A DNA stretch of 64,000 bases, from NCBI GenBank assembly GCA_947501445.1, contig CANMVS010000003.1:248001-312000 (forward strand), read 5' to 3'. Within the stretch, counting starts at the first letter, position 1. Each line of letters starts with the position of its first letter. The position numbers and the translations under genes were made by a program. This DNA comes from an uncultured Rhizobiaceae group bacterium. GTDB lineage: Bacteria > Pseudomonadota > Alphaproteobacteria > Rhizobiales > Rhizobiaceae. Of this stretch, positions 1 to 64,000 are shown piece by piece. Below the pieces are notes generated by a model. That model did no database searches. It was not told the origin of the DNA and saw only the letters and a list, made by a program, of their open reading frames with translations.

Positions 1-3000
1 TGAGCACTTCATTTGCCATGGCATAGTCCGATTGGCCGGTATTGCCGTATCGGCCGGCAATGGATGAAAACAGATTTACAAACTCCAGTTCGTCGGCATC
101 GGTCGCACTAAGCAGGGCCATCAGACCATCAACCTTGGTTTTGAAAACCCGTTCAAATTGCTGATCCGCCTTGTCCTTTATCAATTTGTCAGCCAGCACA
201 CCTGCACCATGGATCAACCCATTTATGCTGCCCCAGTTTTTGCGCACCTGAGAGATGACGTTTTCCACCTGCTCAGAATTGGTAATGTCGACAGCGTAGT
301 ACAATACGTTCGACCCGGCGGCTTCTATCGCGGCGATGGTTTTTGCAATATCCCTGGATGCAAGCAATTGACTGGATGCGGCACGCAGTTCAGCCAGCGA
401 TGACGCTTGCGGGGTGTTTCTTGCCTTGTCGGCAAGGGCACCAACCAATGCCGTGTCGCTGATATCTGCGTCTATATCTGCTGGCCAATCTATCAATTGG
501 GTTCGGCCGAGAAGCACAAAATTCAATTTGGCTACCTGCGCCAGATTGGTAATGATGGAGGCGGTAATCCCGCGACCGCCACCGGAGACAACAATGGTCA
601 TTCCATCGCGCAGATTGCTGATGTTCTGTGTGGATTGCGCCACTTGCCGGGATTTTGGTACGAGGCGTGTACCATCGGCCAGTAACCCAACTTCGGTTTC
701 ACTGCCACCGAACAGCAATTCGTCAGCAATTGCCTGGACGGCCAATTCCAACCCGGCTTCTGATAATGCAATATCTATGGCTTTGACATGTGCTTTTGGC
801 CATTCAAGGGCTGCCGTTTTCGCCAGCCCGGTCAGACCGCCACGCGCGGCCGCCTCTATGTCATGCAGATGCCGACCAAGCCTGCCACCGGTATCATGCA
901 GGGTGATGAAAACACCGCCTTCACGCTGAAAAACATCGGCAATTGTGCGCGCGGTACGCAGGGCATTCAAATGGACCTGCAAACTGCTGGCATCCAGTTG
1001 TAAGCCGGCGGTTGAGATAACAATACGAGCCTGGGGGGTGACCGTTGAGCAACACGTTGCGGCAAGACCACCCTCGGTCAGTTTCTCTGCAAGGGCATTT
1101 GCTACATCAGGTGCCTCATTGGTTACATAAATCGTATCGGAAGATTGAAGCCAACGTGCGGCACTATGATCGGCAACAACCTGCTGAAGCTCAACTTCCT
1201 GCCGAAACAAACCCATTTGTCCAGCTCGCGCTGGTGTCGTTTCGTCCAACTGAACTAAAGTTGGTTGAGTAGTTGCCACTTCAGCCTCAGCCTGAACTGA
1301 AACTTCACGACCACCGATCGCCTCGGCAATCTGCGCCAGTGTTCTCAGTTCCGCCAGCCTTGCCGGATCAATCTCCGGCATATCAGGCATGCGTTCGCGC
1401 AGTGCGGAGAGGATTTCAACCTGTTTGATGCTGTCGATACCCAGCTCTGCCTCCAGATCCATGTTCATGTCGAGCATGTCCTGGGGGTAACCGGTTTTCT
1501 CGGCAACGATCTCCAGAACAAGCGGGGCCATGGTGTCAACCTGGGCCGCTGCTGGTGTTGCCACCGAAGCTGCAATGGGTTGCGCGGCTGCTGTCACGGT
1601 CACGTCCTCTTGTGGCATGACAGCAGCTGCGATCGGCTCAGGCGCAGGGTGTGGAGCAACGCCGTTGAGCCCAGGGGGAGGTGTGGATTGTTGTGGAGCA
1701 GCGCCACCGATGGCCTCGGCAATCTGCGCCAGAGTTCTCAGTTCCGCCAGCCTTGCCGGATCAATCTCCGGCATATCGGGCATGCGCTCGCGCAATGCTG
1801 ATAGAATCTCGACCTGTTTGATGCTGTCGATACCCAACTCTGCCTCCAGATCCATGTTCATGTCGAGCATGTCCTGGGGGTAGCCGGTTTTCTCGGCAAC
1901 GATCTCCAGAACAAGCGGGGCCATGGTGTCGACCTGGGCCACTGCTGGTGTTGCCACCGGAGCTGCAATTGGCATCGCAATGGGTTGCGCGGCTGCTGTC
2001 ACGGTCACGTCCTCTTGTGGCGTGACAGCAGCTGCGACTGGCTCAGACGCAGGGTGTGGAGCAGCGCCGTTGAGCCCAGAGGGAGATGCGGATTGTTGTG
2101 GTGCAGCACCACCGATGGCCTCGGCAATCTGCGCCAGAGTTCTCAGTTCCGCCAGCCTTGCCGGATCGATCTCCGGCATATCTGGCATGCGTTCGCGCAG
2201 CGCTGAGAGGATTTCAACCTGTTTGATGCTGTCGATACCGAGCTCTGCCTCCAGGTCCATATTCATGTCGAGCATGTCCTGGGGGTAACCGGTTTTCTCG
2301 GCAACGATCTCCAGAACAAGCGGGGCCATGGTGTCGACCTGGGCCACTGCTGGTGTTGCCACCGGAGCTGCAATTGGCATCGCAATGGGTTGCGCGGCTG
2401 CTGTCACGGTCACGTCCTCTTGTGGCATGACAGCAGCTGCGACCGGCTCAGGCGCAGGGTGTGGAGCAGCGCCGTTGAGCCCAGAGGGAGGTGTGGTTTG
2501 TTGTGGAGCAGCGCCACCGATTGCCTCGGCAATCTGCGCCAGTGTTCTCAGTTCCGCCAGCCTTGCCGGATCGATCTCCGGCATATCTGGCATGCGTTCG
2601 CGCAATGCTGAAAGAATCTCGACCTGTTTGATACTGTCGATACCCAACTCTGCCTCCAGATCCATGTTCATGTCGAGCATGTCCTGGGGGTAACCGGTTT
2701 TCTCGGCAACGATCTCCAGAACAAGCGGGGCCATGGTGTCGACCTGGGCCGCTGCTGGTGTTGCCACCGAAGCTGCAACGGGTTGCGCGGCTGCTGTCAC
2801 GGTCACGTCCTCTTGTGGCGTGACAGCAGCTGCGACCGGCTCAGACGCAGGGTGTGGAGCAGCGCCGTTGAGCCCAGGGGGAGGTGTGGATTGTTGTGGA
2901 GCAGCGCCACCGATCGCCTCGGCAATCTGCGCCAGTGTTCTCAGTTCCGCCAGCCTTGCCGGATCAATCTCCGGCATATCAGGCATGCGTTCGCGCAGTG

Positions 3001-6000
3001 CGGAGAGGATTTCAACCTGTTTGATGCTGTCGATACCCAGCTCTGCCTCCAGATCCATATTCATGTCGAGCATGTCCTGGGGGTAACCGGTTTTCTCGGC
3101 AACGATCTCCAGAACGAGCGGCGCCATGGTGTCGACCTGGGCCGCTGCTGGTGTTGCCACCGAAGCTGCAATGGGTTGCGCGGCTGCTGTCACGGTCACG
3201 TCCTCTTGTGGCATGACAGCAGCTGCGACCGGCTCAGACGCAGGGTGTGGAGCAACGCCGTTGAGCCCAGAGGGAGATGTGGATTGTTGTGGTGCAGCAC
3301 CACCGATGGCCTCGGCAATCTGCGCCAGTGTTCTCAGTTCCGCCAGCCTTGCCGGATCGATCTCCGGCATATCAGGCATGCGTTCGCGCAGTGCGGAGAG
3401 GATTTCAACCTGTTTGATACTGTCGATACCCAGCTCTGCCTCCAGATCCATGTTCATGTCGAGCATGTCCTGGGGGTAACCGGTTTTCTCGGCAACGATC
3501 TCCAGAACAAGCGGGGCCATGGTGTCAACCTGGGCCGCCGCTGGTGTTGCAATAGGGTGTGCGGCTGCTGTCACATCCTCTTGTGGTGTGACAGCAGCTG
3601 CGACCGGCTCAGGCGCAGGGTGTGGAGCAGCGCCGTTGAGCCCAGAGGGAGGTGTGGATTGTTGTGGAGCAGCGCCACCGATGGCCTCGGCAATCTGCGC
3701 CAGTGTTCTCAGTTCCGCCAGCCTTGCCGGATCGATCTCCGGCATATCAGGCATGCGTTCGCGCAGTGCGGAGAGGATTTCGACCTGTTTGATACTGTCG
3801 ATACCCAGCTCTGCCTCCAGGTCCATATTCATATCGAGCATGTCCTGCGGGTAACCGGTTTTCTCGGACACAATCTCCAGAACAAGCGGGGCCATGGTGT
3901 CTGTAGCGTCTGTCTCAGGTGTAACTGCCGCGGCGGGGGTCGGCACAGTTTCTGTGCGCAGTTCCATTTGCTGGATTGCAGTCGATTTTATCTCGCCATG
4001 CATGATTTGCAAAATTGAATCAGGCAGTTCATCAATTGGCTGCGGTGCAGCTTTTGATTCATCCAGAAAATCCGTCGTTACACTTGCACCCGATGAGGTG
4101 TTGTCAGTCTGCATTGCAACGCGGGAGTTTGCCGTTGCCGACAGTTGCTGCTGATTTGGCCGGGCGGCTGCAACGGTTGGTGTTGAAACAACAGGGTTGG
4201 CTGGCAACGCAGCCAATTCTATCCGCGTGTCAGCTTGTGGCGGTATTACCTCTGCATTTTTGGGCGGATACGGTTTGTTGTGATTGGCACCATTGAGATA
4301 GATGGCATGTTTCCGCGGTTCCGCCAGCGGTGCGGGAGCCGGTGCGTGCTGCCACAGCGCATCAAGATCAACCGCAACATCATTGATGGCTAATTTACTC
4401 AATGCCTGGTGCAGCGCCGACCAGCCATGGGTCCGCTTGTTGTCGATAGAAATAGCCAGATGCTCCCTGGCCTGAAGGATGGTTTCAACAAGACCAGTGA
4501 TGACATTTCCCGGTCCGACCTCAATAAATGTGCGCACGCCATCGGCATACATCTGTTCGATCATGCTGCGAAAATGCACAGGCTTGGCAAGTTGTTCGCC
4601 CAGTTGAGCCTTGATCACCGAGACATCATTTTCGTGTCTCTTGCCGGATGTGTTGGAATAGACATCAATGCGGGGAGATTCAAAATTCAGTGAATTGAGA
4701 TGGGCACCGAAAGTCAGCGCGGCATTTGCAACCAGTGGCGAGTGAAACGCGGTGTCCACGGGCAACAAAGTACAGGCAACTTGCCGGCCTTCCAGCGATG
4801 CCTGGGCCTTGTCGATCTCGACACTGCTGCCGGAAAGAACAACCTGATTTTCACTGTTGTCGTTGGCAATGACAACGTCAATGTCCGATGTGGACAACCA
4901 TTGCGCAATCGATGCACGATCCAGTTTCACCGACAACATTTTGCCTTCGGCGTTTTTTGCGGCTTCGGCCATGGCCATGCCGCGCGCCCTTGCCAGGTGA
5001 AGCGCGGATTTATCGTCGAAAACCCCCGCGGCATGCAGGGCCATGACTTCTCCGAAACTGTGACCTGCGACACAATCAGGTTGCAGTTTGAGGCTTTTCA
5101 GAACCGCCAGCTGGCTCAGTGATACCGCACCAATTGCCGGTTGTGCGTTTTGCGTCTGTTTCAGCAAATTGATTTGATTTTGCTCGGATTGCTTGTCCAG
5201 CGCCGGAACAGGAAAGACAATCTGATGAAGTGCCTTGTCTGCCAGATCGTCCTGATCGGCAGTCCAATCCCAGATTTGTCTTGCTGCATCGAAGGAACAG
5301 GCAAGATCGGAGCCCATGCCGACGTATTGGCTGCCCTGACCAGAAAACAGGAAAGCAATTTTCCCGATTGAAGCCGGGCTGCTTTGATAGCAGATGTCCG
5401 GCATGGAGAATGAAGCCTGCTGACTGGCCATTTTGGCCGTCTTTTCCAACTGAGAGGCGAAATGCTTCAGATCTTTTGTGACGATAGATAGCCGAAATGG
5501 CTGTTTGGCATCAAAATCCTTTTGCGAAACCTGCGCAAAATGCGGCAGGTTGCTGTCCTGACGAATCTCTTCACACAGTGATTTTGCTTTTGCAAAAAGA
5601 TTTTCGGCGGAATTGGCAGAGAACAAAAACAGTTCAGTTGGCGCGGTACGAAGGCGCGGCGCGATTTTTCCCGGCCCTTTGTATTCTTCGACGATGGTGT
5701 GAAAATTGCTGCCACCAAAGCCGAACGAACTGACGCCAGCGCGGCGTGGATGGTCCGCGCCCCTGATCCAAGGCCGTGTTTTGGTGTTCAGATAGAACGG
5801 TGAATTGCCGATATCCATCTTGGGATTTGGTTTGTCGGCGTGCAGCGTTGGTGGCAGGGTTGCCTGATGCAGGGAGCTGATGATCTTTGCCAGACTTGCT
5901 GCGCCAGCCGCTGATTTGGTATGGCCAATCTGTGATTTTACCGAGCCAACTGCACACCAGTTCTTGTCGCCGGGTGCGGTTGGTTCAAAGACCTGTTTCA

Positions 6001-7084
6001 GGCCACCGAATTCTGCCGCATCGCCTGCTCTGGTTCCTGTGCCGTGCGCTTCCACCAGTTCAACTGTTCTTGCTGAAATATTCGCCGCATCCAGGGCGCG
6101 GTTGATGGCCAGGGCTTGCCCTCCTGATCTTGGCGCGTAAACGCTTGTTGCCTTGCCATCAGACGAGGCACCCATACCGGTGAGCACTGCATATATTGTA
6201 TTGCCATCACGTTCTGCGTCTTCAAGGCGGCGCAATGCAAACAGGCCGCAACCTTCGCCAAGCAGGGTTCCATCGGCGTCTTCGGCAAAAGGCCGGCAAA
6301 GTCCCGTAGGAGACATGGCGGGTGTCTTTGAAAAACACATGTACATGAATATATTGTTCAGCGCGTCTGACCCGCCAGCTATGACAAGGTCAGACTCACC
6401 GAGCCATAATTCATGAACCGCGTGTTTCATTGCAGCCAGTGAGCTGGCACAGGCTGCATCAGCCGTGAAATTTGTTCCATTGAGGTCCAGCCTGTTGCAA
6501 ATACGTCCGGCAACAACATTGCCCAGCAGGCCGGGGAATGTGCTCTCGCGCCATTCCGTATAGTGGGATGAAATCCTGGCGGCGATTTCCTGTGATTTAT
6601 CGGCTTCAATACCGGCCTCTTGCATGGCTCTGAGCCACATCGGTTGATTGAGGCGGCTGGCCATGTCCCCGATCAACTCCGTTCCGGCTGCAACACCGAT
6701 GATGACGCTGGTTTTTTCGCGATCAATATCATTGAATTTGTTCAGGCTTGCCTGTGCGAGTACCTGTTTGGCGATGTATAGCGAGATCAACTGAACAGTA
6801 TCGGTGGTCTCAATGACGTTTGGTGGAATTCCAAATTCAACCGGGTCAAAGGGAAACGACGGGATAAAAGCACCTCTATTCGCATAGGTTTTGTCCGGCT
6901 TGGACGGGTCGGCATCATAAAAATCAGATGGCAACCAATGGGTGCCTGGAATCTCGGACGATGCGTCTGTTCCCTCTACAATATCGCGCCAATAACCAAC
7001 TGTCGTTCCTCTGCCCGGGAACATGGTGCCCATGCCAACCACAGCAATCGGTGGTACCGGACTTTCCTTTTTAAGCAATGTCAT
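1..7084 (-). CDS. pfaA: PfaA-like polyunsaturated fatty acid synthase subunit (3' end beyond window)
   Basis: Multidomain iterative synthase. The frame is open from the ATG at 7084 (GGAG 8-9 bases upstream) to the window edge: 2,361 residues, C-terminus missing. Domain order as translated: ketosynthase at about 1-460 (active-site Cys212 in AACASSLAAM, then an AHGTGT motif); malonyl/acyltransferase at about 570-880 (Ser676 in GHSFGE); a Pro/Ala-rich linker; seven acyl carrier domains with phosphopantetheine serines at 1097, 1222, 1353, 1484, 1619, 1754 and 1885, each in LGIDSIK; and a ketoreductase (GGGRGIT near 2162, catalytic Tyr2354 in SDYAMAN). The order KS-MAT-(ACP)n-KR together with LGIDSIK serines is diagnostic of PfaA-type PUFA synthases (EPA/DHA or related lipids) rather than ordinary type I PKS. 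The start lies 20 bp after the pfaD stop, so the two are co-transcribed; pfaB/pfaC-type genes would be expected beyond the left edge. The final product cannot be deduced from this part. Confidence 0.93.
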   Translation of the reverse strand, partial: MTLLKKESPVPPIAVVGMGTMFPGRGTTVGYWRDIVEGTDASSEIPGTHWLPSDFYDADPSKPDKTYANRGAFIPSFPFDPVEFGIPPNVIETTDTVQLISLYIAKQVLAQASLNKFNDIDREKTSVIIGVAAGTELIGDMASRLNQPMWLRAMQEAGIEADKSQEIAARISSHYTEWRESTFPGLLGNVVAGRICNRLDLNGTNFTADAACASSLAAMKHAVHELWLGESDLVIAGGSDALNNIFMYMCFSKTPAMSPTGLCRPFAEDADGTLLGEGCGLFALRRLEDAERDGNTIYAVLTGMGASSDGKATSVYAPRSGGQALAINRALDAANISARTVELVEAHGTGTRAGDAAEFGGLKQVFEPTAPGDKNWCAVGSVKSQIGHTKSAAGAASLAKIISSLHQATLPPTLHADKPNPKMDIGNSPFYLNTKTRPWIRGADHPRRAGVSSFGFGGSNFHTIVEEYKGPGKIAPRLRTAPTELFLFSANSAENLFAKAKSLCEEIRQDSNLPHFAQVSQKDFDAKQPFRLSIVTKDLKHFASQLEKTAKMASQQASFSMPDICYQSSPASIGKIAFLFSGQGSQYVGMGSDLACSFDAARQIWDWTADQDDLADKALHQIVFPVPALDKQSEQNQINLLKQTQNAQPAIGAVSLSQLAVLKSLKLQPDCVAGHSFGEVMALHAAGVFDDKSALHLARARGMAMAEAAKNAEGKMLSVKLDRASIAQWLSTSDIDVVIANDNSENQVVLSGSSVEIDKAQASLEGRQVACTLLPVDTAFHSPLVANAALTFGAHLNSLNFESPRIDVYSNTSGKRHENDVSVIKAQLGEQLAKPVHFRSMIEQMYADGVRTFIEVGPGNVITGLVETILQAREHLAISIDNKRTHGWSALHQALSKLAINDVAVDLDALWQHAPAPAPLAEPRKHAIYLNGANHNKPYPPKNAEVIPPQADTRIELAALPANPVVSTPTVAAARPNQQQLSATANSRVAMQTDNTSSGASVTTDFLDESKAAPQPIDELPDSILQIMHGEIKSTAIQQMELRTETVPTPAAAVTPETDATDTMAPLVLEIVSEKTGYPQDMLDMNMDLEAELGIDSIKQVEILSALRERMPDMPEIDPARLAELRTLAQIAEAIGGAAPQQSTPPSGLNGAAPHPAPEPVAAAVTPQEDVTAAAHPIATPAAAQVDTMAPLVLEIVAEKTGYPQDMLDMNMDLEAELGIDSIKQVEILSALRERMPDMPEIDPARLAELRTLAQIAEAIGGAAPQQSTSPSGLNGVAPHPASEPVAAAVMPQEDVTVTAAAQPIAASVATPAAAQVDTMAPLVLEIVAEKTGYPQDMLDMNMDLEAELGIDSIKQVEILSALRERMPDMPEIDPARLAELRTLAQIAEAIGGAAPQQSTPPPGLNGAAPHPASEPVAAAVTPQEDVTVTAAAQPVAASVATPAAAQVDTMAPLVLEIVAEKTGYPQDMLDMNMDLEAELGIDSIKQVEILSALRERMPDMPEIDPARLAELRTLAQIAEAIGGAAPQQTTPPSGLNGAAPHPAPEPVAAAVMPQEDVTVTAAAQPIAMPIAAPVATPAVAQVDTMAPLVLEIVAEKTGYPQDMLDMNMDLEAELGIDSIKQVEILSALRERMPDMPEIDPARLAELRTLAQIAEAIGGAAPQQSASPSGLNGAAPHPASEPVAAAVTPQEDVTVTAAAQPIAMPIAAPVATPAVAQVDTMAPLVLEIVAEKTGYPQDMLDMNMDLEAELGIDSIKQVEILSALRERMPDMPEIDPARLAELRTLAQIAEAIGGAAPQQSTPPPGLNGVAPHPAPEPIAAAVMPQEDVTVTAAAQPIAASVATPAAAQVDTMAPLVLEIVAEKTGYPQDMLDMNMDLEAELGIDSIKQVEILSALRERMPDMPEIDPARLAELRTLAQIAEAIGGREVSVQAEAEVATTQPTLVQLDETTPARAGQMGLFRQEVELQQVVADHSAARWLQSSDTIYVTNEAPDVANALAEKLTEGGLAATCCSTVTPQARIVISTAGLQLDASSLQVHLNALRTARTIADVFQREGGVFITLHDTGGRLGRHLHDIEAAARGGLTGLAKTAALEWPKAHVKAIDIALSEAGLELAVQAIADELLFGGSETEVGLLADGTRLVPKSRQVAQSTQNISNLRDGMTIVVSGGGRGITASIITNLAQVAKLNFVLLGRTQLIDWPADIDADISDTALVGALADKARNTPQASSLAELRAASSQLLASRDIAKTIAAIEAAGSNVLYYAVDITNSEQVENVISQVRKNWGSINGLIHGAGVLADKLIKDKADQQFERVFKTKVDGLMALLSATDADELEFVNLFSSIAGRYGNTGQSDYAMANEVL
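1300..3895 (-). repeat. Seven tandem ~380-405 bp repeats encoding ACP domains
   Basis: In-frame direct repeats inside pfaA. Each unit runs from MAPLVLEIV through EKTGYPQDMLDMNMDLEAEL and the LGIDSIK serine motif to RTLAQIAEAIGG, then an Ala/Pro-rich linker. Serine-to-serine distances are 125, 131, 131, 135, 135 and 131 residues. ACP cores are almost identical at the DNA level. Differences are mostly small in-frame indels in the linkers: the units around 1923-2288 and 2328-2693 share an extra PIAM(P)-type insertion, and the unit at 3519-3854 is shortened. This pattern points to recent amplification or homogenisation. Confidence 0.95.
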
Positions 7085-7104
7085 TTTGAAAACTCCAAAT
7101 AAAA

Positions 7105-8673
7105 TCAATCAAGTGCAAGAGCACGTGGTTTAAAGTGAAATGCTGAAACGGGTACATTGAACCCCATGGATCGCAGTTGCTGCGCACGGGTAATCGCTGC
7201 AGCGCCCTCCAGCAGGTTCAGTCCAATTTGCTCAACTGTGCGTGCTTCGGGTTTTTCCAGGAAACTGTCTCGAACCCAATCATTAAAGGCACCCATCGAA
7301 GGGCCGCACCAGATTTGATAATCTGCCTTTCGATCAACCTTGCCGTCACGGGCCCATTGAGCACCGGAAAACAGATAGCCCTTGAATACGATTGCCATGC
7401 GCATTTTGGCATCGCCATCAGCCCTTTGTGCCCGTTGCGGGTCCTTCAAAGCGATGCGTGTGCGGGCCTTTTGCCATGCGGTTTCTATGGATTCCTTCAG
7501 TACCTGCTTTTCAAGCCAGCTGCGTTCCTTTTCGGGCAGGGCTTCGAGACTGTCGTAGGTGCGATACAGCGCATATAATTTCTTGCCTCGCACGGAAAAC
7601 ATCGTACCGCGTTTGAGGACCTGAACTTCCACGCCCAATTCGAACATATCTGCCGCCGGGGCCATGGCCACATCCGCGATTTCGCATTGCGCCAGCATCC
7701 CACGAGCTTGTTCGGAAAGGCCAGCTTCTACGGCGCTCTGGTTGATCGAACCGGTCAGTATGTAGTCAGCGCCCATTTGAAATGCTGCTGCTGTTGCCTG
7801 CGGTGTGCCAATACCACCGGCTGCGCCCAGACGAATGGTTTCTTCAAAACCGTGTTCTTGTGACAATCGCTCGCGCACCATGGCGATGGCCGGGAATAAT
7901 GATGTCAGCGGCCGGTTATCTGTATGGCCACCGGAACATCCTTCAACCGTTATGTTTTGTGCGACCGGGAGTTTGCTCTGCATCTCAGCCTGTTGTGCGG
8001 TGATCGCACCGTCAGCTACCAGTTTCTCCAACATGGTTTTGGGTGGCGGGGCCATGAATTGCGCGGCGATTTCTGTTCGCGAGATCTTGGCGAAAACATG
8101 GGTGTTACGGGCAATGGTGCCGTCGCTGCGACGCTCAAGACCACTGGCTGAATACCGTACAATGTCGGGTGTCAATTTCATGAATGCGGAGGCTGAAACA
8201 AGCCTGACGCCTGTTTCGAGGAAAAGGTCAACTGTCACGCGCTCCAATTCCGGATCATCCGGCGAAAAAATCAGGTTTGCGCCCCAACTGAATTCCTGAT
8301 CTGTGCGTGATTGTATTTCGGCAATAGCCTCGGCAATGGTCGCAGGCTTTAACCCGGCACTGCCAAAAAAGCCCACCATTCCCGCGTTAACGGCCGCAAC
8401 AACCATGTCAACTGAAGCAATACCACGGGCCATTTCTCCCACCACATAGGCAAACCTGCATTGATATGTGCTGGTAAAAACTTGAGAGCCAAGCCATTCG
8501 GGATAGACCGCAGGCACCAGGTGGTGAACGGCAGGCTGCTGTTCGTGTGCCGCGTGTCTGTTGATGTGCTGAGCGTGTGGTTCAGACAGTCGAATTAACT
8601 CGCGCGGATTATGGGCAGGAGCAGATATGTCTCCAGCACGCACTCGTTTTCCTTCATTATTCACAGTTTTCAT
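7105..8673 (-). CDS. pfaD: PfaD-like enoyl reductase, PUFA synthase component
   Basis: 522-residue TIM-barrel flavoprotein of the nitronate monooxygenase/2-nitropropane dioxygenase superfamily, which supplies the trans-acting enoyl reductase of PUFA synthases. Visible landmarks are the N-terminal YPEWLGS and FTSTYQCRFAYVVGEMARGI region, NAGMVGFFGSAGL, the EGCSGGHTDNRP segment, the flavin-binding GAAGGIGTPQA, and the C-terminal MGAFNDWVRDSFLE; all match PfaD, and the length is close to the usual ~540. I chose the ATG at 8673 because a GGAG lies 6-7 bases before it; a GTG at 8685 in the same frame has no Shine-Dalgarno sequence. It is the first gene of the operon, upstream of pfaA, unlike the pfaABCD order of marine gammaproteobacteria but like the myxobacterial pfa1-pfa2-pfa3 layout. 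The substrate is presumed to be an ACP-bound enoyl intermediate. Confidence 0.93.
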   Translation of the reverse strand: MKTVNNEGKRVRAGDISAPAHNPRELIRLSEPHAQHINRHAAHEQQPAVHHLVPAVYPEWLGSQVFTSTYQCRFAYVVGEMARGIASVDMVVAAVNAGMVGFFGSAGLKPATIAEAIAEIQSRTDQEFSWGANLIFSPDDPELERVTVDLFLETGVRLVSASAFMKLTPDIVRYSASGLERRSDGTIARNTHVFAKISRTEIAAQFMAPPPKTMLEKLVADGAITAQQAEMQSKLPVAQNITVEGCSGGHTDNRPLTSLFPAIAMVRERLSQEHGFEETIRLGAAGGIGTPQATAAAFQMGADYILTGSINQSAVEAGLSEQARGMLAQCEIADVAMAPAADMFELGVEVQVLKRGTMFSVRGKKLYALYRTYDSLEALPEKERSWLEKQVLKESIETAWQKARTRIALKDPQRAQRADGDAKMRMAIVFKGYLFSGAQWARDGKVDRKADYQIWCGPSMGAFNDWVRDSFLEKPEARTVEQIGLNLLEGAAAITRAQQLRSMGFNVPVSAFHFKPRALALD

Positions 8674-8689
8674 CACTTGCTCCACAAAG

Positions 8690-8890
8690 CAATTTTTATT
8701 CTATTCTATCTATACTATATCAAATTAAGATATGCACAACTTTTATTATTGAAAATTTTAAATAAAAAATCAAATATTATGAATAAATCATAGAATACAA
8801 TGTATTATATGTCGCAGAATGGAGTGTAACACAATTTAATATTTAGTTATATGTTTCCATGGTATATTTAACCAGAAAACAACCGATGAT
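8690..8890. promoter_or_regulatory. AT-rich leader/promoter region upstream of pfaD
   Basis: About 200 bp of markedly AT-rich sequence in a window that is otherwise near 55% GC, directly upstream of the pfaD start. It is the only sizeable non-coding stretch before the operon, so the pfaDA promoter probably lies here. I cannot assign -35/-10 elements with confidence because many AT-rich hexamers fit. The composition could also favour nucleoid-protein silencing, as is common for acquired genes. Confidence 0.45.
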
Positions 8891-8983
8891 TGCAAAGCAT
8901 GTCGAGTATTAATGCATTTTTGGATGTTGTGGCTGGGGTGTTTCAAGAATTACAGAGCGGAAATGTTTAGTGGTAGAAGAATT

Positions 8984-9086
8984 GAACGGTTTCGCGGTTT
9001 GCCAGAAACTGTACAACGGTGGCAGTATTTGAATGTTTTTTACGCATTCAGGTCTTGCCGGCTCTGTCAAAACCTGAATTGCTCCA
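8984..9086 (+). repeat. Degraded RIME-like intergenic repeat, copy 1
   Basis: Aligns along its whole length with the copies at 12699 and 41473: GTTTC, CCAGAAAC, CAACGGTGG, TTTGA, then GCATTCAGG and its partner AAAACCTGAATTGCTC. The second palindrome (ATTCAGG...CCTGAAT) is intact. The first stem has several mismatches, so this looks like an old copy. Confidence 0.7.
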
Positions 9087-9145
9087 AACCGCGCTGCTTG
9101 AATGAATTGACGGTTTTTCAGTGCGAAGGACTTTGCTTCGTTTGA

Positions 9146-9499
9146 GTGCGCATTTTTCAGTGCAATACATGGCAGGCGATTCATGCGCCAACTTTCGAAC
9201 CATTCACCTTTGCCGGCATCATGTCCTGCAACAAAATATTGGATACGCGAACATTTGCGATCGTCACGCTGACGACCACAGACAAGATTTCCCACATATA
9301 TGACCGCATGCCGGTGACCTTAAAGTGCAATGTACAGGCCACACGGATGAACACGGAAACCAATAAGGACGACGCGCTTGAGCTGCTGCAAGACAACCAT
9401 GGTGCCGATCTGGTCAGCTATCCACTATCAAAAGACATTGGTAGTGTGAAGAATAAGGAGCGTGAGTTGATTGAGAAAATCAGTAACTCGGAGAAATAA
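9146..9499 (+). CDS. Hypothetical protein (uncertain start)
   Basis: Open frame of 117 codons from a GTG at 9146 to a TAA at 9497-9499. Codon third positions in the central and 3' part prefer G/C as in surrounding genes, and the predicted chain has regular hydrophobic alternation followed by a charged C-terminal helix (ELLQDNHG, NKERELIEKI). No Shine-Dalgarno sequence precedes the GTG; internal ATGs at 9221, 9308 and 9346 also lack one. It follows a RIME-like repeat directly, so it may be the 3' remnant of a longer gene. No family recognised. Confidence 0.4.
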   Translation: MRIFQCNTWQAIHAPTFEPFTFAGIMSCNKILDTRTFAIVTLTTTDKISHIYDRMPVTLKCNVQATRMNTETNKDDALELLQDNHGADLVSYPLSKDIGSVKNKERELIEKISNSEK

Positions 9500-9574
9500 T
9501 GCATATTCACCATTCCAATTGAAATATATTTGTGCTTATACTAACGAAATACATCATTTCGGAGGTATGGATTT

Positions 9575-9982
9575 ATGAAATCGAAGTTACTCAAGACTGC
9601 ACTGGCGGCTTGCTTGGTGGTTAGTGTTTCTGGGGTTGGAACGGTGTATGCGCAGGATGATATGCGAAAGGCACAAGCGGCTGTACAATTCAGCCTTCCC
9701 ACCGCCCCTCCCGGCATGGTTCCCATGATTGTCTATGTGCCTGCGCAGCAGATGTATGGACAGCCAATGGCTGCACCAGTGCAACCTGTCCCGCCGCATA
9801 CACATGCACCGCAGGCAGCACAGACAATCGATGCAACGCATTGCTCAATTAATGATGTTGCTGTGCTGACGCAGGATGGGGCGAGTTGTGAAAAAGCAGG
9901 TGGGAAGGTTGCGGCCGAGAGGGCGAGTTTCTATTTTTGTTGGGGCAATGGCTATACGGTTAAGCACAAAAGGGACTGCTAA
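9575..9982 (+). CDS. Small secreted protein, function unknown
   Basis: 135 residues with a clear Sec signal peptide (KSKLLK, hydrophobic AALAACLVVSVSG core, probable cleavage after VYAQ near 27). The mature part is rich in Pro, Met and Gln (PPGMVPMIVYVPAQQMYGQPM, then PPHTHAP). The C-terminal half has four cysteines (HCSI, SCEKAGG, FCWGNG and the C-terminal Cys), which could make two disulphides in the periplasm. A strong GGAGG lies 9 bases before the ATG. A 6-bp inverted repeat (CGAAAT/ATTTCG, 9545-9561) ends at the first G of that site and might modulate translation. The gene stands alone. No family recognised. Confidence 0.8.
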   Translation: MKSKLLKTALAACLVVSVSGVGTVYAQDDMRKAQAAVQFSLPTAPPGMVPMIVYVPAQQMYGQPMAAPVQPVPPHTHAPQAAQTIDATHCSINDVAVLTQDGASCEKAGGKVAAERASFYFCWGNGYTVKHKRDC

Positions 9983-10019
9983 GTTTGATATACGGGTCCA
10001 AGTCTCGCGCGTGTTGAAT

Positions 10020-10217
10020 TTACCTCTCAACAGCCTTTAATATCCGTTCCAGTGTCTTTGACTGCTCCTTTTGAAGCACTTCAATCCCGGTCAGGAGTTC
10101 ACGTGCATCGCCTGACCGGTTTTCACTACGGTCTACCTGATCCCCAATATCGTTGAGATTATCGGCATTGGCCGAAACAGTCGTTTGCAAAGCGCCATAG
10201 CCGGACGCAGCCAGCAA
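10020..10217 (-). pseudogene. Possible gene remnant, unknown
   Basis: Coding-like stretch ending ...QKEQSKTLERILKAVER with a TAA at 10020. Upstream the frame stays open only to a TAG about 40 bp before the TTG at 10217, with no ATG and no ribosome binding site; coding-like text continues upstream in another frame. This suggests the 3' end of a decayed gene with a predicted coiled-coil tail (residues NLNDIGDQVDRSENRS onward). Plus-strand ORFs over 10185-10551 also lack starts and were not accepted. I recognise no family. Confidence 0.3.
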
Positions 10218-10576
10218 GGGCTGAACAATACGCCCGCCACTGACAGGACGCTATCCTGCACTTATTTGCCGCCTCGTATCGCCTCTGGATGCCAGCAGAG
10301 ATGTCGCCGGAAGGAATGCTTGACCCCTACGGATTATCTGCTTCTTCATGTGCATCTCGGCGAACAAGGGTGGCCTCTACAGACCCTATCTTCGGGCTCT
10401 TGCGCGCATATGTGGGTTTGTCGATATGCCTGAATTCCTGCAGCGTATTTTGTCAGTGATCGATGATTGCCGTGCCACAAAATACCCGCAGGAACGCAAA
10501 AATTCGAAATTACCCGATTGGGTGCTGACGGAAACACAATTATGTATTTAAAATAAACAACTTAGAAGAAAGACAA

Positions 10577-10652
10577 TGGTGCCGCTTACGTGACTCGAAC
10601 ACGTGACCCCCGCATTACGAATGCGATGCTCTACCAACTGAGCTAAAGCGGC
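10577..10652 (-). tRNA. tRNA-Thr (anticodon CGU)
   Basis: The reverse strand folds as a complete cloverleaf: acceptor GCCGCTT paired with AAGCGGC, D arm GCTC...GAGC, anticodon stem TCGCA/TGCGG with loop TTCGTAA (anticodon CGT in DNA, reading ACG), variable loop GGGTC, T arm ACGTG-TTCGAGT-CACGT, discriminator A. The 3' CCA is encoded (10577-10579). 76 nt. Confidence 0.97.
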
Positions 10653-10850
10653 CCTGATCCCCATGGGGACAGTGCAATTGATTGGTGATCAACACCCTCA
10701 ATGCCGCGCTGATTACCTGCAATCGACACAAAATTCAAGGCGCAATATGGTCAATGATCAATTGCCGGTAAAACAAAACTGCTGCGTTGGTAACCGCTGG
10801 TTTCTGATCCAGCGTATGCGCCAACGCACCGGTGCGGTAAGCAACTGATG

Positions 10851-11867
10851 TCAGGAACTATGCCGCACGATCAATTCTGGCTCTATTTGCATGGGTTCCC
10901 AATTGCCCTGGGATGTGGAGGACAAAAGTGCAACGATACGCATTGCGGCCTGCCTGCCAATATTGCGCGCACCGACATCAATTGTGGTGATTGCCGGAAT
11001 GGCATGTTCAGAAAGGTCGTAACTGCCAAACCCGCCGATTGCCATATCTTCCGGTACGCGAAGTCCACTGCGCTGGCATTCTGTCATGGCGCCAAAGGCC
11101 GACAGGTCTGAAACGCACATCACAGCTTGCGTATTGGGCCACTGTGAGAGCATTTGTTTCATCGCGCGGGCACCCTCACGCATGGTGATCGGTGGTGTGC
11201 CAAATGCGACAAGCCGTGTAGCTTCCAGCCCGCTGTCGCACAGCGCCTGCAAAAAACCCGCCCTGCGGTCCGCTCCACGGGCATCGCGCGAGGTGTCACC
11301 GCCGATAAAGCCGATGCGTTCATAGCCCCGTTCAACAAAGTGTTGAACCATCAACCGGCCAGCCTGTGCATTGGAAAAGCCGATCACCTGATCGATCGGT
11401 TCATGCGGCAGGTCCCACATTTCAACGACGGGCACACCGGCATTGACCAGGAACCGGCGGCATCGATCCGTGTGTGTGCCACCCGTTACAATAACAGCTT
11501 CAGGTCGTCGTCGCAGGAACAATTCTACCAGCCGCTCCTCTTCTTTGACGTCATAGTCACTGTAGCCAAGCAATATCTGCAGGTTGGTTTCCCGCAGACC
11601 CTCGGTCAGGCCGCGCAGCGTATCGGCAAAATTTGCATTGCTGACCGATGGAATAATGACCGCAACGAAGCCCGTTTTGCGCGAGGACAACCCGGAAGCC
11701 GTGCTGTCAATCACATAGCCAAGGGCATCAGCGGCTTCCCTAATCCGGTCACGGGTCTGTTTGCTGACAGAGGCGTCATCCTTGAAGGCACGTGAAACCG
11801 TCATCGACGATACACCGGTCGCATGTGCCACATCTGCCATTGTCGGCGTTTTGCTGGTTTTTTTCAT
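10851..11867 (-). CDS. LacI-family transcriptional regulator (sugar-acid regulon)
   Basis: 338 residues. N-terminal helix-turn-helix (TMADVAHATGVSSMTVSRAFKD, about 9-30) and hinge region, followed by a periplasmic-binding-protein-like effector domain (GFVAVIIPSVSNANFADTLRGL onward), typical of LacI/GntR repressors. The operator-like TGTTATCGCTACCA at 11879-11892 is 11 bp upstream of the ATG, suggesting autoregulation. Variants of the same operator precede the idonate/gluconate genes and both ABC transporter blocks, so this protein, the LacI at 23493, or both probably control them. The effector is inferred to be a sugar acid such as gluconate, 5-ketogluconate or idonate; the sequence does not prove which. 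Confidence 0.88.
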   Translation of the reverse strand: MKKTSKTPTMADVAHATGVSSMTVSRAFKDDASVSKQTRDRIREAADALGYVIDSTASGLSSRKTGFVAVIIPSVSNANFADTLRGLTEGLRETNLQILLGYSDYDVKEEERLVELFLRRRPEAVIVTGGTHTDRCRRFLVNAGVPVVEMWDLPHEPIDQVIGFSNAQAGRLMVQHFVERGYERIGFIGGDTSRDARGADRRAGFLQALCDSGLEATRLVAFGTPPITMREGARAMKQMLSQWPNTQAVMCVSDLSAFGAMTECQRSGLRVPEDMAIGGFGSYDLSEHAIPAITTIDVGARNIGRQAAMRIVALLSSTSQGNWEPMQIEPELIVRHSS

Positions 11868-11878
11868 TCTGCACTGAT

Positions 11879-11892
11879 TGTTATCGCTACCA
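11879..11892. promoter_or_regulatory. LacI-type operator O1
   Basis: TGTTATCGCTACCA, one mismatch from the 14-bp operators at 16199 and 28489. It lies just upstream of the lacI start at 11867. Confidence 0.6.
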
Positions 11893-12060
11893 AAGGGCCG
11901 ATGACAAGCGCACCTCAGGCGAACAGGCGGTTTTACCCAAAAAAATGAACTCTTGTGCCATGTTCTGCACAGAATAAGGGATGCCAGGCACTGCGAACCC
12001 CGATCGGCCTTCGGTCAACTACCAGTGGGATCGTCGGCTCCACGGCTTTCGCTACTCATT

Positions 12061-12660
12061 TCATCCGACGCGTGCGTCGAGGATTTTATCTATCAATCCC
12101 CACTCCAGTGCTTCCTGCGAGGTCATGAAACGATCGCGATCAAGCGCTTTTTCCACCTCTTCAAAAGTGCGTCCGCAATGGTGCGCGTATAGTCTGGTGA
12201 TGCGGTTTTTGGTTTGCTTCATTTCCTCTGCATGGATGAGAATGTCTGAAGTCTGTCCCTGAAAGCCACCCAGAGGTTGGTGCACATGCAAACTCGCATT
12301 GGGCAGCGCAGCACGGCCACCCGGTTCACCTGCCATCAAAAGGAATGAACCCATCGAGCGTGCTGTTCCCATGCACAGCGTATGAACCGGTGCCTGAATG
12401 AAACGCATCGTGTCATAGACCGCAAGGCCACTGGTAATCACACCGCCGGGTGAATTGATATAGAGGCTGATCGGTTTCTTGGGGTTTTCAGCTTCCAGGT
12501 GCAGCAATTGTGCGCATACGAGTGCGGACACGGTATCATTTACCTCACCGTTGAGAAAAACAATCCTCTCGCGTAGTAGACGCGAATAGATGTCAAAAGA
12601 CCGCTCTCCGTCGCTTGATTGTTCAACAACCATTGGGACGAGTTGCATCGCTTCGCTCAT
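12061..12660 (-). CDS. clpP: ATP-dependent Clp protease proteolytic subunit (ClpP paralogue)
   Basis: 199 residues. The N-terminus [20 protein letters not shown] resembles the LVPMVVEQ start of housekeeping ClpP. Landmarks are the INSPGG oxyanion strand, catalytic Ser in ARSMGSFLL, catalytic His in HVHQPLGG, and a conserved Asp in the DRDRFMT region. It forms a degradative tetradecamer with a Clp ATPase in the cytoplasm. The frame continues upstream to a GTG at 12711, but that codon lies in a RIME-like repeat; the ATG at 12660 has GGAG 7 bases upstream and gives the family's normal N-terminus. No clpX or clpA is adjacent, so this is probably an accessory ClpP. The usual ClpP 'AAS' before the serine neighbourhood is here TARS. 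Confidence 0.9.
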
Positions 12661-12698
12661 CGGCGAACTCCAATCTTCTATAAATTTAACTGTGATTT

Positions 12699-12801
12699 CA
12701 GACCGTTTCACGTTTTTTTAGAAACGGGATAACGGTGTCGGCTTTTGATTTTGTTGATGCATTCAGGCTTTTCTGATTTCATCAAAACCTGAATTGCTCT
12801 G
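12699..12801 (+). repeat. RIME-like intergenic repeat, copy 2
   Basis: Two consecutive palindromes: CCGTTTC...GAAACGG, then ATTCAGG...AAAACCTGAAT, joined by AACGGTGTCGGC and TTTGATTTTGTTGATGC. It lies between clpP and the SRPBCC gene and overlaps the spurious GTG extension of clpP. Confidence 0.85.
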
Positions 12802-12806
12802 GTGTG

Positions 12807-13160
12807 TCAGGCGGCCTGCATAACGGGCGACCTGTTGTCGTTTGCGATCATCTTTTGATCCTGCCTTGCGTCCGCAAGCTCATGAATAATGCGAAGATTT
12901 GTTCCACCAGTCTGGCTGGGGGTGATTTGAATTGTGGCGACGCTTTCAAGAAATGGCGGATCGCTATCAAGCATCCGGTAACGAACTTCCTGCTCCGGTA
13001 TGAATGAGATCGCTTCAGGATCACATAATTCTGCGTTGGGCAACCATATTTCGCGAAATTCCGCAATGCTGATCGCCCGCCAGACCTTTTGAACCGACGC
13101 GTCAATTTCATAGTCCAATATAACTCTGTTTTTCTGCTTATTGGCTTGATTGTATTTCAT
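12807..13160 (-). CDS. SRPBCC (START/Bet v1-like) domain protein
   Basis: 117 residues. The chain begins MKYNQANKQKNRVILDYEI and contains the AHSA1-type motif VQKVWRAISIAEFREIWLPN, placing it among the SRPBCC ligand-binding domains often encoded beside ArsR regulators. The ATG overlaps the stop of the upstream arsR-like gene as ATGA (13157-13160), indicating translational coupling. Ligand unknown. It is shorter than typical AHSA1 proteins (~140-150) and ends in a polar tail. Confidence 0.82.
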   Translation of the reverse strand: MKYNQANKQKNRVILDYEIDASVQKVWRAISIAEFREIWLPNAELCDPEAISFIPEQEVRYRMLDSDPPFLESVATIQITPSQTGGTNLRIIHELADARQDQKMIANDNRSPVMQAA

Positions 13161-13471
13161 TGATCCATGTCCTTCAGCAGCCCTTTGAGGGCGTCTATCC
13201 GCGCTGGCCAGTAGGATCTGTATTTCGTCAACCACTGCGCTATGAACACCAGGCCGTCCGGGTTGACCTGATAGTTTACGAAACGCCCGTGTCGTTCTTC
13301 CTGCACCAGCTTTGCACCCCGCAAAACGGTCAGATGTTGTGACATGGCCGGTTGGCTGATCTCCATACCCTCGCGCAACGCGCTGGCGTTCATCTCTCCT
13401 GAAGACAATTTCTCCAGGATCGCGCGTCTGGTCGGATCAGCCAGAGCTTTGAATATGTCATTTTCCATCAT
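13157..13471 (-). CDS. ArsR-family winged-helix regulator
   Basis: 104 residues. MENDIFKALADPTRRAILEKLSSGEMNAS followed by the recognition helix ISQPAMSQHLTVLRGAKLVQEERHGRFVNYQV is the classical metal-independent ArsR subgroup that partners SRPBCC proteins. No metal-binding CxC is visible. It is likely autoregulatory; a direct motif ACATAAGCAG...CTTATGTGAT lies just upstream (about 13480-13500) and could be its operator. First gene of a two-gene operon with the SRPBCC protein. Confidence 0.9.
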   Translation of the reverse strand: MMENDIFKALADPTRRAILEKLSSGEMNASALREGMEISQPAMSQHLTVLRGAKLVQEERHGRFVNYQVNPDGLVFIAQWLTKYRSYWPARIDALKGLLKDMDQ

Positions 13472-13662
13472 GACAACACATAAGCAGATACTTATGTGAT
13501 TCGCAAGTCCTTTTTGCAGGACATGCGTTGCCCGTCACCATCGGCCTGATGTCCGGTCCTGTGGACGTGGCTTTTTTATCACGAGCAGTCCGTTGCGGTC
13601 GTCCGCACAGACTTTGAAAGGTGGCTGCTATCGAGTGTGGGGCGTATCAGTGATCGTTCAGA

Positions 13663-13995
13663 TCACAGGACAAAGCTTTGTGCCTGCGTGACATGGTGGT
13701 GTATGCGACCATCGAAATATTGATCGACCAGTTTGGCGGTCATGTCTTTGGACTGAAAACGAGCGTCGCATTGCAGGGCCCTGTCCATGGATGCCAGATC
13801 AGGATAGCTGATTGCCAGTATCAAAGGATATTCCGGTGCGCCTTCATCACGCTCATCACTGAACATGACCCGCACTTCTGCAGCGCCGTCGAACTTTGTC
13901 CAAAGGGGTATCAGATTGGCATTGACGAAGGCCCGGAAAGCGTCTGTCTTGCCCGCTTTAACGGAGCCCTCGAAAAGTGCGTATCGGGTGATCAT
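13663..13995 (-). CDS. Small dimeric alpha+beta barrel-like protein, last gene of the sugar-acid operon
   Basis: 110 residues, starting MITRYALFEGSVKAGKTDAFRAFV. The beta-alpha-beta pattern and ending (YFDGRIHHHVTQAQSFVL) recall EthD/ferredoxin-fold dimeric barrels, but no catalytic residue can be named. Its start overlaps the stop of the dehydrogenase gene by four bases, so it belongs to the idnO-like/gntK operon and probably serves the same pathway. Function unknown. Confidence 0.75.
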   Translation of the reverse strand: MITRYALFEGSVKAGKTDAFRAFVNANLIPLWTKFDGAAEVRVMFSDERDEGAPEYPLILAISYPDLASMDRALQCDARFQSKDMTAKLVDQYFDGRIHHHVTQAQSFVL

Positions 13996-14879
13996 GCAGG
14001 CTCTCCTTGTTTCGGTCCTTCAAAATATTTCATCAAAGCGGCATTGTCAGCGCCGCCCAGTCCCGCCGATGTCAGCAGCCGGTGGATTTCGGCGCAGACC
14101 GCTGTTAACGGCATGGCTGTCTGCGTATCGCGGGCAAGGTCCTGCACCGCGTTGAGATCTTTCACCATATTGTCGATACGGCCGGTTGGCGTGTAATCCT
14201 TGACGGCCATTTTGCCCATGAATTCCTGAAGAATGGCGCTGTCTGCACGGCCACCCTTGATGGCCTGCGGAATCATCTTGGCATCCACACCGGCATCGAG
14301 CGCCAGTTGTGTTGCCTCTGCCACCGCAACAAAATTGAGTGCACACAACACCTGATTGATCAGCTTTGTCGTTTGTCCTGCACCTGACGGGCCCATCAGC
14401 GTATAATTACCGCACAGATGATCCATGACGCAGCGCGCTGCTTCAAAATCGTCGGCCTGTCCACCGGCCATGACTGTCAGCTGACCAATTGCGGCTTTGG
14501 GCGCACCGCCTGAAAGCGGGCAATCAAGCCAGCGCAATCCGCGCTGCTGGGCCTGCTCACTCAGAGCGCGTGTGGATGCCGGATCAATCGAGGACATATC
14601 GATGATCGTTGTGCCAGGTTGCGCCCCATCTACAACACCATTGGCACCAAAAACGGCTGCGCGGACGATGGCAGCGGAATTGAGGCTGAGTATGACATAT
14701 TGAGCCTTGCCGGCAGCACTGGCCGCCGATGGTGCCGCCTTTGCACCCTTGGCTACCAAAGCGCTGACTTTGACCGCATCAAGGTCAAATACATGCACAT
14801 TATTGTCGGTTTCCAGCAGTCGTGTGCCGATCGCGCTTCCCATAACGCCGGCACCGATCAACGCAATCTCATTGGTCAT
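13992..14879 (-). CDS. 3-hydroxyisobutyrate dehydrogenase-family NAD(P) oxidoreductase
   Basis: 295 residues of the beta-hydroxyacid dehydrogenase family. N-terminal Rossmann motif IALIGAGVMGSAIG, substrate-binding DCPLSGG near 122, and the catalytic Lys in GAGQTTKLINQ. Family members include 3-hydroxyisobutyrate dehydrogenase, tartronate semialdehyde reductase and several sugar-acid dehydrogenases; this one lies within a gluconate/idonate operon, overlapping gntK by 11 bp and the small downstream gene by 4 bp, so a sugar-acid-derived hydroxyacid is the likely substrate. Exact reaction unassigned. Confidence 0.85.
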   Translation of the reverse strand: MTNEIALIGAGVMGSAIGTRLLETDNNVHVFDLDAVKVSALVAKGAKAAPSAASAAGKAQYVILSLNSAAIVRAAVFGANGVVDGAQPGTTIIDMSSIDPASTRALSEQAQQRGLRWLDCPLSGGAPKAAIGQLTVMAGGQADDFEAARCVMDHLCGNYTLMGPSGAGQTTKLINQVLCALNFVAVAEATQLALDAGVDAKMIPQAIKGGRADSAILQEFMGKMAVKDYTPTGRIDNMVKDLNAVQDLARDTQTAMPLTAVCAEIHRLLTSAGLGGADNAALMKYFEGPKQGEPA

Positions 14880-15375
14880 TTAGCTCTCCAATTTTTGCAA
14901 CCAGTTGCTCTACTATGTCGCTTTCACGGCCTGAAATATCGATATTGATTGCCAGTTCGTCATTTTGTGGCACTTCCAGTGCTGCAAACTGGCTGTCCAG
15001 AAGACTGGGTGGCATGAAGTGGCCTGTTCGGGCCTGCATTCTTTCTTCAATGATTTGGCGCGAACCCTGCAGGTGCAAAAAGCAAACAGGCTCTCCTGCC
15101 GTTCGGGTGATATACGCACGATAGGCTCGTTTTAGGGCTGAACAGGCACAAAAGACCTGACCGCGTTTTTGCGCCAGCTGGGCACCCACGATCTCCAGCC
15201 AGGGCCACCGATCCGCGTCGCTCAAGGGTGTGCCTGCTCGCATGAGGGCGATATTGTGTGGCGGGTGAAATGTATCGCCGTCCAGATAGGAGCCACCGGT
15301 TTTTGCAGCAAGTGCCTCGGCTATGGTCGACTTGCCACAGCCCGAAACACCCATGACAACATACAGACGGTTCAT
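14869..15375 (-). CDS. gntK: Gluconokinase
   Basis: 168 residues, thermoresistant GntK type: MNRLYVVMGVSGCGKSTIAEAL contains the Walker A motif GVSGCGKST, followed by LDGDTFHPPHNIALMRAGTPLSDADRWPWLE, CACSALKRAYR and FMPPSLLDSQFAALE, all hallmark gluconokinase segments. It phosphorylates D-gluconate to 6-phosphogluconate. The ATG at 15375 begins two bases after the idnO-like stop; longer forms running into the upstream gene were rejected. The product feeds the gnd gene at 19748. Confidence 0.95.
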   Translation of the reverse strand: MNRLYVVMGVSGCGKSTIAEALAAKTGGSYLDGDTFHPPHNIALMRAGTPLSDADRWPWLEIVGAQLAQKRGQVFCACSALKRAYRAYITRTAGEPVCFLHLQGSRQIIEERMQARTGHFMPPSLLDSQFAALEVPQNDELAINIDISGRESDIVEQLVAKIGELNDQ

Positions 15376-15376
15376 A

Positions 15377-16150
15377 TCAAAGGGACGCCGTGATGCCGCC
15401 ATCCACATAAAGCGTATGGCCATTGACAAAACTGGAGGCTGCCGATGAAAGGAATATGCCGGCGCCGACCAGTTCCTCAACATTGCCCCAGCGACCGGCA
15501 GGTGTCCGTTTTTCCAGCCAGGCGCTGAATTCGGGATCACTGACAAGGGCGGCATTCAGTGGTGTGTCGAAATATCCCGGCGCTATGGCGTTGATCTGCA
15601 TGCCATATTTGGCCCAGTCGGTCGCCATGCCCTTGGTCAGATTCGCTACAGCGCCCTTTGTCGCCGTATAAGGCGCAATGCCCGGTCGGGCGAGCGCTGA
15701 TTGCACCGAGGCAATATTGATGATCTTGCCCTGTTTGCGGTCGATCATGTGACGCGCAACGGCCTGTCCGACGTTGAACACGCTGGTTACATTTGTCGCC
15801 AGTAGTTTTGCAAACATATCTGCCGGATAGTCCTCGAGCGGTGTACGAAATTGCATTCCGGCATTATTGACCAGAATGCCGATGGGGCCACTGGAAGCTT
15901 CAAATCCATCAACCGCCGCTTTCACCGCTTCATTGTCCGTCGCATCAAAGGCCAGCTGATGAACAGTCAGTCCCTGTTGGCGCAGCGTCGCTGCGGCATC
16001 TGCAAGCTTTTGCGCATTGCGACCGTTGAGAACAATGTTTGCACCTGCATCACCCAAACCCTTCGCCAGTGCATATCCAATGCCCTGAGATGACCCGGTA
16101 ATCAGCGCTGTTGTGTTCGAAAGGTCGAATAGATCTGTTCCGTGAGACAC
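15377..16150 (-). CDS. idnO: Gluconate 5-dehydrogenase-like SDR
   Basis: About 257 residues of classical short-chain dehydrogenase: TGSSQGIGYALA cofactor motif, NNAG, catalytic Ser (IASVQSA) and Tyr-Lys in YTATKGAV, closing LYVDGGITASL. The best fit is IdnO/5-keto-D-gluconate reductase, interconverting 5-ketogluconate and gluconate with NAD(P)H, which matches the neighbouring idnD and gntK. I prefer the GTG at 16150 (AGGA ~10 bases upstream; the protein then starts SHGTDLFDLSN as in relatives); an ATG at 16189 is possible. Divergent from the 2-hydroxyacid dehydrogenase gene, with a LacI operator between them. First gene of a four-gene operon. Confidence 0.85.
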   Translation of the reverse strand: MSHGTDLFDLSNTTALITGSSQGIGYALAKGLGDAGANIVLNGRNAQKLADAAATLRQQGLTVHQLAFDATDNEAVKAAVDGFEASSGPIGILVNNAGMQFRTPLEDYPADMFAKLLATNVTSVFNVGQAVARHMIDRKQGKIINIASVQSALARPGIAPYTATKGAVANLTKGMATDWAKYGMQINAIAPGYFDTPLNAALVSDPEFSAWLEKRTPAGRWGNVEELVGAGIFLSSAASSFVNGHTLYVDGGITASL

Positions 16151-16198
16151 CGTGATAATTTCCTTTTGCCCTCGACAAGTGCTTTTCATCTTGTATAT

Positions 16199-16212
16199 GT
16201 TATCGCTAACAT
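16199..16212. promoter_or_regulatory. LacI-type operator O2
   Basis: TGTTATCGCTAACA in the divergent promoter region between the idnO-like SDR and the 2-hydroxyacid dehydrogenase; identical to the site at 28489. Confidence 0.8.
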
Positions 16213-16243
16213 TATGCAAGTGAAATTATGGAACAGGCATGAA

Positions 16244-17191
16244 ATGACAAAGGTTGAGCTATTGCAAGTCGGACCCTATCCAAGCTGGGATGAGGGGCCT
16301 TTGAACGAGACATTTACAGTGCATCGCTATTTCGAGGCTGAAGATCAGGTGGCATTTCTGGCCCGTCACGGCAAGTCGATTCGCGCCATTGCCACCCGCG
16401 GCGAGATGGGGGCTGACAGACAAATGATTGATGCACTTCCGGCTTTGGAAATCATTTCGGTTTATGGTGTTGGATATGACGCGGTTGATCTTGATGCGGC
16501 AGCTGAACGTGGCATCAGGGTCACCAATACACCTGATGTTCTGACACGTGATGTTGCAGATCTGGGGGTCGCAATGATGCTGGCGCATTCACGTGGCATA
16601 ATCGGTGCGGAGGCCTGGGTAAAAGACGGCGATTGGCAAAAGCGCGGCCTTTACCCACTCAAAACCCGCGTTCACGGAAAGCGGGCAGGTATTCTCGGCA
16701 TGGGGCGGATCGGTTTTGAGGTTGCCCGGCGTCTTGCCGCCTTTGACATGGACGTTGTCTACAGCGATCTGCGGCCACGCGAATTTGCCGATGCGTGGCA
16801 ATTCGCGGCGGATCCGATCACGCTTGCAAGCCAATGTGACTTTTTGTTCGTGACGCTGGCAGCCACGCCTGCAACGCGTCATATTGTTGGCCGGGACGTT
16901 ATTGAAGCGCTTGGGCCGCAGGGCATGGTCATCAATATCTCCCGCGCGTCCAACATCGATGAAAATGCATTGCTGGACGCACTTGAAGACGGCAGACTTG
17001 GAAGTGCGGCGCTTGATGTCTTTGAAGGCGAACCGGCGCTGAACCAGCGGTTTTTACAGTTGGACAATGTTCTGCTGCAACCTCATCATGCATCCGGAAC
17101 GGTTGAGACGCGAAAAGCCATGGGCAAGCTGGTTCGCGATAATCTTGTGGCTCATTTTGAAGGGCAGGCACTGCCAACGCCGGTCAATTGA
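16244..17191 (+). CDS. D-2-hydroxyacid dehydrogenase (2-ketogluconate/hydroxypyruvate reductase-like)
   Basis: 315 residues from the ATG at 16244. NAD(P)-binding GILGMGRIGFEVARRL, catalytic Arg in NISRASNIDE, Glu in LDVFEGEP and His in LLQPHHASG are all present, so it should be active. Within the family it resembles the glyoxylate/hydroxypyruvate/2-ketogluconate reductases. In this context it probably reduces 2-ketogluconate or a related 2-keto acid. An upstream in-frame ATG at 16214 overlaps the operator, so I take the later start. Followed by idnD after 118 bp. Confidence 0.87.
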   Translation: MTKVELLQVGPYPSWDEGPLNETFTVHRYFEAEDQVAFLARHGKSIRAIATRGEMGADRQMIDALPALEIISVYGVGYDAVDLDAAAERGIRVTNTPDVLTRDVADLGVAMMLAHSRGIIGAEAWVKDGDWQKRGLYPLKTRVHGKRAGILGMGRIGFEVARRLAAFDMDVVYSDLRPREFADAWQFAADPITLASQCDFLFVTLAATPATRHIVGRDVIEALGPQGMVINISRASNIDENALLDALEDGRLGSAALDVFEGEPALNQRFLQLDNVLLQPHHASGTVETRKAMGKLVRDNLVAHFEGQALPTPVN

Positions 17192-17309
17192 CCATCGATA
17201 GGATTGTCGGCGCTTTTCTCAAAATCCAGAGCAGATGAAAGCCTGATATAAGCAGTAACATAGTTTTTGGCTTTACCCTCAAAGGCCATTCGAATTCCGG
17301 GACACAATC

Positions 17310-18341
17310 ATGCGTGCAATTGTAATTCACAAAGCAAAAGATCTGAGAATAGAAGACCGTGATGAAAGGGCGCCGGGTGTCGGTGAAGTTCAGATACGCC
17401 TTGCGACGGGCGGCGTGTGTGGATCTGACCTGCACTACTTCAATCACGGCGGCTTTGGCACTGTCCACCTCAAGGAGCCGATGATCCTGGGGCATGAGGT
17501 TTCCGGTATTGTCGAAACCCTGGGTGAAGGCGTCCTTGGCCTGTCGCCAGGAGATCTGGTTGCTATATCCCCATCGCGTCCGTGCGGGAATTGCGCCTAT
17601 TGCGGTGAGGGACTGCCCAATCATTGTGAAAATATGCGGTTTTATGGATCGGCAATGCCGTTTCCCCATATTCAGGGCGCCTTTCGTGAGGTGTTGACCG
17701 TCAAGGCAAGCCAATGTGTGCCCGCAAAGGGTCTGACGGCCGGTGAGGCAGCTATGGCAGAACCCTTGTCTGTGACGCTGCACGCGACACGTAGGGCAGG
17801 TGAGATGTTGGGAAAGCGGGTTCTCGTCACCGGGTGCGGACCTATTGGGACGTTGGCCATTCTGGCAGCGCGCAGCGCCGGAGCCACTGAAATAGTTGCA
17901 ACAGATATTTCAGCCAATGCCCTGGCGTTTGCACAAAAAGTCGGTGTTGACCGAACGATTGATATGGCTGATGCACCAGGCGATCTTGATCCCTTTAAAG
18001 CTGGAAAAGGCTATTTTGATGTTCTTTATGAATGTTCGGGGGCACCGCAGGCCCTTGCTGACGGCATTGCAGCCATGCGCCCGCGCGGTGTGGTGATGCA
18101 ACTGGGGCTGGGTGGCGATATGAATGTCCCAATGATGCAACTGACCGCAAAGGAGCTGGATTTACGCGGATCTTTCCGTTTCCATCAGGAGTTCGCGACC
18201 GCGGTCCAGCTCATGCAGGCAGGTCGAATAAATGTGAAACCGCTCATTTCACACACATTCAATCTGGCACAGGCACATGAAGCTTTCACCATGGCCGGTG
18301 ATCGCAGCCAGGCAATGAAGACGCAGATCGCCTTTGTGTGA
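17310..18341 (+). CDS. idnD: L-idonate 5-dehydrogenase
   Basis: 343-residue zinc-dependent medium-chain dehydrogenase. Catalytic zinc ligand Cys37 in GGVCGSDLHYFNHGGFG, GHE, and the structural-zinc cluster CGNCAYCGEGLPNHCENMRFYGSAM; Rossmann motif VTGCGPIGTLA. The HYFNHGGFGTVHLKEPMILGHE stretch is characteristic of IdnD rather than generic sorbitol dehydrogenase. It oxidises L-idonate to 5-ketogluconate, the step before the idnO-like SDR. Probably co-transcribed with the 2-hydroxyacid dehydrogenase from the operator-controlled promoter at 16199. Confidence 0.93.
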   Translation: MRAIVIHKAKDLRIEDRDERAPGVGEVQIRLATGGVCGSDLHYFNHGGFGTVHLKEPMILGHEVSGIVETLGEGVLGLSPGDLVAISPSRPCGNCAYCGEGLPNHCENMRFYGSAMPFPHIQGAFREVLTVKASQCVPAKGLTAGEAAMAEPLSVTLHATRRAGEMLGKRVLVTGCGPIGTLAILAARSAGATEIVATDISANALAFAQKVGVDRTIDMADAPGDLDPFKAGKGYFDVLYECSGAPQALADGIAAMRPRGVVMQLGLGGDMNVPMMQLTAKELDLRGSFRFHQEFATAVQLMQAGRINVKPLISHTFNLAQAHEAFTMAGDRSQAMKTQIAFV

Positions 18342-18347
18342 TGGGCT

Positions 18348-18779
18348 TTAAATCAGGTCTTCAAACGTATCGGCACCAACAGCAGCAAGTGCTGCATTGG
18401 CAACCGCGAGATCCTGTTCCCCTGATCCGGAGCCAATGCCAATACCGCCAACCAGTTGACCGTTATGAATGATCGGCAATCCGCCGGGCAGGGCGGTGAC
18501 CTCTCCTTGAGTGGCAGCCGCGATGGGTGCACGAAAGGAGTCTGGAATTTTAACGGTTGGCGCCCCATTGGATGCAGCGGTGCGTGCTTTGACACGGGCG
18601 CTTTTGCGGCTGAGAAACTTGGCACCCGTCATGCGAATTTCTCCATGCAATTCGCCACTGGCATCGACAATGACGATACATTGCGGCTGACCGATTTCTT
18701 CGGCTTTGCTGATCGCGGCGCTCAGCATAATCATCGTGGCTGAATGGGAGAGTGTCAGTCGGTTTTCAAAAGCCTGCAT
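18348..18779 (-). CDS. GlcG/HbpS-like (DUF336) protein
   Basis: 143 residues with the family core: N-terminal helix, VIVDASGELHGEIRMTGAKFLSRKSARVKARTA, then GGLPIIHNGQLVGGIGIGSGSGEQDLAVANAAL. GlcG-like proteins occur in glycolate, propanediol and sugar-acid clusters; their biochemical role is poorly defined (heme or small-molecule binding in some). The gene is convergent with idnD (6 bp apart) and divergent from the lactonase gene with an operator between, so it belongs to the regulon. Confidence 0.85.
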   Translation of the reverse strand: MQAFENRLTLSHSATMIMLSAAISKAEEIGQPQCIVIVDASGELHGEIRMTGAKFLSRKSARVKARTAASNGAPTVKIPDSFRAPIAAATQGEVTALPGGLPIIHNGQLVGGIGIGSGSGEQDLAVANAALAAVGADTFEDLI

Positions 18780-18808
18780 AGAAATTTCCTTGCGAAATCA
18801 AACAATTA

Positions 18809-18822
18809 TGTTATCGGTAACA
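18809..18822. promoter_or_regulatory. LacI-type operator O3
   Basis: TGTTATCGGTAACA in the 69-bp divergent region between the GlcG-like gene and the SMP-30 lactonase. The outer six bases on each side are exactly complementary (TGTTA...TAACA). Confidence 0.82.
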
Positions 18823-18848
18823 CATAGCGAAAGTATGAGAAACCTATT

Positions 18849-19751
18849 ATGTCTTTTTTTGAGGTAGTCGAACCGGTTTTCAGTAGTTATGTGATGGGCA
18901 ATGCGCCCGTCAAGCAGATTGCAACCGGATTTGACTGGACCGAGGGGCCGGTCTGGTTTGGTGATGCAAATTGCCTGCTCTTTTCCGATATTCCCAATAA
19001 TCGGATCATGCGCTGGACACCCGATGTGGGAACATCAACCTATCGCACGCCATCCAATTATGCCAATGGCCATACCCGAGATTTTCAGGGGCGATTGATA
19101 TCATGTGAACACGGGACCCGCCGTGTGACCCGTACCGAACACGATGGGTCCATTACGGTTATCGCAGACCGTTTTGAAGGCAAACGGCTCAATTCACCAA
19201 ATGATGTGGTGGTGAAATCTGACGGAACGATCTGGTTCTCCGACCCCCATTACGGCATCAAAACCGACTATGAAGGTTTTCGCGGCGAACAGGAACTGCC
19301 CTGCAATGTCTACCGTGTTGACCCGGCAAACGGATCATTCGCAGCAGTATTGACGGATTTTGACTGTCCCAATGGCCTGGCCTTTTCACCCGATGAAAAG
19401 CGTCTTTATGTGGCTGATACCGGCATCATGTTTGATGCCAATGCCAAACAGCACATCAGGGCATTTGATGTGGATGGTAACGGCCGGCTTTCAGGGGGCG
19501 ATGTGTTTCATGTTATCGGTCCGGGTGCTGCTGACGGGTTTCGCCTGGATACAGATGGCAATATCTGGTCGTCAGCCGGTGATGGCGTTCATTGCATTGA
19601 TCCAGGTGGGGCGTTGCTTGGAAAAATTCTGGTGCCTGAAATGGTATCAAATGTATGTTTTGGTGGACGGGCAAAACATCAACTCTACATGACAGCGACG
19701 ACAAGTGTTTACCGCATCGTGCTAAACAGACAGGGAGTGCAGAAACCGTGA
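18849..19751 (+). CDS. SMP-30/gluconolactonase-family lactonase
   Basis: 300 residues, six-bladed beta-propeller. Metal-site residues are visible: Glu in FDWTEGPVWFG (about 30), Asn in RLNSPNDVVV, Asn in DCPNGLAFSPDEKRLYVADT and the Asp of the latter. It hydrolyses aldonolactones such as gluconolactone to the acid, an entry point to gluconate. Its stop overlaps the gnd start as GTGA. No signal peptide is evident, so it acts in the cytoplasm. Confidence 0.9.
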   Translation: MSFFEVVEPVFSSYVMGNAPVKQIATGFDWTEGPVWFGDANCLLFSDIPNNRIMRWTPDVGTSTYRTPSNYANGHTRDFQGRLISCEHGTRRVTRTEHDGSITVIADRFEGKRLNSPNDVVVKSDGTIWFSDPHYGIKTDYEGFRGEQELPCNVYRVDPANGSFAAVLTDFDCPNGLAFSPDEKRLYVADTGIMFDANAKQHIRAFDVDGNGRLSGGDVFHVIGPGAADGFRLDTDGNIWSSAGDGVHCIDPGGALLGKILVPEMVSNVCFGGRAKHQLYMTATTSVYRIVLNRQGVQKP

Positions 19752-21157
19752 GTGAGAATAACCTGGGTGATATTGGGTTGATTGGGCTTGGCACCATGGG
19801 CGCAAATCTGACGCTCAACATAGCCGAGAACGGTTTCAAGGTTGCCGTGCATAACCGCACCACAAGCAGAATTGGTGATTTTATCGCCGGTGCCGGATCC
19901 CTGCGCGAGCAATTGATCGGATGTGAAACGCTCGAAGCGCTGATTGGTGCGCTGAAAAAACCACGCTCAGTCATTTTGATGGTACCCGCAGGTCCGATCG
20001 TCGATGATTATATCTCGGCCCTGCGTGCGCTGATGGATGCGGATGATCTGATTATTGATGCGGGTAATGCCAATTTTCATGATACCAACCGCCGCGCAGC
20101 AGGCGGTGAGCCGTTTTTGGGCATTGGTGTTTCAGGTGGTGAGGAGGGCGCACGACACGGCCCGTCGATCATGGGTGGTGGCCCGCGTGACCAATGGAAT
20201 CGTGTCGCGCCGATACTTGAGGCCATTGCCGCCGACTACGAGGGGGCGCCCTGTGCAACCTGGATGGGTGAAGGTGGTGCCGGTCACGCTGTAAAGACGG
20301 TTCACAACGGTATTGAATATGCGGACATGCAGATGATTGCCGAAACCTACGGTATCATGCGCGACGGGTTTGGCATGCAGCCACAGCAGATCGCAGATGT
20401 ATTCAACCAATGGAACCAGGGTGTCCTCAAATCCTATTTGATGGAAATTTCCGGGCAGGTCTCTGCTGCCATTGACCCACAGACGCATAGGCCGGTCCTG
20501 GACATAATTCTTGATCGCGCCGGACAAAAGGGTACCGGACGCTGGACAGCCATTGAGGCGCAGCATCTGGGTGTTCCCGCCTCTGTTATCGAGGCTGCAG
20601 TTGCGGCCCGCAACCTGTCAGCCCAGTTGGATACACGAAAAACCGGGGAAGATATTTTTGGTGCCGCGCCGCTGCCTGTGGATCCTGAGGCACTGACAAT
20701 TGGTACGCTTGAAAATGCACTGATTGCCGGGAAAATCATGTGTTATGCGCAAGGGTTTGAATTGCTTGCAGCCATGTCAGGCGCAAATGGTTGGAGCCTG
20801 CCCATGCCTGATATTGCGCGCGTGTGGCGCGAGGGCTGTATTATCCGTTCAACCATGCTCAACGACATGGCAACGGCTTTGCAAAAGCAGCCCGGTGTCA
20901 ATCTCATGTTCTCTGATTTCTTTGCTTCGCGCCTGCGCGAAACCCAGGATGATTTGAGGGCAACCGTCAGCAAGGCAGCAGGCAGTGGTCTGCCGGCACC
21001 AGCACTTTCTGCGGGCCTTTCCTATTTTGATATCATGCGCACCGGTCGCTCAACTGCGAACCTGATACAGGCCCAACGAGATTTTTTTGGTGCCCATGGG
21101 TTTGAACGTATTGATGCTGATGGCGCTCATCACGGACCCTGGGGTGCTGGTGGGTAA
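19748..21157 (+). CDS. gnd: 6-phosphogluconate dehydrogenase, decarboxylating
   Basis: 469 residues. GLIGLGTMGANLTLNIAENG (NADP fold), GVSGGEEGARHGPSIMGGG, catalytic Lys and Asn in HAVKTVHNGIEYADMQMIAE, and the C-terminal TGRSTANLIQAQRDFFGAHGFER. Converts 6-phosphogluconate to ribulose-5-phosphate, CO2 and NADPH, closing the local idonate-gluconate route. The GTG at 19748 overlaps the lactonase stop; an earlier in-frame codon would lie inside the lactonase gene. The ending HGPWG is typical of the family. Confidence 0.95.
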   Translation: MSENNLGDIGLIGLGTMGANLTLNIAENGFKVAVHNRTTSRIGDFIAGAGSLREQLIGCETLEALIGALKKPRSVILMVPAGPIVDDYISALRALMDADDLIIDAGNANFHDTNRRAAGGEPFLGIGVSGGEEGARHGPSIMGGGPRDQWNRVAPILEAIAADYEGAPCATWMGEGGAGHAVKTVHNGIEYADMQMIAETYGIMRDGFGMQPQQIADVFNQWNQGVLKSYLMEISGQVSAAIDPQTHRPVLDIILDRAGQKGTGRWTAIEAQHLGVPASVIEAAVAARNLSAQLDTRKTGEDIFGAAPLPVDPEALTIGTLENALIAGKIMCYAQGFELLAAMSGANGWSLPMPDIARVWREGCIIRSTMLNDMATALQKQPGVNLMFSDFFASRLRETQDDLRATVSKAAGSGLPAPALSAGLSYFDIMRTGRSTANLIQAQRDFFGAHGFERIDADGAHHGPWGAGG

Positions 21158-21222
21158 GGCGTTCGTCCGTTGTTGCGAGTGGTGTTAAGCTCTGACGTGA
21201 AACAATGTCTACGAAGTTGGAC

Positions 21223-21573
21223 TTATTTTTCTGATGAATCATCGCTCAGCAGTTTAACGAGGCCATTGATCTGTTCCTTATGGTCGCGCGCGTAGGTGCG
21301 GCCAGCCTGATCTTTCTTCGATTGCTTTCAGCACTTCCAAATCGGCAAGCCGAAAAGAGCGCCGCCTTCAATTGCCAATATACGCACCCGCCTGGGGTTG
21401 GCTGCGGCCACAACGACCGGTCTTCCAAAGTCCGATTCTGCCGGTCCTGTGGTCAACCTGTAGTCATAGTTGGCCACGTATCCGGAGCAGAAATAACTGC
21501 TGGCCAGAAAATTCGCGACTGCCAATGTGATCGAGCCAACTGCATATATGCAGTAGCGGACGAAAGCCTTCAT
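21223..21573 (-). pseudogene. Truncated patatin-like lipase pseudogene (paralogue of 22159-23301)
   Basis: Begins MKAFVRYCIYAVGSITLAVANFL and follows the N-terminus of the intact lipase as far as RRVRILAIEGGALFGL (versus RRVRILAIDGGALFGL). A one-base deletion after that shifts the frame; LEVLKAIEERSG continues in the new frame and then joins directly to the lipase C-terminus (AGRTYARDHKEQINGLVKLL, versus AGRHFVRDNENQIDALVTLL) in a third frame. About 850 bp between SGKP and the C-terminal helix are missing, including the GSSTG nucleophile elbow. A ribosome site (AGGTGT) and start context are conserved with the intact copy. It is a dead duplicate. Confidence 0.88.
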
Positions 21574-21708
21574 TTGACACCTCACAACGTCACCAGAGTG
21601 GACCCGACATCAGTGCCCAAATTCTGGTCTGATGGCAGTTTGTGTGCCGTGGGAACGAATTTCCTTATAGTCATGATAATCGCTGTCGTGCGGTTCGCAA
21701 GTAGACCA

Positions 21709-22099
21709 GAGCCTGTCTTTTTTAAATGAAAACATTTGACCGGGCGATTTTGCTCGCTGACAAGACCTATCGTCGCTTCTGCGAAGATAGGTCCCGATCC
21801 CTTTTTGGCGCATTGTCCCATCGGAAAACTGTTTCACATTTTTCCGGAAATGCTTAAGGCGGATTGCACGCAGTGGTGTCATCCACCACAAGTGCGAGCC
21901 AATACTGTCAGGGGGCAAAATCGCCCGGCCCATTTATCGCAGAATTTCAACTGTTTCGGCCTGTCAGGGGTGACAGAAAGTCGACCCATCGGCGTCGTTG
22001 CGCCACTTGCCCGATGCACCACATCGCGCTGCGCGACGCGCCTAGCCGAGTGGATCGACTTTCCGCCATCAAATGCTTCCATTTAAAAAAGACAGGCTC
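21709..22099. mobile_element. MITE-like element with 31-bp terminal inverted repeats
   Basis: The left end (21709-21739, starting GAGCCTGTCTTTTTTAAATG) and the right end (22069-22099, inverted) match at 29 of 31 positions. The 391-bp interior has no convincing ORF. It carries a second, nested perfect inverted repeat CCGGGCGATTTTGC (21740-21753) / GCAAAATCGCCCGG (21915-21928) that begins next to the left terminus. No obvious target-site duplication is seen. It sits between the intact lipase gene and its pseudogene. Mobilising transposase unknown. Confidence 0.7.
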
Positions 22100-22158
22100 C
22101 AAATTTATCCCAACCGCACTGATCAAACCCTTGGGCGGGTTGAAACACTTGCCCTTTT

Positions 22159-23301
22159 CTATTCTTGAACAGGCGCCAGCAGTGTAACGAGGGCATCTAT
22201 CTGATTTTCGTTGTCACGCACGAAATGGCGACCAGCCTGTTTAATATATGCAATATTGCTCGGTGTAGCGGTGAAACTGCTGGTACCATCAGCCACTGTC
22301 GGTGACAGGACGACCAGTGATACATCGACTGTGGAATCAAAGGCGGCATGTCTTTCCAGCGGGCCCTGACTCATCGTCGTTTCACCACGGTACAACAAAT
22401 TGAATGCAGGGGAGATCCACTGGATCAAGCCACCTCTTATGCCAATATTCCTGGTGATGGTATAGGAACGCGCCGTGCCCAGTGAAACAACGACAAACTC
22501 ATCGGCATCAAGAAAATGACTGCGTGCATGCAGGTATGCAAGATCACCAGGTTCGTTGGAGATGAATGCCGGATCACCGTAAAAATAGTCTTCAGTGTCG
22601 TCCCCGATCAGCGTAACGGCGGGAAACACGCTTGGTACACTGGTTACCGCGGTCAAAAGTGACCACAAATACAAATTGGACTCCTTATGGTCCCAATTTC
22701 TGAAAACCTTCAGGCCGCCGTTTTTTTGCGAATAGGCCGGGAACATAGTCGGGCGCAAGAGTTCTCTGAACTGCGAATTCCCGAGGGTGATTTTGGCGGA
22801 CTTGATGCGACCTTGATTTGTGAGGCGAGGCCCGAACAACCCGTACGCGGTGAGAATCTTGTGATAGAGTGGTCCATCCAGAACCTGTCCGGAAAATTGT
22901 TCGTATTTGTGAATGGCATCCTCAGCAGACATAGGCTTGCCAGTTTGTTTGTCCGGATGCAAAAGCAGGGTTGAGATGATAGCCCCGGTTGACGAACCCG
23001 CAACGAAATCGAACAATTCAAAAATCGGCTTACCGGATTTTTCTTCGATAGCTTTCAGTACTTCCAGGTCTGCCAGTCCAAAAAGCGCACCGCCGTCGAT
23101 GGCCAAAATGCGTACGCGCCTCGGTGCGGCAGCGACCATCTCGACAGGTTTTCCAAAGTCCGACTTATCTGGCCAGGCTGTCAATTGGTAATCATACTGC
23201 ACCACGTGACGGGAATAAAGATAACTGCTGACCAGAAATATTGTGAATAATAATGCGATTGTGCCGATAGTAAAAAAATATAAGCGAACAATGAATCTCA
23301 T
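22159..23301 (-). CDS. Membrane-anchored patatin-like phospholipase
   Basis: 380 residues. One N-terminal transmembrane segment (about 5-27, LYFFTIGTIALLFTIFLVSSYL) probably anchors it, followed by a patatin core: oxyanion loop ILAIDGGALFGLADLEVL, nucleophile Ser in VAGSSTGAIIS, and a late GDPAFISNEP in the position of the catalytic Asp (families usually have DGG or DGA). It is expected to hydrolyse acyl groups of membrane lipids. A truncated paralogue lies downstream. Not tightly linked to flanking genes. Whether the catalytic domain faces the periplasm is open; positive residues before the segment suggest it does. Confidence 0.85.
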   Translation of the reverse strand: MRFIVRLYFFTIGTIALLFTIFLVSSYLYSRHVVQYDYQLTAWPDKSDFGKPVEMVAAAPRRVRILAIDGGALFGLADLEVLKAIEEKSGKPIFELFDFVAGSSTGAIISTLLLHPDKQTGKPMSAEDAIHKYEQFSGQVLDGPLYHKILTAYGLFGPRLTNQGRIKSAKITLGNSQFRELLRPTMFPAYSQKNGGLKVFRNWDHKESNLYLWSLLTAVTSVPSVFPAVTLIGDDTEDYFYGDPAFISNEPGDLAYLHARSHFLDADEFVVVSLGTARSYTITRNIGIRGGLIQWISPAFNLLYRGETTMSQGPLERHAAFDSTVDVSLVVLSPTVADGTSSFTATPSNIAYIKQAGRHFVRDNENQIDALVTLLAPVQE

Positions 23302-23492
23302 TTCACACCTCTCTACTACTAAATCATAAATCGGTGTTTTTATTAAGTTGTAATGTAAATCCTCCGTATATTAAGAGTCAATGTTCATGAAAACCTTACG
23401 GATTGCATGTGATTGTTGTGCAATGGCACATTTTAAAAATCGTGGGGCGTTCAGTTCTGCAAAACTGACTGTCATTCCAACTTGAATGGGTT

Positions 23493-24524
23493 CTAGACAG
23501 TACTGCCAGGCACAAGGCGTGTTGGGGCAACAATCACGTCCTGCACAGGCTCGCCGCGAATACGGGCAACAAGTGCCTCGGCAGCGGATTTGCCCAAGGC
23601 CTGTGTTGTTACGGATGTCGTTGTCAGTCGTTTTGGCAGAACAGAGGCGACTTCCATGCCGCCCCATCCGGCGATGGCGATATCTTCAGGAACCCGCAAT
23701 CCTTTGGATTGACAATAGAACAACCCGCCAACAGCCATCGTATCTTCCTGATAATAAATACTGTCGACATTGCTGGTCCGGTTGAGGATCGTTTCTGTGC
23801 CGTAGAACCCCGCATAAAAACCCGGACGGTCGATCAACAGCTCCTGCGCTGCCAGATCGAGGTTGTTTGCGGCCAGGGCCTGCTTGAAACCGGAAAGGCG
23901 CACCATGCCCATACCCGGCGTGCTGGCCTCGGCGCCGACATAGGCAATTTTACGGTATCCGCGACCGACGATGTACCGCCCCATTTCATGTCCACAATCA
24001 TAATGATTGAAGCCGACGGAAATATCGATCGGGCTGGTATTGAGGTTCCAGATTTCCACAACCGGGATCCCATAGTCGCGTAACATTGATAGTGTCGTCT
24101 GTGTGTGGGTGCGCCCGCTTAGAATCACACCAGCCGGTCGCCACGACAAAATAGTCGTCAACCAGGATTGCTCAGTCTCCGGTTGCTGTTCATGCGAACC
24201 AATCATTGTCTGAAAACCCAACCGCGAAAGCGTGTGATCAATGCTGTCCAGGACAGATCCAAACATACCGCTGGTCAGGCGCGGTACACACACCCCAATG
24301 AGTGTTGAGGACTTGTCTGATCCGAAGGCGGCGGCAAGACGGTTCGGTACATAGCCAAGTTGATCTACGGCCTGCATCACCCGATCATGGGTCTTGGTGG
24401 AAAAACCGCTTGAATTGCGCAGCACACGTGAGGCCGTCATCTTGGAGACACCGGCAGCTTCGGCTACCTGAGCCAAGGTTATGTTTTCTTTTTTTCTTTT
24501 ATTATCAGACACATGAACAGCCAT
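23493..24524 (-). CDS. LacI-family transcriptional regulator (second)
   Basis: 343 residues. Helix-turn-helix ITLAQVAEAAGVSKMTASRVLRN at about 16-38, followed by the sugar-binding-fold effector domain. It is divergent from the ABC transporter operon, and two operator-like palindromes lie in the 130-bp shared region (24547-24560 and 24605-24618), so it most likely represses that operon and itself. The Lys instead of Ser in the recognition helix (VSKMTASRV versus VSSMTVSRA in the LacI at 10851) may explain the slightly different operators. The ATG at 24524 has no good ribosome site; a GTG a few codons later is an alternative. Confidence 0.88.
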   Translation of the reverse strand: MAVHVSDNKRKKENITLAQVAEAAGVSKMTASRVLRNSSGFSTKTHDRVMQAVDQLGYVPNRLAAAFGSDKSSTLIGVCVPRLTSGMFGSVLDSIDHTLSRLGFQTMIGSHEQQPETEQSWLTTILSWRPAGVILSGRTHTQTTLSMLRDYGIPVVEIWNLNTSPIDISVGFNHYDCGHEMGRYIVGRGYRKIAYVGAEASTPGMGMVRLSGFKQALAANNLDLAAQELLIDRPGFYAGFYGTETILNRTSNVDSIYYQEDTMAVGGLFYCQSKGLRVPEDIAIAGWGGMEVASVLPKRLTTTSVTTQALGKSAAEALVARIRGEPVQDVIVAPTRLVPGSTV

Positions 24525-24546
24525 TTTCTGGAGTGGAATGCACTAA

Positions 24547-24560
24547 CGTTACCGATAACA
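24547..24560. promoter_or_regulatory. LacI-type operator O4
   Basis: CGTTACCGATAACA, 22 bp upstream of the second lacI gene; inverse orientation of TGTTATCGGTAACG. Confidence 0.78.
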
Positions 24561-24604
24561 TTTTTCGCTTGACCGCAACAATATATGCATTAGGCTAGCA
24601 GAAG

Positions 24605-24618
24605 AGTTACCGGTAACG
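24605..24618. promoter_or_regulatory. LacI-type operator O5
   Basis: AGTTACCGGTAACG with a perfect 12-bp palindrome GTTACCGGTAAC at 24606-24617, 37 bp before the first ABC ATPase start, placed to block its promoter. Confidence 0.8.
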
Positions 24619-24654
24619 CAATCAAAATTGGTGCGCCGGTACTGGGAGGAAGTG

Positions 24655-26190
24655 ATGGCGCCGCAGATTCAAAGCGGATTGTTTTTTGACGGGATCGTCA
24701 AGAGCTTTGGCGGTACGCAGGCCCTGCGTGGCGTTTCAATGCACGTCGATCGTGGCGAGATTGTCGCACTGCTGGGTGAAAATGGCGCCGGCAAATCCAC
24801 CCTTATCAAAGTGCTTGGCGGCATCCATTCAGCAGACAGCGGTCAGGTCCTCATAGACGGTGTGTCCTATGCCCATAAGCCCGGCCGGGTTAATGAAAAA
24901 CAATCGGTTGCATTCATCCATCAGGACCTGGGGTTGATCGAGTGGATGACCGTTGCCGAGAACATGGCGTTGGCACAGGGCTATAAGCGCAAATTTGGAC
25001 TGATTGACTGGGATGAGGCAGATGAGCGTGCCCGTGTCGCGCTTGCCAAAGTAGATTGTCATTTTGACCCATCCATGCGGGTTTCCGATTTGAGCCGAAC
25101 GGAAAAATCTCTCGTGGCCATCGCTCGTGCGCTGGCGGTTGAGTGTGATTTTCTGGTCCTCGATGAGCCGACAGCCAGCCTGCCCGCCGACGAAGTCGAA
25201 CGGTTGTTTTCGGCGCTGCGGCCCTTGCGGGAAAAAGGTGTTGGTATGATCTATGTCTCCCATCGCCTTGATGAGATTTTCAAGATTGCAGACCGGGTGG
25301 CCGTGCTGCGCGATGGCATGATGGTCGGCATGCGTGATGTTAAACACACCAATTCCGATGAACTCGTTCAAATGATCGTTGGCAGAAGAGCACGTGAATT
25401 CGACAGACCCGCCATTGAAGAAGGCAAATCCGTTTTAACCCTGCAGAATCTGCATGTGGGACCTGTTGGACCGGTTGATTTGACGGTCAGGCAGGGAGAG
25501 GTCGTGGGGCTTGTCGGCTTGCGCGGTGCCGGGCATGAGGACATTGGGCGCTGTCTGTTCGGTGAGCGCCGTTTCAGTGGTGGCATCGCTCTTCATGGCA
25601 TTGCGCCTGATCTGTCTTCGCCGCGCGCCGCTTTGAATTCCGGTATCGGCCTCGTGGCACGGGACCGGGTTGTGGAATCCATCGCGCCATCGCTGAGCAT
25701 ACGCGAGAACATGTATTTGAACCCGGAAGCGTCCGGACGGACATTGCTGGCATTCAAAAGTGTGAATCAGGAAAATGCAGAAGCGCAGGCTGTTGGTCAC
25801 AAACTCGGTTTGAGTCCCAATGATCCGACACTGGCAATTGAAGCCCTGTCCGGCGGCAATCAGCAGAAGGTTGTTGTTGGGCGCTGGCTTCAAACCGGCA
25901 GAAAACTATTGATCGCCGAAGATCCGACCGCAGGGGTCGATGTCGGCGCCAAGGCTGAAATATACGCCCTCCTGTTTGAGGCATTGGCCAATGGGATGGG
26001 CGTTCTTGTTGTGTCGACCGATTTCGAGGAAGTTGCTGCGATCTGCCATCGTGCTGTGGTTTTCAGCCGGGGGCAGGTGGTCACGGATTTATCAGGGGTG
26101 GGACTATCCACTGAATCTCTCATTCAGGCAGCTTCGGCCGGTGAGGTCGAACACAATCCTGCCGAACAGGTGAAACATGCAATCAATTGA
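24655..26190 (+). CDS. CUT2-type sugar ABC transporter, double ATP-binding protein
   Basis: 511 residues with two fused nucleotide-binding domains, as in RbsA/XylG/MglA. Domain 1 has Walker A GENGAGKST, signature LSRTEKSLVAIARAL and Walker B DFLVLDEPTASL; domain 2 has the degenerate Walker A region GLRGAGHEDIG typical of these proteins and an intact LSGGNQQKVVVGRWL signature with EDPTAGVDVGAK. It energises uptake with the permease and binding protein that follow. The ATG at 24655 follows GGGAGGA by 4 bases. Overlaps the permease gene by 14 bp. Substrate inferred, from regulon context, to be a sugar or sugar acid. Confidence 0.93.
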   Translation: MAPQIQSGLFFDGIVKSFGGTQALRGVSMHVDRGEIVALLGENGAGKSTLIKVLGGIHSADSGQVLIDGVSYAHKPGRVNEKQSVAFIHQDLGLIEWMTVAENMALAQGYKRKFGLIDWDEADERARVALAKVDCHFDPSMRVSDLSRTEKSLVAIARALAVECDFLVLDEPTASLPADEVERLFSALRPLREKGVGMIYVSHRLDEIFKIADRVAVLRDGMMVGMRDVKHTNSDELVQMIVGRRAREFDRPAIEEGKSVLTLQNLHVGPVGPVDLTVRQGEVVGLVGLRGAGHEDIGRCLFGERRFSGGIALHGIAPDLSSPRAALNSGIGLVARDRVVESIAPSLSIRENMYLNPEASGRTLLAFKSVNQENAEAQAVGHKLGLSPNDPTLAIEALSGGNQQKVVVGRWLQTGRKLLIAEDPTAGVDVGAKAEIYALLFEALANGMGVLVVSTDFEEVAAICHRAVVFSRGQVVTDLSGVGLSTESLIQAASAGEVEHNPAEQVKHAIN

Positions 26191-27199
26191 ATCCAACGCA
26201 CTTGAACCAACAGCCTCTGAACTCAAGAAACTGTCCTTTGGTGCAAAGCTGATCAGATTGTTGCCAGTCTATGGTCTGGTCATTTTGACGGTGGCCTTGC
26301 TGATCCTGTTTTCCGTTCTTTTGCCTGACACGTTTCCGACGATGCTCAACATTCGTGCGATTGTATCCGACAAGGCCATCATTGCGCTGCTCTCGTTGGC
26401 AGCAATGATACCAATGGCAGCGGGCCGGATCGATCTGACGGTTGGCTATGGCATCGTGCTTTGGCACATTCTGGCAATTTCACTGCAGACGATGTTTGGT
26501 ATTCCCTGGCCCATAGCCGTTGTTATCGTTCTGTGTCTTGGCGCGCTGGTTGGTCTGTTGAACGGTCTGCTGGTGGAGGTTGCAAAAATTGATGCATTTA
26601 TTGCAACGCTTGGCACCGGAACCGTACTTTACGCCCTTGCTCTTTGGCACACGGGTGGTCGCCAGATTGTTGGCGTCTTGCCCGACGGGTTCTATTCCAT
26701 CAATGGGACATTTGTATTCGGCCTGCCGATCACCGGATATTATGTGCTGGCCATCACGGTGGTGATGTGGCTGGTGCTCGAATACACCCCGATCGGGCGT
26801 TATCTATACGCGATCGGTGCCAATCCGCGCGCCGCTGAACTCAATGGTATTCCGACACGAAAATTTGTCATGGGCGCCTTTGTTTCATCCGGCCTGCTGA
26901 CAGCATTGGCCGGCGTCATTTTGGCATCGAAGCTGCGCATCGGGCAGGCCAGTGTCGGTCTTGAATATCTGTTGCCGGCGCTCGTGGGCGCGTTTCTTGG
27001 GTCCACAACGATCAAACCCGGACGCGTGAATGTCTGGGGCACCATCGTCGGTGTCGCCATTCTTGCTATCGGAATTTCCGGAATTCAACAGATCGGCGGG
27101 TCGTTCTGGGTGGAGCCCATGTTCAATGGGGTAACGCTCCTGGTCGCCATCGGTATTGCCGGATATGCACAGCGCCGCAAGGGCGCTTCAAAAAAGTAG
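26177..27199 (+). CDS. CUT2-type sugar ABC transporter permease
   Basis: 340 residues, eight to ten hydrophobic segments, BPD_transp_2 (RbsC-like) family. Landmarks are MIPMAAGRIDLTVGYGI, FIATLGTGTVLYALALW and IGRYLYAIGANPRAAELNGIPTRKF, the last being the conserved loop that contacts the ATPase. Forms the inner-membrane channel with the ATPase encoded just upstream (14-bp overlap) and the binding protein 25 bp downstream. Confidence 0.92.
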   Translation: MQSIESNALEPTASELKKLSFGAKLIRLLPVYGLVILTVALLILFSVLLPDTFPTMLNIRAIVSDKAIIALLSLAAMIPMAAGRIDLTVGYGIVLWHILAISLQTMFGIPWPIAVVIVLCLGALVGLLNGLLVEVAKIDAFIATLGTGTVLYALALWHTGGRQIVGVLPDGFYSINGTFVFGLPITGYYVLAITVVMWLVLEYTPIGRYLYAIGANPRAAELNGIPTRKFVMGAFVSSGLLTALAGVILASKLRIGQASVGLEYLLPALVGAFLGSTTIKPGRVNVWGTIVGVAILAIGISGIQQIGGSFWVEPMFNGVTLLVAIGIAGYAQRRKGASKK

Positions 27200-27224
27200 G
27201 TCTCAACCTCAAAAGGAGGAAACT

Positions 27225-28322
27225 ATGTTGAGAAGAACACTCATGGCCGCAGTGGCCAGCACGCTCGCACTGGGCATTGCAATACCGGCACAGGCTGATG
27301 CCATTTCCGATGCCATGGCGCAGGTCCAAAAACATGCCGGCAAGAAAGATAAATGGGACGGACCAACAGCCGGGCCGGCTGCCGCTGACGGCAAGACAAT
27401 TGTTGTGCTTGCTGCTGACATGAAGAATGGCGGTGTCCTTGGTGTAACCAAGGGTGTAGAAGAAGCTGCAGAGAAGGTCGGCTGGCAGGTACGTGTGCTT
27501 GATGGCGCGGGATCCGTTTCCGGACGCACGGCAGCCTTCGGCCAGGCGCTCGCGCTTCAGCCCGATGGTATTATCATCAACGGATTTGATGCGGTTGAAC
27601 AGCAAACCGGCATGGAACAGGCACGTGCTGCCAATATCCCCATGGTAAGCTGGCACGCATCACCGGTCATCGGTCCTGATCCGGACAATGGTATTTTTGC
27701 CAATGTTTCAACAGATGCGATGGATGTTTCGGCGGCGGCAGCCCAATGGGCTTTTGCGGATGCTGGTGGCAAACCGGGTGTGGTCATTTTTACTGATTCC
27801 ACCTATGCCATCGCAATTGCAAAGGCAGACCGCATCAAGGAAACAATCGAGGCGCTGGGTGGCACGGTTCTGGAGTATGTGGATACACCAATCGCCGAGA
27901 CATCAACCCGTATGCCAACCCTCACAACAGCGCTGTTACAGCGTCATGGCGACAAATGGACCCACAGTCTGGCGATCAACGATATCTATTTTGATTTCAT
28001 GGGGCCGGCTCTGGCTGCCGCAGGGATCAAGGGCGATGCCAATCCAAAGTCCGTTGCTGCGGGTGACGGCTCGGAAAGCGCCTATCAGCGCATTCGTGGC
28101 AATCAATTTCAGGCGGTGACGGTGGCAGAACCACTTAATCTGCAGGGATGGCAGCTGGTTGATGAACTGAACCGGGCCATGTCGGGTGCACAATGGTCCG
28201 GCTACACATCGCCACTGCATGTTGTGACGTCCGATAACATCAGTTTCGACGGTGGCGATAATAACATTTTTGATCCCGGCAATGGCTACCGCGATCAGTA
28301 TTCAGAAATCTGGAAAAAATAA
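27225..28322 (+). CDS. Periplasmic sugar-binding protein of the first ABC transporter
   Basis: 365 residues from the ATG at 27225 (AAGGAGG 6-8 bases before). Signal peptide MLRRTLMAAVASTLALGIAIPAQA, cleavage near 24. The mature part is a two-lobe Peripla_BP_4 fold (TIVVLAADMKNGGVLGVTKGVEEAAEK..., DGIIINGFDA, ADAGGKPGVVIFTDST). It delivers substrate to the permease upstream. A strong hairpin pair follows the gene (28333-28387), which may stabilise the upstream message and limit read-through. Confidence 0.9.
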   Translation: MLRRTLMAAVASTLALGIAIPAQADAISDAMAQVQKHAGKKDKWDGPTAGPAAADGKTIVVLAADMKNGGVLGVTKGVEEAAEKVGWQVRVLDGAGSVSGRTAAFGQALALQPDGIIINGFDAVEQQTGMEQARAANIPMVSWHASPVIGPDPDNGIFANVSTDAMDVSAAAAQWAFADAGGKPGVVIFTDSTYAIAIAKADRIKETIEALGGTVLEYVDTPIAETSTRMPTLTTALLQRHGDKWTHSLAINDIYFDFMGPALAAAGIKGDANPKSVAAGDGSESAYQRIRGNQFQAVTVAEPLNLQGWQLVDELNRAMSGAQWSGYTSPLHVVTSDNISFDGGDNNIFDPGNGYRDQYSEIWKK

Positions 28323-28332
28323 CCGACATTGT

Positions 28333-28387
28333 GTGAAGCGCTGCTTCACGCATCGGAGGCGGTCAACTGCCCTGTTTGATCGCCTCC
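28333..28387 (+). terminator. Double hairpin after the first transporter operon
   Basis: GTGAAGC-GCT-GCTTCAC (28333-28349), then GGAGGCG..TCAA paired with TTGA.CGCCTCC (28355-28387). There is no T-run, so it may be an RNA-stabilising or Rho-linked structure rather than an intrinsic terminator. Confidence 0.55.
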
Positions 28388-28488
28388 AATTGATTGACCG
28401 CATTAACAAGCAGGCCGGGGTCGCCATGCGGGCGACGTCCAATTGTCACCGGATCGCGTGGCAGGCAGGGATTTTTTTTGGCCAAGAT

Positions 28489-28502
28489 TGTTATCGCTAA
28501 CA
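28489..28502. promoter_or_regulatory. LacI-type operator O6
   Basis: TGTTATCGCTAACA, identical to O2, 37 bp before the second transporter's ATPase start. It indicates a separate regulated promoter for the second transporter. Confidence 0.8.
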
Positions 28503-28538
28503 TGCGTGCTGACTGCAGTGCAAATCTGGGAGGAATAT

Positions 28539-29300
28539 ATGGAAACGGATAAGCCGATCATTGCCATGTCCGGCATTACCAAACGCTTCGGCGGGGTAAC
28601 TGCTCTGGATGATGTGGATCTGAATGCCTATCCCGGCGAGGTTCTGGCCATCGTCGGTGACAATGGCGCGGGCAAATCCACCCTGATCAAAATCCTGACG
28701 GGCGTTTATCAGCCGACAAGCGGTGCCATGTTTCTGGACGATGCACCTTTGACAATGTCCAGCCACTCTGAAGCGATTGAACGTGGCATCGATGCGGTCT
28801 ATCAGACCCTGGCCCTTGCAGATCATCTGGATCCGGCAGCCAATCTGTTTCTCGGTGCTGAACTGACAAAATCATTCCTGGGTATGCGTTTTCTGGACAA
28901 TCGCAAGATGCGTTCGGAATCCGTTCGCGTGCTCAAGGACCGGTTGGGGGTAACGCTCAAAAGCATGGATGTCGCCACCCAAAGTCTTTCCGGCGGGCAG
29001 CGTCAGGCAATTGCCATTGCGCGCGCGGTGCGCCATTCGGACTTGCGCGTACTTGTCATGGATGAACCGACCGCTGCGCTCGGACCGCAGGAAACCGCCA
29101 GAACGCTCAAACTGATCAAGGCTCTCAAGGCGCAGGGCCTGGCGGTCATCGTCATTTCCCACTCACTGGACGATGTGTTCGAAATTTCCGACAGAATTCA
29201 TGTGATGCGGCGTGGACGTTGTGTTGGCGTGGAAAGAACCCACCAATCCAACCGCGAGACAGTTCTCGGGCTGATCGTCGGTGCCCATAAGGCTGCCTGA
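28539..29300 (+). CDS. CUT2-type sugar ABC transporter, single ATP-binding protein
   Basis: 253 residues, one nucleotide-binding domain (FrcA-like): Walker A GDNGAGKST, signature LSGGQRQAIAIARAV, Walker B LVMDEPTAALG, switch His in VIVISHSLDDV. A GGGAGGA lies 4-5 bases before the ATG at 28539, favouring it over an upstream in-frame codon in the operator region. It would act as a homodimer, in contrast to the fused double ATPase of the first transporter. Followed by its permease after 27 bp. Confidence 0.92.
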   Translation: METDKPIIAMSGITKRFGGVTALDDVDLNAYPGEVLAIVGDNGAGKSTLIKILTGVYQPTSGAMFLDDAPLTMSSHSEAIERGIDAVYQTLALADHLDPAANLFLGAELTKSFLGMRFLDNRKMRSESVRVLKDRLGVTLKSMDVATQSLSGGQRQAIAIARAVRHSDLRVLVMDEPTAALGPQETARTLKLIKALKAQGLAVIVISHSLDDVFEISDRIHVMRRGRCVGVERTHQSNRETVLGLIVGAHKAA

Positions 29301-29327
29301 TTCAGCATCACACACAGGACAACAATT

Positions 29328-30461
29328 ATGTCTGCTTCACAAAATTCAAACAACAACACGCGCGTGACACTGAATGAACGTCTGGAGCCCTATCTGGCGA
29401 TCATCGGTCCCTTGGTGATGATTGCACTTATTGCTCTTGCAATGGGTATATTTGAGCCAGCGCGATATTTTCGCCTTTCAAATCTGAATATCATTCTGCT
29501 TGAAAGTGCGCTTTATATGCCGATGGCCATGGCGATGACATTTGTCATCACACAGCGCGGTATTGATCTGTCTATCGGATCGGTTGCCGCATTAAGTGCC
29601 ATTATTGTCGCCTTCTTAATCAAGCAATATGGTTTTCCCGCCTGGATTGCGCTGATCATCGGCGTTGCACTGGGTGCTGGCATGGGGTTCATCAACGGCC
29701 TTGTCATCACCCGCTTCCGGGTACCCGATCTGATCGGAACCTTGGCAATGGACCTTGTCTATCGTGGCTTTGCACTGGTGCTTGCTAAAGGCCTGGTTCT
29801 GGCGCGTTTTCCGGAGCTGGTTACAGAAATCGGGCGCGGGCAGGCCTTTTACATCCTGCCAACACCAGTGGTGATCGGCGTCCTTTCGCTCATTGCCGGA
29901 TATTTTGTTCTGACACGCACTTATTTTGGCCGCTACACAATTGCTATCGGATCAAATCCGGAAGCTGCTGAGATGACCGGTATTTCAGTGGACCGACATC
30001 GGGTCTATGCCTACGTATTAATGGGTGCCATGGCTGGTCTTGCCGGTGTCATGCTGATGGGCAAATTAAATGCCATTCAGGCAACGTCGGCACCCTATTT
30101 CAATCTTCATGTGATTGCTGCAGTTGTGGTTGGTGGAACATCTCTTTTTGGTGGCCGCGCATCCATGCTCGGATCATTTGCCGGTGTCCTGCTGCTGTCC
30201 ATGATGATCAACGCGCTGGTCACACTACGGATAGAATTCTTCTGGCAGTCTGTTGCCTCCGGCGTTGTGATCATCACCTCGGTCGCGGTCTATACGTGGC
30301 TGCAGAAATCTGATCGCGATGGGGCCACGGGGCTGATGTCGGCCTTCGCAAATCCGGACAACGTCAAGACGTTGAAACTGGCCGCCCTGCTGATCGGCAT
30401 TTTGGCAATCCTATTCATTTCAGGGGGCCTGCTTTCGGGTAACCCCAATCCAAGTGGGTAA
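29328..30461 (+). CDS. CUT2-type sugar ABC transporter permease (second)
   Basis: 377 residues, BPD_transp_2 family, about ten membrane segments. Landmarks: MAMTFVITQRGIDLSIGSVAALSAII, RVPDLIGTLAMDLVYRG, FGRYTIAIGSNPEAAEMTGISVDRHR, VGGTSLFGGRASMLGSFAG. The C-terminus carries an extra hydrophobic helix (LKLAALLIGILAILFISGGLL) after a polar loop, absent from the 340-residue permease of the first transporter. Same operon as the preceding ATPase. Confidence 0.92.
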   Translation: MSASQNSNNNTRVTLNERLEPYLAIIGPLVMIALIALAMGIFEPARYFRLSNLNIILLESALYMPMAMAMTFVITQRGIDLSIGSVAALSAIIVAFLIKQYGFPAWIALIIGVALGAGMGFINGLVITRFRVPDLIGTLAMDLVYRGFALVLAKGLVLARFPELVTEIGRGQAFYILPTPVVIGVLSLIAGYFVLTRTYFGRYTIAIGSNPEAAEMTGISVDRHRVYAYVLMGAMAGLAGVMLMGKLNAIQATSAPYFNLHVIAAVVVGGTSLFGGRASMLGSFAGVLLLSMMINALVTLRIEFFWQSVASGVVIITSVAVYTWLQKSDRDGATGLMSAFANPDNVKTLKLAALLIGILAILFISGGLLSGNPNPSG

Positions 30462-30517
30462 CTTTACCCACGCAACCGGAGGCATATGCCTTCAAAATAC
30501 CTTAGGGAGGAATAACC

Positions 30518-31654
30518 ATGAAGGTGATTTCAAAACTGGCATTTGCAGCTACATTGCTTGCAACAACGGCTGCATTTGGCCAGGGCCTGCCACTCAAAGC
30601 ATTGCCTGACGATGGCGACCGGGATCATTGGTTGCCACAGCAGGTGAACAAGGACGGCGCACTTGAAGCGCTGCAGAAAGTAACCGGTGAAAAGGCGGTA
30701 AAATTTACCGGAACCCAGGATGAGCCCTTGCAGATTGCTCTGGTCTATCCGTCAGCGGATGTGTCGGACTTCTGGGCGCGAAACTATCTGGCCATGACCA
30801 AACGGCTGGATGAATTGGGCATCAAATATGAAACCCGCGAATTCGCATCCAGACAGATCGAACATGCGCTGCAATCAACCTATGCGAACCAGATATTTCA
30901 GGACAAGGACCTATATGACATTGTCATTTTCGGCCCGTCTGAATTGGCCACACAGGCCGACAATATTGACAAATTGTCGGGAACAGATGACCTGACGACA
31001 TTTGTCTGGGCTTTTCATACGCCGCTTAAATACCTGAAAAATCAGCCTGCAGCCTGGTTCGATTTCTCATCGGCCTATGGTGCCTTGAAAATGTGTGACT
31101 ATATGTTGGAACGCCTTGGCAAGGATGTGACCTATGCCATGAACCGCGGTATTCCCGGAATCACCGACAATCAGCGATCGGGAGATTTCAAGGATTGTGT
31201 CGCAGAAAAGGGCAATTGGAACCCCGTCTATGAGCACTATGGTGAGTACCAGCGTGAGGGTGGCTTTACCGGCACCAGCCTGATCCTTCAGGCCTATCCG
31301 GAAGCCAAGGTCATTCATAATGCCAATACTGCAATGGCCATGGGATCGGTTGAGGCACAGGTATCATCAGGCAAGGAAAAAGAGATCTTTTCCACCGGCT
31401 GGGGCGGTACGGGCCTTGAGCTGGATGCTATTCGTCGCGGTGAACTGGATGCAACACCAATGCGCATGGGCGATGACGTGGGTGCTGCAACAGCCGAAGC
31501 GATCCGTGCCCACCTTGAAGGCCGTGAAGATGAATTGCCGCTGGTCTTTCTCGGGCGCATTACCATTGCCCATGACGAGATGAGTGCAGAAGAACTCGAT
31601 GCGTTGGAAAAAGAAGCTTTCCGCTTTTCAGGTGTTGGCGCGCTACAGCGCTGA
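30518..31654 (+). CDS. Periplasmic binding protein of the second ABC transporter
   Basis: 378 residues with a signal peptide (KVISKLAFAATLLATTAAFG, cleavage near 21). The two-lobe sugar-binding fold begins after a ~45-residue linker at PLQIALVYPSADVSDFWARNYLAMTKRLDELGI; this resembles the LuxP/TorT branch of Peripla_BP_4 more than the ribose-binding branch. Start at the ATG preceded by GGGAGGA. A hairpin follows the gene at 31683. The ligand is presumably a sugar or sugar acid but could be a signal molecule. Confidence 0.88.
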   Translation: MKVISKLAFAATLLATTAAFGQGLPLKALPDDGDRDHWLPQQVNKDGALEALQKVTGEKAVKFTGTQDEPLQIALVYPSADVSDFWARNYLAMTKRLDELGIKYETREFASRQIEHALQSTYANQIFQDKDLYDIVIFGPSELATQADNIDKLSGTDDLTTFVWAFHTPLKYLKNQPAAWFDFSSAYGALKMCDYMLERLGKDVTYAMNRGIPGITDNQRSGDFKDCVAEKGNWNPVYEHYGEYQREGGFTGTSLILQAYPEAKVIHNANTAMAMGSVEAQVSSGKEKEIFSTGWGGTGLELDAIRRGELDATPMRMGDDVGAATAEAIRAHLEGREDELPLVFLGRITIAHDEMSAEELDALEKEAFRFSGVGALQR

Positions 31655-31682
31655 TATTCCGGTTTTCCAATCGACAAAGTAA

Positions 31683-31703
31683 TGGGGGCCCAAGTGGCCC
31701 CCA
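31683..31703 (+). terminator. Hairpin after the second transporter operon
   Basis: TGGGGGCC-CAAGT-GGCCCCCA, a perfect 8-bp GC-rich stem without a following T-run, in the 69-bp convergent gap. A likely end of the transporter transcript. Confidence 0.6.
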
Positions 31704-31723
31704 AGACAATTCTGAGCCCAGAA

Positions 31724-32683
31724 TCAACCCAATAGTCGGCGGCGTGCTGCGTTATATTCGACTTCCAGCCGGTCAACATAATCAGATACCGGACCAATGG
31801 ATTTCACGGCCCCGATACCCTGGCCGGAACCCCAGATATCTTTCCATGCCTTGGCGCCGGATCGATCATCGCCAAAATTCATTTTCGACGGATCTGCCAC
31901 TGGCAGATCATCAGGGTCCATTCCCGTCCTTGCGATCGACGGTTTGAGGTAGTTGCCATGAATGCCGGTGAAGAAATTCGAATACACAATATCTGATGCG
32001 GCACTATCAACGATCATCTGTTTGTATTCGTCAATTGCACGGGCTTCATTCGTCGCAATGAAGGGTGTTCCAATATAGGCAAGATCAGCCCCCATGGCTT
32101 CTGCGGCCAGCACAGCGCCGCCATTGGCTATGGCACCAGACAGCAGCAATGGCCCGTCAAACCATTCGCGAATTTCCTGCACAAGTGCGAAGGGGGATAG
32201 TGGTCCGGCATGCCCACCAGCACCGGCAGCGACAGCAATCAGTCCGTCTGCACCCTTGCGAATAGCCGAATTGGCATGCCGGTTGTTGATAATATCATGC
32301 AGTACAATACCACCATAAGCGTGAACGGCCTCATTCACTTCCGCGACTGCACCAAGGGAAGAAATGACAATGGGGACCTTGTATTTTTCACACATCTGCA
32401 GGTCATGCTGAAGGCGTGTGTTGGACTTGTGAACGATCTGATTGACTGCAAATGGAGCAGCGGGCCTTTCCGGATGCTTTGCATCGTGATTGGCAAGTTC
32501 TTCAGTCATTTCGGCGAGCCACTCGTCCAGCTGTGCCTCCGGCCGCGCGTTGAGCGCCGGAAAGGAACCAATAATACCGGCCTTGCACTGTGCAAGAACA
32601 AGAGGTGGATGAGAAATGATGAAGAGGGGAGATCCAACAACGGGAAGACGAAGATTTTTCTTGAGAATATCAGGCAGCGCCAT
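31724..32683 (-). CDS. Nitronate monooxygenase-family flavoprotein
   Basis: 319 residues from the ATG at 32683 (ALPDILKKNLRLPVVGSPLFIISHPPLVLAQCKAG, the standard NMO opening). Contains the FMN-phosphate region GADGLIAVAAGAGGHAG and PLLLSGAIANGGAVLAAEAMGADLAYIGTPF. Members oxidise alkyl nitronates or act as 2-nitropropane dioxygenases; many are of unknown physiological role. It belongs to the same superfamily as PfaD but is much shorter and not linked to the PUFA genes. The longer form to 32746 lacks a ribosome site. Confidence 0.88.
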   Translation of the reverse strand: MALPDILKKNLRLPVVGSPLFIISHPPLVLAQCKAGIIGSFPALNARPEAQLDEWLAEMTEELANHDAKHPERPAAPFAVNQIVHKSNTRLQHDLQMCEKYKVPIVISSLGAVAEVNEAVHAYGGIVLHDIINNRHANSAIRKGADGLIAVAAGAGGHAGPLSPFALVQEIREWFDGPLLLSGAIANGGAVLAAEAMGADLAYIGTPFIATNEARAIDEYKQMIVDSAASDIVYSNFFTGIHGNYLKPSIARTGMDPDDLPVADPSKMNFGDDRSGAKAWKDIWGSGQGIGAVKSIGPVSDYVDRLEVEYNAARRRLLG

Positions 32684-32905
32684 AGAGCAAAATCCGATTG
32701 GTTGACGTTTACGGAAACGTAAGAGCAAATAGCAGACCTTTGACAAGGTGGGAAGCCAAAATCAATTTCGCTTTGCAGTCACAGGAGTATTTGTAAAAAC
32801 TTTGCGACCTGATAAGAGGTGCTTCGGGGTAGTGAGACAGCGACATAATCATCGTGTTCGCCAGTCAGTTTGAGCCGGGCGCAAGCCGGATAGCGGGAGT
32901 ATGGT

Positions 32906-34069
32906 GTGAAGGCATTTGATACGGCCATTCGAAAGGCGTTGCGCAATGTTGACGACAGCATTCCGGATCAGCGCGTTCGCATTTATGAATCGGCCAGAAC
33001 CGCTTTATCGAACAGCCAGACCAAGCAGGGCATGTGGGGCACTGATGTTGCTGCGACGCAAACACGCAGGCTTGAAACCCTGATCAGTGGAATTGAGGCA
33101 GAGTATCAACAGCGCGCACCCAAACCTGCGGCCCGACCCGTGCCCGAGAAACCTGCAGTCAGGCCGGAACCCACCCAGAAAGCCGTTCCCGAACCCATTC
33201 GCGCCCGCGCACAGCGCAGCCGTCAACGCGCTGTTGAACCGCGTGTGCAATGGAGTGATGAGATCCCAACGGTCGGTGGGTTTACGCGGGATGAAAAACC
33301 GGCCGCACAAAAGGCACCCCGGAAACCGAAAAAACCGCTGTTAGGGCGCAAAAAGCAGAAAAAGCAAAGTGCAGATGACCTGTTGATGTCTCAATCCATC
33401 GGCATGTCAAATCAGGCACCCAGGGAAAAACGTCGAAGGCCATTCTTTTCGATCATACTGGTTGTCTCTCTTGCACTCGCCTTTTTGGGGATTGGCGTTA
33501 TGTGGGCCATTTTCAGCGGTATTATGCTGAGCCCGGAGCAACGCGACACCAGTGTGCCTAATCCGCCTGCAACCATCAACAGCGAAGATTTTGCCGGCAA
33601 CCCATCAGCAGACGGTGCCTTTTCCGGGGACTGGATAGATGTGTTTTCTCCGGATGATATCTCCCGGGTGGCAGGACGTGGTGGCGCAAAGGCGGCACTT
33701 ATAGAAAGTGGCGGACGTCCTGCTTTGCAGGTTGTTTCGCAAAGCACCGGTCCGGATGGTGAGGTTCTTTTTGAACTGGGAGCAGGGATATTGGACACGC
33801 TGGCCGGGCGTCAGTCTCTCGTTGCCATGACATTGCGTTCAAGTACGGAAGTACCAACGCAGATCTATGTCAAATGCATATTGCCCGGCGGTGGTGAATG
33901 CGGGCGCCATCGCTTTGATGTTACTTATGAGGTCAATGATGTGGTGTTCAGCCTTGACCTCACCAAGCAGGAAACAAGCGGCGAACCGGGTTTTCTGGCT
34001 CTAAACAGCGATGTTGCCGGGACGAACAGCGGCATTGATATCTATGCAATTCGGGTTCGCCCGCAGTAA
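32906..34069 (+). CDS. Single-pass membrane protein, function unknown
   Basis: 387 residues from a GTG with GGGAG 7 bases upstream. The N-terminal ~60 residues form helices ([33 protein letters not shown]). A Pro/Arg/Lys-rich linker (about 70-175) follows, then one transmembrane helix near 178-205 ([22 protein letters not shown]) and a ~180-residue C-terminal beta-rich domain probably in the periplasm ([16 protein letters not shown]..., [39 protein letters not shown]). It looks like an envelope protein conserved in rhizobia, but I cannot name a family. Its 3' end overlaps that of ppk2 by 28 bp, convergent. Confidence 0.8.
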
Positions 34070-34971
34070 GCAAAACCAAGGCTGGTATCAATCTTCAAAA
34101 AACCCGTGGCCCGACCCAAGGATTTTATCGTCGTTTTCCCCAGGGTTGCGTGATCTTTCCCGTCATAGGGCAGATTCAGCAAAATGTGCCTTACGACATT
34201 TATGCGGGCCCGGCGTTTGTCGTTTGAACGCACCACAGTCCACGGCGCATGGGCGGTGTGGGTGTGCTTCAGCATCAGGTCCCGTTTTGCAGTGTAGTCA
34301 TCCCATTTGTTGAGGCTTGCCAGATCCATGGGTGACAATTTCCAGACCTTCAACGGGTTGTGTCTGCGATCATGGAACCGCTCAAGCTGCATTTCGCGGC
34401 CAACATTGAGCCAGAACTTGAACAGATGAATGTCCTCGCGCACCAGCATATGTTCAAAACTCGGTGTTTCCTGCAAAAACAAAGTGTGTTGTTCAGGGCT
34501 GCAAAAGCCCATGACCGGTTCCACTCCTGCGCGGTTGTACCAGGATCTGTCAAACAGCACCATTTCACCAGCTGTTGGAAAATGGTCCACGTAGCGCTGA
34601 AAGTACCATTGTCCCTGCTCTGTCTCTGTCGGCTTGGGCAGGGCAACCACCCGCGCAGTGCGCGGATTCATATAGGCCCGTGTTGCGCCGATCGTGCCGC
34701 CTTTTCCCGCAGCGTCACGCCCCTCAAAAACCGCCATGACCCTTTGGCCACTGGTTTGCAACCATGATTGAACCTTGACGAGTTCGATCTGCAATGCCTC
34801 AAGTTGCTCCTCGTATTTGTCCCGTTTCAATTTCTGTTCATAGGGATAGTTTTCAGAACCGAAGGCTTTGTCCTTGATCCAGCCAGGCAGTTTCGGGTTG
34901 TCAATATCAAAGCGTCGCATCTGCCCATCAATTGTCAGTTCAACCGTTCGGTCAGAATTCTGATCATTCAT
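34042..34971 (-). CDS. ppk2: Polyphosphate kinase 2
   Basis: 309 residues. Walker [11 protein letters not shown], then [35 protein letters not shown], lid and Walker B region [20 protein letters not shown], and [29 protein letters not shown]: a class I PPK2, which interconverts polyphosphate and (d)NTP/NDP, usually favouring nucleotide synthesis from polyphosphate. The ATG at 34971 has GGGGA 8 bases before. The long upstream frame (to 35475) runs into phoR and was rejected. It is divergent from phoR, which links polyphosphate metabolism with phosphate regulation. Confidence 0.93.
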
Positions 34972-35207
34972 CCGTTGTTCCCCGTCGCAATAATTACCGC
35001 ATATTAACAGCAACATCTGTCCCGGTAGCAATGACCAATTTTCACCCGCAGTCATGGCGCTGTCATCTGTATGGACTAAAGGCCTTCCTTCTACATAGAC
35101 AACCCGTACATTTGAGCGGTTGATGCTGTTGTACAACAAGCGGCTTTGCCTTTTGCAGGTGCAATGGCTAGATGGAGTGGCAACCTCACGAGGAATGACG
35201 GCTAAAC

Positions 35208-36485
35208 ATGCGAGATGACGGGAATAAACGCGGACAAAAGATAACCCGGCGGCTGTATGATGCACGCCATATCCTTGCTGTGGCGGCGCTTTTGGCGTTT
35301 GGGCTGGTGGCCAGTGGATATCTGGTACTTTGGCAGGTTCTGGTCGGTCTGGGTGCCTTGTTTCTTGCCGCTGCAGTTCCAGTGCGCTCCCGTGCAGCAC
35401 GCAAACGTGAAAGACTGTTGCAACGCGAACGCAGCGAGCCACTGGAGGCTGTTGTTTTTGCCACCTGTGAAACACTGGCCGACCCGGCGTTTATTCTGGC
35501 GTCCGGCAGTATTCTCAAATATCAAAACCGGGCCGCCGTTGAGCAGTTTGGCCAAATGACAGCCGGGGCGCATCTTTCTTCGCGCATGCGCGCGCCGGTT
35601 ATTCTCGACATAGTCCAACAGACCATGACAACCGGTGACATCAATACCATCGAATATGTCGAAAAGGTTCCTGCTGAGCGCTGGTACCTGGTTCGTGTGG
35701 CGCCGATGACAGGCTTCACCAGTATGAAAGGCGGGCGTGAACTCTATATGTTGACCTTTCGCGATCTTAGTGAATCGCGGCGCATCGACAGAATGCGTTC
35801 AGATTTCATCGCCAATGCGAGCCACGAGCTGCGTACGCCCCTTGCTTCCCTATTCGGTTTTATAGAAACGCTGCGTGGCCCCGCTAAAAATGATCCGATT
35901 GCCAGAGAAAAATTTCTGACGATTATGTATGAGCAGGCCAGCCGCATGACACGCCTTGTGGATGACCTGCTGTCGTTGTCCCGGCTTGAAATAAAAGCCC
36001 ATATGCAGCCGACAGAGGATGTGGATATCATTCCACTAATCAGTCACATTTGCGATACGCTCAAGCCATTGGCTGAGGAACTGAATGTAAACATCGAGGT
36101 CGCGTCGTCTGATGATACCGTACTCGTGACGGGAGACCGGGACGAATTGATACAGGTTTTTGAAAACCTTATCGAAAACGCCTGCAAATATGGTCAGAGC
36201 GGCAAAAAGGTCGACGTGCGCATTGATCGATTGAACGATGCTGCACACGCTGTGCAAGTGGTGGTCAAGGACTATGGACCGGGTATTCCCAAAGAGGACG
36301 TGTCCAGGCTGACAGAGCGGTTCTATCGCGTCAGCGTTGAGGCAAGCAGGTCAAAAAAGGGTACAGGCCTCGGACTTGCCATCGTTAAACACATTCTCAC
36401 CCGGCACCGGGCGCGACTGGCCATTCATTCTGTCCTGGGGGAAGGGGCGGAATTTACCGTCATATTCAACGATCAGAAACGTTAA
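35208..36485 (+). CDS. phoR: Phosphate regulon sensor histidine kinase PhoR
   Basis: 425 residues. Two N-terminal membrane helices (about 22-60), a PAS-like region ([21 protein letters not shown] onward), the phosphoacceptor His206 in [23 protein letters not shown] box [10 protein letters not shown], and [13 protein letters not shown]. Lacking a large periplasmic domain, it is the PhoR type that senses phosphate through the Pst transporter and PhoU. It phosphorylates PhoB, encoded at the end of the same operon. The promoter region shared with ppk2 contains a perfect TGTTGTACAACA palindrome at 35127-35138. Confidence 0.93.
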
Positions 36486-36531
36486 GTGGCCGTAACAACT
36501 AAAATAAAGCAAATTAAATCAAATAGTTGGC

Positions 36532-36575
36532 CTGTCACAATATTGTAATCCAACCGTCATAAAACTGCGTTCAGC
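36532..36575 (+). promoter_or_regulatory. PHO box upstream of pstS
   Basis: Four consecutive 11-bp units: CTGTCACAATA, TTGTAATCCAA, CCGTCATAAAA and CTGCGTTCAGC. The first three keep the TGTMA core of PhoB half-sites with exact 11-bp spacing. The box ends 86 bp before the pstS start, so PhoB should activate from here. Confidence 0.75.
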
Positions 36576-36661
36576 GGACTGCTAGAAAGTCCGTGCCAGT
36601 AAGGATACCGGCTGCGTTCAAATGGACGCATAAAACACACCGTATCGACGGGAGATATACA

Positions 36662-37696
36662 TTGAAAACGCTTCGTTTCACCGCCGCCATGCTGGTGGCA
36701 TCCGCTGCATTTGCCGGCACTGCTGCTGCACGCGATCAGGTCCAGATTGCTGGTTCCTCCACAGTTTTACCCTACGCAAAAATCGTCGCTGAAACATTCG
36801 GCGAGACCTTTCCCGACTACAAGACACCGATCGTTGAATCAGGCGGTTCTTCCGGTGGATTGAAGGAATTTTGCAAAGGTGTTGGTCCGCAGACAATCGA
36901 CATCGCCAATTCATCGCGCCCCATCCGCGAAAATGAAATCAAGGCCTGTGCAGAAAATGGCGTGACCGAAATTCAGGAAATCCGCATCGGTTATGATGGC
37001 ATTGTTTTTGCAACCGACATCAATGGACCGGATTTCAAGTTGACACCGAAAGATGTTTATCTCGGGCTGGCTGCTCAGATCATGGTTGACGGCAAGCCTG
37101 TCGCAAACCCGAACACAAAGTGGTCACAGGTTAACCCGAATTTCCCAGATTGGAATATCGCTGCTTACATTCCAGGCGAAAAGCACGGAACACGCGAAGT
37201 GTTCGAAGACAAGCTGCTTGAAGTTGGTTGCGAGGAAGTTGGCGACAAAAAAGCCTATATGGACGGCGGCATGGACAAAAAAGCTGCCGGCAAAGCCTGT
37301 ATAGCCGTACGCAAGGACGGTAATGCCGTTGATATTGACGGTGATTACACGGAAACACTGGCTCGTATCGACTCCAACAAAACCGGCGTTGGTGTCTTTG
37401 GTCTCGCTTTTTATGAAAACAATGCCGACAGGCTCAAAGTTGCCACGGTGAATGACATTGTGCCGGACACTGAAAGCATTGCGTCAGGCGAGTATCCCGT
37501 TTCACGTCCATTGTTCTTCTATGTGAAGCGTGCGCACCTGGGTGTTATCCCTGGCCTGAAAGAATATGTCGAATTCTTCACATCAGACCAGATGGTTGGC
37601 CCGGACTCTCCGCTTGCTGAATATGGCCTTGTATCCGCGCCTGAAGAAGAGCGTGATGCAGTCCGCGAGAACTTTTCAGACGGCAAGATGCTTTAG
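36662..37696 (+). CDS. pstS: Phosphate ABC transporter, periplasmic binding protein PstS
   Basis: 344 residues. Signal peptide KTLRFTAAMLVASAAFAGTAAA; phosphate-binding loops VQIAGSSTVLPYAKIVAETFGE, VESGGSSGGLKEFCKG, DIANSSRPI and YDGIVFA; HGTREVFEDKLLE later. The start is the TTG at 36662, preceded by GGGAG at 7 bases; no ATG fits. A PHO box lies upstream and a strong terminator hairpin just after the stop, so PstS is likely made in excess over the membrane subunits. Confidence 0.95.
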   Translation: MKTLRFTAAMLVASAAFAGTAAARDQVQIAGSSTVLPYAKIVAETFGETFPDYKTPIVESGGSSGGLKEFCKGVGPQTIDIANSSRPIRENEIKACAENGVTEIQEIRIGYDGIVFATDINGPDFKLTPKDVYLGLAAQIMVDGKPVANPNTKWSQVNPNFPDWNIAAYIPGEKHGTREVFEDKLLEVGCEEVGDKKAYMDGGMDKKAAGKACIAVRKDGNAVDIDGDYTETLARIDSNKTGVGVFGLAFYENNADRLKVATVNDIVPDTESIASGEYPVSRPLFFYVKRAHLGVIPGLKEYVEFFTSDQMVGPDSPLAEYGLVSAPEEERDAVRENFSDGKML

Positions 37697-37710
37697 TATT
37701 TGTTCCAATC

Positions 37711-37741
37711 AGAGGCGCATTACCCGATGCGCCTCTTTTTT
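37711..37741 (+). terminator. Intrinsic terminator between pstS and pstC
   Basis: AGAGGCGCAT (37711-37720) and ATGCGCCTCT (37727-37736) form a perfect 10-bp stem with a TACCCG loop, followed by a run of T. It lies between the pstS stop and the pstC start, so it would partly terminate the operon message after pstS. Confidence 0.88.
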
Positions 37742-37774
37742 ACCTCGATTTTTCTGCCCAGCGGAGCCCGCCAG

Positions 37775-39259
37775 ATGAGTGCTGCATCCACCCTATTGAT
37801 CATTGTGTGTCTTGCCGCAGCAGGTTATGTGGTTGGTCGCCTCAGAGCGGCTGCTTTGGTAAGCACCCAGGGTCTCAAGTCTCATTCCAGATCCGGGTAC
37901 TACGGGATTTTTGTCCTCATTTGGACCGCGCTTCCTTCACTGGCTGTATTGGCGATTTGGCTGGCAGTCAGCCCGTTGATCATCAATGATCAGGTTTTCA
38001 ATTCATTGCCGCAATCGATACAATCGATATCTGAAGCAGACCAGTCACTGCAGTTGAACAAGATCAACGCAATTGCCACCGGCCTGGCAAGATTAACGGC
38101 CGACGAACATGCAGCGGCGCTGTCAGGCTCGGTCGACCTACGTGCTTTACTCGGCGAAAAAGGTATCGCTGTTGCCGGTGAAATTGACGCCTATATGCCT
38201 GAGGCAGCAGGTAGGCTGAATGCCTATCGCGCCACCAGCTCAACAATGCGAACCGTGGTGGTTGTTTTGCTGGGTATCGGCGGATTTGTCTGGGCCTGGT
38301 TGCAGATCAAGCCGAGAATGCGCGCCCGCAATCGTGTGGAAACGGTCATTCTTGGAGCGCTTATGCTGGCATCCAGCATCGCCATTTTGACAACCGTCGG
38401 TATTGTCATGTCCATGATCTCGGAAACATGGCGGTTCTTTTCCTCCGTACCACCATTGGAGTTTTTCTTCGGCACCGTTTGGGATCCGCGTTTTGCCGCG
38501 GCCGGAGAGGCGGCCTCCGCCGGTCAGTTTGGACTAATTCCCCTGCTGGCGGGCACATTGTATATTGCCGTCGTTGCAATGTTGGTTGCCGTGCCAATTG
38601 GTCTTTATGCAGCGATCTATATGTCCGAATATGCCTCCAGCCGCATGCGATCGATTGTCAAACCGCTGCTTGAGGTTCTGGCGGGGATTCCGACCATTGT
38701 TTACGGCTTTTTTGCACTGACAACGGTCGGCCCGTTTCTTCGCGACATAAGTGCCAGAATCAACGAGATGGCGACGGGTGATGTGGCTTCTTTCATCCAG
38801 GCGCAAAGTGTCCTGACTGCCGGTTTTGTCATGGGCATAATGCTTGTTCCCTTTGTTTCCTCGCTTTCAGATGACATCATCACCGCGGTGCCACAATCGA
38901 TGCGGGACGGCTCGCTTGGCCTGGGGGCAACCCATTCGGAGACCGTGCGCCGGGTTATTTTTCCCGCAGCCCTTCCAGGCATCGTCGGAGCCCTGTTGCT
39001 GACTGCGTCACGGGCAATCGGTGAAACGATGATTGTGGTGCTTGCCGCCGGTGTTGCTGCACGACTGTCAATCAACCCGTTTGAACCGATGACGACAGTC
39101 ACTGTCAAGATTGTCAATCAGCTTACCGGGGACCTTGAGTTCACCTCTCCGCAAACGCTTGTTGCTTTTGCTTTGGGGATTACCCTGTTTGTCATCACCC
39201 TCGGATTGAATTTTTATGCGCTTTATATCGTGCGCAAATATCGGGAAGAATACGAATGA
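37775..39259 (+). CDS. pstC: Phosphate ABC transporter permease PstC
   Basis: 494 residues from the ATG at 37775 (GGAG 9 bases upstream); an ATG at 37700 would include the terminator hairpin and was rejected. The N-terminal ~200 residues, with two extra membrane helices and a periplasmic part rich in small alpha-helices, make the long alphaproteobacterial PstC. The conventional core is WDPRF, GLIPLLAGTLYIAVVAMLVAVPIGLYAAIYMSEYAS, VLAGIPTIVYGFFAL, DGSLGLGATHSETVRRVIFPAALPGIVG (EAA loop) and TASRAIGETMIVV. Overlaps pstA by 4 bp. Confidence 0.95.
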   Translation: MSAASTLLIIVCLAAAGYVVGRLRAAALVSTQGLKSHSRSGYYGIFVLIWTALPSLAVLAIWLAVSPLIINDQVFNSLPQSIQSISEADQSLQLNKINAIATGLARLTADEHAAALSGSVDLRALLGEKGIAVAGEIDAYMPEAAGRLNAYRATSSTMRTVVVVLLGIGGFVWAWLQIKPRMRARNRVETVILGALMLASSIAILTTVGIVMSMISETWRFFSSVPPLEFFFGTVWDPRFAAAGEAASAGQFGLIPLLAGTLYIAVVAMLVAVPIGLYAAIYMSEYASSRMRSIVKPLLEVLAGIPTIVYGFFALTTVGPFLRDISARINEMATGDVASFIQAQSVLTAGFVMGIMLVPFVSSLSDDIITAVPQSMRDGSLGLGATHSETVRRVIFPAALPGIVGALLLTASRAIGETMIVVLAAGVAARLSINPFEPMTTVTVKIVNQLTGDLEFTSPQTLVAFALGITLFVITLGLNFYALYIVRKYREEYE

Positions 39260-40575
39260 GCGATGCAACAACAACGCCTGCCAGCGTCGCCGGCGCGGGT
39301 TTGGTCAAACGCGATATTGGTATCAAACGCCGATATGCCGCCGAGAGACGTTTCAGGGCCTATGGATTGATTGCCATTGCTCTGGGTCTGCTGTTTCTGA
39401 TGCTGTTGCTTGGAACTGTAATCTCCAAAGGATATACGGCATTTCGGCAAACAGCGATCAACATCCCTGTTACCTTCTCAAAGGACATTATTGACCCGAA
39501 GAATGAGCGGGCGGACAACCCGAAATTGCTGATGACGGCCAATTATCCGGTTCTGGCACGCAATGGTCTGATTGAAGAGCTGGGCATTGATCCAAAAGAT
39601 AAAAAGGCGGTTCGTGCCGTCGGCAAGATGATCTCGGGTGGTTCGCGAACCAGGTTGCGCAACATGGTTGTGGCCAATCCTTCGTTGATCGGCAAGACGG
39701 TACCGGTGTGGCTTCTGGCCAGCGGTGACATTGATTCAGCGCTCAAGGGACAGATTGATCTGTCTGTAGATGAAAAGCGCCGTAAGGTCAGTGATCAACA
39801 GGTTGCGTGGATGGATCAACTGGTGCGTGATGGCACAATGGTCAAGAAATTCAACACCGGTCTGTTTACATTTGGTGCGTCCAGCAGGCCGGAAACGGCG
39901 GGTGTCGGTGTTGCCATTATCGGTTCGCTTTACATGATGGGAATAGTGCTGGTTCTGGCATTGCCCATTGGCGTTGCAGCTTCGATCTATCTTGAGGAAT
40001 TTGCACCCAAAAACCGCTGGACCGACCTGATCGAGGTGAACATCAATAATCTTGCCGCCGTACCTTCCATTGTTTTCGGATTGCTGGGGCTTGCAGTCTT
40101 CATCAATTTTGCCGGCATGCCACGATCCGCATCACTTGTGGGTGGATTGGTGCTCACCTTGATGACCTTGCCGACCATAATCATTGCAACACGTGCAGCC
40201 CTCAAGGCGGTACCACCATCGATCCGCTCTGCAGCACTGGGCCTTGGCGCATCTCGCACCCAAATGGTCTTTCACCACGTATTGCCTCTGGCGGCACCTG
40301 GCGTTTTGACCGGGACGATAATCGGACTTGCACAGGCACTTGGTGAAACAGCACCATTGCTGCTGATAGGCATGGTTGCCTTTGTGGTTGGCTATCCCGC
40401 CAGCCCGCTAGATCCGGCAACCGCACTGCCGGTGCAGATTTTCATGTGGGCGAATGAGGCTGAGCGGGCATTTGTTGAACGCACATCGGGTGCGATCATT
40501 ATTCTGCTGGCTTTCCTTGCGGTCATGAATATTACCGCCATATTGCTGAGGCGCCGTTTCGAGCGACGCTGGTAG
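39256..40575 (+). CDS. pstA: Phosphate ABC transporter permease PstA
   Basis: 439 residues, again the extended form: a cytoplasmic N-terminus, one helix at about 38-60, a ~150-residue periplasmic insertion (INIPVTFSKDIIDPKNERADNP...), then the PstA core with LYMMGIVLVLALPIGVAASIYLEEFAPKN, AVPSIVFGLLGLAVFINF, AALGLGASRTQMVFHHVLPLAAPGVLTGTI and LGETAPLLLIGMVAF. Its start overlaps the pstC stop as ATGA. Forms the channel with PstC. Confidence 0.95.
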   Translation: MSDATTTPASVAGAGLVKRDIGIKRRYAAERRFRAYGLIAIALGLLFLMLLLGTVISKGYTAFRQTAINIPVTFSKDIIDPKNERADNPKLLMTANYPVLARNGLIEELGIDPKDKKAVRAVGKMISGGSRTRLRNMVVANPSLIGKTVPVWLLASGDIDSALKGQIDLSVDEKRRKVSDQQVAWMDQLVRDGTMVKKFNTGLFTFGASSRPETAGVGVAIIGSLYMMGIVLVLALPIGVAASIYLEEFAPKNRWTDLIEVNINNLAAVPSIVFGLLGLAVFINFAGMPRSASLVGGLVLTLMTLPTIIIATRAALKAVPPSIRSAALGLGASRTQMVFHHVLPLAAPGVLTGTIIGLAQALGETAPLLLIGMVAFVVGYPASPLDPATALPVQIFMWANEAERAFVERTSGAIIILLAFLAVMNITAILLRRRFERRW

Positions 40576-40655
40576 CGTGGTGAATTGCACACGGATGAAT
40601 TGAGCCGGATAATTTGCGTGACCCTGATGCGGGCACACTACTGAGGTGTTGAAGG

Positions 40656-41474
40656 ATGAATATGATGTCGGAAGCAGCTGTGGAAGAAGCCGTCGGTGCA
40701 AAGACGGCAACGCAACCGCCGATCAAAATGCAGGGGCGCATGGTCAATGTGTTTTATGCCGATACGCAGGCCCTGTTTGATGTGAACCTGGATATCCGCA
40801 AGAACCAGGTCACCGCGCTGATCGGACCATCGGGTTGCGGCAAATCCACATTCCTGCGCTGTCTCAATCGGATGAACGACACGATTGACATTTGTCGGGT
40901 CAAAGGCAGGATCACGCTGGACGGTGCCGACATCTATGATCCGGCCATTGATGTGGTGGAACTGCGGGCCAATGTTGGCATGGTATTCCAAAAACCCAAC
41001 CCGTTTCCAAAAACAATCTATGAAAATGTTGCCTATGGCCCGCGCATTCATGGTCTGGCCAGTACCAAGTCAGAGTTCGATGAGGTTGTCGAAACCAGCC
41101 TGCGGAAAGCCGGTCTGTTTGCAGAGGTGAAAGACCGCCTTCACAGCCCTGGCACCGGACTGTCGGGCGGCCAGCAGCAGCGTCTTTGCATTGCGCGCGC
41201 GATTGCGATCAGCCCTGAAGTCATATTGATGGATGAGCCCTGTTCGGCACTTGATCCGATTGCCACTGCCAAGGTCGAAGAACTGATTGATGAATTGCGC
41301 GTCAACTATACGATTGTCATTGTAACCCATTCGATGCAGCAGGCTGCGCGTGTATCGCAACGTACTGCCATGTTCCATCTGGGCAGTCTGGTGGAAGAGG
41401 GCGACACGGACAAGATGTTCACAAACCCGGATGACCAGCGCACGCAGGATTATATAACCGGTCGCTTTGGCTAG
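40656..41474 (+). CDS. pstB: Phosphate ABC transporter ATP-binding protein PstB
   Basis: 272 residues. Walker [11 protein letters not shown] loop [27 protein letters not shown] (diagnostic for PstB), signature [15 protein letters not shown], Walker [18 protein letters not shown], and His in [17 protein letters not shown]. Start preceded by GAAGGA. A RIME-like repeat begins at its stop codon and separates it from phoU. Confidence 0.97.
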
Positions 41475-41574
41475 ACCGTTTCACGTTTTGTCAGAAACGG
41501 GACAACGGTGCCGGCCTTTGATTTTGTCGATACATTCAGGTTTTGCCTGTTCCGTCAAAACCTGAATTGCTCAA
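41473..41574 (+). repeat. RIME-like intergenic repeat, copy 3
   Basis: Best-preserved copy: GACCGTTTCACG...CAGAAACGGG, ACAACGGTGCCGGC, TTTGATTTTGTCGATAC, then ATTCAGGTTTTG...CAAAACCTGAATTGCTC. It starts at the pstB stop codon and fills the pstB-phoU gap. Confidence 0.9.
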
Positions 41575-41595
41575 ATCACACGGTGAGAATTTATC

Positions 41596-42324
41596 ATGGT
41601 TGAAAATACAACAACGCACGCCGCACACACAGTATCTTCCTACGATGAAGAACTGCAATTTCTGGTTCGCCGCATTGCGGAGATGGGCGGTATCTCCGAG
41701 CGTATGGTGGAAGAATCCATTCATGCACTGGTCAATTCAGACGCGGGTCTTTCCCAAAAGGTCATATCGGATGATTTGATTCTCGATGATGCTGAACGCC
41801 AGATCGGCGAGAAAGCCGTTCTTATCATAGCAAAACGACAGCCGATGGCTTCTGACCTGCGTGACATCATTGGTTCAATTCGCATCGCGGCGGATCTGGA
41901 ACGCGTTGGCGATATGGCAAAGAACATCGCAAAACGGGTGATTGCCGTACAGGGTATGGCGCAGCCGAAAAAGCTGGTGCGCGGTCTTGAACATCTGTCT
42001 GAACTGGCGTTGACGCAGCTCAAGGAAGTGCTTGATGCCTATTCCTCACGTTCACCGGAGTTGGCCAAATCCATTCGTGAACGCGATGACGAGATCGATG
42101 CAATCTATACGTCTCTGTTTCGCGAATTGCTTACCTATATGATGGAGGATCCACGCAATATTACGGCCTGTACCCATCTGCTGTTTTGCGCCAAGAATAT
42201 TGAACGCATTGGTGATCACGCGACCAACATCGCGGAAACAGTCTATTACATGGCAACAGGCTCACAACTGACCAGCGAACGTCCGAAAGATGATGAATCT
42301 GCGACAGTCGTGGTTGAAAGCTGA
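41596..42324 (+). CDS. phoU: Phosphate signalling protein PhoU
   Basis: 242 residues, two PhoU three-helix bundles in tandem: first HTVSSYDEELQFLVRRIAEMGGISERMVEESI, with metal-cluster motif VGDMAKNIAKRV; second with ERIGDHATNIAETVYYM. It couples the Pst transporter to PhoR, restraining PhoR when phosphate is ample. Sits between pstB and phoB in the operon; start preceded by GGTGAGAA. Confidence 0.95.
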   Translation: MVENTTTHAAHTVSSYDEELQFLVRRIAEMGGISERMVEESIHALVNSDAGLSQKVISDDLILDDAERQIGEKAVLIIAKRQPMASDLRDIIGSIRIAADLERVGDMAKNIAKRVIAVQGMAQPKKLVRGLEHLSELALTQLKEVLDAYSSRSPELAKSIRERDDEIDAIYTSLFRELLTYMMEDPRNITACTHLLFCAKNIERIGDHATNIAETVYYMATGSQLTSERPKDDESATVVVES

Positions 42325-42373
42325 ATGATGCTCGTGGTGCCTGATGAAAGGGCGCTACGACCGGAGATTTGAT

Positions 42374-43063
42374 ATGGGTATTGCACCTCAAATAACTGTT
42401 GTTGAAGATGAAGAGGCGCTGAGTGTTCTGCTGCGCTATAATCTGGAAGCCGAAGGCTATGAAGTCGATACGGTTCTGCGTGGCGATGAAGCCGAAGTTC
42501 GTCTTCGCGAACGTTTACCTGATCTGCTCATTTTGGACTGGATGCTTCCGGGGCTTTCCGGCATTGAGCTTTGTCGCCGGCTTCGTGTGAGACCGGAGAC
42601 AGAGCGTCTGCCAATTATCCTGCTGACAGCGCGCGGCGAAGAAAGCGAGCGGGTGCGCGGGCTTTCAACCGGCGCGGACGACTATGTCGTCAAACCATTT
42701 TCCACACCGGAACTGATGGCGCGGGTCCGGGCGCTGTTGCGCCGTGCCAATCCGGAATCAATTTCAACCATTTTGAAGAATGGTGACATCGAACTGGATC
42801 GTGAGACCCACAGGGTTTATCGTCGTGGTCGCGAGATCAGGCTCGGCCCCACAGAGTTTCGTCTGCTTGAATTTTTCATGACCTCGCCAACGCGGGTTTT
42901 CTCCCGCTCCCAGTTGCTGGACGGTGTATGGGGACACGATATTTATGTGGATGAGCGCACCGTTGATGTGCATGTCGGGCGGCTGCGTAAGGCGCTTAAT
43001 CTTGCCAATATGCGTGATGTCATTCGCACCGTACGCGGTGCCGGCTATTCACTTGAAAGCTGA
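42374..43063 (+). CDS. phoB: Phosphate response regulator PhoB
   Basis: 229 residues from the ATG at 42374 (GGAG 8 bases upstream). Receiver domain with acidic pocket VVEDEE, phosphoacceptor Asp in LLILDWMLPG, Thr in ILLTARG and Lys in VVKPFSTPEL; C-terminal winged helix (GPTEFRLLEFFMTSPTRVFSRSQLLDGVWG, DERTVDVHVGRLRKAL, IRTVRGAGYSL). It binds PHO boxes such as the one before pstS. Last gene of the operon. Confidence 0.96.
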   Translation: MGIAPQITVVEDEEALSVLLRYNLEAEGYEVDTVLRGDEAEVRLRERLPDLLILDWMLPGLSGIELCRRLRVRPETERLPIILLTARGEESERVRGLSTGADDYVVKPFSTPELMARVRALLRRANPESISTILKNGDIELDRETHRVYRRGREIRLGPTEFRLLEFFMTSPTRVFSRSQLLDGVWGHDIYVDERTVDVHVGRLRKALNLANMRDVIRTVRGAGYSLES

Positions 43064-43091
43064 AGTTGCCGGTTTTTTGCTTCAGGAACGC

Positions 43092-43550
43092 TCAGGCAGG
43101 GTCTTCATCCCGCTTGGCATCCATGATCTGACGGATCTCTGACAATTTCTCAATGACGCCGTCGAGACTTTCTATCGGACACATTTCGGCAAGATACATC
43201 ATGTCCGGTACCATATTTCCAATTGCAGCGTCCCGAAATTCACGGCCACTGTCAGTCAACCACACGCATTTGCTGCGCCCGTCCCTGGGGTTGGGACGCA
43301 TAACAATAAGGCCGCTTTTTTCGAGACCGGAAAGCGTGTGGGTCATCGTTGTTTTGGGAACCTGATAGGCCTTTGCCAGTTCCAGCGGGGTGCGCCCGTC
43401 GCGCACTCTGATGAGGCCATTGAGTACCGCAAAATGGGAGACAAGAAAACCATCGGGCAGCCGGGACTCCAACAGGGCACGACTAAGCTGCTCGATGATA
43501 CCGATTTCATTGAAGAGCGTAAAATAGACTGAAATCGTCTTGCTATCCAT
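43092..43550 (-). CDS. MarR-family regulator
   Basis: 152 residues. Winged helix core (FAVLNGLIRVRDGRTPLELAKAYQVPKTTMTHTLSGLEKSGLIVMRPNPRDGRSKCVWLT) of the MarR/SlyA type, with N- and C-terminal dimerisation helices. It overlaps the upstream nitroreductase-like gene by 8 bp, forming a two-gene operon, and probably represses it through the long palindrome at 44665-44704. Inducer unknown. Confidence 0.92.
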   Translation of the reverse strand: MDSKTISVYFTLFNEIGIIEQLSRALLESRLPDGFLVSHFAVLNGLIRVRDGRTPLELAKAYQVPKTTMTHTLSGLEKSGLIVMRPNPRDGRSKCVWLTDSGREFRDAAIGNMVPDMMYLAEMCPIESLDGVIEKLSEIRQIMDAKRDEDPA

Positions 43551-44649
43551 TAATTATTCGAGACTCCAGGGGCCATCTTGGTGACTGGCTGACTTGCGGG
43601 CCGAATCCCAATCTACCAAGCATCTGCACCGTTTGACCAGAGTCTGCCAACAAGGAATGTGCGGTGGCGTAGGAAGATGCCATTTCCGGAAATTCCTGCA
43701 GTGCCTGACTGACCGGATGTAGAGACAGACCCAGTGCTGTGGTTGTAAGGTTCAACCTCAGCCAGCGTCGCCCGGCCTCGATCTGATCAGCGCGGGTATT
43801 GCCATTTGTCGTGATGACCGCATAGGCGGGCGTGGCGGCCAGCATTTCGCGATACATGCGCACGCCTTCCTTGAACCCGGTGGAATTGGGATCGGATTGA
43901 GCTTCGCGGTTCAAAAGACCGGCAACCATGAGCGACTCCAGGAAAGCACCTCCCAGATCTATGCCATCCGGATTGGCATTGATTTCCGATTTGCCAAAAC
44001 GCATCAGATCCACGCTTTCTTTCATGGTGCGGGGATTAAATGCCTCCGTTTCCCAGGCTTGCCAGGTAAGGTCGCGAATTTGTGCAACGTCCTTCGGGTC
44101 CGTTCGTATGTCAGCCAGTGGCTGCAGCTGGCTTACCATGCTCGAAGGAACCATCTGATCAGAAAAAGGTTCCTTGCACGAACGACGCTCCAGCACATGG
44201 GCAAAAAGCGGATCAGCCTGACCATTCGGCTTGAAGTCGGCAACAGCTACCGGCCCGTCCTCTCCCTCGGGAAACAGGTCGAATTCAACATCATGCCCGC
44301 TCTGGCCTGCTGCCATATGCATCAATTCCAGAAAACAGCCAAGGCCAATGGTCAATTGACGGGCGTATGGATCTGTTTCTGGCAGGTTACGTTCCTTGTC
44401 TCTGTAGAGCATTACACGATTGTCTTCACTCAGATCCACCAGCCAGGGTTGGCGATTGTGGGGATTTGGCGCCAGGATTGCGAAAGACAAAGCACGCCTG
44501 CGCGCATCGTCATCGCGCCCAGCGGCAGACCATGGGGCCAATGCCTTGTTTGGTGTACGGGTGGCAGCAAACAGGCCTGCGGATGCGCTGGCGGCCAATA
44601 TTGTGCCACCTCCGATAATTGTCAGGACTTTACGTCGGCTCATAGGCAT
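43543..44649 (-). CDS. Tat-type exported nitroreductase-like (Acg family) protein
   Basis: 368 residues. The N-terminus MPMSRRKVLTIIGGGTILAASASAGLFAA has a twin-arginine signal (SRRKVL) and hydrophobic core, implying folded export. The rest matches the Acg-type nitroreductase branch: LSFAILAPNPHNRQPWLVDL (flavin-phosphate region), ERRSCKEPFSDQ, RWLRLNLTTTALGLSLHPVSQALQEF. The ATG at 44649 has GGAG 6-7 bases before. Likely an FMN or flavin-binding stress protein; substrate unknown. Controlled by the overlapping MarR gene. Confidence 0.87.
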   Translation of the reverse strand: MPMSRRKVLTIIGGGTILAASASAGLFAATRTPNKALAPWSAAGRDDDARRRALSFAILAPNPHNRQPWLVDLSEDNRVMLYRDKERNLPETDPYARQLTIGLGCFLELMHMAAGQSGHDVEFDLFPEGEDGPVAVADFKPNGQADPLFAHVLERRSCKEPFSDQMVPSSMVSQLQPLADIRTDPKDVAQIRDLTWQAWETEAFNPRTMKESVDLMRFGKSEINANPDGIDLGGAFLESLMVAGLLNREAQSDPNSTGFKEGVRMYREMLAATPAYAVITTNGNTRADQIEAGRRWLRLNLTTTALGLSLHPVSQALQEFPEMASSYATAHSLLADSGQTVQMLGRLGFGPQVSQSPRWPLESRIING

Positions 44650-44664
44650 ATTCGATCTCCAATA

Positions 44665-44704
44665 TTAGTACGATATCGCACTATATAGTGCAACATCGTA
44701 CTAA
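44665..44704. promoter_or_regulatory. 40-bp palindromic operator, probable MarR target
   Basis: The left half begins TTAGTACGAT..CGCACTAT and the right half is its inverse with only two mismatches. It starts 16 bp upstream of the nitroreductase-MarR operon. Its length would allow two MarR dimers or a single extended site. Confidence 0.85.
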
Positions 44705-44845
44705 ATACAAGAAGCGAATTGCGGCGCGCTGTGACTGCACATAATGCCAGGGGACAGTCCGTCATCAATGCCGCAAGGAAAGCTCAAACAAATCGGCAAT
44801 ACTGATGCATTGATCGGGTGAAAATTCAGCGCTCACATGCGCCAG

Positions 44846-44880
44846 TCCGATACTGCTAAAACCTGAATAACTCCAAACGC
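44846..44880 (+). repeat. RIME-like repeat fragment
   Basis: Only the right half-palindrome remains (TAAAACCTGAATAACTCCAAACGC), matching the 3' end of the copies at 9046-9090 and 41555. The 44705-44845 stretch before it shows no gene. Confidence 0.45.
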
Positions 44881-44888
44881 ATCAGGTT

Positions 44889-46283
44889 TTATTTGTCTTT
44901 GGGAAATTCCATTGCGACGACAAGACCCTTGCCTGTGGGTGGCTTTTTGAGTGCGAATGTTCCACCGAAAAGATGCGCGATATCGCGTGCAATGGCCAGA
45001 CCCAGGCCACTGCCATCGGATTGGGCCTGCTTTCCGCGAAAAAATCGTTCCATAACCACGTTCTGCTGATCAGGTGCGATTCCGCGTCCATTGTCCTCTA
45101 TGTCCAGAGTCACATTCGTTGCCTGTGATTGCGCACGCACAGTGATATCGATTGGGCGGCCACCGTGGCGCATCGCATTTTCCACAAGGTTGCGCAGCAT
45201 TTCGCGCAGAAGAACCGGATCGCCGCGCATCAGGATGCTGTCTGGGCCTTCATATCCAAGGTCGATATCTGCCGGAAGGTCCGCCGCAATCAGATCTTCA
45301 CAGACCTGCCTGCAAATCAGTGCCATATCGCAGTCCTGGTCCAGCAGGTCCTTTTGTGCGGTCGAATCAATGCGCGCCAGAACAAGCAACTGCGACAAGA
45401 CACGCTCTGCATCGCCAATGGCTTCATCCGTTTCTGCGAGCGCTTTGGTACGATCCGCCGCGGTTGTGGCACGGTTGGCAATTTCAAGCTGTGTGCGCAT
45501 GACTGTCAGCGGTGTTCTGAGTTGATGACTGGCATTGGAGGTGAAATTGCGCAGTGCGGAAATGGACGCGCCAAATCTGTTCATCAAATCGTTGATTGTC
45601 GCCACAAGGCCGCTGACCTCGCTTGGAACGCGATGTTCTATCGGGCGCAATTCTTCTGCACTGCGGCGTCCGACAGCCTCTTCCAGACGATAAAGTGGAC
45701 GCAAAGCCCGGGTTACCGCAATCCACACGACCAATGCTGCTGTTGCAATCAGCAGGCCCTGGCGTAGAGCCGACCGCAACAATATATCGCGGGCCATTTT
45801 ATTGCGGGCGTTGGTGGTCTCTGCGACCGCGACACGATAGGCCAGTGAAACGGTGTCCGATGCTGCCGCGCCGGAAAACACGGCGACCCTGATGATGTCT
45901 CCACGAAACTGGGCATTGACAAATCCCATGTCGCGTTCGCGTCGCGCAAATTCAGCCGGTACAGCCAATTGTCTGTATCCCGTTATAAATTGGGCATCGG
46001 GTCCCTCAATGCGATAAAAGACGCGATCTTCCTCTGATGATGTGAGCATCTCAAGTGCCACATAGGGAATGTCGACCTCCAGTGAGCCATTGTCATTGAC
46101 AAAGACCCGCTCAGCGATCGCCAGAGCCGAACCGGCAAGAACACGATCCGATATTTCGTCGGCTGTTTGTCGTGCAGAGCGATAGGAATCCACAAGCGCC
46201 AGCAGTCCGATAATCAACAATGGCAACAGCAACCACAGCAGCAACCGTTTGCGAAGGGAGTAAGAGGTTGAAACCAAAGCCAT
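44889..46283 (-). CDS. tctE: TctE-like sensor histidine kinase
   Basis: 464 residues. Transmembrane helices at about 12-30 (LLLWLLLPLLIIGLLALVDSY) and 165-185 enclose a periplasmic 2CSK_N-type domain (SLEVDIPYVALEMLTSSEEDRVFYRI). HAMP region, then His in NASHQLRTPLTVMRTQLEIA, N box NLVENAMRHG, G boxes DNGRGIAPDQ and GSGLGLAIARDIAHLFGG. Its ATG shares a base with the TctD stop (TAATG). It controls tricarboxylate uptake in related bacteria; tctCBA is downstream. Confidence 0.9.
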   Translation of the reverse strand: MALVSTSYSLRKRLLLWLLLPLLIIGLLALVDSYRSARQTADEISDRVLAGSALAIAERVFVNDNGSLEVDIPYVALEMLTSSEEDRVFYRIEGPDAQFITGYRQLAVPAEFARRERDMGFVNAQFRGDIIRVAVFSGAAASDTVSLAYRVAVAETTNARNKMARDILLRSALRQGLLIATAALVVWIAVTRALRPLYRLEEAVGRRSAEELRPIEHRVPSEVSGLVATINDLMNRFGASISALRNFTSNASHQLRTPLTVMRTQLEIANRATTAADRTKALAETDEAIGDAERVLSQLLVLARIDSTAQKDLLDQDCDMALICRQVCEDLIAADLPADIDLGYEGPDSILMRGDPVLLREMLRNLVENAMRHGGRPIDITVRAQSQATNVTLDIEDNGRGIAPDQQNVVMERFFRGKQAQSDGSGLGLAIARDIAHLFGGTFALKKPPTGKGLVVAMEFPKDK

Positions 46284-46957
46284 TAATCGTTTCCGGGCGC
46301 TTTGAGATAATACCCAAGTCCACGCGCTGCCTTGATTGATATGTCATGAATGGCAAGTCGGCGTCGCAACCGGCTTATATATTGCTCAATGGCATTTTCG
46401 CTGATGTCTTCGTCAAAACTGCTGAGCGATTCAATGAGCTGCGATTTTGAAAGAATGCGACCGTTTGCAAGCATCAGTGCCCGCAGGACACCTGTTTCAC
46501 GCGCCGGAATGTCGAAAACACCATCATCGATGAGAACCTGATTGTTTTTCAGATCAAACTTAAGCGGGCCCGCTTCCAACAGTGATGATTTGTCGGCGGC
46601 GGAGCGGCGCAACAGTGCGCGGATGCGTGCTTCTAGTTCTCCCCATTCAAATGGTTTTGCCAGATAATCATCTGCGCCGAGATCCAGCCCGCGAATGCGC
46701 TCATCAAGGCCACTGCGGGCCGTCAGTATCAAAACCGGCACAATGATCCTGCGGTTGCGCATTTCACGCAGTACCTCAAGACCATCCATCTCTGGCAGGC
46801 TGAGATCAAGAACCACCAGATCATAGGTCAGTGCCCGTACAGCAGACAGGGCGGATTCACCATTGCCAACACAATCGACCGCATAGCCGTTGCCAGCCAG
46901 CAGTTGCTTGAGCCCGTCCGCCAGTTTGCGGTTGTCCTCAACGATTAATATGCGCAT
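46283..46957 (-). CDS. tctD: TctD-like response regulator
   Basis: 224 residues from the ATG at 46957, with GGAGGA just upstream. OmpR/PhoB subfamily: receiver motif ILIVEDNRKLADGL, Asp in YDLVVLDLSLPEMDGLE, Lys in YLAKPFEWGELEARIRALLRR; winged helix ending NAIEQYISRLRRRLAIHDISIKAARGLGYYL. Partner of the overlapping kinase. Divergent from the binding protein at 46998 with only 40 bp between, so their promoters overlap. Confidence 0.92.
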   Translation of the reverse strand: MRILIVEDNRKLADGLKQLLAGNGYAVDCVGNGESALSAVRALTYDLVVLDLSLPEMDGLEVLREMRNRRIIVPVLILTARSGLDERIRGLDLGADDYLAKPFEWGELEARIRALLRRSAADKSSLLEAGPLKFDLKNNQVLIDDGVFDIPARETGVLRALMLANGRILSKSQLIESLSSFDEDISENAIEQYISRLRRRLAIHDISIKAARGLGYYLKAPGND

Positions 46958-46997
46958 GGTTCCTCCGGCCCTAAGGGTAGACACTCATTAGGCACTT

Positions 46998-48095
46998 GTG
47001 AATGTCGAAATTGACGGGCAGTGTTGGCGCATGCGTATGGTCCTGCTTTTACTAATGTTGCTCACCGGTCCGGGAAATGTCTGGGCAGCCACGGTTTTTC
47101 CGCCCGTTGGCAATCTGCAGCCGTTCAAAACCCTGTCGGTTTATTCGTCGCTGGATGTGGATGTCTCACGCCCGTTGATTGAAGCCTTCCAGAATGAAAA
47201 CCCCGGTATCGCGGTGCGATACGAAGATCTGCAGTCTCTGGAAATTTATGAACGCATCATCCGGGAAACGGATGCCGGCAAGCAGACCGCTGATCTGGTG
47301 ATTTCATCGGCAATGGATCTTCAGGTGAAGCTGGTCAATGATGGTTATGCACAGCCGGTGCCGCAGGTTGCCGCCGATAATTGGCCCGATTGGGCCAGCT
47401 GGCGCGATACCGCATTCGGGTTGACATTCGAGCCCTCGGTGATTGTTTATCACAAACCAAGTTTTGACGGGCTGCCGCTACCGAAGAACCGGGCGGAACT
47501 GATCGATATGCTCAAGACCGATGAAGAGCACTACTACGGGCGTATCGCGACATATGATGTTGAACGCTCTGGTCTGGGATTTCTTTTTCTTGCCCGCGAC
47601 AGGGAACATAATCGCGATATCTGGGATCTGATAACCGCCTTTGGCGGGGCGGGTGTAAAATTATACTCGAACTCGTCGGCAATTTTGGATCGTGTGGCCG
47701 ATGGACGTTTCGTCCTTGGCTATAATATTCTGGGTTCGTATGCCCAGAGCTGGGCAAGCCGGAAACCGGATCTGGGCATTATCCTGCCGGAGGACTATAC
47801 CGTCGTCATGTCGCGTATTGCACTGGTGCCCGAGGCCGCTGCAGACCCTGAATTGGGCAGGCAGATGCTTGCCTTCCTCATGTCGGCCCGGGGTCAGACA
47901 ATCATGGCGCAGGATGTAAAGCTGCCGGCTCTGCATCCTGAAATCAGCGGCGAGAATACCGCGTCAGCCATGCGCAAAAAGTTTGGTGCGCAACTTCGTC
48001 CGATATCAATCAGCCCCGGACTTGTTGTCTATCTTGATCAGGTAAAACGCGCCCGGTTCATATCCAAATGGAATGAAGCGCTGCAAATCAAGTAG
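46998..48095 (+). CDS. Periplasmic extracellular-solute binding protein beside tctDE
   Basis: 365 residues from a GTG at 46998, or about 354 from an ATG at 47031. Signal peptide RMVLLLLMLLTGPGNVWA. The mature part is a type 2 solute-binding (Fe3+/putrescine-like, SBP_bac) fold: LSVYSSLDVDVSRPLIEAFQNENPGIAVRYEDLQSLEIYERI, ADLVISSAMDLQVKLVNDGYAQP, FEPSVIVYHKPSF. It is not a TctC homologue and no ABC permease is adjacent, so it probably feeds the TctE sensor rather than a transporter. A weak terminator follows (48112-48132). Confidence 0.85.
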   Translation: MNVEIDGQCWRMRMVLLLLMLLTGPGNVWAATVFPPVGNLQPFKTLSVYSSLDVDVSRPLIEAFQNENPGIAVRYEDLQSLEIYERIIRETDAGKQTADLVISSAMDLQVKLVNDGYAQPVPQVAADNWPDWASWRDTAFGLTFEPSVIVYHKPSFDGLPLPKNRAELIDMLKTDEEHYYGRIATYDVERSGLGFLFLARDREHNRDIWDLITAFGGAGVKLYSNSSAILDRVADGRFVLGYNILGSYAQSWASRKPDLGIILPEDYTVVMSRIALVPEAAADPELGRQMLAFLMSARGQTIMAQDVKLPALHPEISGENTASAMRKKFGAQLRPISISPGLVVYLDQVKRARFISKWNEALQIK

Positions 48096-48111
48096 CGCCG
48101 ACCTGAATCGC

Positions 48112-48132
48112 CCAATGTAAATTGGTTTTTTT
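48112..48132 (+). terminator. Probable terminator
   Basis: CCAAT-GTAA-ATTGG followed by seven T. The stem is only 5 bp. It lies after the binding-protein gene and before tctC. Confidence 0.5.
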
Positions 48133-48279
48133 GACCTGCAACCATTCGCAGTGTGCAGAGCACACGACTGTCTGGACGAAAATTATTATGCCGGTGTCAG
48201 TTTCATGACAGGTTTTCGTGTTTGTCTTGTCACAAGGCAGCCTGTCGAGGGCTGTTGCAGAAATCTCTGGGAGGAATTC

Positions 48280-49248
48280 ATGTTGAAAAAAATGTCCATG
48301 GCGCTGGCAGCGTCCGTATTTGTATTTGGTGCAGCTGTATCGGTTGCGCAGGCACAAGAAGTTGAAGAAATCAAATTTCTGATCCCTGGCGGCGCAGGTG
48401 GCGGCTGGGATGGAACAGCACGTGGAACAGGCGAAGCTTTGACAAAATCCGGCATCGTCGGATCCGCATCCTATGAAAACATGTCCGGTGGCGGTGGCGG
48501 TAAGGCCATTGCGCATATTATCGAGACCAAGGACCATGACACTTTGATGGTCAATTCGACACCGATCGTCATCCGTTCGCTGCAGAAGGTATTTCCACAG
48601 TCTTTCCGTGATCTGACACCGATTGCCGGTGTTATTGGTGACTATGGTGCGATTGTTGTCGGCAAGAACTCCGATATCAGTGATCTGGGTGGATTGGTTG
48701 CAGCCTATAAGGCCAATCCAAAGAAAGTGGCGATTGGCGGCGGATCAGTGGCTGGTGGTATGGATCACCTTATTGCCGCTCTTGTCATGAAAAATGCCGG
48801 CGAGAACCCAACCGACGTCAAATACATCCCCTACGATGCGGGTGGAAAAGCCATGGCTGGCCTGCTTTCGGGTGAGATCAGTGCGTTGACAACCGGTTTT
48901 GGTGAAGCGCTGGAGCTGGCGCGTCAAGGTGAAGTCAAGGTTTTGTGTGTGACGTCATTGACGCGCCCGGACGCCTCTCCCGACACACCGACATGCGATG
49001 AGGCCGGCTCTACCGGTACGGATTTTGTCAACTGGAGGGGGTTCTTTGCAGCACCTGGTCTGCCGGAAGACAAGAAGGCAGCCTATGTGGCCGCATTTGA
49101 AAAAATGTATGCAACTCCCGAGTGGATTGCAGTTCGTGACCGCAACGGTTGGGTGGAAATATTCAACCCAGGCGAAGATTTCACCAATTTCCTGCAACAG
49201 CAGGAAGAGGAAGTTGGTGGTCTCATGAAAGAACTCGGTTTCCTCTAA
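48280..49248 (+). CDS. tctC: Tripartite tricarboxylate transporter binding protein TctC
   Basis: 322 residues. Signal peptide MLKKMSMALAASVFVFGAAVSVAQA; the Bug/TctC fold follows with EIKFLIPGGAGGGWDGTARGTGEAL, VIGDYGAIVVGKNSDISDL, IGGGSVAGGMDHLIAALV and YIPYDAGGKAMAGLLSGEISAL. It binds citrate or another carboxylate in the periplasm. GGGAGGA 7 bases before the ATG at 48280 settles the start over the longer upstream frame. A hairpin follows the gene. Confidence 0.94.
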   Translation: MLKKMSMALAASVFVFGAAVSVAQAQEVEEIKFLIPGGAGGGWDGTARGTGEALTKSGIVGSASYENMSGGGGGKAIAHIIETKDHDTLMVNSTPIVIRSLQKVFPQSFRDLTPIAGVIGDYGAIVVGKNSDISDLGGLVAAYKANPKKVAIGGGSVAGGMDHLIAALVMKNAGENPTDVKYIPYDAGGKAMAGLLSGEISALTTGFGEALELARQGEVKVLCVTSLTRPDASPDTPTCDEAGSTGTDFVNWRGFFAAPGLPEDKKAAYVAAFEKMYATPEWIAVRDRNGWVEIFNPGEDFTNFLQQQEEEVGGLMKELGFL

Positions 49249-49279
49249 GACAGGCAACTGAAGAACTTTGAACGAATAT

Positions 49280-49306
49280 CGCTCTGCACTTATTGGGTGC
49301 AGGGCG
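49280..49306 (+). terminator. Hairpin between tctC and tctB
   Basis: CGCTCTGCAC pairs with GTGCAGGGCG (10 bp, one G-T pair) around a 7-base loop, without a T-run. It may favour tctC expression over the membrane genes. The rest of 49249-49494 shows no gene. Confidence 0.5.
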
Positions 49307-49494
49307 AATAAGAGACACAGTGTGGCCTATGCCGATAATTCTGCGGCAGCCACTTGTTTTTCCCACACGGGAAATACGAAAAGAATTACATATGGAGTAA
49401 ACCGAATACGCTCCGTAAATTGAAAATTCAATTTTTGAAACACAGTCCTTAAATCGCGATAGGCATCGCTCAACGCCTTGCCGGGAGGATATCC

Positions 49495-49953
49495 ATGATT
49501 TTCTCAAAGGACCGTATTGGCGGCACCCTGCTACTGGTATTTTGCCTTACCTATGGTCTTCTTAGTCAGAATATTACCCTGTTACCCATACAGGCGAAGG
49601 CCGCATTTACCGCCCGTACCATGCCAGAGGTGCTCACAGTTCTGGGTATCGGTCTGTCGATGCTTGTGATCATATTTCCAGGTTCGCCGGACCGCCCGAA
49701 GCTTGCAGGATTTAACTGGGGCACCGCTGCGCTGTTTCTTGTTTTGATGTCTGCCTATGGTTTGACGGTTCGACCCATTGGTTTCATTGCCTCCACGTCG
49801 GTGTTTCTCATCGCCGGATTCGCCTTGCTTGGCGAGCGTTCCCTGGTGAAGCTCATTCTGGTTGCCGTGCCTTTGGTTGTGGGTTTTTGGGTGCTGATGA
49901 CGCAGGGGCTTGATGTGTTCATTGAACCACTACCCTGGTTTTTGAAAGGTTGA
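49495..49953 (+). CDS. tctB: Tripartite tricarboxylate transporter small membrane subunit TctB
   Basis: 152 residues with four predicted helices (GTLLLVFCLTYGLLSQ; VLGIGLSMLVIIFP; GTAALFLVLMSAYGLTV; LVKLILVAVPLVVGFWVLM). The opening MIFSKDRIGG is typical of TctB. Good ribosome site CGGGAGGA. The stop is 4 bases before the tctA ATG. Confidence 0.9.
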   Translation: MIFSKDRIGGTLLLVFCLTYGLLSQNITLLPIQAKAAFTARTMPEVLTVLGIGLSMLVIIFPGSPDRPKLAGFNWGTAALFLVLMSAYGLTVRPIGFIASTSVFLIAGFALLGERSLVKLILVAVPLVVGFWVLMTQGLDVFIEPLPWFLKG

Positions 49954-49957
49954 TGGG

Positions 49958-51493
49958 ATGATTGAGGGAATTCTTATCGGCCTGGGTACCGCGCTCACAC
50001 CCATCAATATCCTGTTCGTGTTGACGGGCTGTCTGGTTGGAACCTTTATCGGCATGCTGCCGGGTCTTGGCCCCATGTCGGCCATCGCTCTGATGATCCC
50101 GGTGGCTGCAAGTCTTGAACCGTCCACCGGCATCATACTCATGGCTGCTGTTTACTATGGGGCCATCTTTGGCGGTTCGACATCGTCAATTCTCATCAAT
50201 GCGCCGGGTGTCGCCAGTACTGTTGCCACGTCCTTTGATGGCTACCCGATGGCCAAACAGGGAAAGGCAGGCAAGGCTTTGGCAATTGCTGCCTATTCAT
50301 CCTTCAGCGGCGGCATCATTTCTGCCATTTTTCTGATAATAGCCGCGCCCTATCTGGCGGCGGTCTCGCTTTCATTTCACTCATCAGACTACTTTGCCCT
50401 GATGGTGCTGGGACTGACGGCAGTTGCCGCTTTTGCCGGTAAGGGGGATGTGCTGAAAGCTCTGCTGATGACGGTGGTTGGTCTGATGTTGTCCACAGTG
50501 GGCACGGATCAGACGCAGGGTGTTCCGCGCTTTACGCTGGGGATGATCGACCTGACAGATGGTATTTCCTTCCTGCTGCTGGTCATGGCCACTTTCGCCT
50601 TGTCCGAGGCGCTTATCGCCATATTAAAACCCAGCTCCGATGACAGTCGGGAGGCTGAGAGAAAGGCGTCTTCAAACCTGGGATCCATGGCGATTTCGAA
50701 AGCCGAGGTGAAAGAGATGGCGCCGGTGATTGGTCGCTCATCCGTTCTGGGGTTCATTATCGGTGTATTGCCGGGTGCCGGTGCAACGATTGCCAGTTTT
50801 CTGGCTTACGGCACAGAACAACGCCTCGCCGGACCTGAAAAGGGCAAGGAATTCGGCAAGGGTTCGATACGTGGTCTTTCTGCACCCGAAACAGCCAACA
50901 ATGCTGCAGCAACCGGCTCTTTCGTGCCGTTGCTGACACTGGGTATTCCGGGCTCGGGAACGACAGCGATCATGCTTGGCGCACTCATCGGCTATGGCAT
51001 TCAGCCAGGGCCTCGTCTTTATATAGATGAGCCGGATGTTTTCTGGTCGGTCATCGTATCGATGTGGATTGGCAATATCGTATTGCTCATATTGAATCTG
51101 CCACTCATTCCCTATATCGCCAAAATTCTGGCAATTCCGGCCCGCTTCCTTCTGCCCCTGATCCTGTTCTTCTCACTCATTGGTGTCTACTTCGTCAGTT
51201 TCAATACATTCGACATCCAGTTGATGGTGTTGTTCGGGTTCATAGCCGTGGTATTGCGGTTCCTGGATTTTCCGATGGCACCGATGATCCTTGGTTTTAT
51301 TCTGGGTGGCATGATGGAGGAAAATCTGCGCCGGGCGCTGCTTATCAATGATGACAGCTGGAGCTTTATGTGGCAGCGTCCGCTGACACTGACAATCCTG
51401 GTGATTGCGGTTTCCTGTCTGTTTGCACCCATACTCTGGGGACGCTTTCAGCGTCTGCGCAAGGGTGCGGACCGGGCAGGTGAAGGCGGCTGA
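49958..51493 (+). CDS. tctA: Tripartite tricarboxylate transporter large membrane subunit TctA
   Basis: 511 residues, about 12 membrane segments. Signature motifs are GLLPGLGPMSAIALMIPVAASL-like at the N-terminus (CLVGTFIGMLPGLGPMS), YGAIFGGSTSSILINAPGVASTVATSFDGYPMAKQGKAGKAL, and the repeated GVLPGAGATIASFLAYGTEQRLAGPEKGKEFGKG and TLGIPGSGTTAIMLGALIGYGIQPGPRL. It is the transport channel for the carboxylate delivered by TctC, driven by an ion gradient. Confidence 0.95.
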   Translation: MIEGILIGLGTALTPINILFVLTGCLVGTFIGMLPGLGPMSAIALMIPVAASLEPSTGIILMAAVYYGAIFGGSTSSILINAPGVASTVATSFDGYPMAKQGKAGKALAIAAYSSFSGGIISAIFLIIAAPYLAAVSLSFHSSDYFALMVLGLTAVAAFAGKGDVLKALLMTVVGLMLSTVGTDQTQGVPRFTLGMIDLTDGISFLLLVMATFALSEALIAILKPSSDDSREAERKASSNLGSMAISKAEVKEMAPVIGRSSVLGFIIGVLPGAGATIASFLAYGTEQRLAGPEKGKEFGKGSIRGLSAPETANNAAATGSFVPLLTLGIPGSGTTAIMLGALIGYGIQPGPRLYIDEPDVFWSVIVSMWIGNIVLLILNLPLIPYIAKILAIPARFLLPLILFFSLIGVYFVSFNTFDIQLMVLFGFIAVVLRFLDFPMAPMILGFILGGMMEENLRRALLINDDSWSFMWQRPLTLTILVIAVSCLFAPILWGRFQRLRKGADRAGEGG

Positions 51494-51598
51494 TTGGGTG
51501 AAGTCATCGATGCGTTTTGCTGTTGATCTGCTGTGCGGATTGGCAGCGAAGTGGCATCGCAGAGTTCTTCGTTATTTGCATAGCGCTCACGAGGCAGA

Positions 51599-52654
51599 AT
51601 GAACAACAGGATACTCAACTCGATATTGACCGTCTTTGCCGGGCTGGCCGGTCTTTCGGGTGCTTGGTATGTCGGTTTTCCCGCACCAGCCTTAACCGGA
51701 CCGGCACTAATGGTGACGTTGCTGTGTCTGGCCGGGCTAAACGCCATTGTTCCAAATTTTCTGCGCAATGCCTGTTTTGTAATTATCGGTTTGTCCATGG
51801 GGACGGGCGTAACACCGCAGGTACTGGAAACAGCGCGTGAATGGCCAATCAGTTTTGTGTTTCTGGCAGCCAGTATTGTGGTCATTTTCATCGGCTGCAA
51901 GTGGATGCTCCAGCGGTATTGGAAGCAGGATCGCCCGACAGCAATTCTGGCATCCACACCGGGTCACCTGAGTTACGTGCTCGGCCTTTCCGCAACGACA
52001 AAAGGTGACATTCCCACGATCAGCATTATCCAGAGTACGCGGGTTCTGGCTTTGACATTGCTGGTGCCATTTGCTGTCAGCATGCTGGGCTATGACACGA
52101 CGCAAATGGGGTTGCCGGGTGCCCAGATGACCCCGCAGATTGTGGCCGTCAGCGCCTTGCTGGCTCTTGGTCTGGGTTTTTTGCTTAATCTGGTAAAAGT
52201 TCCTGCCGCTCTATTGCTGGGTGGCATGCTGTTTTCGACGCTGACGCATATGAGTGGTCTGGTCGAAGGTCATGTGCCTCAATGGGCGGCTATTCCAGCC
52301 TTTGTAATTATGGGTTGCCTGATTGGCAGCCGGTTTGCCGGGGCTTCTTTAACGACATTACGCAAGGCACTGGGTGCCGGACTGGCACTGACCGCAGTTG
52401 CCCTGGTCGTTACAATCGTATTCGCGGTTCTATTGGTACAATTTGTTGATTTGCCATTGCCGCAGGTTCTGATCGCATTTGCACCCGGTGGTGTAGAGTC
52501 AATGGCAGCCATGGCTGTTATCATGAATGCCGATCCGACATTTGTTGCGGCCCATCATGTGTGGCGGCTGGTTATCCTGACATTTCTGGCACCGATTATG
52601 CTGGCCCGAAGCGGAGGACCAAAAAATGGCGATGAGGACGCAGGCAGTCCATAG
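51599..52654 (+). CDS. AbrB-family membrane protein (DUF/AbrB duplication)
   Basis: 351 residues, ten or more hydrophobic segments in two similar halves: GAWYVGFPAPALTGPALMVTLLCLAGLNAIVPNFLRN and KVPAALLLGGMLFSTLTHMSGL...GCLIGSRFAGASL. These are the repeated halves of the AbrB membrane-regulator family (named after AidB/ammonia-monooxygenase regulators). It follows tctCBA after 105 bp and is often found beside tct loci; role unknown. A RIME-like repeat begins directly after its stop. Confidence 0.85.
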   Translation: MNNRILNSILTVFAGLAGLSGAWYVGFPAPALTGPALMVTLLCLAGLNAIVPNFLRNACFVIIGLSMGTGVTPQVLETAREWPISFVFLAASIVVIFIGCKWMLQRYWKQDRPTAILASTPGHLSYVLGLSATTKGDIPTISIIQSTRVLALTLLVPFAVSMLGYDTTQMGLPGAQMTPQIVAVSALLALGLGFLLNLVKVPAALLLGGMLFSTLTHMSGLVEGHVPQWAAIPAFVIMGCLIGSRFAGASLTTLRKALGAGLALTAVALVVTIVFAVLLVQFVDLPLPQVLIAFAPGGVESMAAMAVIMNADPTFVAAHHVWRLVILTFLAPIMLARSGGPKNGDEDAGSP

Positions 52655-52754
52655 GGCAATTCAGGTTTTGGCGGGATTGGCAAAACTGAAGGTATCAACA
52701 AATCAAAGTCCGACACCGTTGTCCCGTTCCTGACAAAATGTGAAACGGTCTGGT
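52655..52754 (-). repeat. RIME-like intergenic repeat, copy 4 (inverse)
   Basis: Reads on the reverse strand as ACCGTTTCAC...CAGGAACGGG, ACAACGGTGTCGG, TTTGATTTGTTGATAC, TTCAGTTTTGCC...CAAAACCTGAATTGC. It begins one base after the AbrB-family stop codon. Confidence 0.88.
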
Positions 52755-52767
52755 AAAACAGTTGACA

Positions 52768-52795
52768 CAAAAAAGGCGGTCCATTGGAACCGCCT
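52768..52795 (-). terminator. Intrinsic terminator of gcrA
   Basis: On the reverse strand AGGCGGT...ACCGCCT with an inner CC/GG pairing is followed by TTTTTTG. It lies 25 bp beyond the gcrA stop. Confidence 0.85.
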
Positions 52796-52819
52796 GATTG
52801 TTGGATTGTATCTTGACAT

Positions 52820-53350
52820 TTACCGTGAGCGGCGGCGATCACTTGTTGGTTGGAAAGCCAGCTTCGAATGGTAGGTGCAATAGGGCGCTGAATCGTCGCA
52901 ATCCGTGCCGCAGAAATAGAAATCTTCCTGCAACGGGTCACCAACTGGCCATTTGCAGGTTTTCTCCGTCAGTTCAGTCAGCGGCAACATGCGCGAAATA
53001 GGCACGACAACATCTTCAACCGGACGCATGTCAATATGTGCAACAGCATCGGCAATGACTTCCTGCTTCAGTGCCGTTGCGCCATTGCTGCGTGGCATGG
53101 CGCGCGGTGCAGCGGTTGTTCTCGTGGTGCTATAGGTATTGTTGGTGCTACGGGCAGGCGAAGCTGCGCGTTTGCCGCGTGCAGCAGTGGAGCCACCCGA
53201 TTTTGCCCGGCCGGGCAGGCACAACCGATGAACTTTACCAATGACAGCATTTCTGCTGACACCGCCCAGTTCAGCGGCAATCTGGCTGGCGCTCAGTCCA
53301 TCTGCCCAGAGCTTTGTTAGTCTTTCGACCCGATCATCAGTCCAGCTCAT
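52820..53350 (-). CDS. gcrA: Cell-cycle regulator GcrA
   Basis: 176 residues. The N-terminus MSWTDDRVERLTKLWADGLSASQIAAELGGVSRNAVIGKVHRL is the GcrA DNA-binding domain, which binds methylated GANTC sites with sigma-70. A basic, Ala/Ser-rich linker follows, and the C-terminal part KTCKWPVGDPLQEDFYFCGTDCDDSAPYCTYHSKLAFQP is the sigma-interacting region. It controls cell-cycle genes together with CcrM and CtrA in alphaproteobacteria, supporting the taxonomic placement. Confidence 0.97.
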   Translation of the reverse strand: MSWTDDRVERLTKLWADGLSASQIAAELGGVSRNAVIGKVHRLCLPGRAKSGGSTAARGKRAASPARSTNNTYSTTRTTAAPRAMPRSNGATALKQEVIADAVAHIDMRPVEDVVVPISRMLPLTELTEKTCKWPVGDPLQEDFYFCGTDCDDSAPYCTYHSKLAFQPTSDRRRSR

Positions 53351-53778
53351 CGTGAAATATTCCTTGTCATTTCGTCATGGGCGACCGAATCCTTCAACGG
53401 ACCCCGAAGTCATTTCGGGGCCGAAACTAATGTTCGGTTGAAGGTTACAAGGCCCGCCGCATGCAGTCCAAATTCCTGCCCCTAATCTAGTGATCGCGAG
53501 ACTCGGTGACAAGAGTCTGGCGAATCAACGGGAATCCTTTTTGGGGTTTTCCCCAACTTGCGTGCCAAATATGGGTATTTTTCTCAAATGGGGCGCAATG
53601 GATGGTGTTTGGGCGTCACGAATTGAGACAGTTGATTGATGGCCACACGCAGTATAAAGGTACTGGTACAGCTGCCTTTCGGGGCAGCTATTTGTTTTTG
53701 TCCGGTCCGATGGGTCGGATTGTTCGAGGATTTCGTCCAACAACACAGCCGGAGCTGTTGCATTGGGAGGGTTGAACC
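53351..53778. other. gcrA-argD intergenic region with two hairpins
   Basis: 428 bp without a convincing gene. A CCCCGAA-GTCAT-TTCGGGG hairpin lies at about 53401-53419, in the gcrA promoter side. A second hairpin, AGCTGCC-TTTCGG-GGCAGCT (53670-53689), is followed by ATTTGTTTTTG and resembles an intrinsic terminator within the argD leader. It could mark an attenuator or the 3' end of a small RNA transcribed rightwards. A short plus ORF here (53506-53775) lacks a ribosome site and was not accepted. Confidence 0.5.
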
Positions 53779-54966
53779 ATGTCAGAAAACACCTCGCTAT
53801 ATAATACTTATATGCGCATTCCGATCCGATTTGAGCGCGGCGAGGGCGTGTGGCTGATTGCGGAGGATGGTTCCAGGTACCTTGATTTTGCCGCTGGTAT
53901 TGCGGTCAATTCACTGGGGCATTCTCATCCGCATCTTGTTGGCGCGCTCAAGGAGCAGGCAGACAAGCTTTGGCATTTGTCCAACATATATGAAATGCCC
54001 GGTCAAAGCCGACTTGCTGACAGGCTCACCGAAGCGACGTTTGCCGACAAGGCATTTTTTACAAATTCGGGCGCTGAGGCGCTGGAATGCGCGATCAAGA
54101 CGGCAAGGCGCTACCATTATGTCAATGGAAGACCGGAGCGGTTTGGCATCATAACGATGGAAGGTGCATTCCACGGCAGAACGCTGGCGACAATCGCGGC
54201 CGGTGGTCAGGCAAAGTATCTGGAAGGGTTTGGCCCCAAGGCACCTGGATTCTATCAGGTGCCATTTTCGGATCTGAATGCGTTCAAAGAAGCCATCACT
54301 GAGGAAACTGCAGCAATCCTTGTCGAGCCCCTGCAGGGCGAAGGCGGAATTCGCGAACTTTCCAATCAATGGCTGCGTGATCTGCGTGCCCTGTGTAATG
54401 AGAATGGCATTTTGCTTATCCTTGATGAAGTTCAGTGCGGTGTTGGCCGAACCGGACGGTTGTTCGCCCACGAATGGGCTGGCATAACGCCTGATATCAT
54501 GGCCGTTGCCAAGGGGATCGGTGGTGGATTTCCATTTGGTGTTTGCCTGGCAACAGACGAGGCCGCCAGTGGCATGACCGCCGGTACCCACGGGACGACC
54601 TATGGCGGCAATCCGCTGGCAATGGCAGTTGGCAACGCTGTGCTTGATGTTGTTCTGGAGGATGATTTCCTTCAACACGTGCGCGACGTAAGCAATGTAT
54701 TTTCGCAAGGGCTGGCTGCCATCGCAGATCGTTATCCCGATGTAGTCGATGAAATCAGGGGCACAGGATTGATGTTGGGCGTAAAGTGCAAATGCCCCAA
54801 CAGCGCTTTGCTGGTGGCGATGCGCGGGCAAAATCTGCTGGGTGTTCCGGCGGGAGACAATGTTATTCGCCTGCTGCCTCCGCTGACAACAACGATGGAA
54901 GAGGCCCGAGAGGGGCTTGAGCGACTTGAGGCCGCTGCCGCCGCCGTATCCGGCGCATCAGCCTAG
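53779..54966 (+). CDS. argD: Acetylornithine aminotransferase
   Basis: 395 residues, class III aminotransferase. [21 protein letters not shown] (phosphate site), [53 protein letters not shown] (PLP Asp and Lys), [17 protein letters not shown]. It converts N-acetylglutamate semialdehyde to N-acetylornithine with glutamate, in arginine synthesis; argF follows after 120 bp. Start with GGGAGG 7-8 bases upstream. Confidence 0.95.
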
Positions 54967-55086
54967 ACTCTACTCGAAATCTCCAGGTCCGCAATGATGC
55001 GCCATTTGGTTTGGATCCGGCTTCTTGAATCAGGCGCTTAGAACGCAGCACGGGTCACACCATTCTGCATTACAGGGAAAAAAGCT

Positions 55087-56013
55087 ATGACTACCAATGG
55101 CGGCCCTCGTCATTTCCTTGATCTTTCTGTTGTCGCAGACGATGCACTGCGCGATATTCTCGACCACGCGCATAAACGCAAGGCGGCAACGAAAGACGGA
55201 ACGGCAGACAAACCACTTGCAGGCAAAATGCTGGCGATGATTTTCGAAAAGCCATCGACCAGAACCCGCGTATCCTTTGATGTTGGCATGCGCCAGCTTG
55301 GCGGTGAGACGATACTGCTATCGGGTCGCGAGATGCAATTGGGCCGGGCTGAATCCATTGCGGATACTGCACGCGTCCTTTCACGCTATGTCGATGCAAT
55401 CATGATCCGTACAACGGAGCATGACCGGCTGCTGGAACTGGCTGAATATGCGACCGTCCCGGTAATCAACGGACTGACCGATGATACACATCCCTGCCAG
55501 ATCATGGCGGATGTCATGACCTATGAGCAGCACCGTGGATCGATCGCTGGCAAAACCGTTTCCTGGGTGGGCGATGGCAACAATGTGCTGCATTCGCTGA
55601 TCGAAGGCGCTGCCCGTTTTGGCTATCGGATGAATATCGCGGTGCCGGAAGGCTCTGAGCCATCACCTGACTATGCCAAATGGGCGGCAGCACATGGTGG
55701 AAATATCTCTGTTACCACTGATCCGGTCGCTGCGGTTGCGGGGTCGCATTGTGTCATCACGGATACCTGGATTTCCATGGGACAGGAGCAACGCGCACGT
55801 GGTCATAATGTTTTCCAGCCCTATCAGGTGAACGCAGAGTTGATGGCCCATGCTGACGCCGACGCACTGTTTATGCATTGTTTGCCTGCTCATCGGGGAG
55901 AAGAGGTCACCGATGAGGTGATTGATGGCTCACAGTCCGTCGTATTTGACGAGGCGGAAAACCGTCTGCATGCACAAAAGGCCATCATCGCCTGGTGTTT
56001 TGACAAGATCTAG
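55087..56013 (+). CDS. argF: Ornithine carbamoyltransferase
   Basis: 308 residues. Carbamoyl-phosphate motif [17 protein letters not shown] (STRTR), HPCQ in [11 protein letters not shown], ornithine-side [19 protein letters not shown] and the conserved DTWISMGQE. It makes citrulline from ornithine and carbamoyl phosphate. Pairs with argD; the argD-argF arrangement followed by hslO is common in rhizobia. Confidence 0.96.
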
Positions 56014-56122
56014 GTGCACAAGGGCATTTTCCGATTTTCCTGAATCAGGTTAAAGAGAAAAATGACAGACAACGATGGAGACTGTCGATGCACTGCTGCT
56101 CGTCCGGATTGCGAATGACAGG

Positions 56123-56222
56123 GCAATTCAGATTTTGACGGAATCGGCAAAACCTGAATGCATCAACAAAATCAAAGGCCGACACCGTTATCCCATTTCT
56201 GACAAAATGTGAAACGGTCTGG
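56123..56222 (-). repeat. RIME-like intergenic repeat, copy 5 (inverse)
   Basis: Reverse strand: ACCGTTTCAC...CAGAAATGGG, ATAACGGTGTCGGC, TTTGATTTTGTTGATGC, ATTCAGGTTTTGCC...CAAAATCTGAATTGC. It fills the argF-hslO gap and ends about 30 bp before hslO. Confidence 0.88.
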
Positions 56223-56252
56223 GCGAAGTAATTTAACTGATCGGGTTCCGCT

Positions 56253-57260
56253 ATGAGCGCAGATGATATGACACTTGGGCAAATCGGCTTCGCCGGTGAT
56301 GATCAGGTTGTTCCTTTTCAGGTTGAAGGTCTCGATGCGCGTGGCCGAGCCGTCCAGCTTGGTCCCATGCTGGATGCAATTCTGGCGCGCCACGAGTATC
56401 CTGAACCGATTGCCAGATTGCTGGCTGAGGCCGTGACACTGACGGTTCTGCTGGGTACATCGTTGAAATTTTCGGGAAAGTTCATTGTCCAGACCCAGAG
56501 CGATGGTCCGGTGGATATGCTGGTGGCGGACTTCTCGACACCGGACAGTATTCGCGCCTATGCACGCTATGACGAAGATGCCTTCGCGCAGGCCAAGGCG
56601 AACAAGGCGCTCGAGCCCCATGAACTTCTCGGCAAGGGCACCCTGGCATTTACGATTGATCAGGGGTCTCACATGCAGCGCTATCAGGGCATAGTTGAGC
56701 TCAATGGTGCCACATTGGAAGAAATTGCCTGTGCCTATTTCCGCCAGTCAGAGCAGATACCGACCGAGGTCCGATTGGCGGCAGCTCAACTCTATGCGCC
56801 GGACAACACAGGTGATCGCAAACATCATTGGCGCGCCGGTGGTGTCGTGCTGCAGTTTCTGCCCGAATCTCCAGAACGCAGGCGGCAACCGGATTTGCCT
56901 GGCGGTGATGTGCCTGAAGATCCGGATGACGACGATGTTGACTATGATGAGTTCGAGGAGGACGAAGACTGGGAGGAAGCCCGCGCACTGATGGAGACCA
57001 TTGCTGATGACGAACTGGCAGATCCTCAGGTCGGTTCAGAGCGGCTGTTATTCCGTCTGTTTCACGAGCGTGGTGTGCGTGTCTTCGATCCGATTGTTGT
57101 GCGTGACAACTGCTCGTGTTCACGCGAAAAGATAAAATCCGTGCTTGATGGCTTTGACCAGGATGAGATTGCCGAGAGCGTTGAAGATGGGAAAATATCG
57201 GTAAAATGTGAGTTTTGCTCGACAAATTACCAATTCGATCCATCCGAGATTGACGGATAA
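56253..57260 (+). CDS. hslO: Redox-regulated chaperone Hsp33
   Basis: 335 residues. N-terminal Hsp33 domain (VVPFQVEGLDARGRAVQLGPMLDAIL...RLLAEAVTLTVLLGTSLKFSGKFIVQTQSDGPV), an acidic linker (PEDPDDDDVDYDEFEEDEDWEEA), and the C-terminal zinc/redox switch with CxC (CSC near 286-288) and CxxC (CEFC near 319-322). Oxidation releases zinc and activates holdase activity in the cytosol. The acidic linker is longer than in E. coli Hsp33. Start follows a RIME-like repeat. Confidence 0.95.
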   Translation: MSADDMTLGQIGFAGDDQVVPFQVEGLDARGRAVQLGPMLDAILARHEYPEPIARLLAEAVTLTVLLGTSLKFSGKFIVQTQSDGPVDMLVADFSTPDSIRAYARYDEDAFAQAKANKALEPHELLGKGTLAFTIDQGSHMQRYQGIVELNGATLEEIACAYFRQSEQIPTEVRLAAAQLYAPDNTGDRKHHWRAGGVVLQFLPESPERRRQPDLPGGDVPEDPDDDDVDYDEFEEDEDWEEARALMETIADDELADPQVGSERLLFRLFHERGVRVFDPIVVRDNCSCSREKIKSVLDGFDQDEIAESVEDGKISVKCEFCSTNYQFDPSEIDG

Positions 57261-57437
57261 GGCAACGCATATACCCTTGTTTCATCGCTGACGACTTTAC
57301 ATATCTTTACACCCATAAACTTTCATTTTGTGTGAATTGGGCTAAATAGATAAATTGCAGGGATTGGTTTTGCCATTTTTCTGTATCGGTAAAATGGGAA
57401 TACGCCTCATCATCGCAGTATTCTTGGCGCATTGTTT

Positions 57438-57458
57438 CCAATCTGCAGTGCAGATTGG
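57438..57458. promoter_or_regulatory. 21-bp palindrome upstream of the RND operon
   Basis: CCAATCTGCA, a central G, and TGCAGATTGG: a perfect palindrome, 31 bp before the adaptor ATG. The form suits a TetR- or MarR-type operator, but no regulator gene is adjacent. Confidence 0.7.
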
Positions 57459-57489
57459 GGCCAGAGCGCATTAGTCGGAGCGAATATGC

Positions 57490-58887
57490 ATGCTGAAGTC
57501 GAATGATGACGAACAGGACGCGGAAGCAGCGAGAACCGACGGCGCGTCAGGAACGCCGGGGGATGCCAAATCACCGGTTTTGCGCGGCGGCAGAGCTCTA
57601 CTGCAAACCATATTGATGTTCGTCGTTCTGGCCGGATCCTATGCGGCGATGAACCGGTTGATCGATTCCAAACCAACCCGCGATGCGCGTCCCGCCCGCA
57701 CCAATGTCTATACAATTGAGGCCGTAACAGCCAATGCGCAGGATAACCGGCCCCAATTGAAGCTTTTTGGCGAAGTGCAGGCTGCACGATCCGTTGAACT
57801 GCGACCGTTGGTCAATGGTGAAATAACTGCGATCAACCCAAATTTAAAAGTCGGATCACCCGTTTTCGCCGGTGACATACTCATCGAATTAGACCTGTTC
57901 AACTATCAGGGAGCGCTTGCCGAAGCACGGGCAAATCTGGCGCAGGCCCGTGCCCTGCTTGCAGAAACCGAAGCGCGGCTCGTATCCGAGCAGGAACAAT
58001 TCACCAGTGCACAGGCACAGATGGAGCTAGCCGAGAGCGATCTTGAACGGGCACGCTCGCTGGTCTCCAGCGGAACGCTGACCCAAAAGCAGGTGGAGGA
58101 CCGCCGACTGATCGTATCGCAGCGTAATCAGGCGGTCAGTCAACGGCGAAACAACCAGCTCATCGAAAAAGCCAAACGGGACCAGCAACTCGCCAGCATT
58201 GACAGTCTGGTATGGAAGGTTCAGCAGGCGGAGCGCAATCTGCAGAACACGGTGCTCAAAGCGCCCTTTACCGGTGTGGTGAATTCCAAAAATGCCGAGG
58301 CCGGTCGCTATGTAAGCACTTCAGATGTCGTTGCCACGCTTTATGATAACGCTGCCCTGGAAGCACGCTTCACATTGACGGACGCTCAGTTTGGTCGCAT
58401 CTCTACCGGCGACGATCCGCTTATTGGACGGGACATTGAAGTTGAATGGAATGTCGGGCTGAGCAGCTATGAGTATGCCGGCGTGATCGATCGGATTGGC
58501 GCCGAAATTGCCTCTGCGCGCGGTGGTATAGAGGTTGTTGCACGTATCGACCCGACCGGCGCCGCAATTGAACTGAGGCCGGGTGCCTTTGTTGAGATTG
58601 ATGTGCCTGACCGTCTTTATCGACAATCTTACAAAATACCCGAAACTGCACTGTTTGGTGGCAATGAGATATTTGTCGTGGAAGATGGAAAGCTGGCTCG
58701 CCGAACGGTACAGATAGCCGCCTTTGATGGTGAGGATATCATCATTGTGGATGGCCTGCTGCCCGGTGATTCCGTCATGACGACCCATCTGACCCAGGCT
58801 GATGACGGTGTTGCGGTTCGTCTACCCGCACTGGCAAAACCAAGCGCGCCCGGAGAAGCAGCCATAAAGACCTCAAGAGGGGGCTGA
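57490..58887 (+). CDS. RND efflux periplasmic adaptor subunit (membrane fusion protein)
   Basis: 465 residues. Acidic cytoplasmic N-terminus, an anchoring helix at about 38-55 (ALLQTILMFVVLAGSYAAM), then a barrel-sandwich lipoyl half (LKLFGEVQAARSVELRPLVNGEITAINPNLKVGSPVFAGDILIELD), a long coiled-coil hairpin (about 140-245: ALAEARANLAQARALLAE...QAERNLQN), second lipoyl half (LKAPFTGVVNSKNAEAGRYV) and beta-barrel domains. It links the RND pump to an outer-membrane channel not encoded here. Its stop is 2 bp before the pump gene. Confidence 0.92.
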   Translation: MLKSNDDEQDAEAARTDGASGTPGDAKSPVLRGGRALLQTILMFVVLAGSYAAMNRLIDSKPTRDARPARTNVYTIEAVTANAQDNRPQLKLFGEVQAARSVELRPLVNGEITAINPNLKVGSPVFAGDILIELDLFNYQGALAEARANLAQARALLAETEARLVSEQEQFTSAQAQMELAESDLERARSLVSSGTLTQKQVEDRRLIVSQRNQAVSQRRNNQLIEKAKRDQQLASIDSLVWKVQQAERNLQNTVLKAPFTGVVNSKNAEAGRYVSTSDVVATLYDNAALEARFTLTDAQFGRISTGDDPLIGRDIEVEWNVGLSSYEYAGVIDRIGAEIASARGGIEVVARIDPTGAAIELRPGAFVEIDVPDRLYRQSYKIPETALFGGNEIFVVEDGKLARRTVQIAAFDGEDIIIVDGLLPGDSVMTTHLTQADDGVAVRLPALAKPSAPGEAAIKTSRGG

Positions 58888-58889
58888 AC

Positions 58890-61800
58890 ATGGTATCACG
58901 CTCTTTGGAACACGCAGCAGATGACCTACGCGGATCTGCCGGTCTTGTGCGCACATTTATACGCCACCCGAACGCCGCCAATTTGCTGATGATGCTGATG
59001 ATACTTATCGGCATATTCAGCATGTTGAAAATCAACACACAGTTCTTTCCGTCCGTTGACCGGCCTAATATCAATATCGCGGTTTCATGGTCGGGTGCCA
59101 GTGCCGAAGATATAGAGGCCAACCTTCTGGCCGTGATTGAGCCGGAGGTACGTTTCGTCGAGGGTGTCGATCAAATGACATCGACGGCCCGTGAAGGATC
59201 GGGATCAATCCGGCTGGAATTTGAAGAAGGTTCTGACATGCAAAAGGCATTGTCGGAAGTAGAAACCGCGGTTAAGGGCCTGAGTACCCTGCCGGAAGAC
59301 GCGGAAACGCCCACAGTGTCAAAAGCCAGTTTTTTTGACCGTGTGGCCAGTGTATCGGTTGGCGGCTCAGCGCCCGAATCCATCAAACGGGAATGGGCAA
59401 AACGTATCCGGGATGATCTGATCGCACGGGGCATCGACAAGGTGGACTTTACGGCACTGCGCGATGAGGAAATACAGATTGATATTCCCGAGCGCGAACT
59501 GCGCCGGCTTGGCCTGACAATCGATGATATATCCAGCCGGATCACCAACAACAGTCGGGATCTTCCATCCGGCAGCCTGGATGGAGCGATTGAACGTCAA
59601 CTGCGATCTTTGGCTGATGCGGAAACGCCAAAGGCGCTGGGCGCGATGGAGATTGTCGCCTTTTCGTCAGGAGAAAAAGTCAGGCTCAGCGATATTGCCG
59701 ATGTGAAAAACGCCTATGATACAACGGCAACACGTGGCTTTACCAATGGTGCCGTTGCGATTGAAATTGATGTACGGCGCTCGACCAGCGCTGATACCTT
59801 GCGTACCGCACGCATTCTGGACGACTATCTTGAGGAATTGCGCCCGCAACTGCCTCACAATATCGAATTGCAAACCTATGAAGTGGCAGCAAATGCGCTG
59901 TTGGACCGCATATTGCTGCTGGTAAAAAACGGTCTTGGCGGTCTGATTCTTGTGGTGGTCATTCTGTTCATCTTTCTTGACGGACGGATTGCATTTTGGG
60001 TTGCTGCAGGAATTCCGGTAGCGCTGTTTGCAACCATTGGATTCATGTTTGTCTCGGGCCAATCGATCAATATGGTCTCACTTTTCGGTCTGATCATGAT
60101 GCTGGGTATCATCGTGGATGACGCTATTGTGGTGGGCGAGCACACCAATACGCGCCTCCAGATGGGTGACAGTCCGGCAATGGCCGCTGAAAATGGTGTC
60201 GGCATGATGATCAAGCCGGTGTTGGCAGCCATGACGACCACATTGGCTGCTTTTGCACCCATGCTGTTGATAACCGATACCATTGGCCAGATCATGGGTG
60301 TTTTGCCATTGGTGGTGATTGCGGTGATCATCGCCAGTCTGCTTGAGTGTTTCTATGTACTGCCCGGCCACCTTGCCCATGCTCTGGAGCGTCAGCCGGG
60401 GCCGCGGTGGTCCTATTGGCGGCAGTTTTCCATCGCATTTGGTCTGGTTGTTATTATCTGGACCATTGCTTCGCCACTTGGGTTTACGGATGATTTTCTG
60501 CCGGAAGGGTCACCGGTTCTGAATTTCCTGAACAGCCTGAACAATATTGATGCCCCCGTGCGTGCGATACTGGTTGGTGGATTTGCCCTGTTGGTTGGGT
60601 CATCCGTTGAATTTGTAATTGTCGGTTTGAAAAAACGCGCCGCTTCCAAAAAGGCCGATTCAAGTTCCGCTACAGGGGCCAGTGGGTTTCGCCAGCACTT
60701 TGATCACTATTTTGGCCTGTTTCGCGATGGCCCTTTCAATACGATGGTGGTTCTGTCCTATCGCTGGCGCTATGTAACCGTTTCAATCGCTGTTGGTTTG
60801 GTTCTGATTCTGGTTGTCGGGCTTATTCAGTCGAAGAAAGTCGAATTTGTTTTTTTCCCATCGCCGGAAGCTGAAAATGTGCGTGGCAATGTCGGCTTCA
60901 TCGCCGGTTTTCCCGAAGCAGATGCCCTGCAGGCAATTGCGCAAATTGAAGCTGCATTCAGAACTGTCGAGGAGGAGCTCACCGGGGGGGACGAAAAACT
61001 GGCCGATGCCATCTTTGTCATGTTTAGCAAGGCCAGTCGGTTTGGCGGTACGAGCGCCACAATCAAGATTCAGTTGACATCTTCTGAATACAGGAACGTG
61101 CGCACACCCGATATCGTGCGCGCCTGGACAAAGGCCGTTCCTGACATACCGGGTGTATCGCGGTTTTCTGTATTCCAGTCACGTGGTGGTCCGCCAGGAC
61201 GTGACATCGATATCGAATTGCGCGGTGACAGAATTACCGATCTCAAGGACGCAGCCACTGAAATCATACCGCTATTGGCGTCCATTGACGGGGTTTCAGG
61301 TGCTGATGACAATTTGCCCTACGGAAAGCCTGAACTGGTGATAGAAATGTTGCCGCGCGGCGCGGCACTGGGTTTTACGGCAAATTCCATCGGTCGGCAG
61401 TTGCGCAACGCATTTGATGGTCAGATACCGTTCCGCTTTGCCCGTGGTGATGATGAGGTAACAGTACGCGTGTCGCAGATCATGCGGGCGGGCGGAACCG
61501 GTGCTCTGCGTAGTTTTGAATTGCGCAGCCCCGACGGTGAGTTCGTGCCATTGACCGAAGTCGCGACGCTGACTGAAAGACAGGGGTTTGCCTATATATC
61601 GCGTCGGGATGGTAAAACCAAAATCTCAGTCACCGGTGATATTGACAATGAAATCAACACGACGGATGGCGTTATAGAACAACTGGAAAACACCGGTGTA
61701 ATAGCCGCTGTTGCCTCCAAATATGGTGTGGACTATCAATATGGCGGAAGGTCGGAAGAGCAAAAAACAGCCTTTGCCGATCTGCAACTTGGACTGATCG

Positions 61801-62315
61801 TGGCACTGTCGGTCATCTACATCATTCTGGCCTGGGTCTTTGCAAGCTACTGGCGTCCTTTTGCCGTCATGCTGATCATACCCTTTGGCATTGTGGGGGC
61901 TGTTTTTGGCCATTGGTTGCTTGGCGTGCAACTCACCATACTTTCAATGATCGGTTTGCTTGGTCTTTCCGGCATATTGGTGAATGATTCGATTATTCTC
62001 GTAACAAGGCTGGATGAGCGTTTGCGTGAAGGTGAAGACCTGGAAAACGCCGCGACCGGTGCCAGCCGTGATCGGCTGCGCGCGGTGCTTTTGACCTCTT
62101 TGACGACGATTGGCGGCCTGTTACCATTGCTGTTTGAAAGAAGCCTGCAGGCACAATTCCTGCTGCCAATGGCCGTTACAATTGTATTCGGGCTTGCCAT
62201 GGCAACACTGCTGGTGCTGTTCCTGGTGCCGGCCCTGGTCGCCATAGGACAGGATATTCGCAATCTGTTTGTTGCTGTATTCGGGCATGAGCAGAAAATA
62301 AGCAGCGCTTCCTGA
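58890..62315 (+). CDS. RND efflux transporter (HAE1 family)
   Basis: 1,141 residues, the full AcrB-like length with twelve helices and two large periplasmic loops. N-terminal helix LMMLMILIGIFSMLKINTQFFPSV, porter motifs, and in the fourth segment GIIVDDAIVVGEH with the aspartate pair used in proton relay; the corresponding second-half helix ends LSGILVNDSIILVTRLDERL. It exports hydrophobic compounds out of the cell, substrate unknown. Relatives of this HAE1 branch often lack a dedicated outer-membrane gene. A polar ~35-residue linker (KKRAASKKADSSSATGASG) sits between the halves. Confidence 0.94.
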   Translation: MVSRSLEHAADDLRGSAGLVRTFIRHPNAANLLMMLMILIGIFSMLKINTQFFPSVDRPNINIAVSWSGASAEDIEANLLAVIEPEVRFVEGVDQMTSTAREGSGSIRLEFEEGSDMQKALSEVETAVKGLSTLPEDAETPTVSKASFFDRVASVSVGGSAPESIKREWAKRIRDDLIARGIDKVDFTALRDEEIQIDIPERELRRLGLTIDDISSRITNNSRDLPSGSLDGAIERQLRSLADAETPKALGAMEIVAFSSGEKVRLSDIADVKNAYDTTATRGFTNGAVAIEIDVRRSTSADTLRTARILDDYLEELRPQLPHNIELQTYEVAANALLDRILLLVKNGLGGLILVVVILFIFLDGRIAFWVAAGIPVALFATIGFMFVSGQSINMVSLFGLIMMLGIIVDDAIVVGEHTNTRLQMGDSPAMAAENGVGMMIKPVLAAMTTTLAAFAPMLLITDTIGQIMGVLPLVVIAVIIASLLECFYVLPGHLAHALERQPGPRWSYWRQFSIAFGLVVIIWTIASPLGFTDDFLPEGSPVLNFLNSLNNIDAPVRAILVGGFALLVGSSVEFVIVGLKKRAASKKADSSSATGASGFRQHFDHYFGLFRDGPFNTMVVLSYRWRYVTVSIAVGLVLILVVGLIQSKKVEFVFFPSPEAENVRGNVGFIAGFPEADALQAIAQIEAAFRTVEEELTGGDEKLADAIFVMFSKASRFGGTSATIKIQLTSSEYRNVRTPDIVRAWTKAVPDIPGVSRFSVFQSRGGPPGRDIDIELRGDRITDLKDAATEIIPLLASIDGVSGADDNLPYGKPELVIEMLPRGAALGFTANSIGRQLRNAFDGQIPFRFARGDDEVTVRVSQIMRAGGTGALRSFELRSPDGEFVPLTEVATLTERQGFAYISRRDGKTKISVTGDIDNEINTTDGVIEQLENTGVIAAVASKYGVDYQYGGRSEEQKTAFADLQLGLIVALSVIYIILAWVFASYWRPFAVMLIIPFGIVGAVFGHWLLGVQLTILSMIGLLGLSGILVNDSIILVTRLDERLREGEDLENAATGASRDRLRAVLLTSLTTIGGLLPLLFERSLQAQFLLPMAVTIVFGLAMATLLVLFLVPALVAIGQDIRNLFVAVFGHEQKISSAS

Positions 62316-62351
62316 CGATGGGTACCTAATGTAGCGTTTGTACCACGGGCA

Positions 62352-63809
62352 TCATGTCCGCCAGAAACGCGGCAAAAAGAGCACCAGTATTGTGAAAAGC
62401 TCCAATCGACCCAGCAACATACCGGCTGAGAGTATCCATTTGGCCTCGTCTGATAGCGGGCCATAATTGCCAGCAGGACCAATGATGCTTCCAAGCCCGG
62501 GACCCACATTGGAAATTGCCGAACCGGCGCCCGAAAGTGCTGTGGTCGTATCCAGACCCGTCAGGATCAGCACGAACGCGATAACACCAAAACTCAGCAC
62601 GTATAAGAACATGAAACTCATCACCGACGCGATGACGCGGTAGTCGATCGGCCTGCCATTGAATTTGGGACGAAAGATGCCGTGTGGGTACATCACCTGA
62701 TTGATGTGTTGGCGAATGGCCTCAAACAGCACCTGAAACCTGAATATCTTAATCCCGCAGGACGTTGATCCGGCGCAGCCGCCGATAAACATGATCACGA
62801 AGAAAAACGACGTCGCATGAGGGCCCCAAATCCCATAGTCAGTCGAGGCATAGCCGGTTCCGGTCATGATCGAGACTGTATTGAAGGCGGCAAAGCGCAG
62901 ACCGTCCAACCCCAGGTGATATTCACCGTAATGGGCCATCAGCCAAGCTATAATGGTTGCAATCAACAGCGTTGCCAAAAACACGCGGACCTGGGAATCC
63001 ACAAAGAACGGGCGAACACGGCCCTGCAGCATCTGAACGTAAAGAACAAACGGGATGCAGCCCAAAATCATGAAAACAATGGTTATCCAGTCTATGGCGG
63101 CACTGTTGAAATGCCCGATCGATAAATCCTTGGTCGAAAATCCACCGGTTGCCACGGTTGTCATGGCGTGAATAACCGCATCATCAATCGGCATGCCGGC
63201 AATGAGAAACAGAATGCAGCAGGTCACTGTAAAACCGATAAAGACAAGAGTAATGGAACTGGAAATCTGTGTGGCGCGTGGCAGGATCTTCTCTGCAGTG
63301 TCAAAGGCCTCAGCGCGAAAGAGCTGCATGCCGCCAATCTGCAGCATGGGTAAAACGGCAATCGCCATCACAATGATGCCAAGCCCGCCCATCCATTGCA
63401 GCAGGCCACGCCAAAACAATATCCCTGGCGGTGCATTGTCCAGGCCATGGATTACAGTCGCACCAGTCGTCGTCAATCCGGACATGGACTCAAAAAAAGC
63501 GTCCGTATAGGTCGGCACGACACCAGACCAGAAAATCGGCAATGCCCCAAATGTAACCAGTGCAACCCAGGATACGACAGTCATCAACAGGGCTTGGCGT
63601 GTGGACAATCCTTTTGGCGTGCCGCGGGTTGCTGCAAACAGCGAAAAGCCAACAAGCATAGTCAGCAGTGACGACGCAAAAAATACCGACCAGTCCTCGT
63701 TGCCCGCAGCCAGATCGACGATCATTGGCAGAAGCATTGCGACCCCCAATGTGGCGATCAGAATGCCCGACACCAGGACGACCGGTCGAAAATCCAGGGC
63801 ACCGTTCAA
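62352..63809 (-). CDS. trkH: Trk-type potassium uptake protein TrkH
   Basis: 485 residues. Four membrane-pore-membrane repeats; selectivity-filter regions include [38 protein letters not shown] and [18 protein letters not shown], with the motif [19 protein letters not shown] between. It carries K+ across the inner membrane with TrkA. The likely start is a TTG at 63809 overlapping the apaG stop; the resulting N-terminus [25 protein letters not shown] fits the family, although the ribosome site is weak. Confidence 0.93.
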
Positions 63810-64000
63810 TTGAGTATTCTCGTGGAGCCCGGAACATCAAGCGAGAATGCCGGAATGTCGACGAGAAAAGATTCCCCGTTCTGTCGCTCCATGCGGTATT
63901 GGCCAACCATAACACCCGATGATGTGTCCAGCGGGCAGCCGGATGAATACTCAAACTGTTCGCCAGGCTCCAATACCGGCTGCTTGCCAACGACACCCTC
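63806..64000 (-). CDS. apaG: ApaG, C-terminal part (5' end beyond window)
   Basis: 65 codons enter from the right edge: [54 protein letters not shown] is the conserved ApaG/DUF525 C-terminus (G.QP.L.PG..F.Y.SG..L.T..G.M.G.Y.M). A fibronectin-type fold protein linked to Co2+ tolerance and Mg2+ homeostasis in enterobacteria. Its stop (63806-63808) overlaps the trkH TTG start. Confidence 0.92.

Follow-up and report, generated by a model that had tools for sequence, protein, structure and literature searches.

The window, that is, the whole 64,000-nucleotide stretch analysed here, carries at its left edge part of what is, as judged from sequence, a genuine and complete three-gene Pfa-type synthase locus, a variant of a known sort. 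Its uncommon feature is a predicted combination: the dehydratase DH4 is retained, and both the dehydratase DH1 and the AGPAT domain are absent. The synthase very probably stands alone and makes a long-chain acyl product, most likely a PUFA, possibly another secondary lipid.

Organization of the pfa operon

The locus consists of the following three genes.

7105..8673, minus strand: pfaD, enoyl reductase subunit (ER) (TIGR02814, 595.3 bits; start context)
2..7084, minus strand (whole gene L028:9744-17084, 2446 aa): pfaA, KS-MAT-7xACP-KR (TIGR02813, Pfam)
L028:2106-9689 (= G000:C3:240106-247689), left of the window: pfaBC, 2527 aa, with KS, CLF-like segment, AT, DH2, DH3 and DH4

The first gene of the operon, pfaD (522 aa), runs from 8673 to 7105. 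A GGAG lies upstream of the ATG at 8673; the open reading frame (7105-8685, minus strand) would give 526 aa from the GTG at 8685, which is also a possible start. The product was a PfaD-type ER (TIGR02814 pfaD_fam, cut-off 449.25), and was the sole PfaD match in the whole genome at E <= 0.001.

The pfaA frame (2-7108, minus strand) is cut by the left window edge, and its likely ATG at 7084 lies 20 bp past the pfaD stop. Of the locus, pfaD and 2361 of the 2446 pfaA codons fall inside the window; the remainder lies to the left in the same genome, where pfaBC starts 54 bp past the pfaA stop. All three frames were unbroken over their full length. The order pfaD-pfaA-pfaBC, with the AT fused, is the Pfa1(ER)-Pfa2-Pfa3 order of the myxobacterial type.

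The first-pass annotation had described a PfaA-type KS-MAT-7xACP-KR protein with pfaD 20 bp upstream on the minus strand, and the reading frames, TIGR02813 and TIGR02814 confirmed this. Its proposal of a Pfa-type secondary-lipid synthase in an alphaproteobacterium was borne out by the complete three-gene set. The PfaC-type KS-CLF-DH genes that it sought leftwards were found as the fused pfaBC, with KS-CLF-DH-DH; the first of its two refuting conditions, a lack of PfaC-type dehydratase domains, therefore did not apply. The phosphopantetheinyl transferase (PPTase) that it also sought was found elsewhere in the genome (G000:C7), unlinked to the operon. This Sfp-type protein of 278 aa is the predicted partner of the ACPs, and would make a PPTase available to the synthase.

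Domains of PfaA and PfaBC

PfaA scored 1689.7 bits against TIGR02813 omega_3_PfaA (cut-off 1010.1). Pfam matched the KS (PF00109/PF02801), an acyltransferase (PF00698), seven PP-binding stretches and the KR (PF08659). The TIGR02813 score and the seven PP-binding stretches identified the KS-MAT-tandem ACP-KR protein of a Pfa synthase. Its parts lie as follows.

5510..7051, minus strand: KS with C-terminal extension, residues 12-525 (Cys212, His347, His388)
4475..5353, minus strand: malonyl-type acyltransferase, residues 578-870 (GHSFG Ser676, His781)
1307..3910, minus strand: seven tandem ACPs, each with LGIDSIKQV
2..598, minus strand: ketoreductase, part in the window (Ser2341, Tyr2354, Asn2358)

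The ACPs are encoded by a tandem array (period 393, 6.6 copies, 93% matches). Copies 2-6 encode the same protein over 80 residues, and differ pairwise at 8-15 of 240 nt, all silent. Beyond the KR match, 60 aa remain at the C-terminus, too few to accommodate a PKS-type DH (DH1), and the PS-DH profile found no match on the PfaA frame. The DH1 that ends Pfa2 in the myxobacterial Pfa1-3 type is thus missing here.

In PfaBC, Pfam matched a KS, two FabA-like stretches (PF07977) and, for the CLF, a second partial PF00109 stretch. L028:2106-9689 therefore contains the PfaC-type KS-CLF and FabA-like DH pair. The KS has its active Cys193; the CLF, judged by eye, lacks an active Cys. The AT reached 100.1 bits against the PfaB-type TIGR02816, under the cut-off of 144.3, with the motif residues Ser953 and His1071 present. 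The FabA-like residues are His1641/Glu1655 in DH2 and His2031/Glu2045 in DH3. Read from motifs, catalytic residues were present in both KS, the MAT, AT, KR, DH2, DH3 and DH4.

A search of PfaBC for AGPAT (PF01553) gave no match at E <= 1; the loci L052, L059 and L104 scored above the cut-off. The protein ends after DH4, without the C-terminal AGPAT of the myxobacterial type.

The predicted C-terminal dehydratase DH4

The C-terminal domain of PfaBC by itself scored 12.5 bits against Pfam PS-DH (E 0.11, cut-off 23.7). A profile made from six PfaBC C-termini matched PKS dehydratases with solved structures (6obv, E 1.4e-6), and the DH4 His and Asp were invariant among the six. The domain is related to PKS dehydratases, with His2164/Asp2320 as the putative DH4 pair.

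An iterated DH profile matched 41 open reading frames and, within the study locus, only the end of PfaBC. Removal of three duplicates or near-duplicates left 38 rows for a DH tree. This tree split 14 PfaBC-type (DH4) from 24 PfaA-type (DH1) rows at 100/100, the study locus being among the 14; the two labels were set by the reach of the profile match, and agreed with gene position in the rows inspected. The nearest relative of the study-locus DH4 shares at most 34% identity with it. The domain is a divergent, predicted dehydratase.

Relocation of DH1 from PfaA to PfaBC was considered and rejected. Both copies co-occur in Paenibacillus (two genomes) and in deltaproteobacterial, Planctomycetota and another proteobacterial MAG, and the tree places our domain with the PfaBC copies. 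This suggested that DH1 is missing and DH4 kept here. On the other hand, Hyphomonas-type loci (G969, G981, G983, G769) have neither, suggesting that FabA-like DHs may suffice. The Gemmatimonadota loci L122 and L126 have space for a DH1 that the profile possibly missed.

A PS-DH on the C-terminal subunit was dropped as a novelty, since DH4 is described in Pfa3 of Minicystis rosea (PMC6731297). According to that account, adding DH4 to a different Pfa3 causes a product shift, which a His-to-Ala change reverses. Searches of the open-access literature found no description of a DH4-only Pfa synthase, a weak negative.

Phylogeny and gene order

The KS tree contained 64 rows, 45 from an earlier 78-row set and 19 added KS (14 from PKS of the same genome, and three own and two congener FabF-like). 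Redundant loci, mostly Mycobacterium and Hyphomonas, had been removed before the KS trees. The study locus grouped with G919 and Tepidamorphus (100/100), inside a 31-row clade (100/100). The 14 own-genome PKS KS formed a separate clade (100/95). The KS tree, proposed earlier as the test against an ordinary PKS, thus placed our KS with Pfa KS and apart from modular PKS KS. The order inside the three-row group was weak (90/29), as was the tie to the Hyphomonas group (86/33). A PfaD tree of 41 chosen loci agreed with the alphaproteobacterial grouping (99/97), with 96/89 for the set adding Bauldia.

Four gammaproteobacterial KS rows (L157, L158, L162, L163), whose EPA/DHA-type label was inferred from TIGR02813 scores, excluded the study-locus KS at 100/100. 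The earlier 78-row set also included L159. The gammaproteobacterial pfaABCD clusters (Types A and B) are described as having the same enzyme classes in a different order, with a separate pfaB (PMC3098273); the loci L157 and L182-L186 carry PS-DH on PfaA, and the gammaproteobacterial KS rows of the tree fall in another group. Neither this KS clade nor the pfaABCD order of the EPA/DHA types was found here. The KS placement and the absence of DH1 make a strict-sense EPA/DHA synthase, one of the options named in the first-pass annotation, rather doubtful. The reported engineering also argues against it: introducing DH4 into the Aetherobacter fasciculatus synthase yielded n-3 DPA and DHA, and M. 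rosea, in which DH4 occurs naturally, produces chiefly n-6 AA, DTA and TTA (PMC6731297).

The search for PfaD gave at least 540 confirmed matches, from which 80 named loci were kept for the gene-order count. Among the matches listed, pfaA lay within 1.5 kb after pfaD in 74 of the 80, including Mycobacterium, Hyphomonas, Gemmatimonadota, Planctomycetota, Acidobacteriota and others.

This bears on acquisition of the operon from a myxobacterium, for which the three-gene ER-first order and the DH4, both as in M. rosea, would speak. The order is widespread among the matches listed, and the KS and PfaD group with alphaproteobacteria. The myxobacterial KS rows of the tree, which exclude the named M. 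rosea and Aetherobacter, fall within another supported subclade (99/93, 10 rows). The GC content of the operon matches its surroundings (53.8% versus 52.9% in window plus left flank), giving no compositional sign of transfer. We consider this origin very unlikely. The first-pass annotation had taken the myxobacterial ER-first order to suggest lateral transfer or a distinct secondary-lipid lineage; the order stands, and the inference from it is unsupported in that form.

Genomic setting

The operon occurs in one of the eight genomes of the genus, so it was likely acquired or differentially lost within the genus. It occupies a slot, between BKACE and a tRNA gene, that varies in the genus.

10577..10652, minus strand: tRNA-Thr (CGT), bounding the operon's variable slot on the right

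No exact repeat of at least 13 bases from window positions 10541-10652 was found in contig positions 220001-258000 or in the window. No integrase was found among the 12 flanking proteins scanned. A tRNA-borne island was thus unsupported.

The same occurrence in one genome of eight, together with the divergence of DH4, might indicate a non-functional relic. The open frames, intact catalytic motifs and purely silent differences among ACP copies 2-6 make this scarcely credible.

The 12 flanking proteins comprised BKACE, RpiR/SIS, TRAP and other transporter parts, LysR, amidohydrolase, LacI, ClpP, a dehydrogenase and one unmatched protein. No lipid-handling partner and no PKS or NRPS family was found among them. 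The latter result weighs against the synthase providing an acyl tail for a hybrid NRPS/PKS metabolite that is assembled elsewhere in the genome (PKS genes lie on contigs C14, C5 and C4), a role with reported pfa-PKS-NRPS precedents (PMC13291983, PMC12964715) and 14 PKS KS domains in the genome to recommend it. Besides the operon, the only KS matches on the contig were at 61863 and 396130, and PfaD has no extra ACP, unlike in the mgp and dxp families. Such a role is improbable.

Comparison with known systems

The closest described system is Pfa1-3 of M. rosea (AA/DTA type; PMC6731297, PMC8436480), compared by description. Order, fused AT, DH2/DH3 and unlinked PPTase are alike, as is the late DH4 of Pfa3, which in the study locus is a predicted domain. 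The study locus differs in having no DH1 on PfaA, nothing after DH4 (no AGPAT), seven ACPs, and a KS and PfaD in the alphaproteobacterial group. Pfa1-3 of A. fasciculatus (DPA/DHA type) shares the order and the fused AT, but is described with DH1 and AGPAT and without DH4, the converse of our locus (PMC6731297).

Alphaproteobacterial Pfa-like clusters have been reported in Agrobacterium vitis (Type H), Beijerinckia (P), and Dinoroseobacter and Parvularcula (O) (PMC3098273), and synteny with Azospirillum melinis has also been reported (PMC8436480). The loci of Azospirillum lipoferum (L059) and A. melinis (L132/L142) resemble ours in the order pfaD-pfaA-pfaBC, with DH4 on PfaBC and DH1 not found on PfaA. 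They differ in having two ACPs and an AGPAT after DH4 (PF01553, 41.4 bits in L059; in A. melinis the profile match reaches 891 of 894). Identity between A. lipoferum and the study locus was 51% for PfaD and 57% for the PfaA KS.

The Tepidamorphus sp. MAG (L060, L049) and G919 (L050) also have DH4 without DH1 or AGPAT, and grouped with the study locus in three trees (KS, PfaD and DH). G919 differs in having five ACPs, and the two parts of the Tepidamorphus locus lie on separate contigs. The GC content of these stretches is 59-67%.

Proposed working of the synthase

We propose a stand-alone iterative Pfa-type synthase that would use malonyl units to build a long-chain acyl product on the seven tandem ACPs. 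The PfaA MAT would load malonyl, the two KS domains would condense, the second with its CLF partner, and the KR would carry out reduction. DH2 and DH3 would dehydrate and isomerise in cycles leaving a cis double bond. In fully reducing cycles, DH4 may form the trans-2-enoyl, to be reduced by PfaD; this step is assigned to DH4 because DH1, the usual agent, is absent. Since AGPAT is absent, the PfaB-like AT of PfaBC is the candidate for handling the finished chain. The product would most likely be a C20-C24 polyunsaturated acyl chain that is passed on to lipids.

A non-PUFA secondary lipid, with a long saturated, mono-unsaturated or hydroxylated chain, is a possible alternative of lower standing. 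Shulse and Allen placed Pfa-like clusters in one group with the synthases of heterocyst glycolipids and phenolic lipids, and listed 14 of 20 types without a known product (PMC3098273); the DH complement here is also unlike that of described PUFA producers. On the other hand, both FabA-like DH pairs retain His/Glu, pointing to cis double bonds, and Type F (hgl) is described as lacking FabA-like domains (PMC3098273).

We tentatively suggest that an alphaproteobacterial set without DH1 (the study locus, Tepidamorphus, G919, Azospirillum and G948) may rely for trans-2-enoyl dehydration on the DH4 borne by the other subunit; in the three closest members, the AT rather than an AGPAT would release the chain. 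If true, such synthases would be naturally occurring equivalents of the DH1/DH4 exchanges made by engineering, with an acyl product unlike those of marine or myxobacterial enzymes.

The locus alone does not demonstrate a new lipid. Engineered exchanges are reported to show that the PKS-type domains DH1 and DH4 influence which product is made (PMC6731297). Natural DH4-only synthases would provide a clean test of the DH1/DH4 division of labour, and could help to test how Pfa synthases place double bonds. ER-first synthases with a fused pfaBC turn up sporadically in one order of Alphaproteobacteria, at an accessory position in the genome.

The pfaD-pfaA-pfaBC operon

A pfaD gene lying 20 bp ahead of pfaA had been proposed by the first-pass annotation, and both ORFs were found in these places. 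The operon continues to the left on L028 (G000:C3:238001-258000 of the genome of the window), which coincides with the window in the overlap after a shift of 10000; the contig extends further left. This genome is a 6.82-Mb assembly of 110 contigs, 99.18% complete.

Features of the operon and its surroundings
Window 7105-8673, minus strand: pfaD, start ATG with GGAG; a GTG at 8685 is a possible alternative
Window from 7084, minus strand, cut by the left window edge: pfaA, with KS, MAT, seven ACPs and KR
L028:9689-2106, minus strand: pfaBC, downstream of pfaA, 2527 aa
PfaBC residues 5-392: KS (domain match)
PfaBC, second, partial KS-type stretch: CLF segment (domain match)
PfaBC residues 848-1167: AT, PfaB family 100.1 bits, below the cut-off of 144.3
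PfaBC, two FabA stretches: the better one at residues 1600-1734, and a FabA-type match also at 1978-2130 (domain matches)
Window 10577-10652: tRNA-Thr (CGT), beside the operon slot

In profile searches, PfaD scored 595.3 bits against TIGR02814 and PfaA 1689.7 bits against TIGR02813, at which level chance is no issue. PfaD was the sole match of its kind in the genome. PfaA (2446 aa) ends at L028:9744, with 60 aa remaining past the KR match. Its seven ACPs are the top count among the 45 loci in which the PfaA end and the PfaBC start were both seen, some of them cut by contig ends. Copies 2-6 share 80 identical residues, with pairwise differences of 8-15 of 240 nt. Yield reportedly rises with ACP number (PMC5067506).

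The two FabA stretches supplied the PfaC-type dehydratase domains looked for downstream of pfaA, and about 380 aa of PfaBC remain past them. At about residues 2440-2527, after the putative PKS-type DH, PfaBC and its relatives share a conserved segment in which Lys and His-Pro are invariant; it matched no Pfam family in this locus.

The leftward search gave a fused KS-CLF-AT-DH gene, and no PPTase adjoining the operon. One Sfp-type PPTase (278 aa) is encoded on contig C7. Its relatives occur in three of the eight genomes of the genus, and since two of these lack the operon, it is not tied to it. No AcpS was detected in the whole genome by PF01648 (one match, the Sfp-type PPTase) or TIGR00516 (none). 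With TIGR00516 exceeding its cut-off in just 5 of 14 controls, the negative may reflect poor sensitivity or an assembly gap.

Distribution and gene order

All counts from genus to phylum include the genome of the window. Full-length PfaBC was present in one of eight genomes of the genus, the other seven giving FabF-like KS and short FabA-like matches. PfaD-like proteins at E <= 1e-50 were found in 2 of 199 genomes of the family; the second (G048) is 41% identical, in the same frame as an AT-like stretch and with PKS genes adjoining. PfaBC at 1e-90 occurred in 3/397 genomes of the order and 4/385 of the class, and TIGR02813 at 1e-150 in 25/398 of the phylum. One genome of the order, G380, is a Tepidamorphus MAG, since sequence taken from the genome of L060 falls exactly inside a G380 contig. 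Tepidamorphus belongs to the Alphaproteobacteria, Hyphomicrobiales, and this sets the class and order of the window.

Gene order was read from 80 named loci among at least 540 confirmed PfaD matches. The pfaA KS started within 1.5 kb downstream of pfaD in 74 of the 80 listed, the distance being <=300 nt in all save L086, L114 and L138. The other six had pfaBC upstream of pfaD (two, Paenibacillus), pfaD then pfaBC (one) or only pfaD in view (three). All 37 loci with the three genes seen had the order pfaD-pfaA-pfaBC. The ER-first order is therefore ordinary among the nearest relatives; it is present as proposed, but does not in itself support a myxobacterial link. Because the loci were picked for their similarity to the window's PfaD, they give no measure of how often other orders occur in remoter relatives.

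PfaD genes also occur on two MAG contigs (L131 and L129) whose titles name Klebsiella pneumoniae and Bifidobacterium breve, respectively; these labels look doubtful.

Phylogeny

In a careful KS tree (64 rows), the window's KS grouped with those of G919 and a Tepidamorphus MAG (100/100). Hyphomonas, Azospirillum, Mycobacterium, Gemmatimonadota, Myxococcota and others joined these three in a clade of 31 rows (100/100), the myxobacterial rows falling within a separate ten-row subclade (99/93). Four gammaproteobacterial rows stood apart (100/100). An ordinary PKS placement was not borne out, the 14 PKS KS of the same genome being separate (100/95). The same three loci grouped in the PfaD tree (41 rows; 99/97), joined by Hyphomonas-type loci and Bauldia (96/89), and in the DH tree (100/100).

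The PKS genes of this genome lie at C14:44243-98467 (11 KS, about 54 kb), C5:8358-13811 (two KS) and C4:244838-245581 (one KS), in open frames of up to 5365 aa.

PKS-type dehydratases

Six loci contributed their PfaBC C-termini to a profile, which matched structurally solved PKS dehydratases (6obv, E 1.4e-6; 7tzl, 1.7e-6; 3kg7, 1.6e-5); a His and an Asp are invariant across the six. Against Pfam PS-DH, the C-terminus of this locus alone gave 12.5 bits (E 0.11; cut-off 23.7); among six C-termini scanned with that family, L052 was above the cut-off, four were below and L049 (Tepidamorphus) had no match.

Iterated, the six-locus profile found 41 ORFs among 135 loci, the domain lying after the KR in many PfaA, gammaproteobacterial ones included, and at the ends of many PfaBC. 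The DH tree (38 rows) split 24 versus 14 at 100/100, with the DH of this locus in the PfaBC group (14). In the naming of PMC6731297, the PfaA group (24) is DH1 and the PfaBC group DH4. DH1 was found in 17 of the 45 loci (two sharing one genome) and not in 28.

A DH3-DH4-AGPAT profile matched into DH4 in nine of 16 genomes, including G982, which has an internal stop, and only in the FabA-like part in seven. The AGPAT end was reached in six of the nine (Paenibacillus, Azospirillum melinis, and a Planctomycetota, a deltaproteobacterial, a cyanobacterial and one other proteobacterial genome). L052, L059 and L104 each scored over the PF01553 (AGPAT) cut-off; the PfaBC C-termini of the window's locus, G919 and Tepidamorphus lack the domain.

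The Paenibacillus loci L104 and L125 carry pfaBC upstream of pfaD, behind an ORF ending in DH1. Both have DH4, and L104 also AGPAT; these Gram-positive relatives have the fullest domain set seen. G297, of the same order, has two alike split stretches (pfaA, KR-DH1 and PfaC-type; L056 and L057) on two short contigs.

Genomic setting

Left of pfaBC lie an oppositely oriented BKACE gene and an RpiR/SIS-type regulator. Counterparts of the tRNA-Thr (CGT) were present in all five scanned congener stretches, and the genes to its right were kept in G006 and G007. The congener G004 retains the RpiR/BKACE pair (70% and 60% identical) as well as the tRNA; the 8.4 kb between them contains nothing that matches the ORFs of the window's locus, which indicates that the operon occupies a variable slot. 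The G004 slot (L202:1823-10208) holds two overlapping minus-strand frames, each over 1000 codons long, and one 406-codon plus-strand frame.

The right side is also variable, because a gluconokinase-like gene directly adjoins the tRNA in G006, whereas here LacI, ClpP and other genes intervene (10851-14860). The operon has a GC content of 53.8%, against 53.0% for the window (52.9% for the part beyond 9 kb on the right) and 52.3% for the left flank, which gave no sign of recent entry.

Functional interpretation

Published studies report that the PKS-like DH makes the trans-2-enoyl for the ER and the FabA-like DHs the retained cis bonds (PMC9667614), that PfaB works late, on long acyl chains (PMC12895367), and that DH4 insertion shifts the product, a shift reversed by His2270Ala (PMC6731297). 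DH4 of PfaBC would then perform dehydration in the fully reducing cycles. This role should not be taken as proven, because Hyphomonas-type loci have neither DH1 nor DH4 and the DH4 of this locus is divergent.

The ER-first order and the alphaproteobacterial occurrence of Pfa synthases are already known. DH4 without DH1 and without AGPAT is a variant combination, no description of which was found in the open-access literature searched. The locus is a genuine Pfa synthase and, judged from its sequence, is probably a working one.
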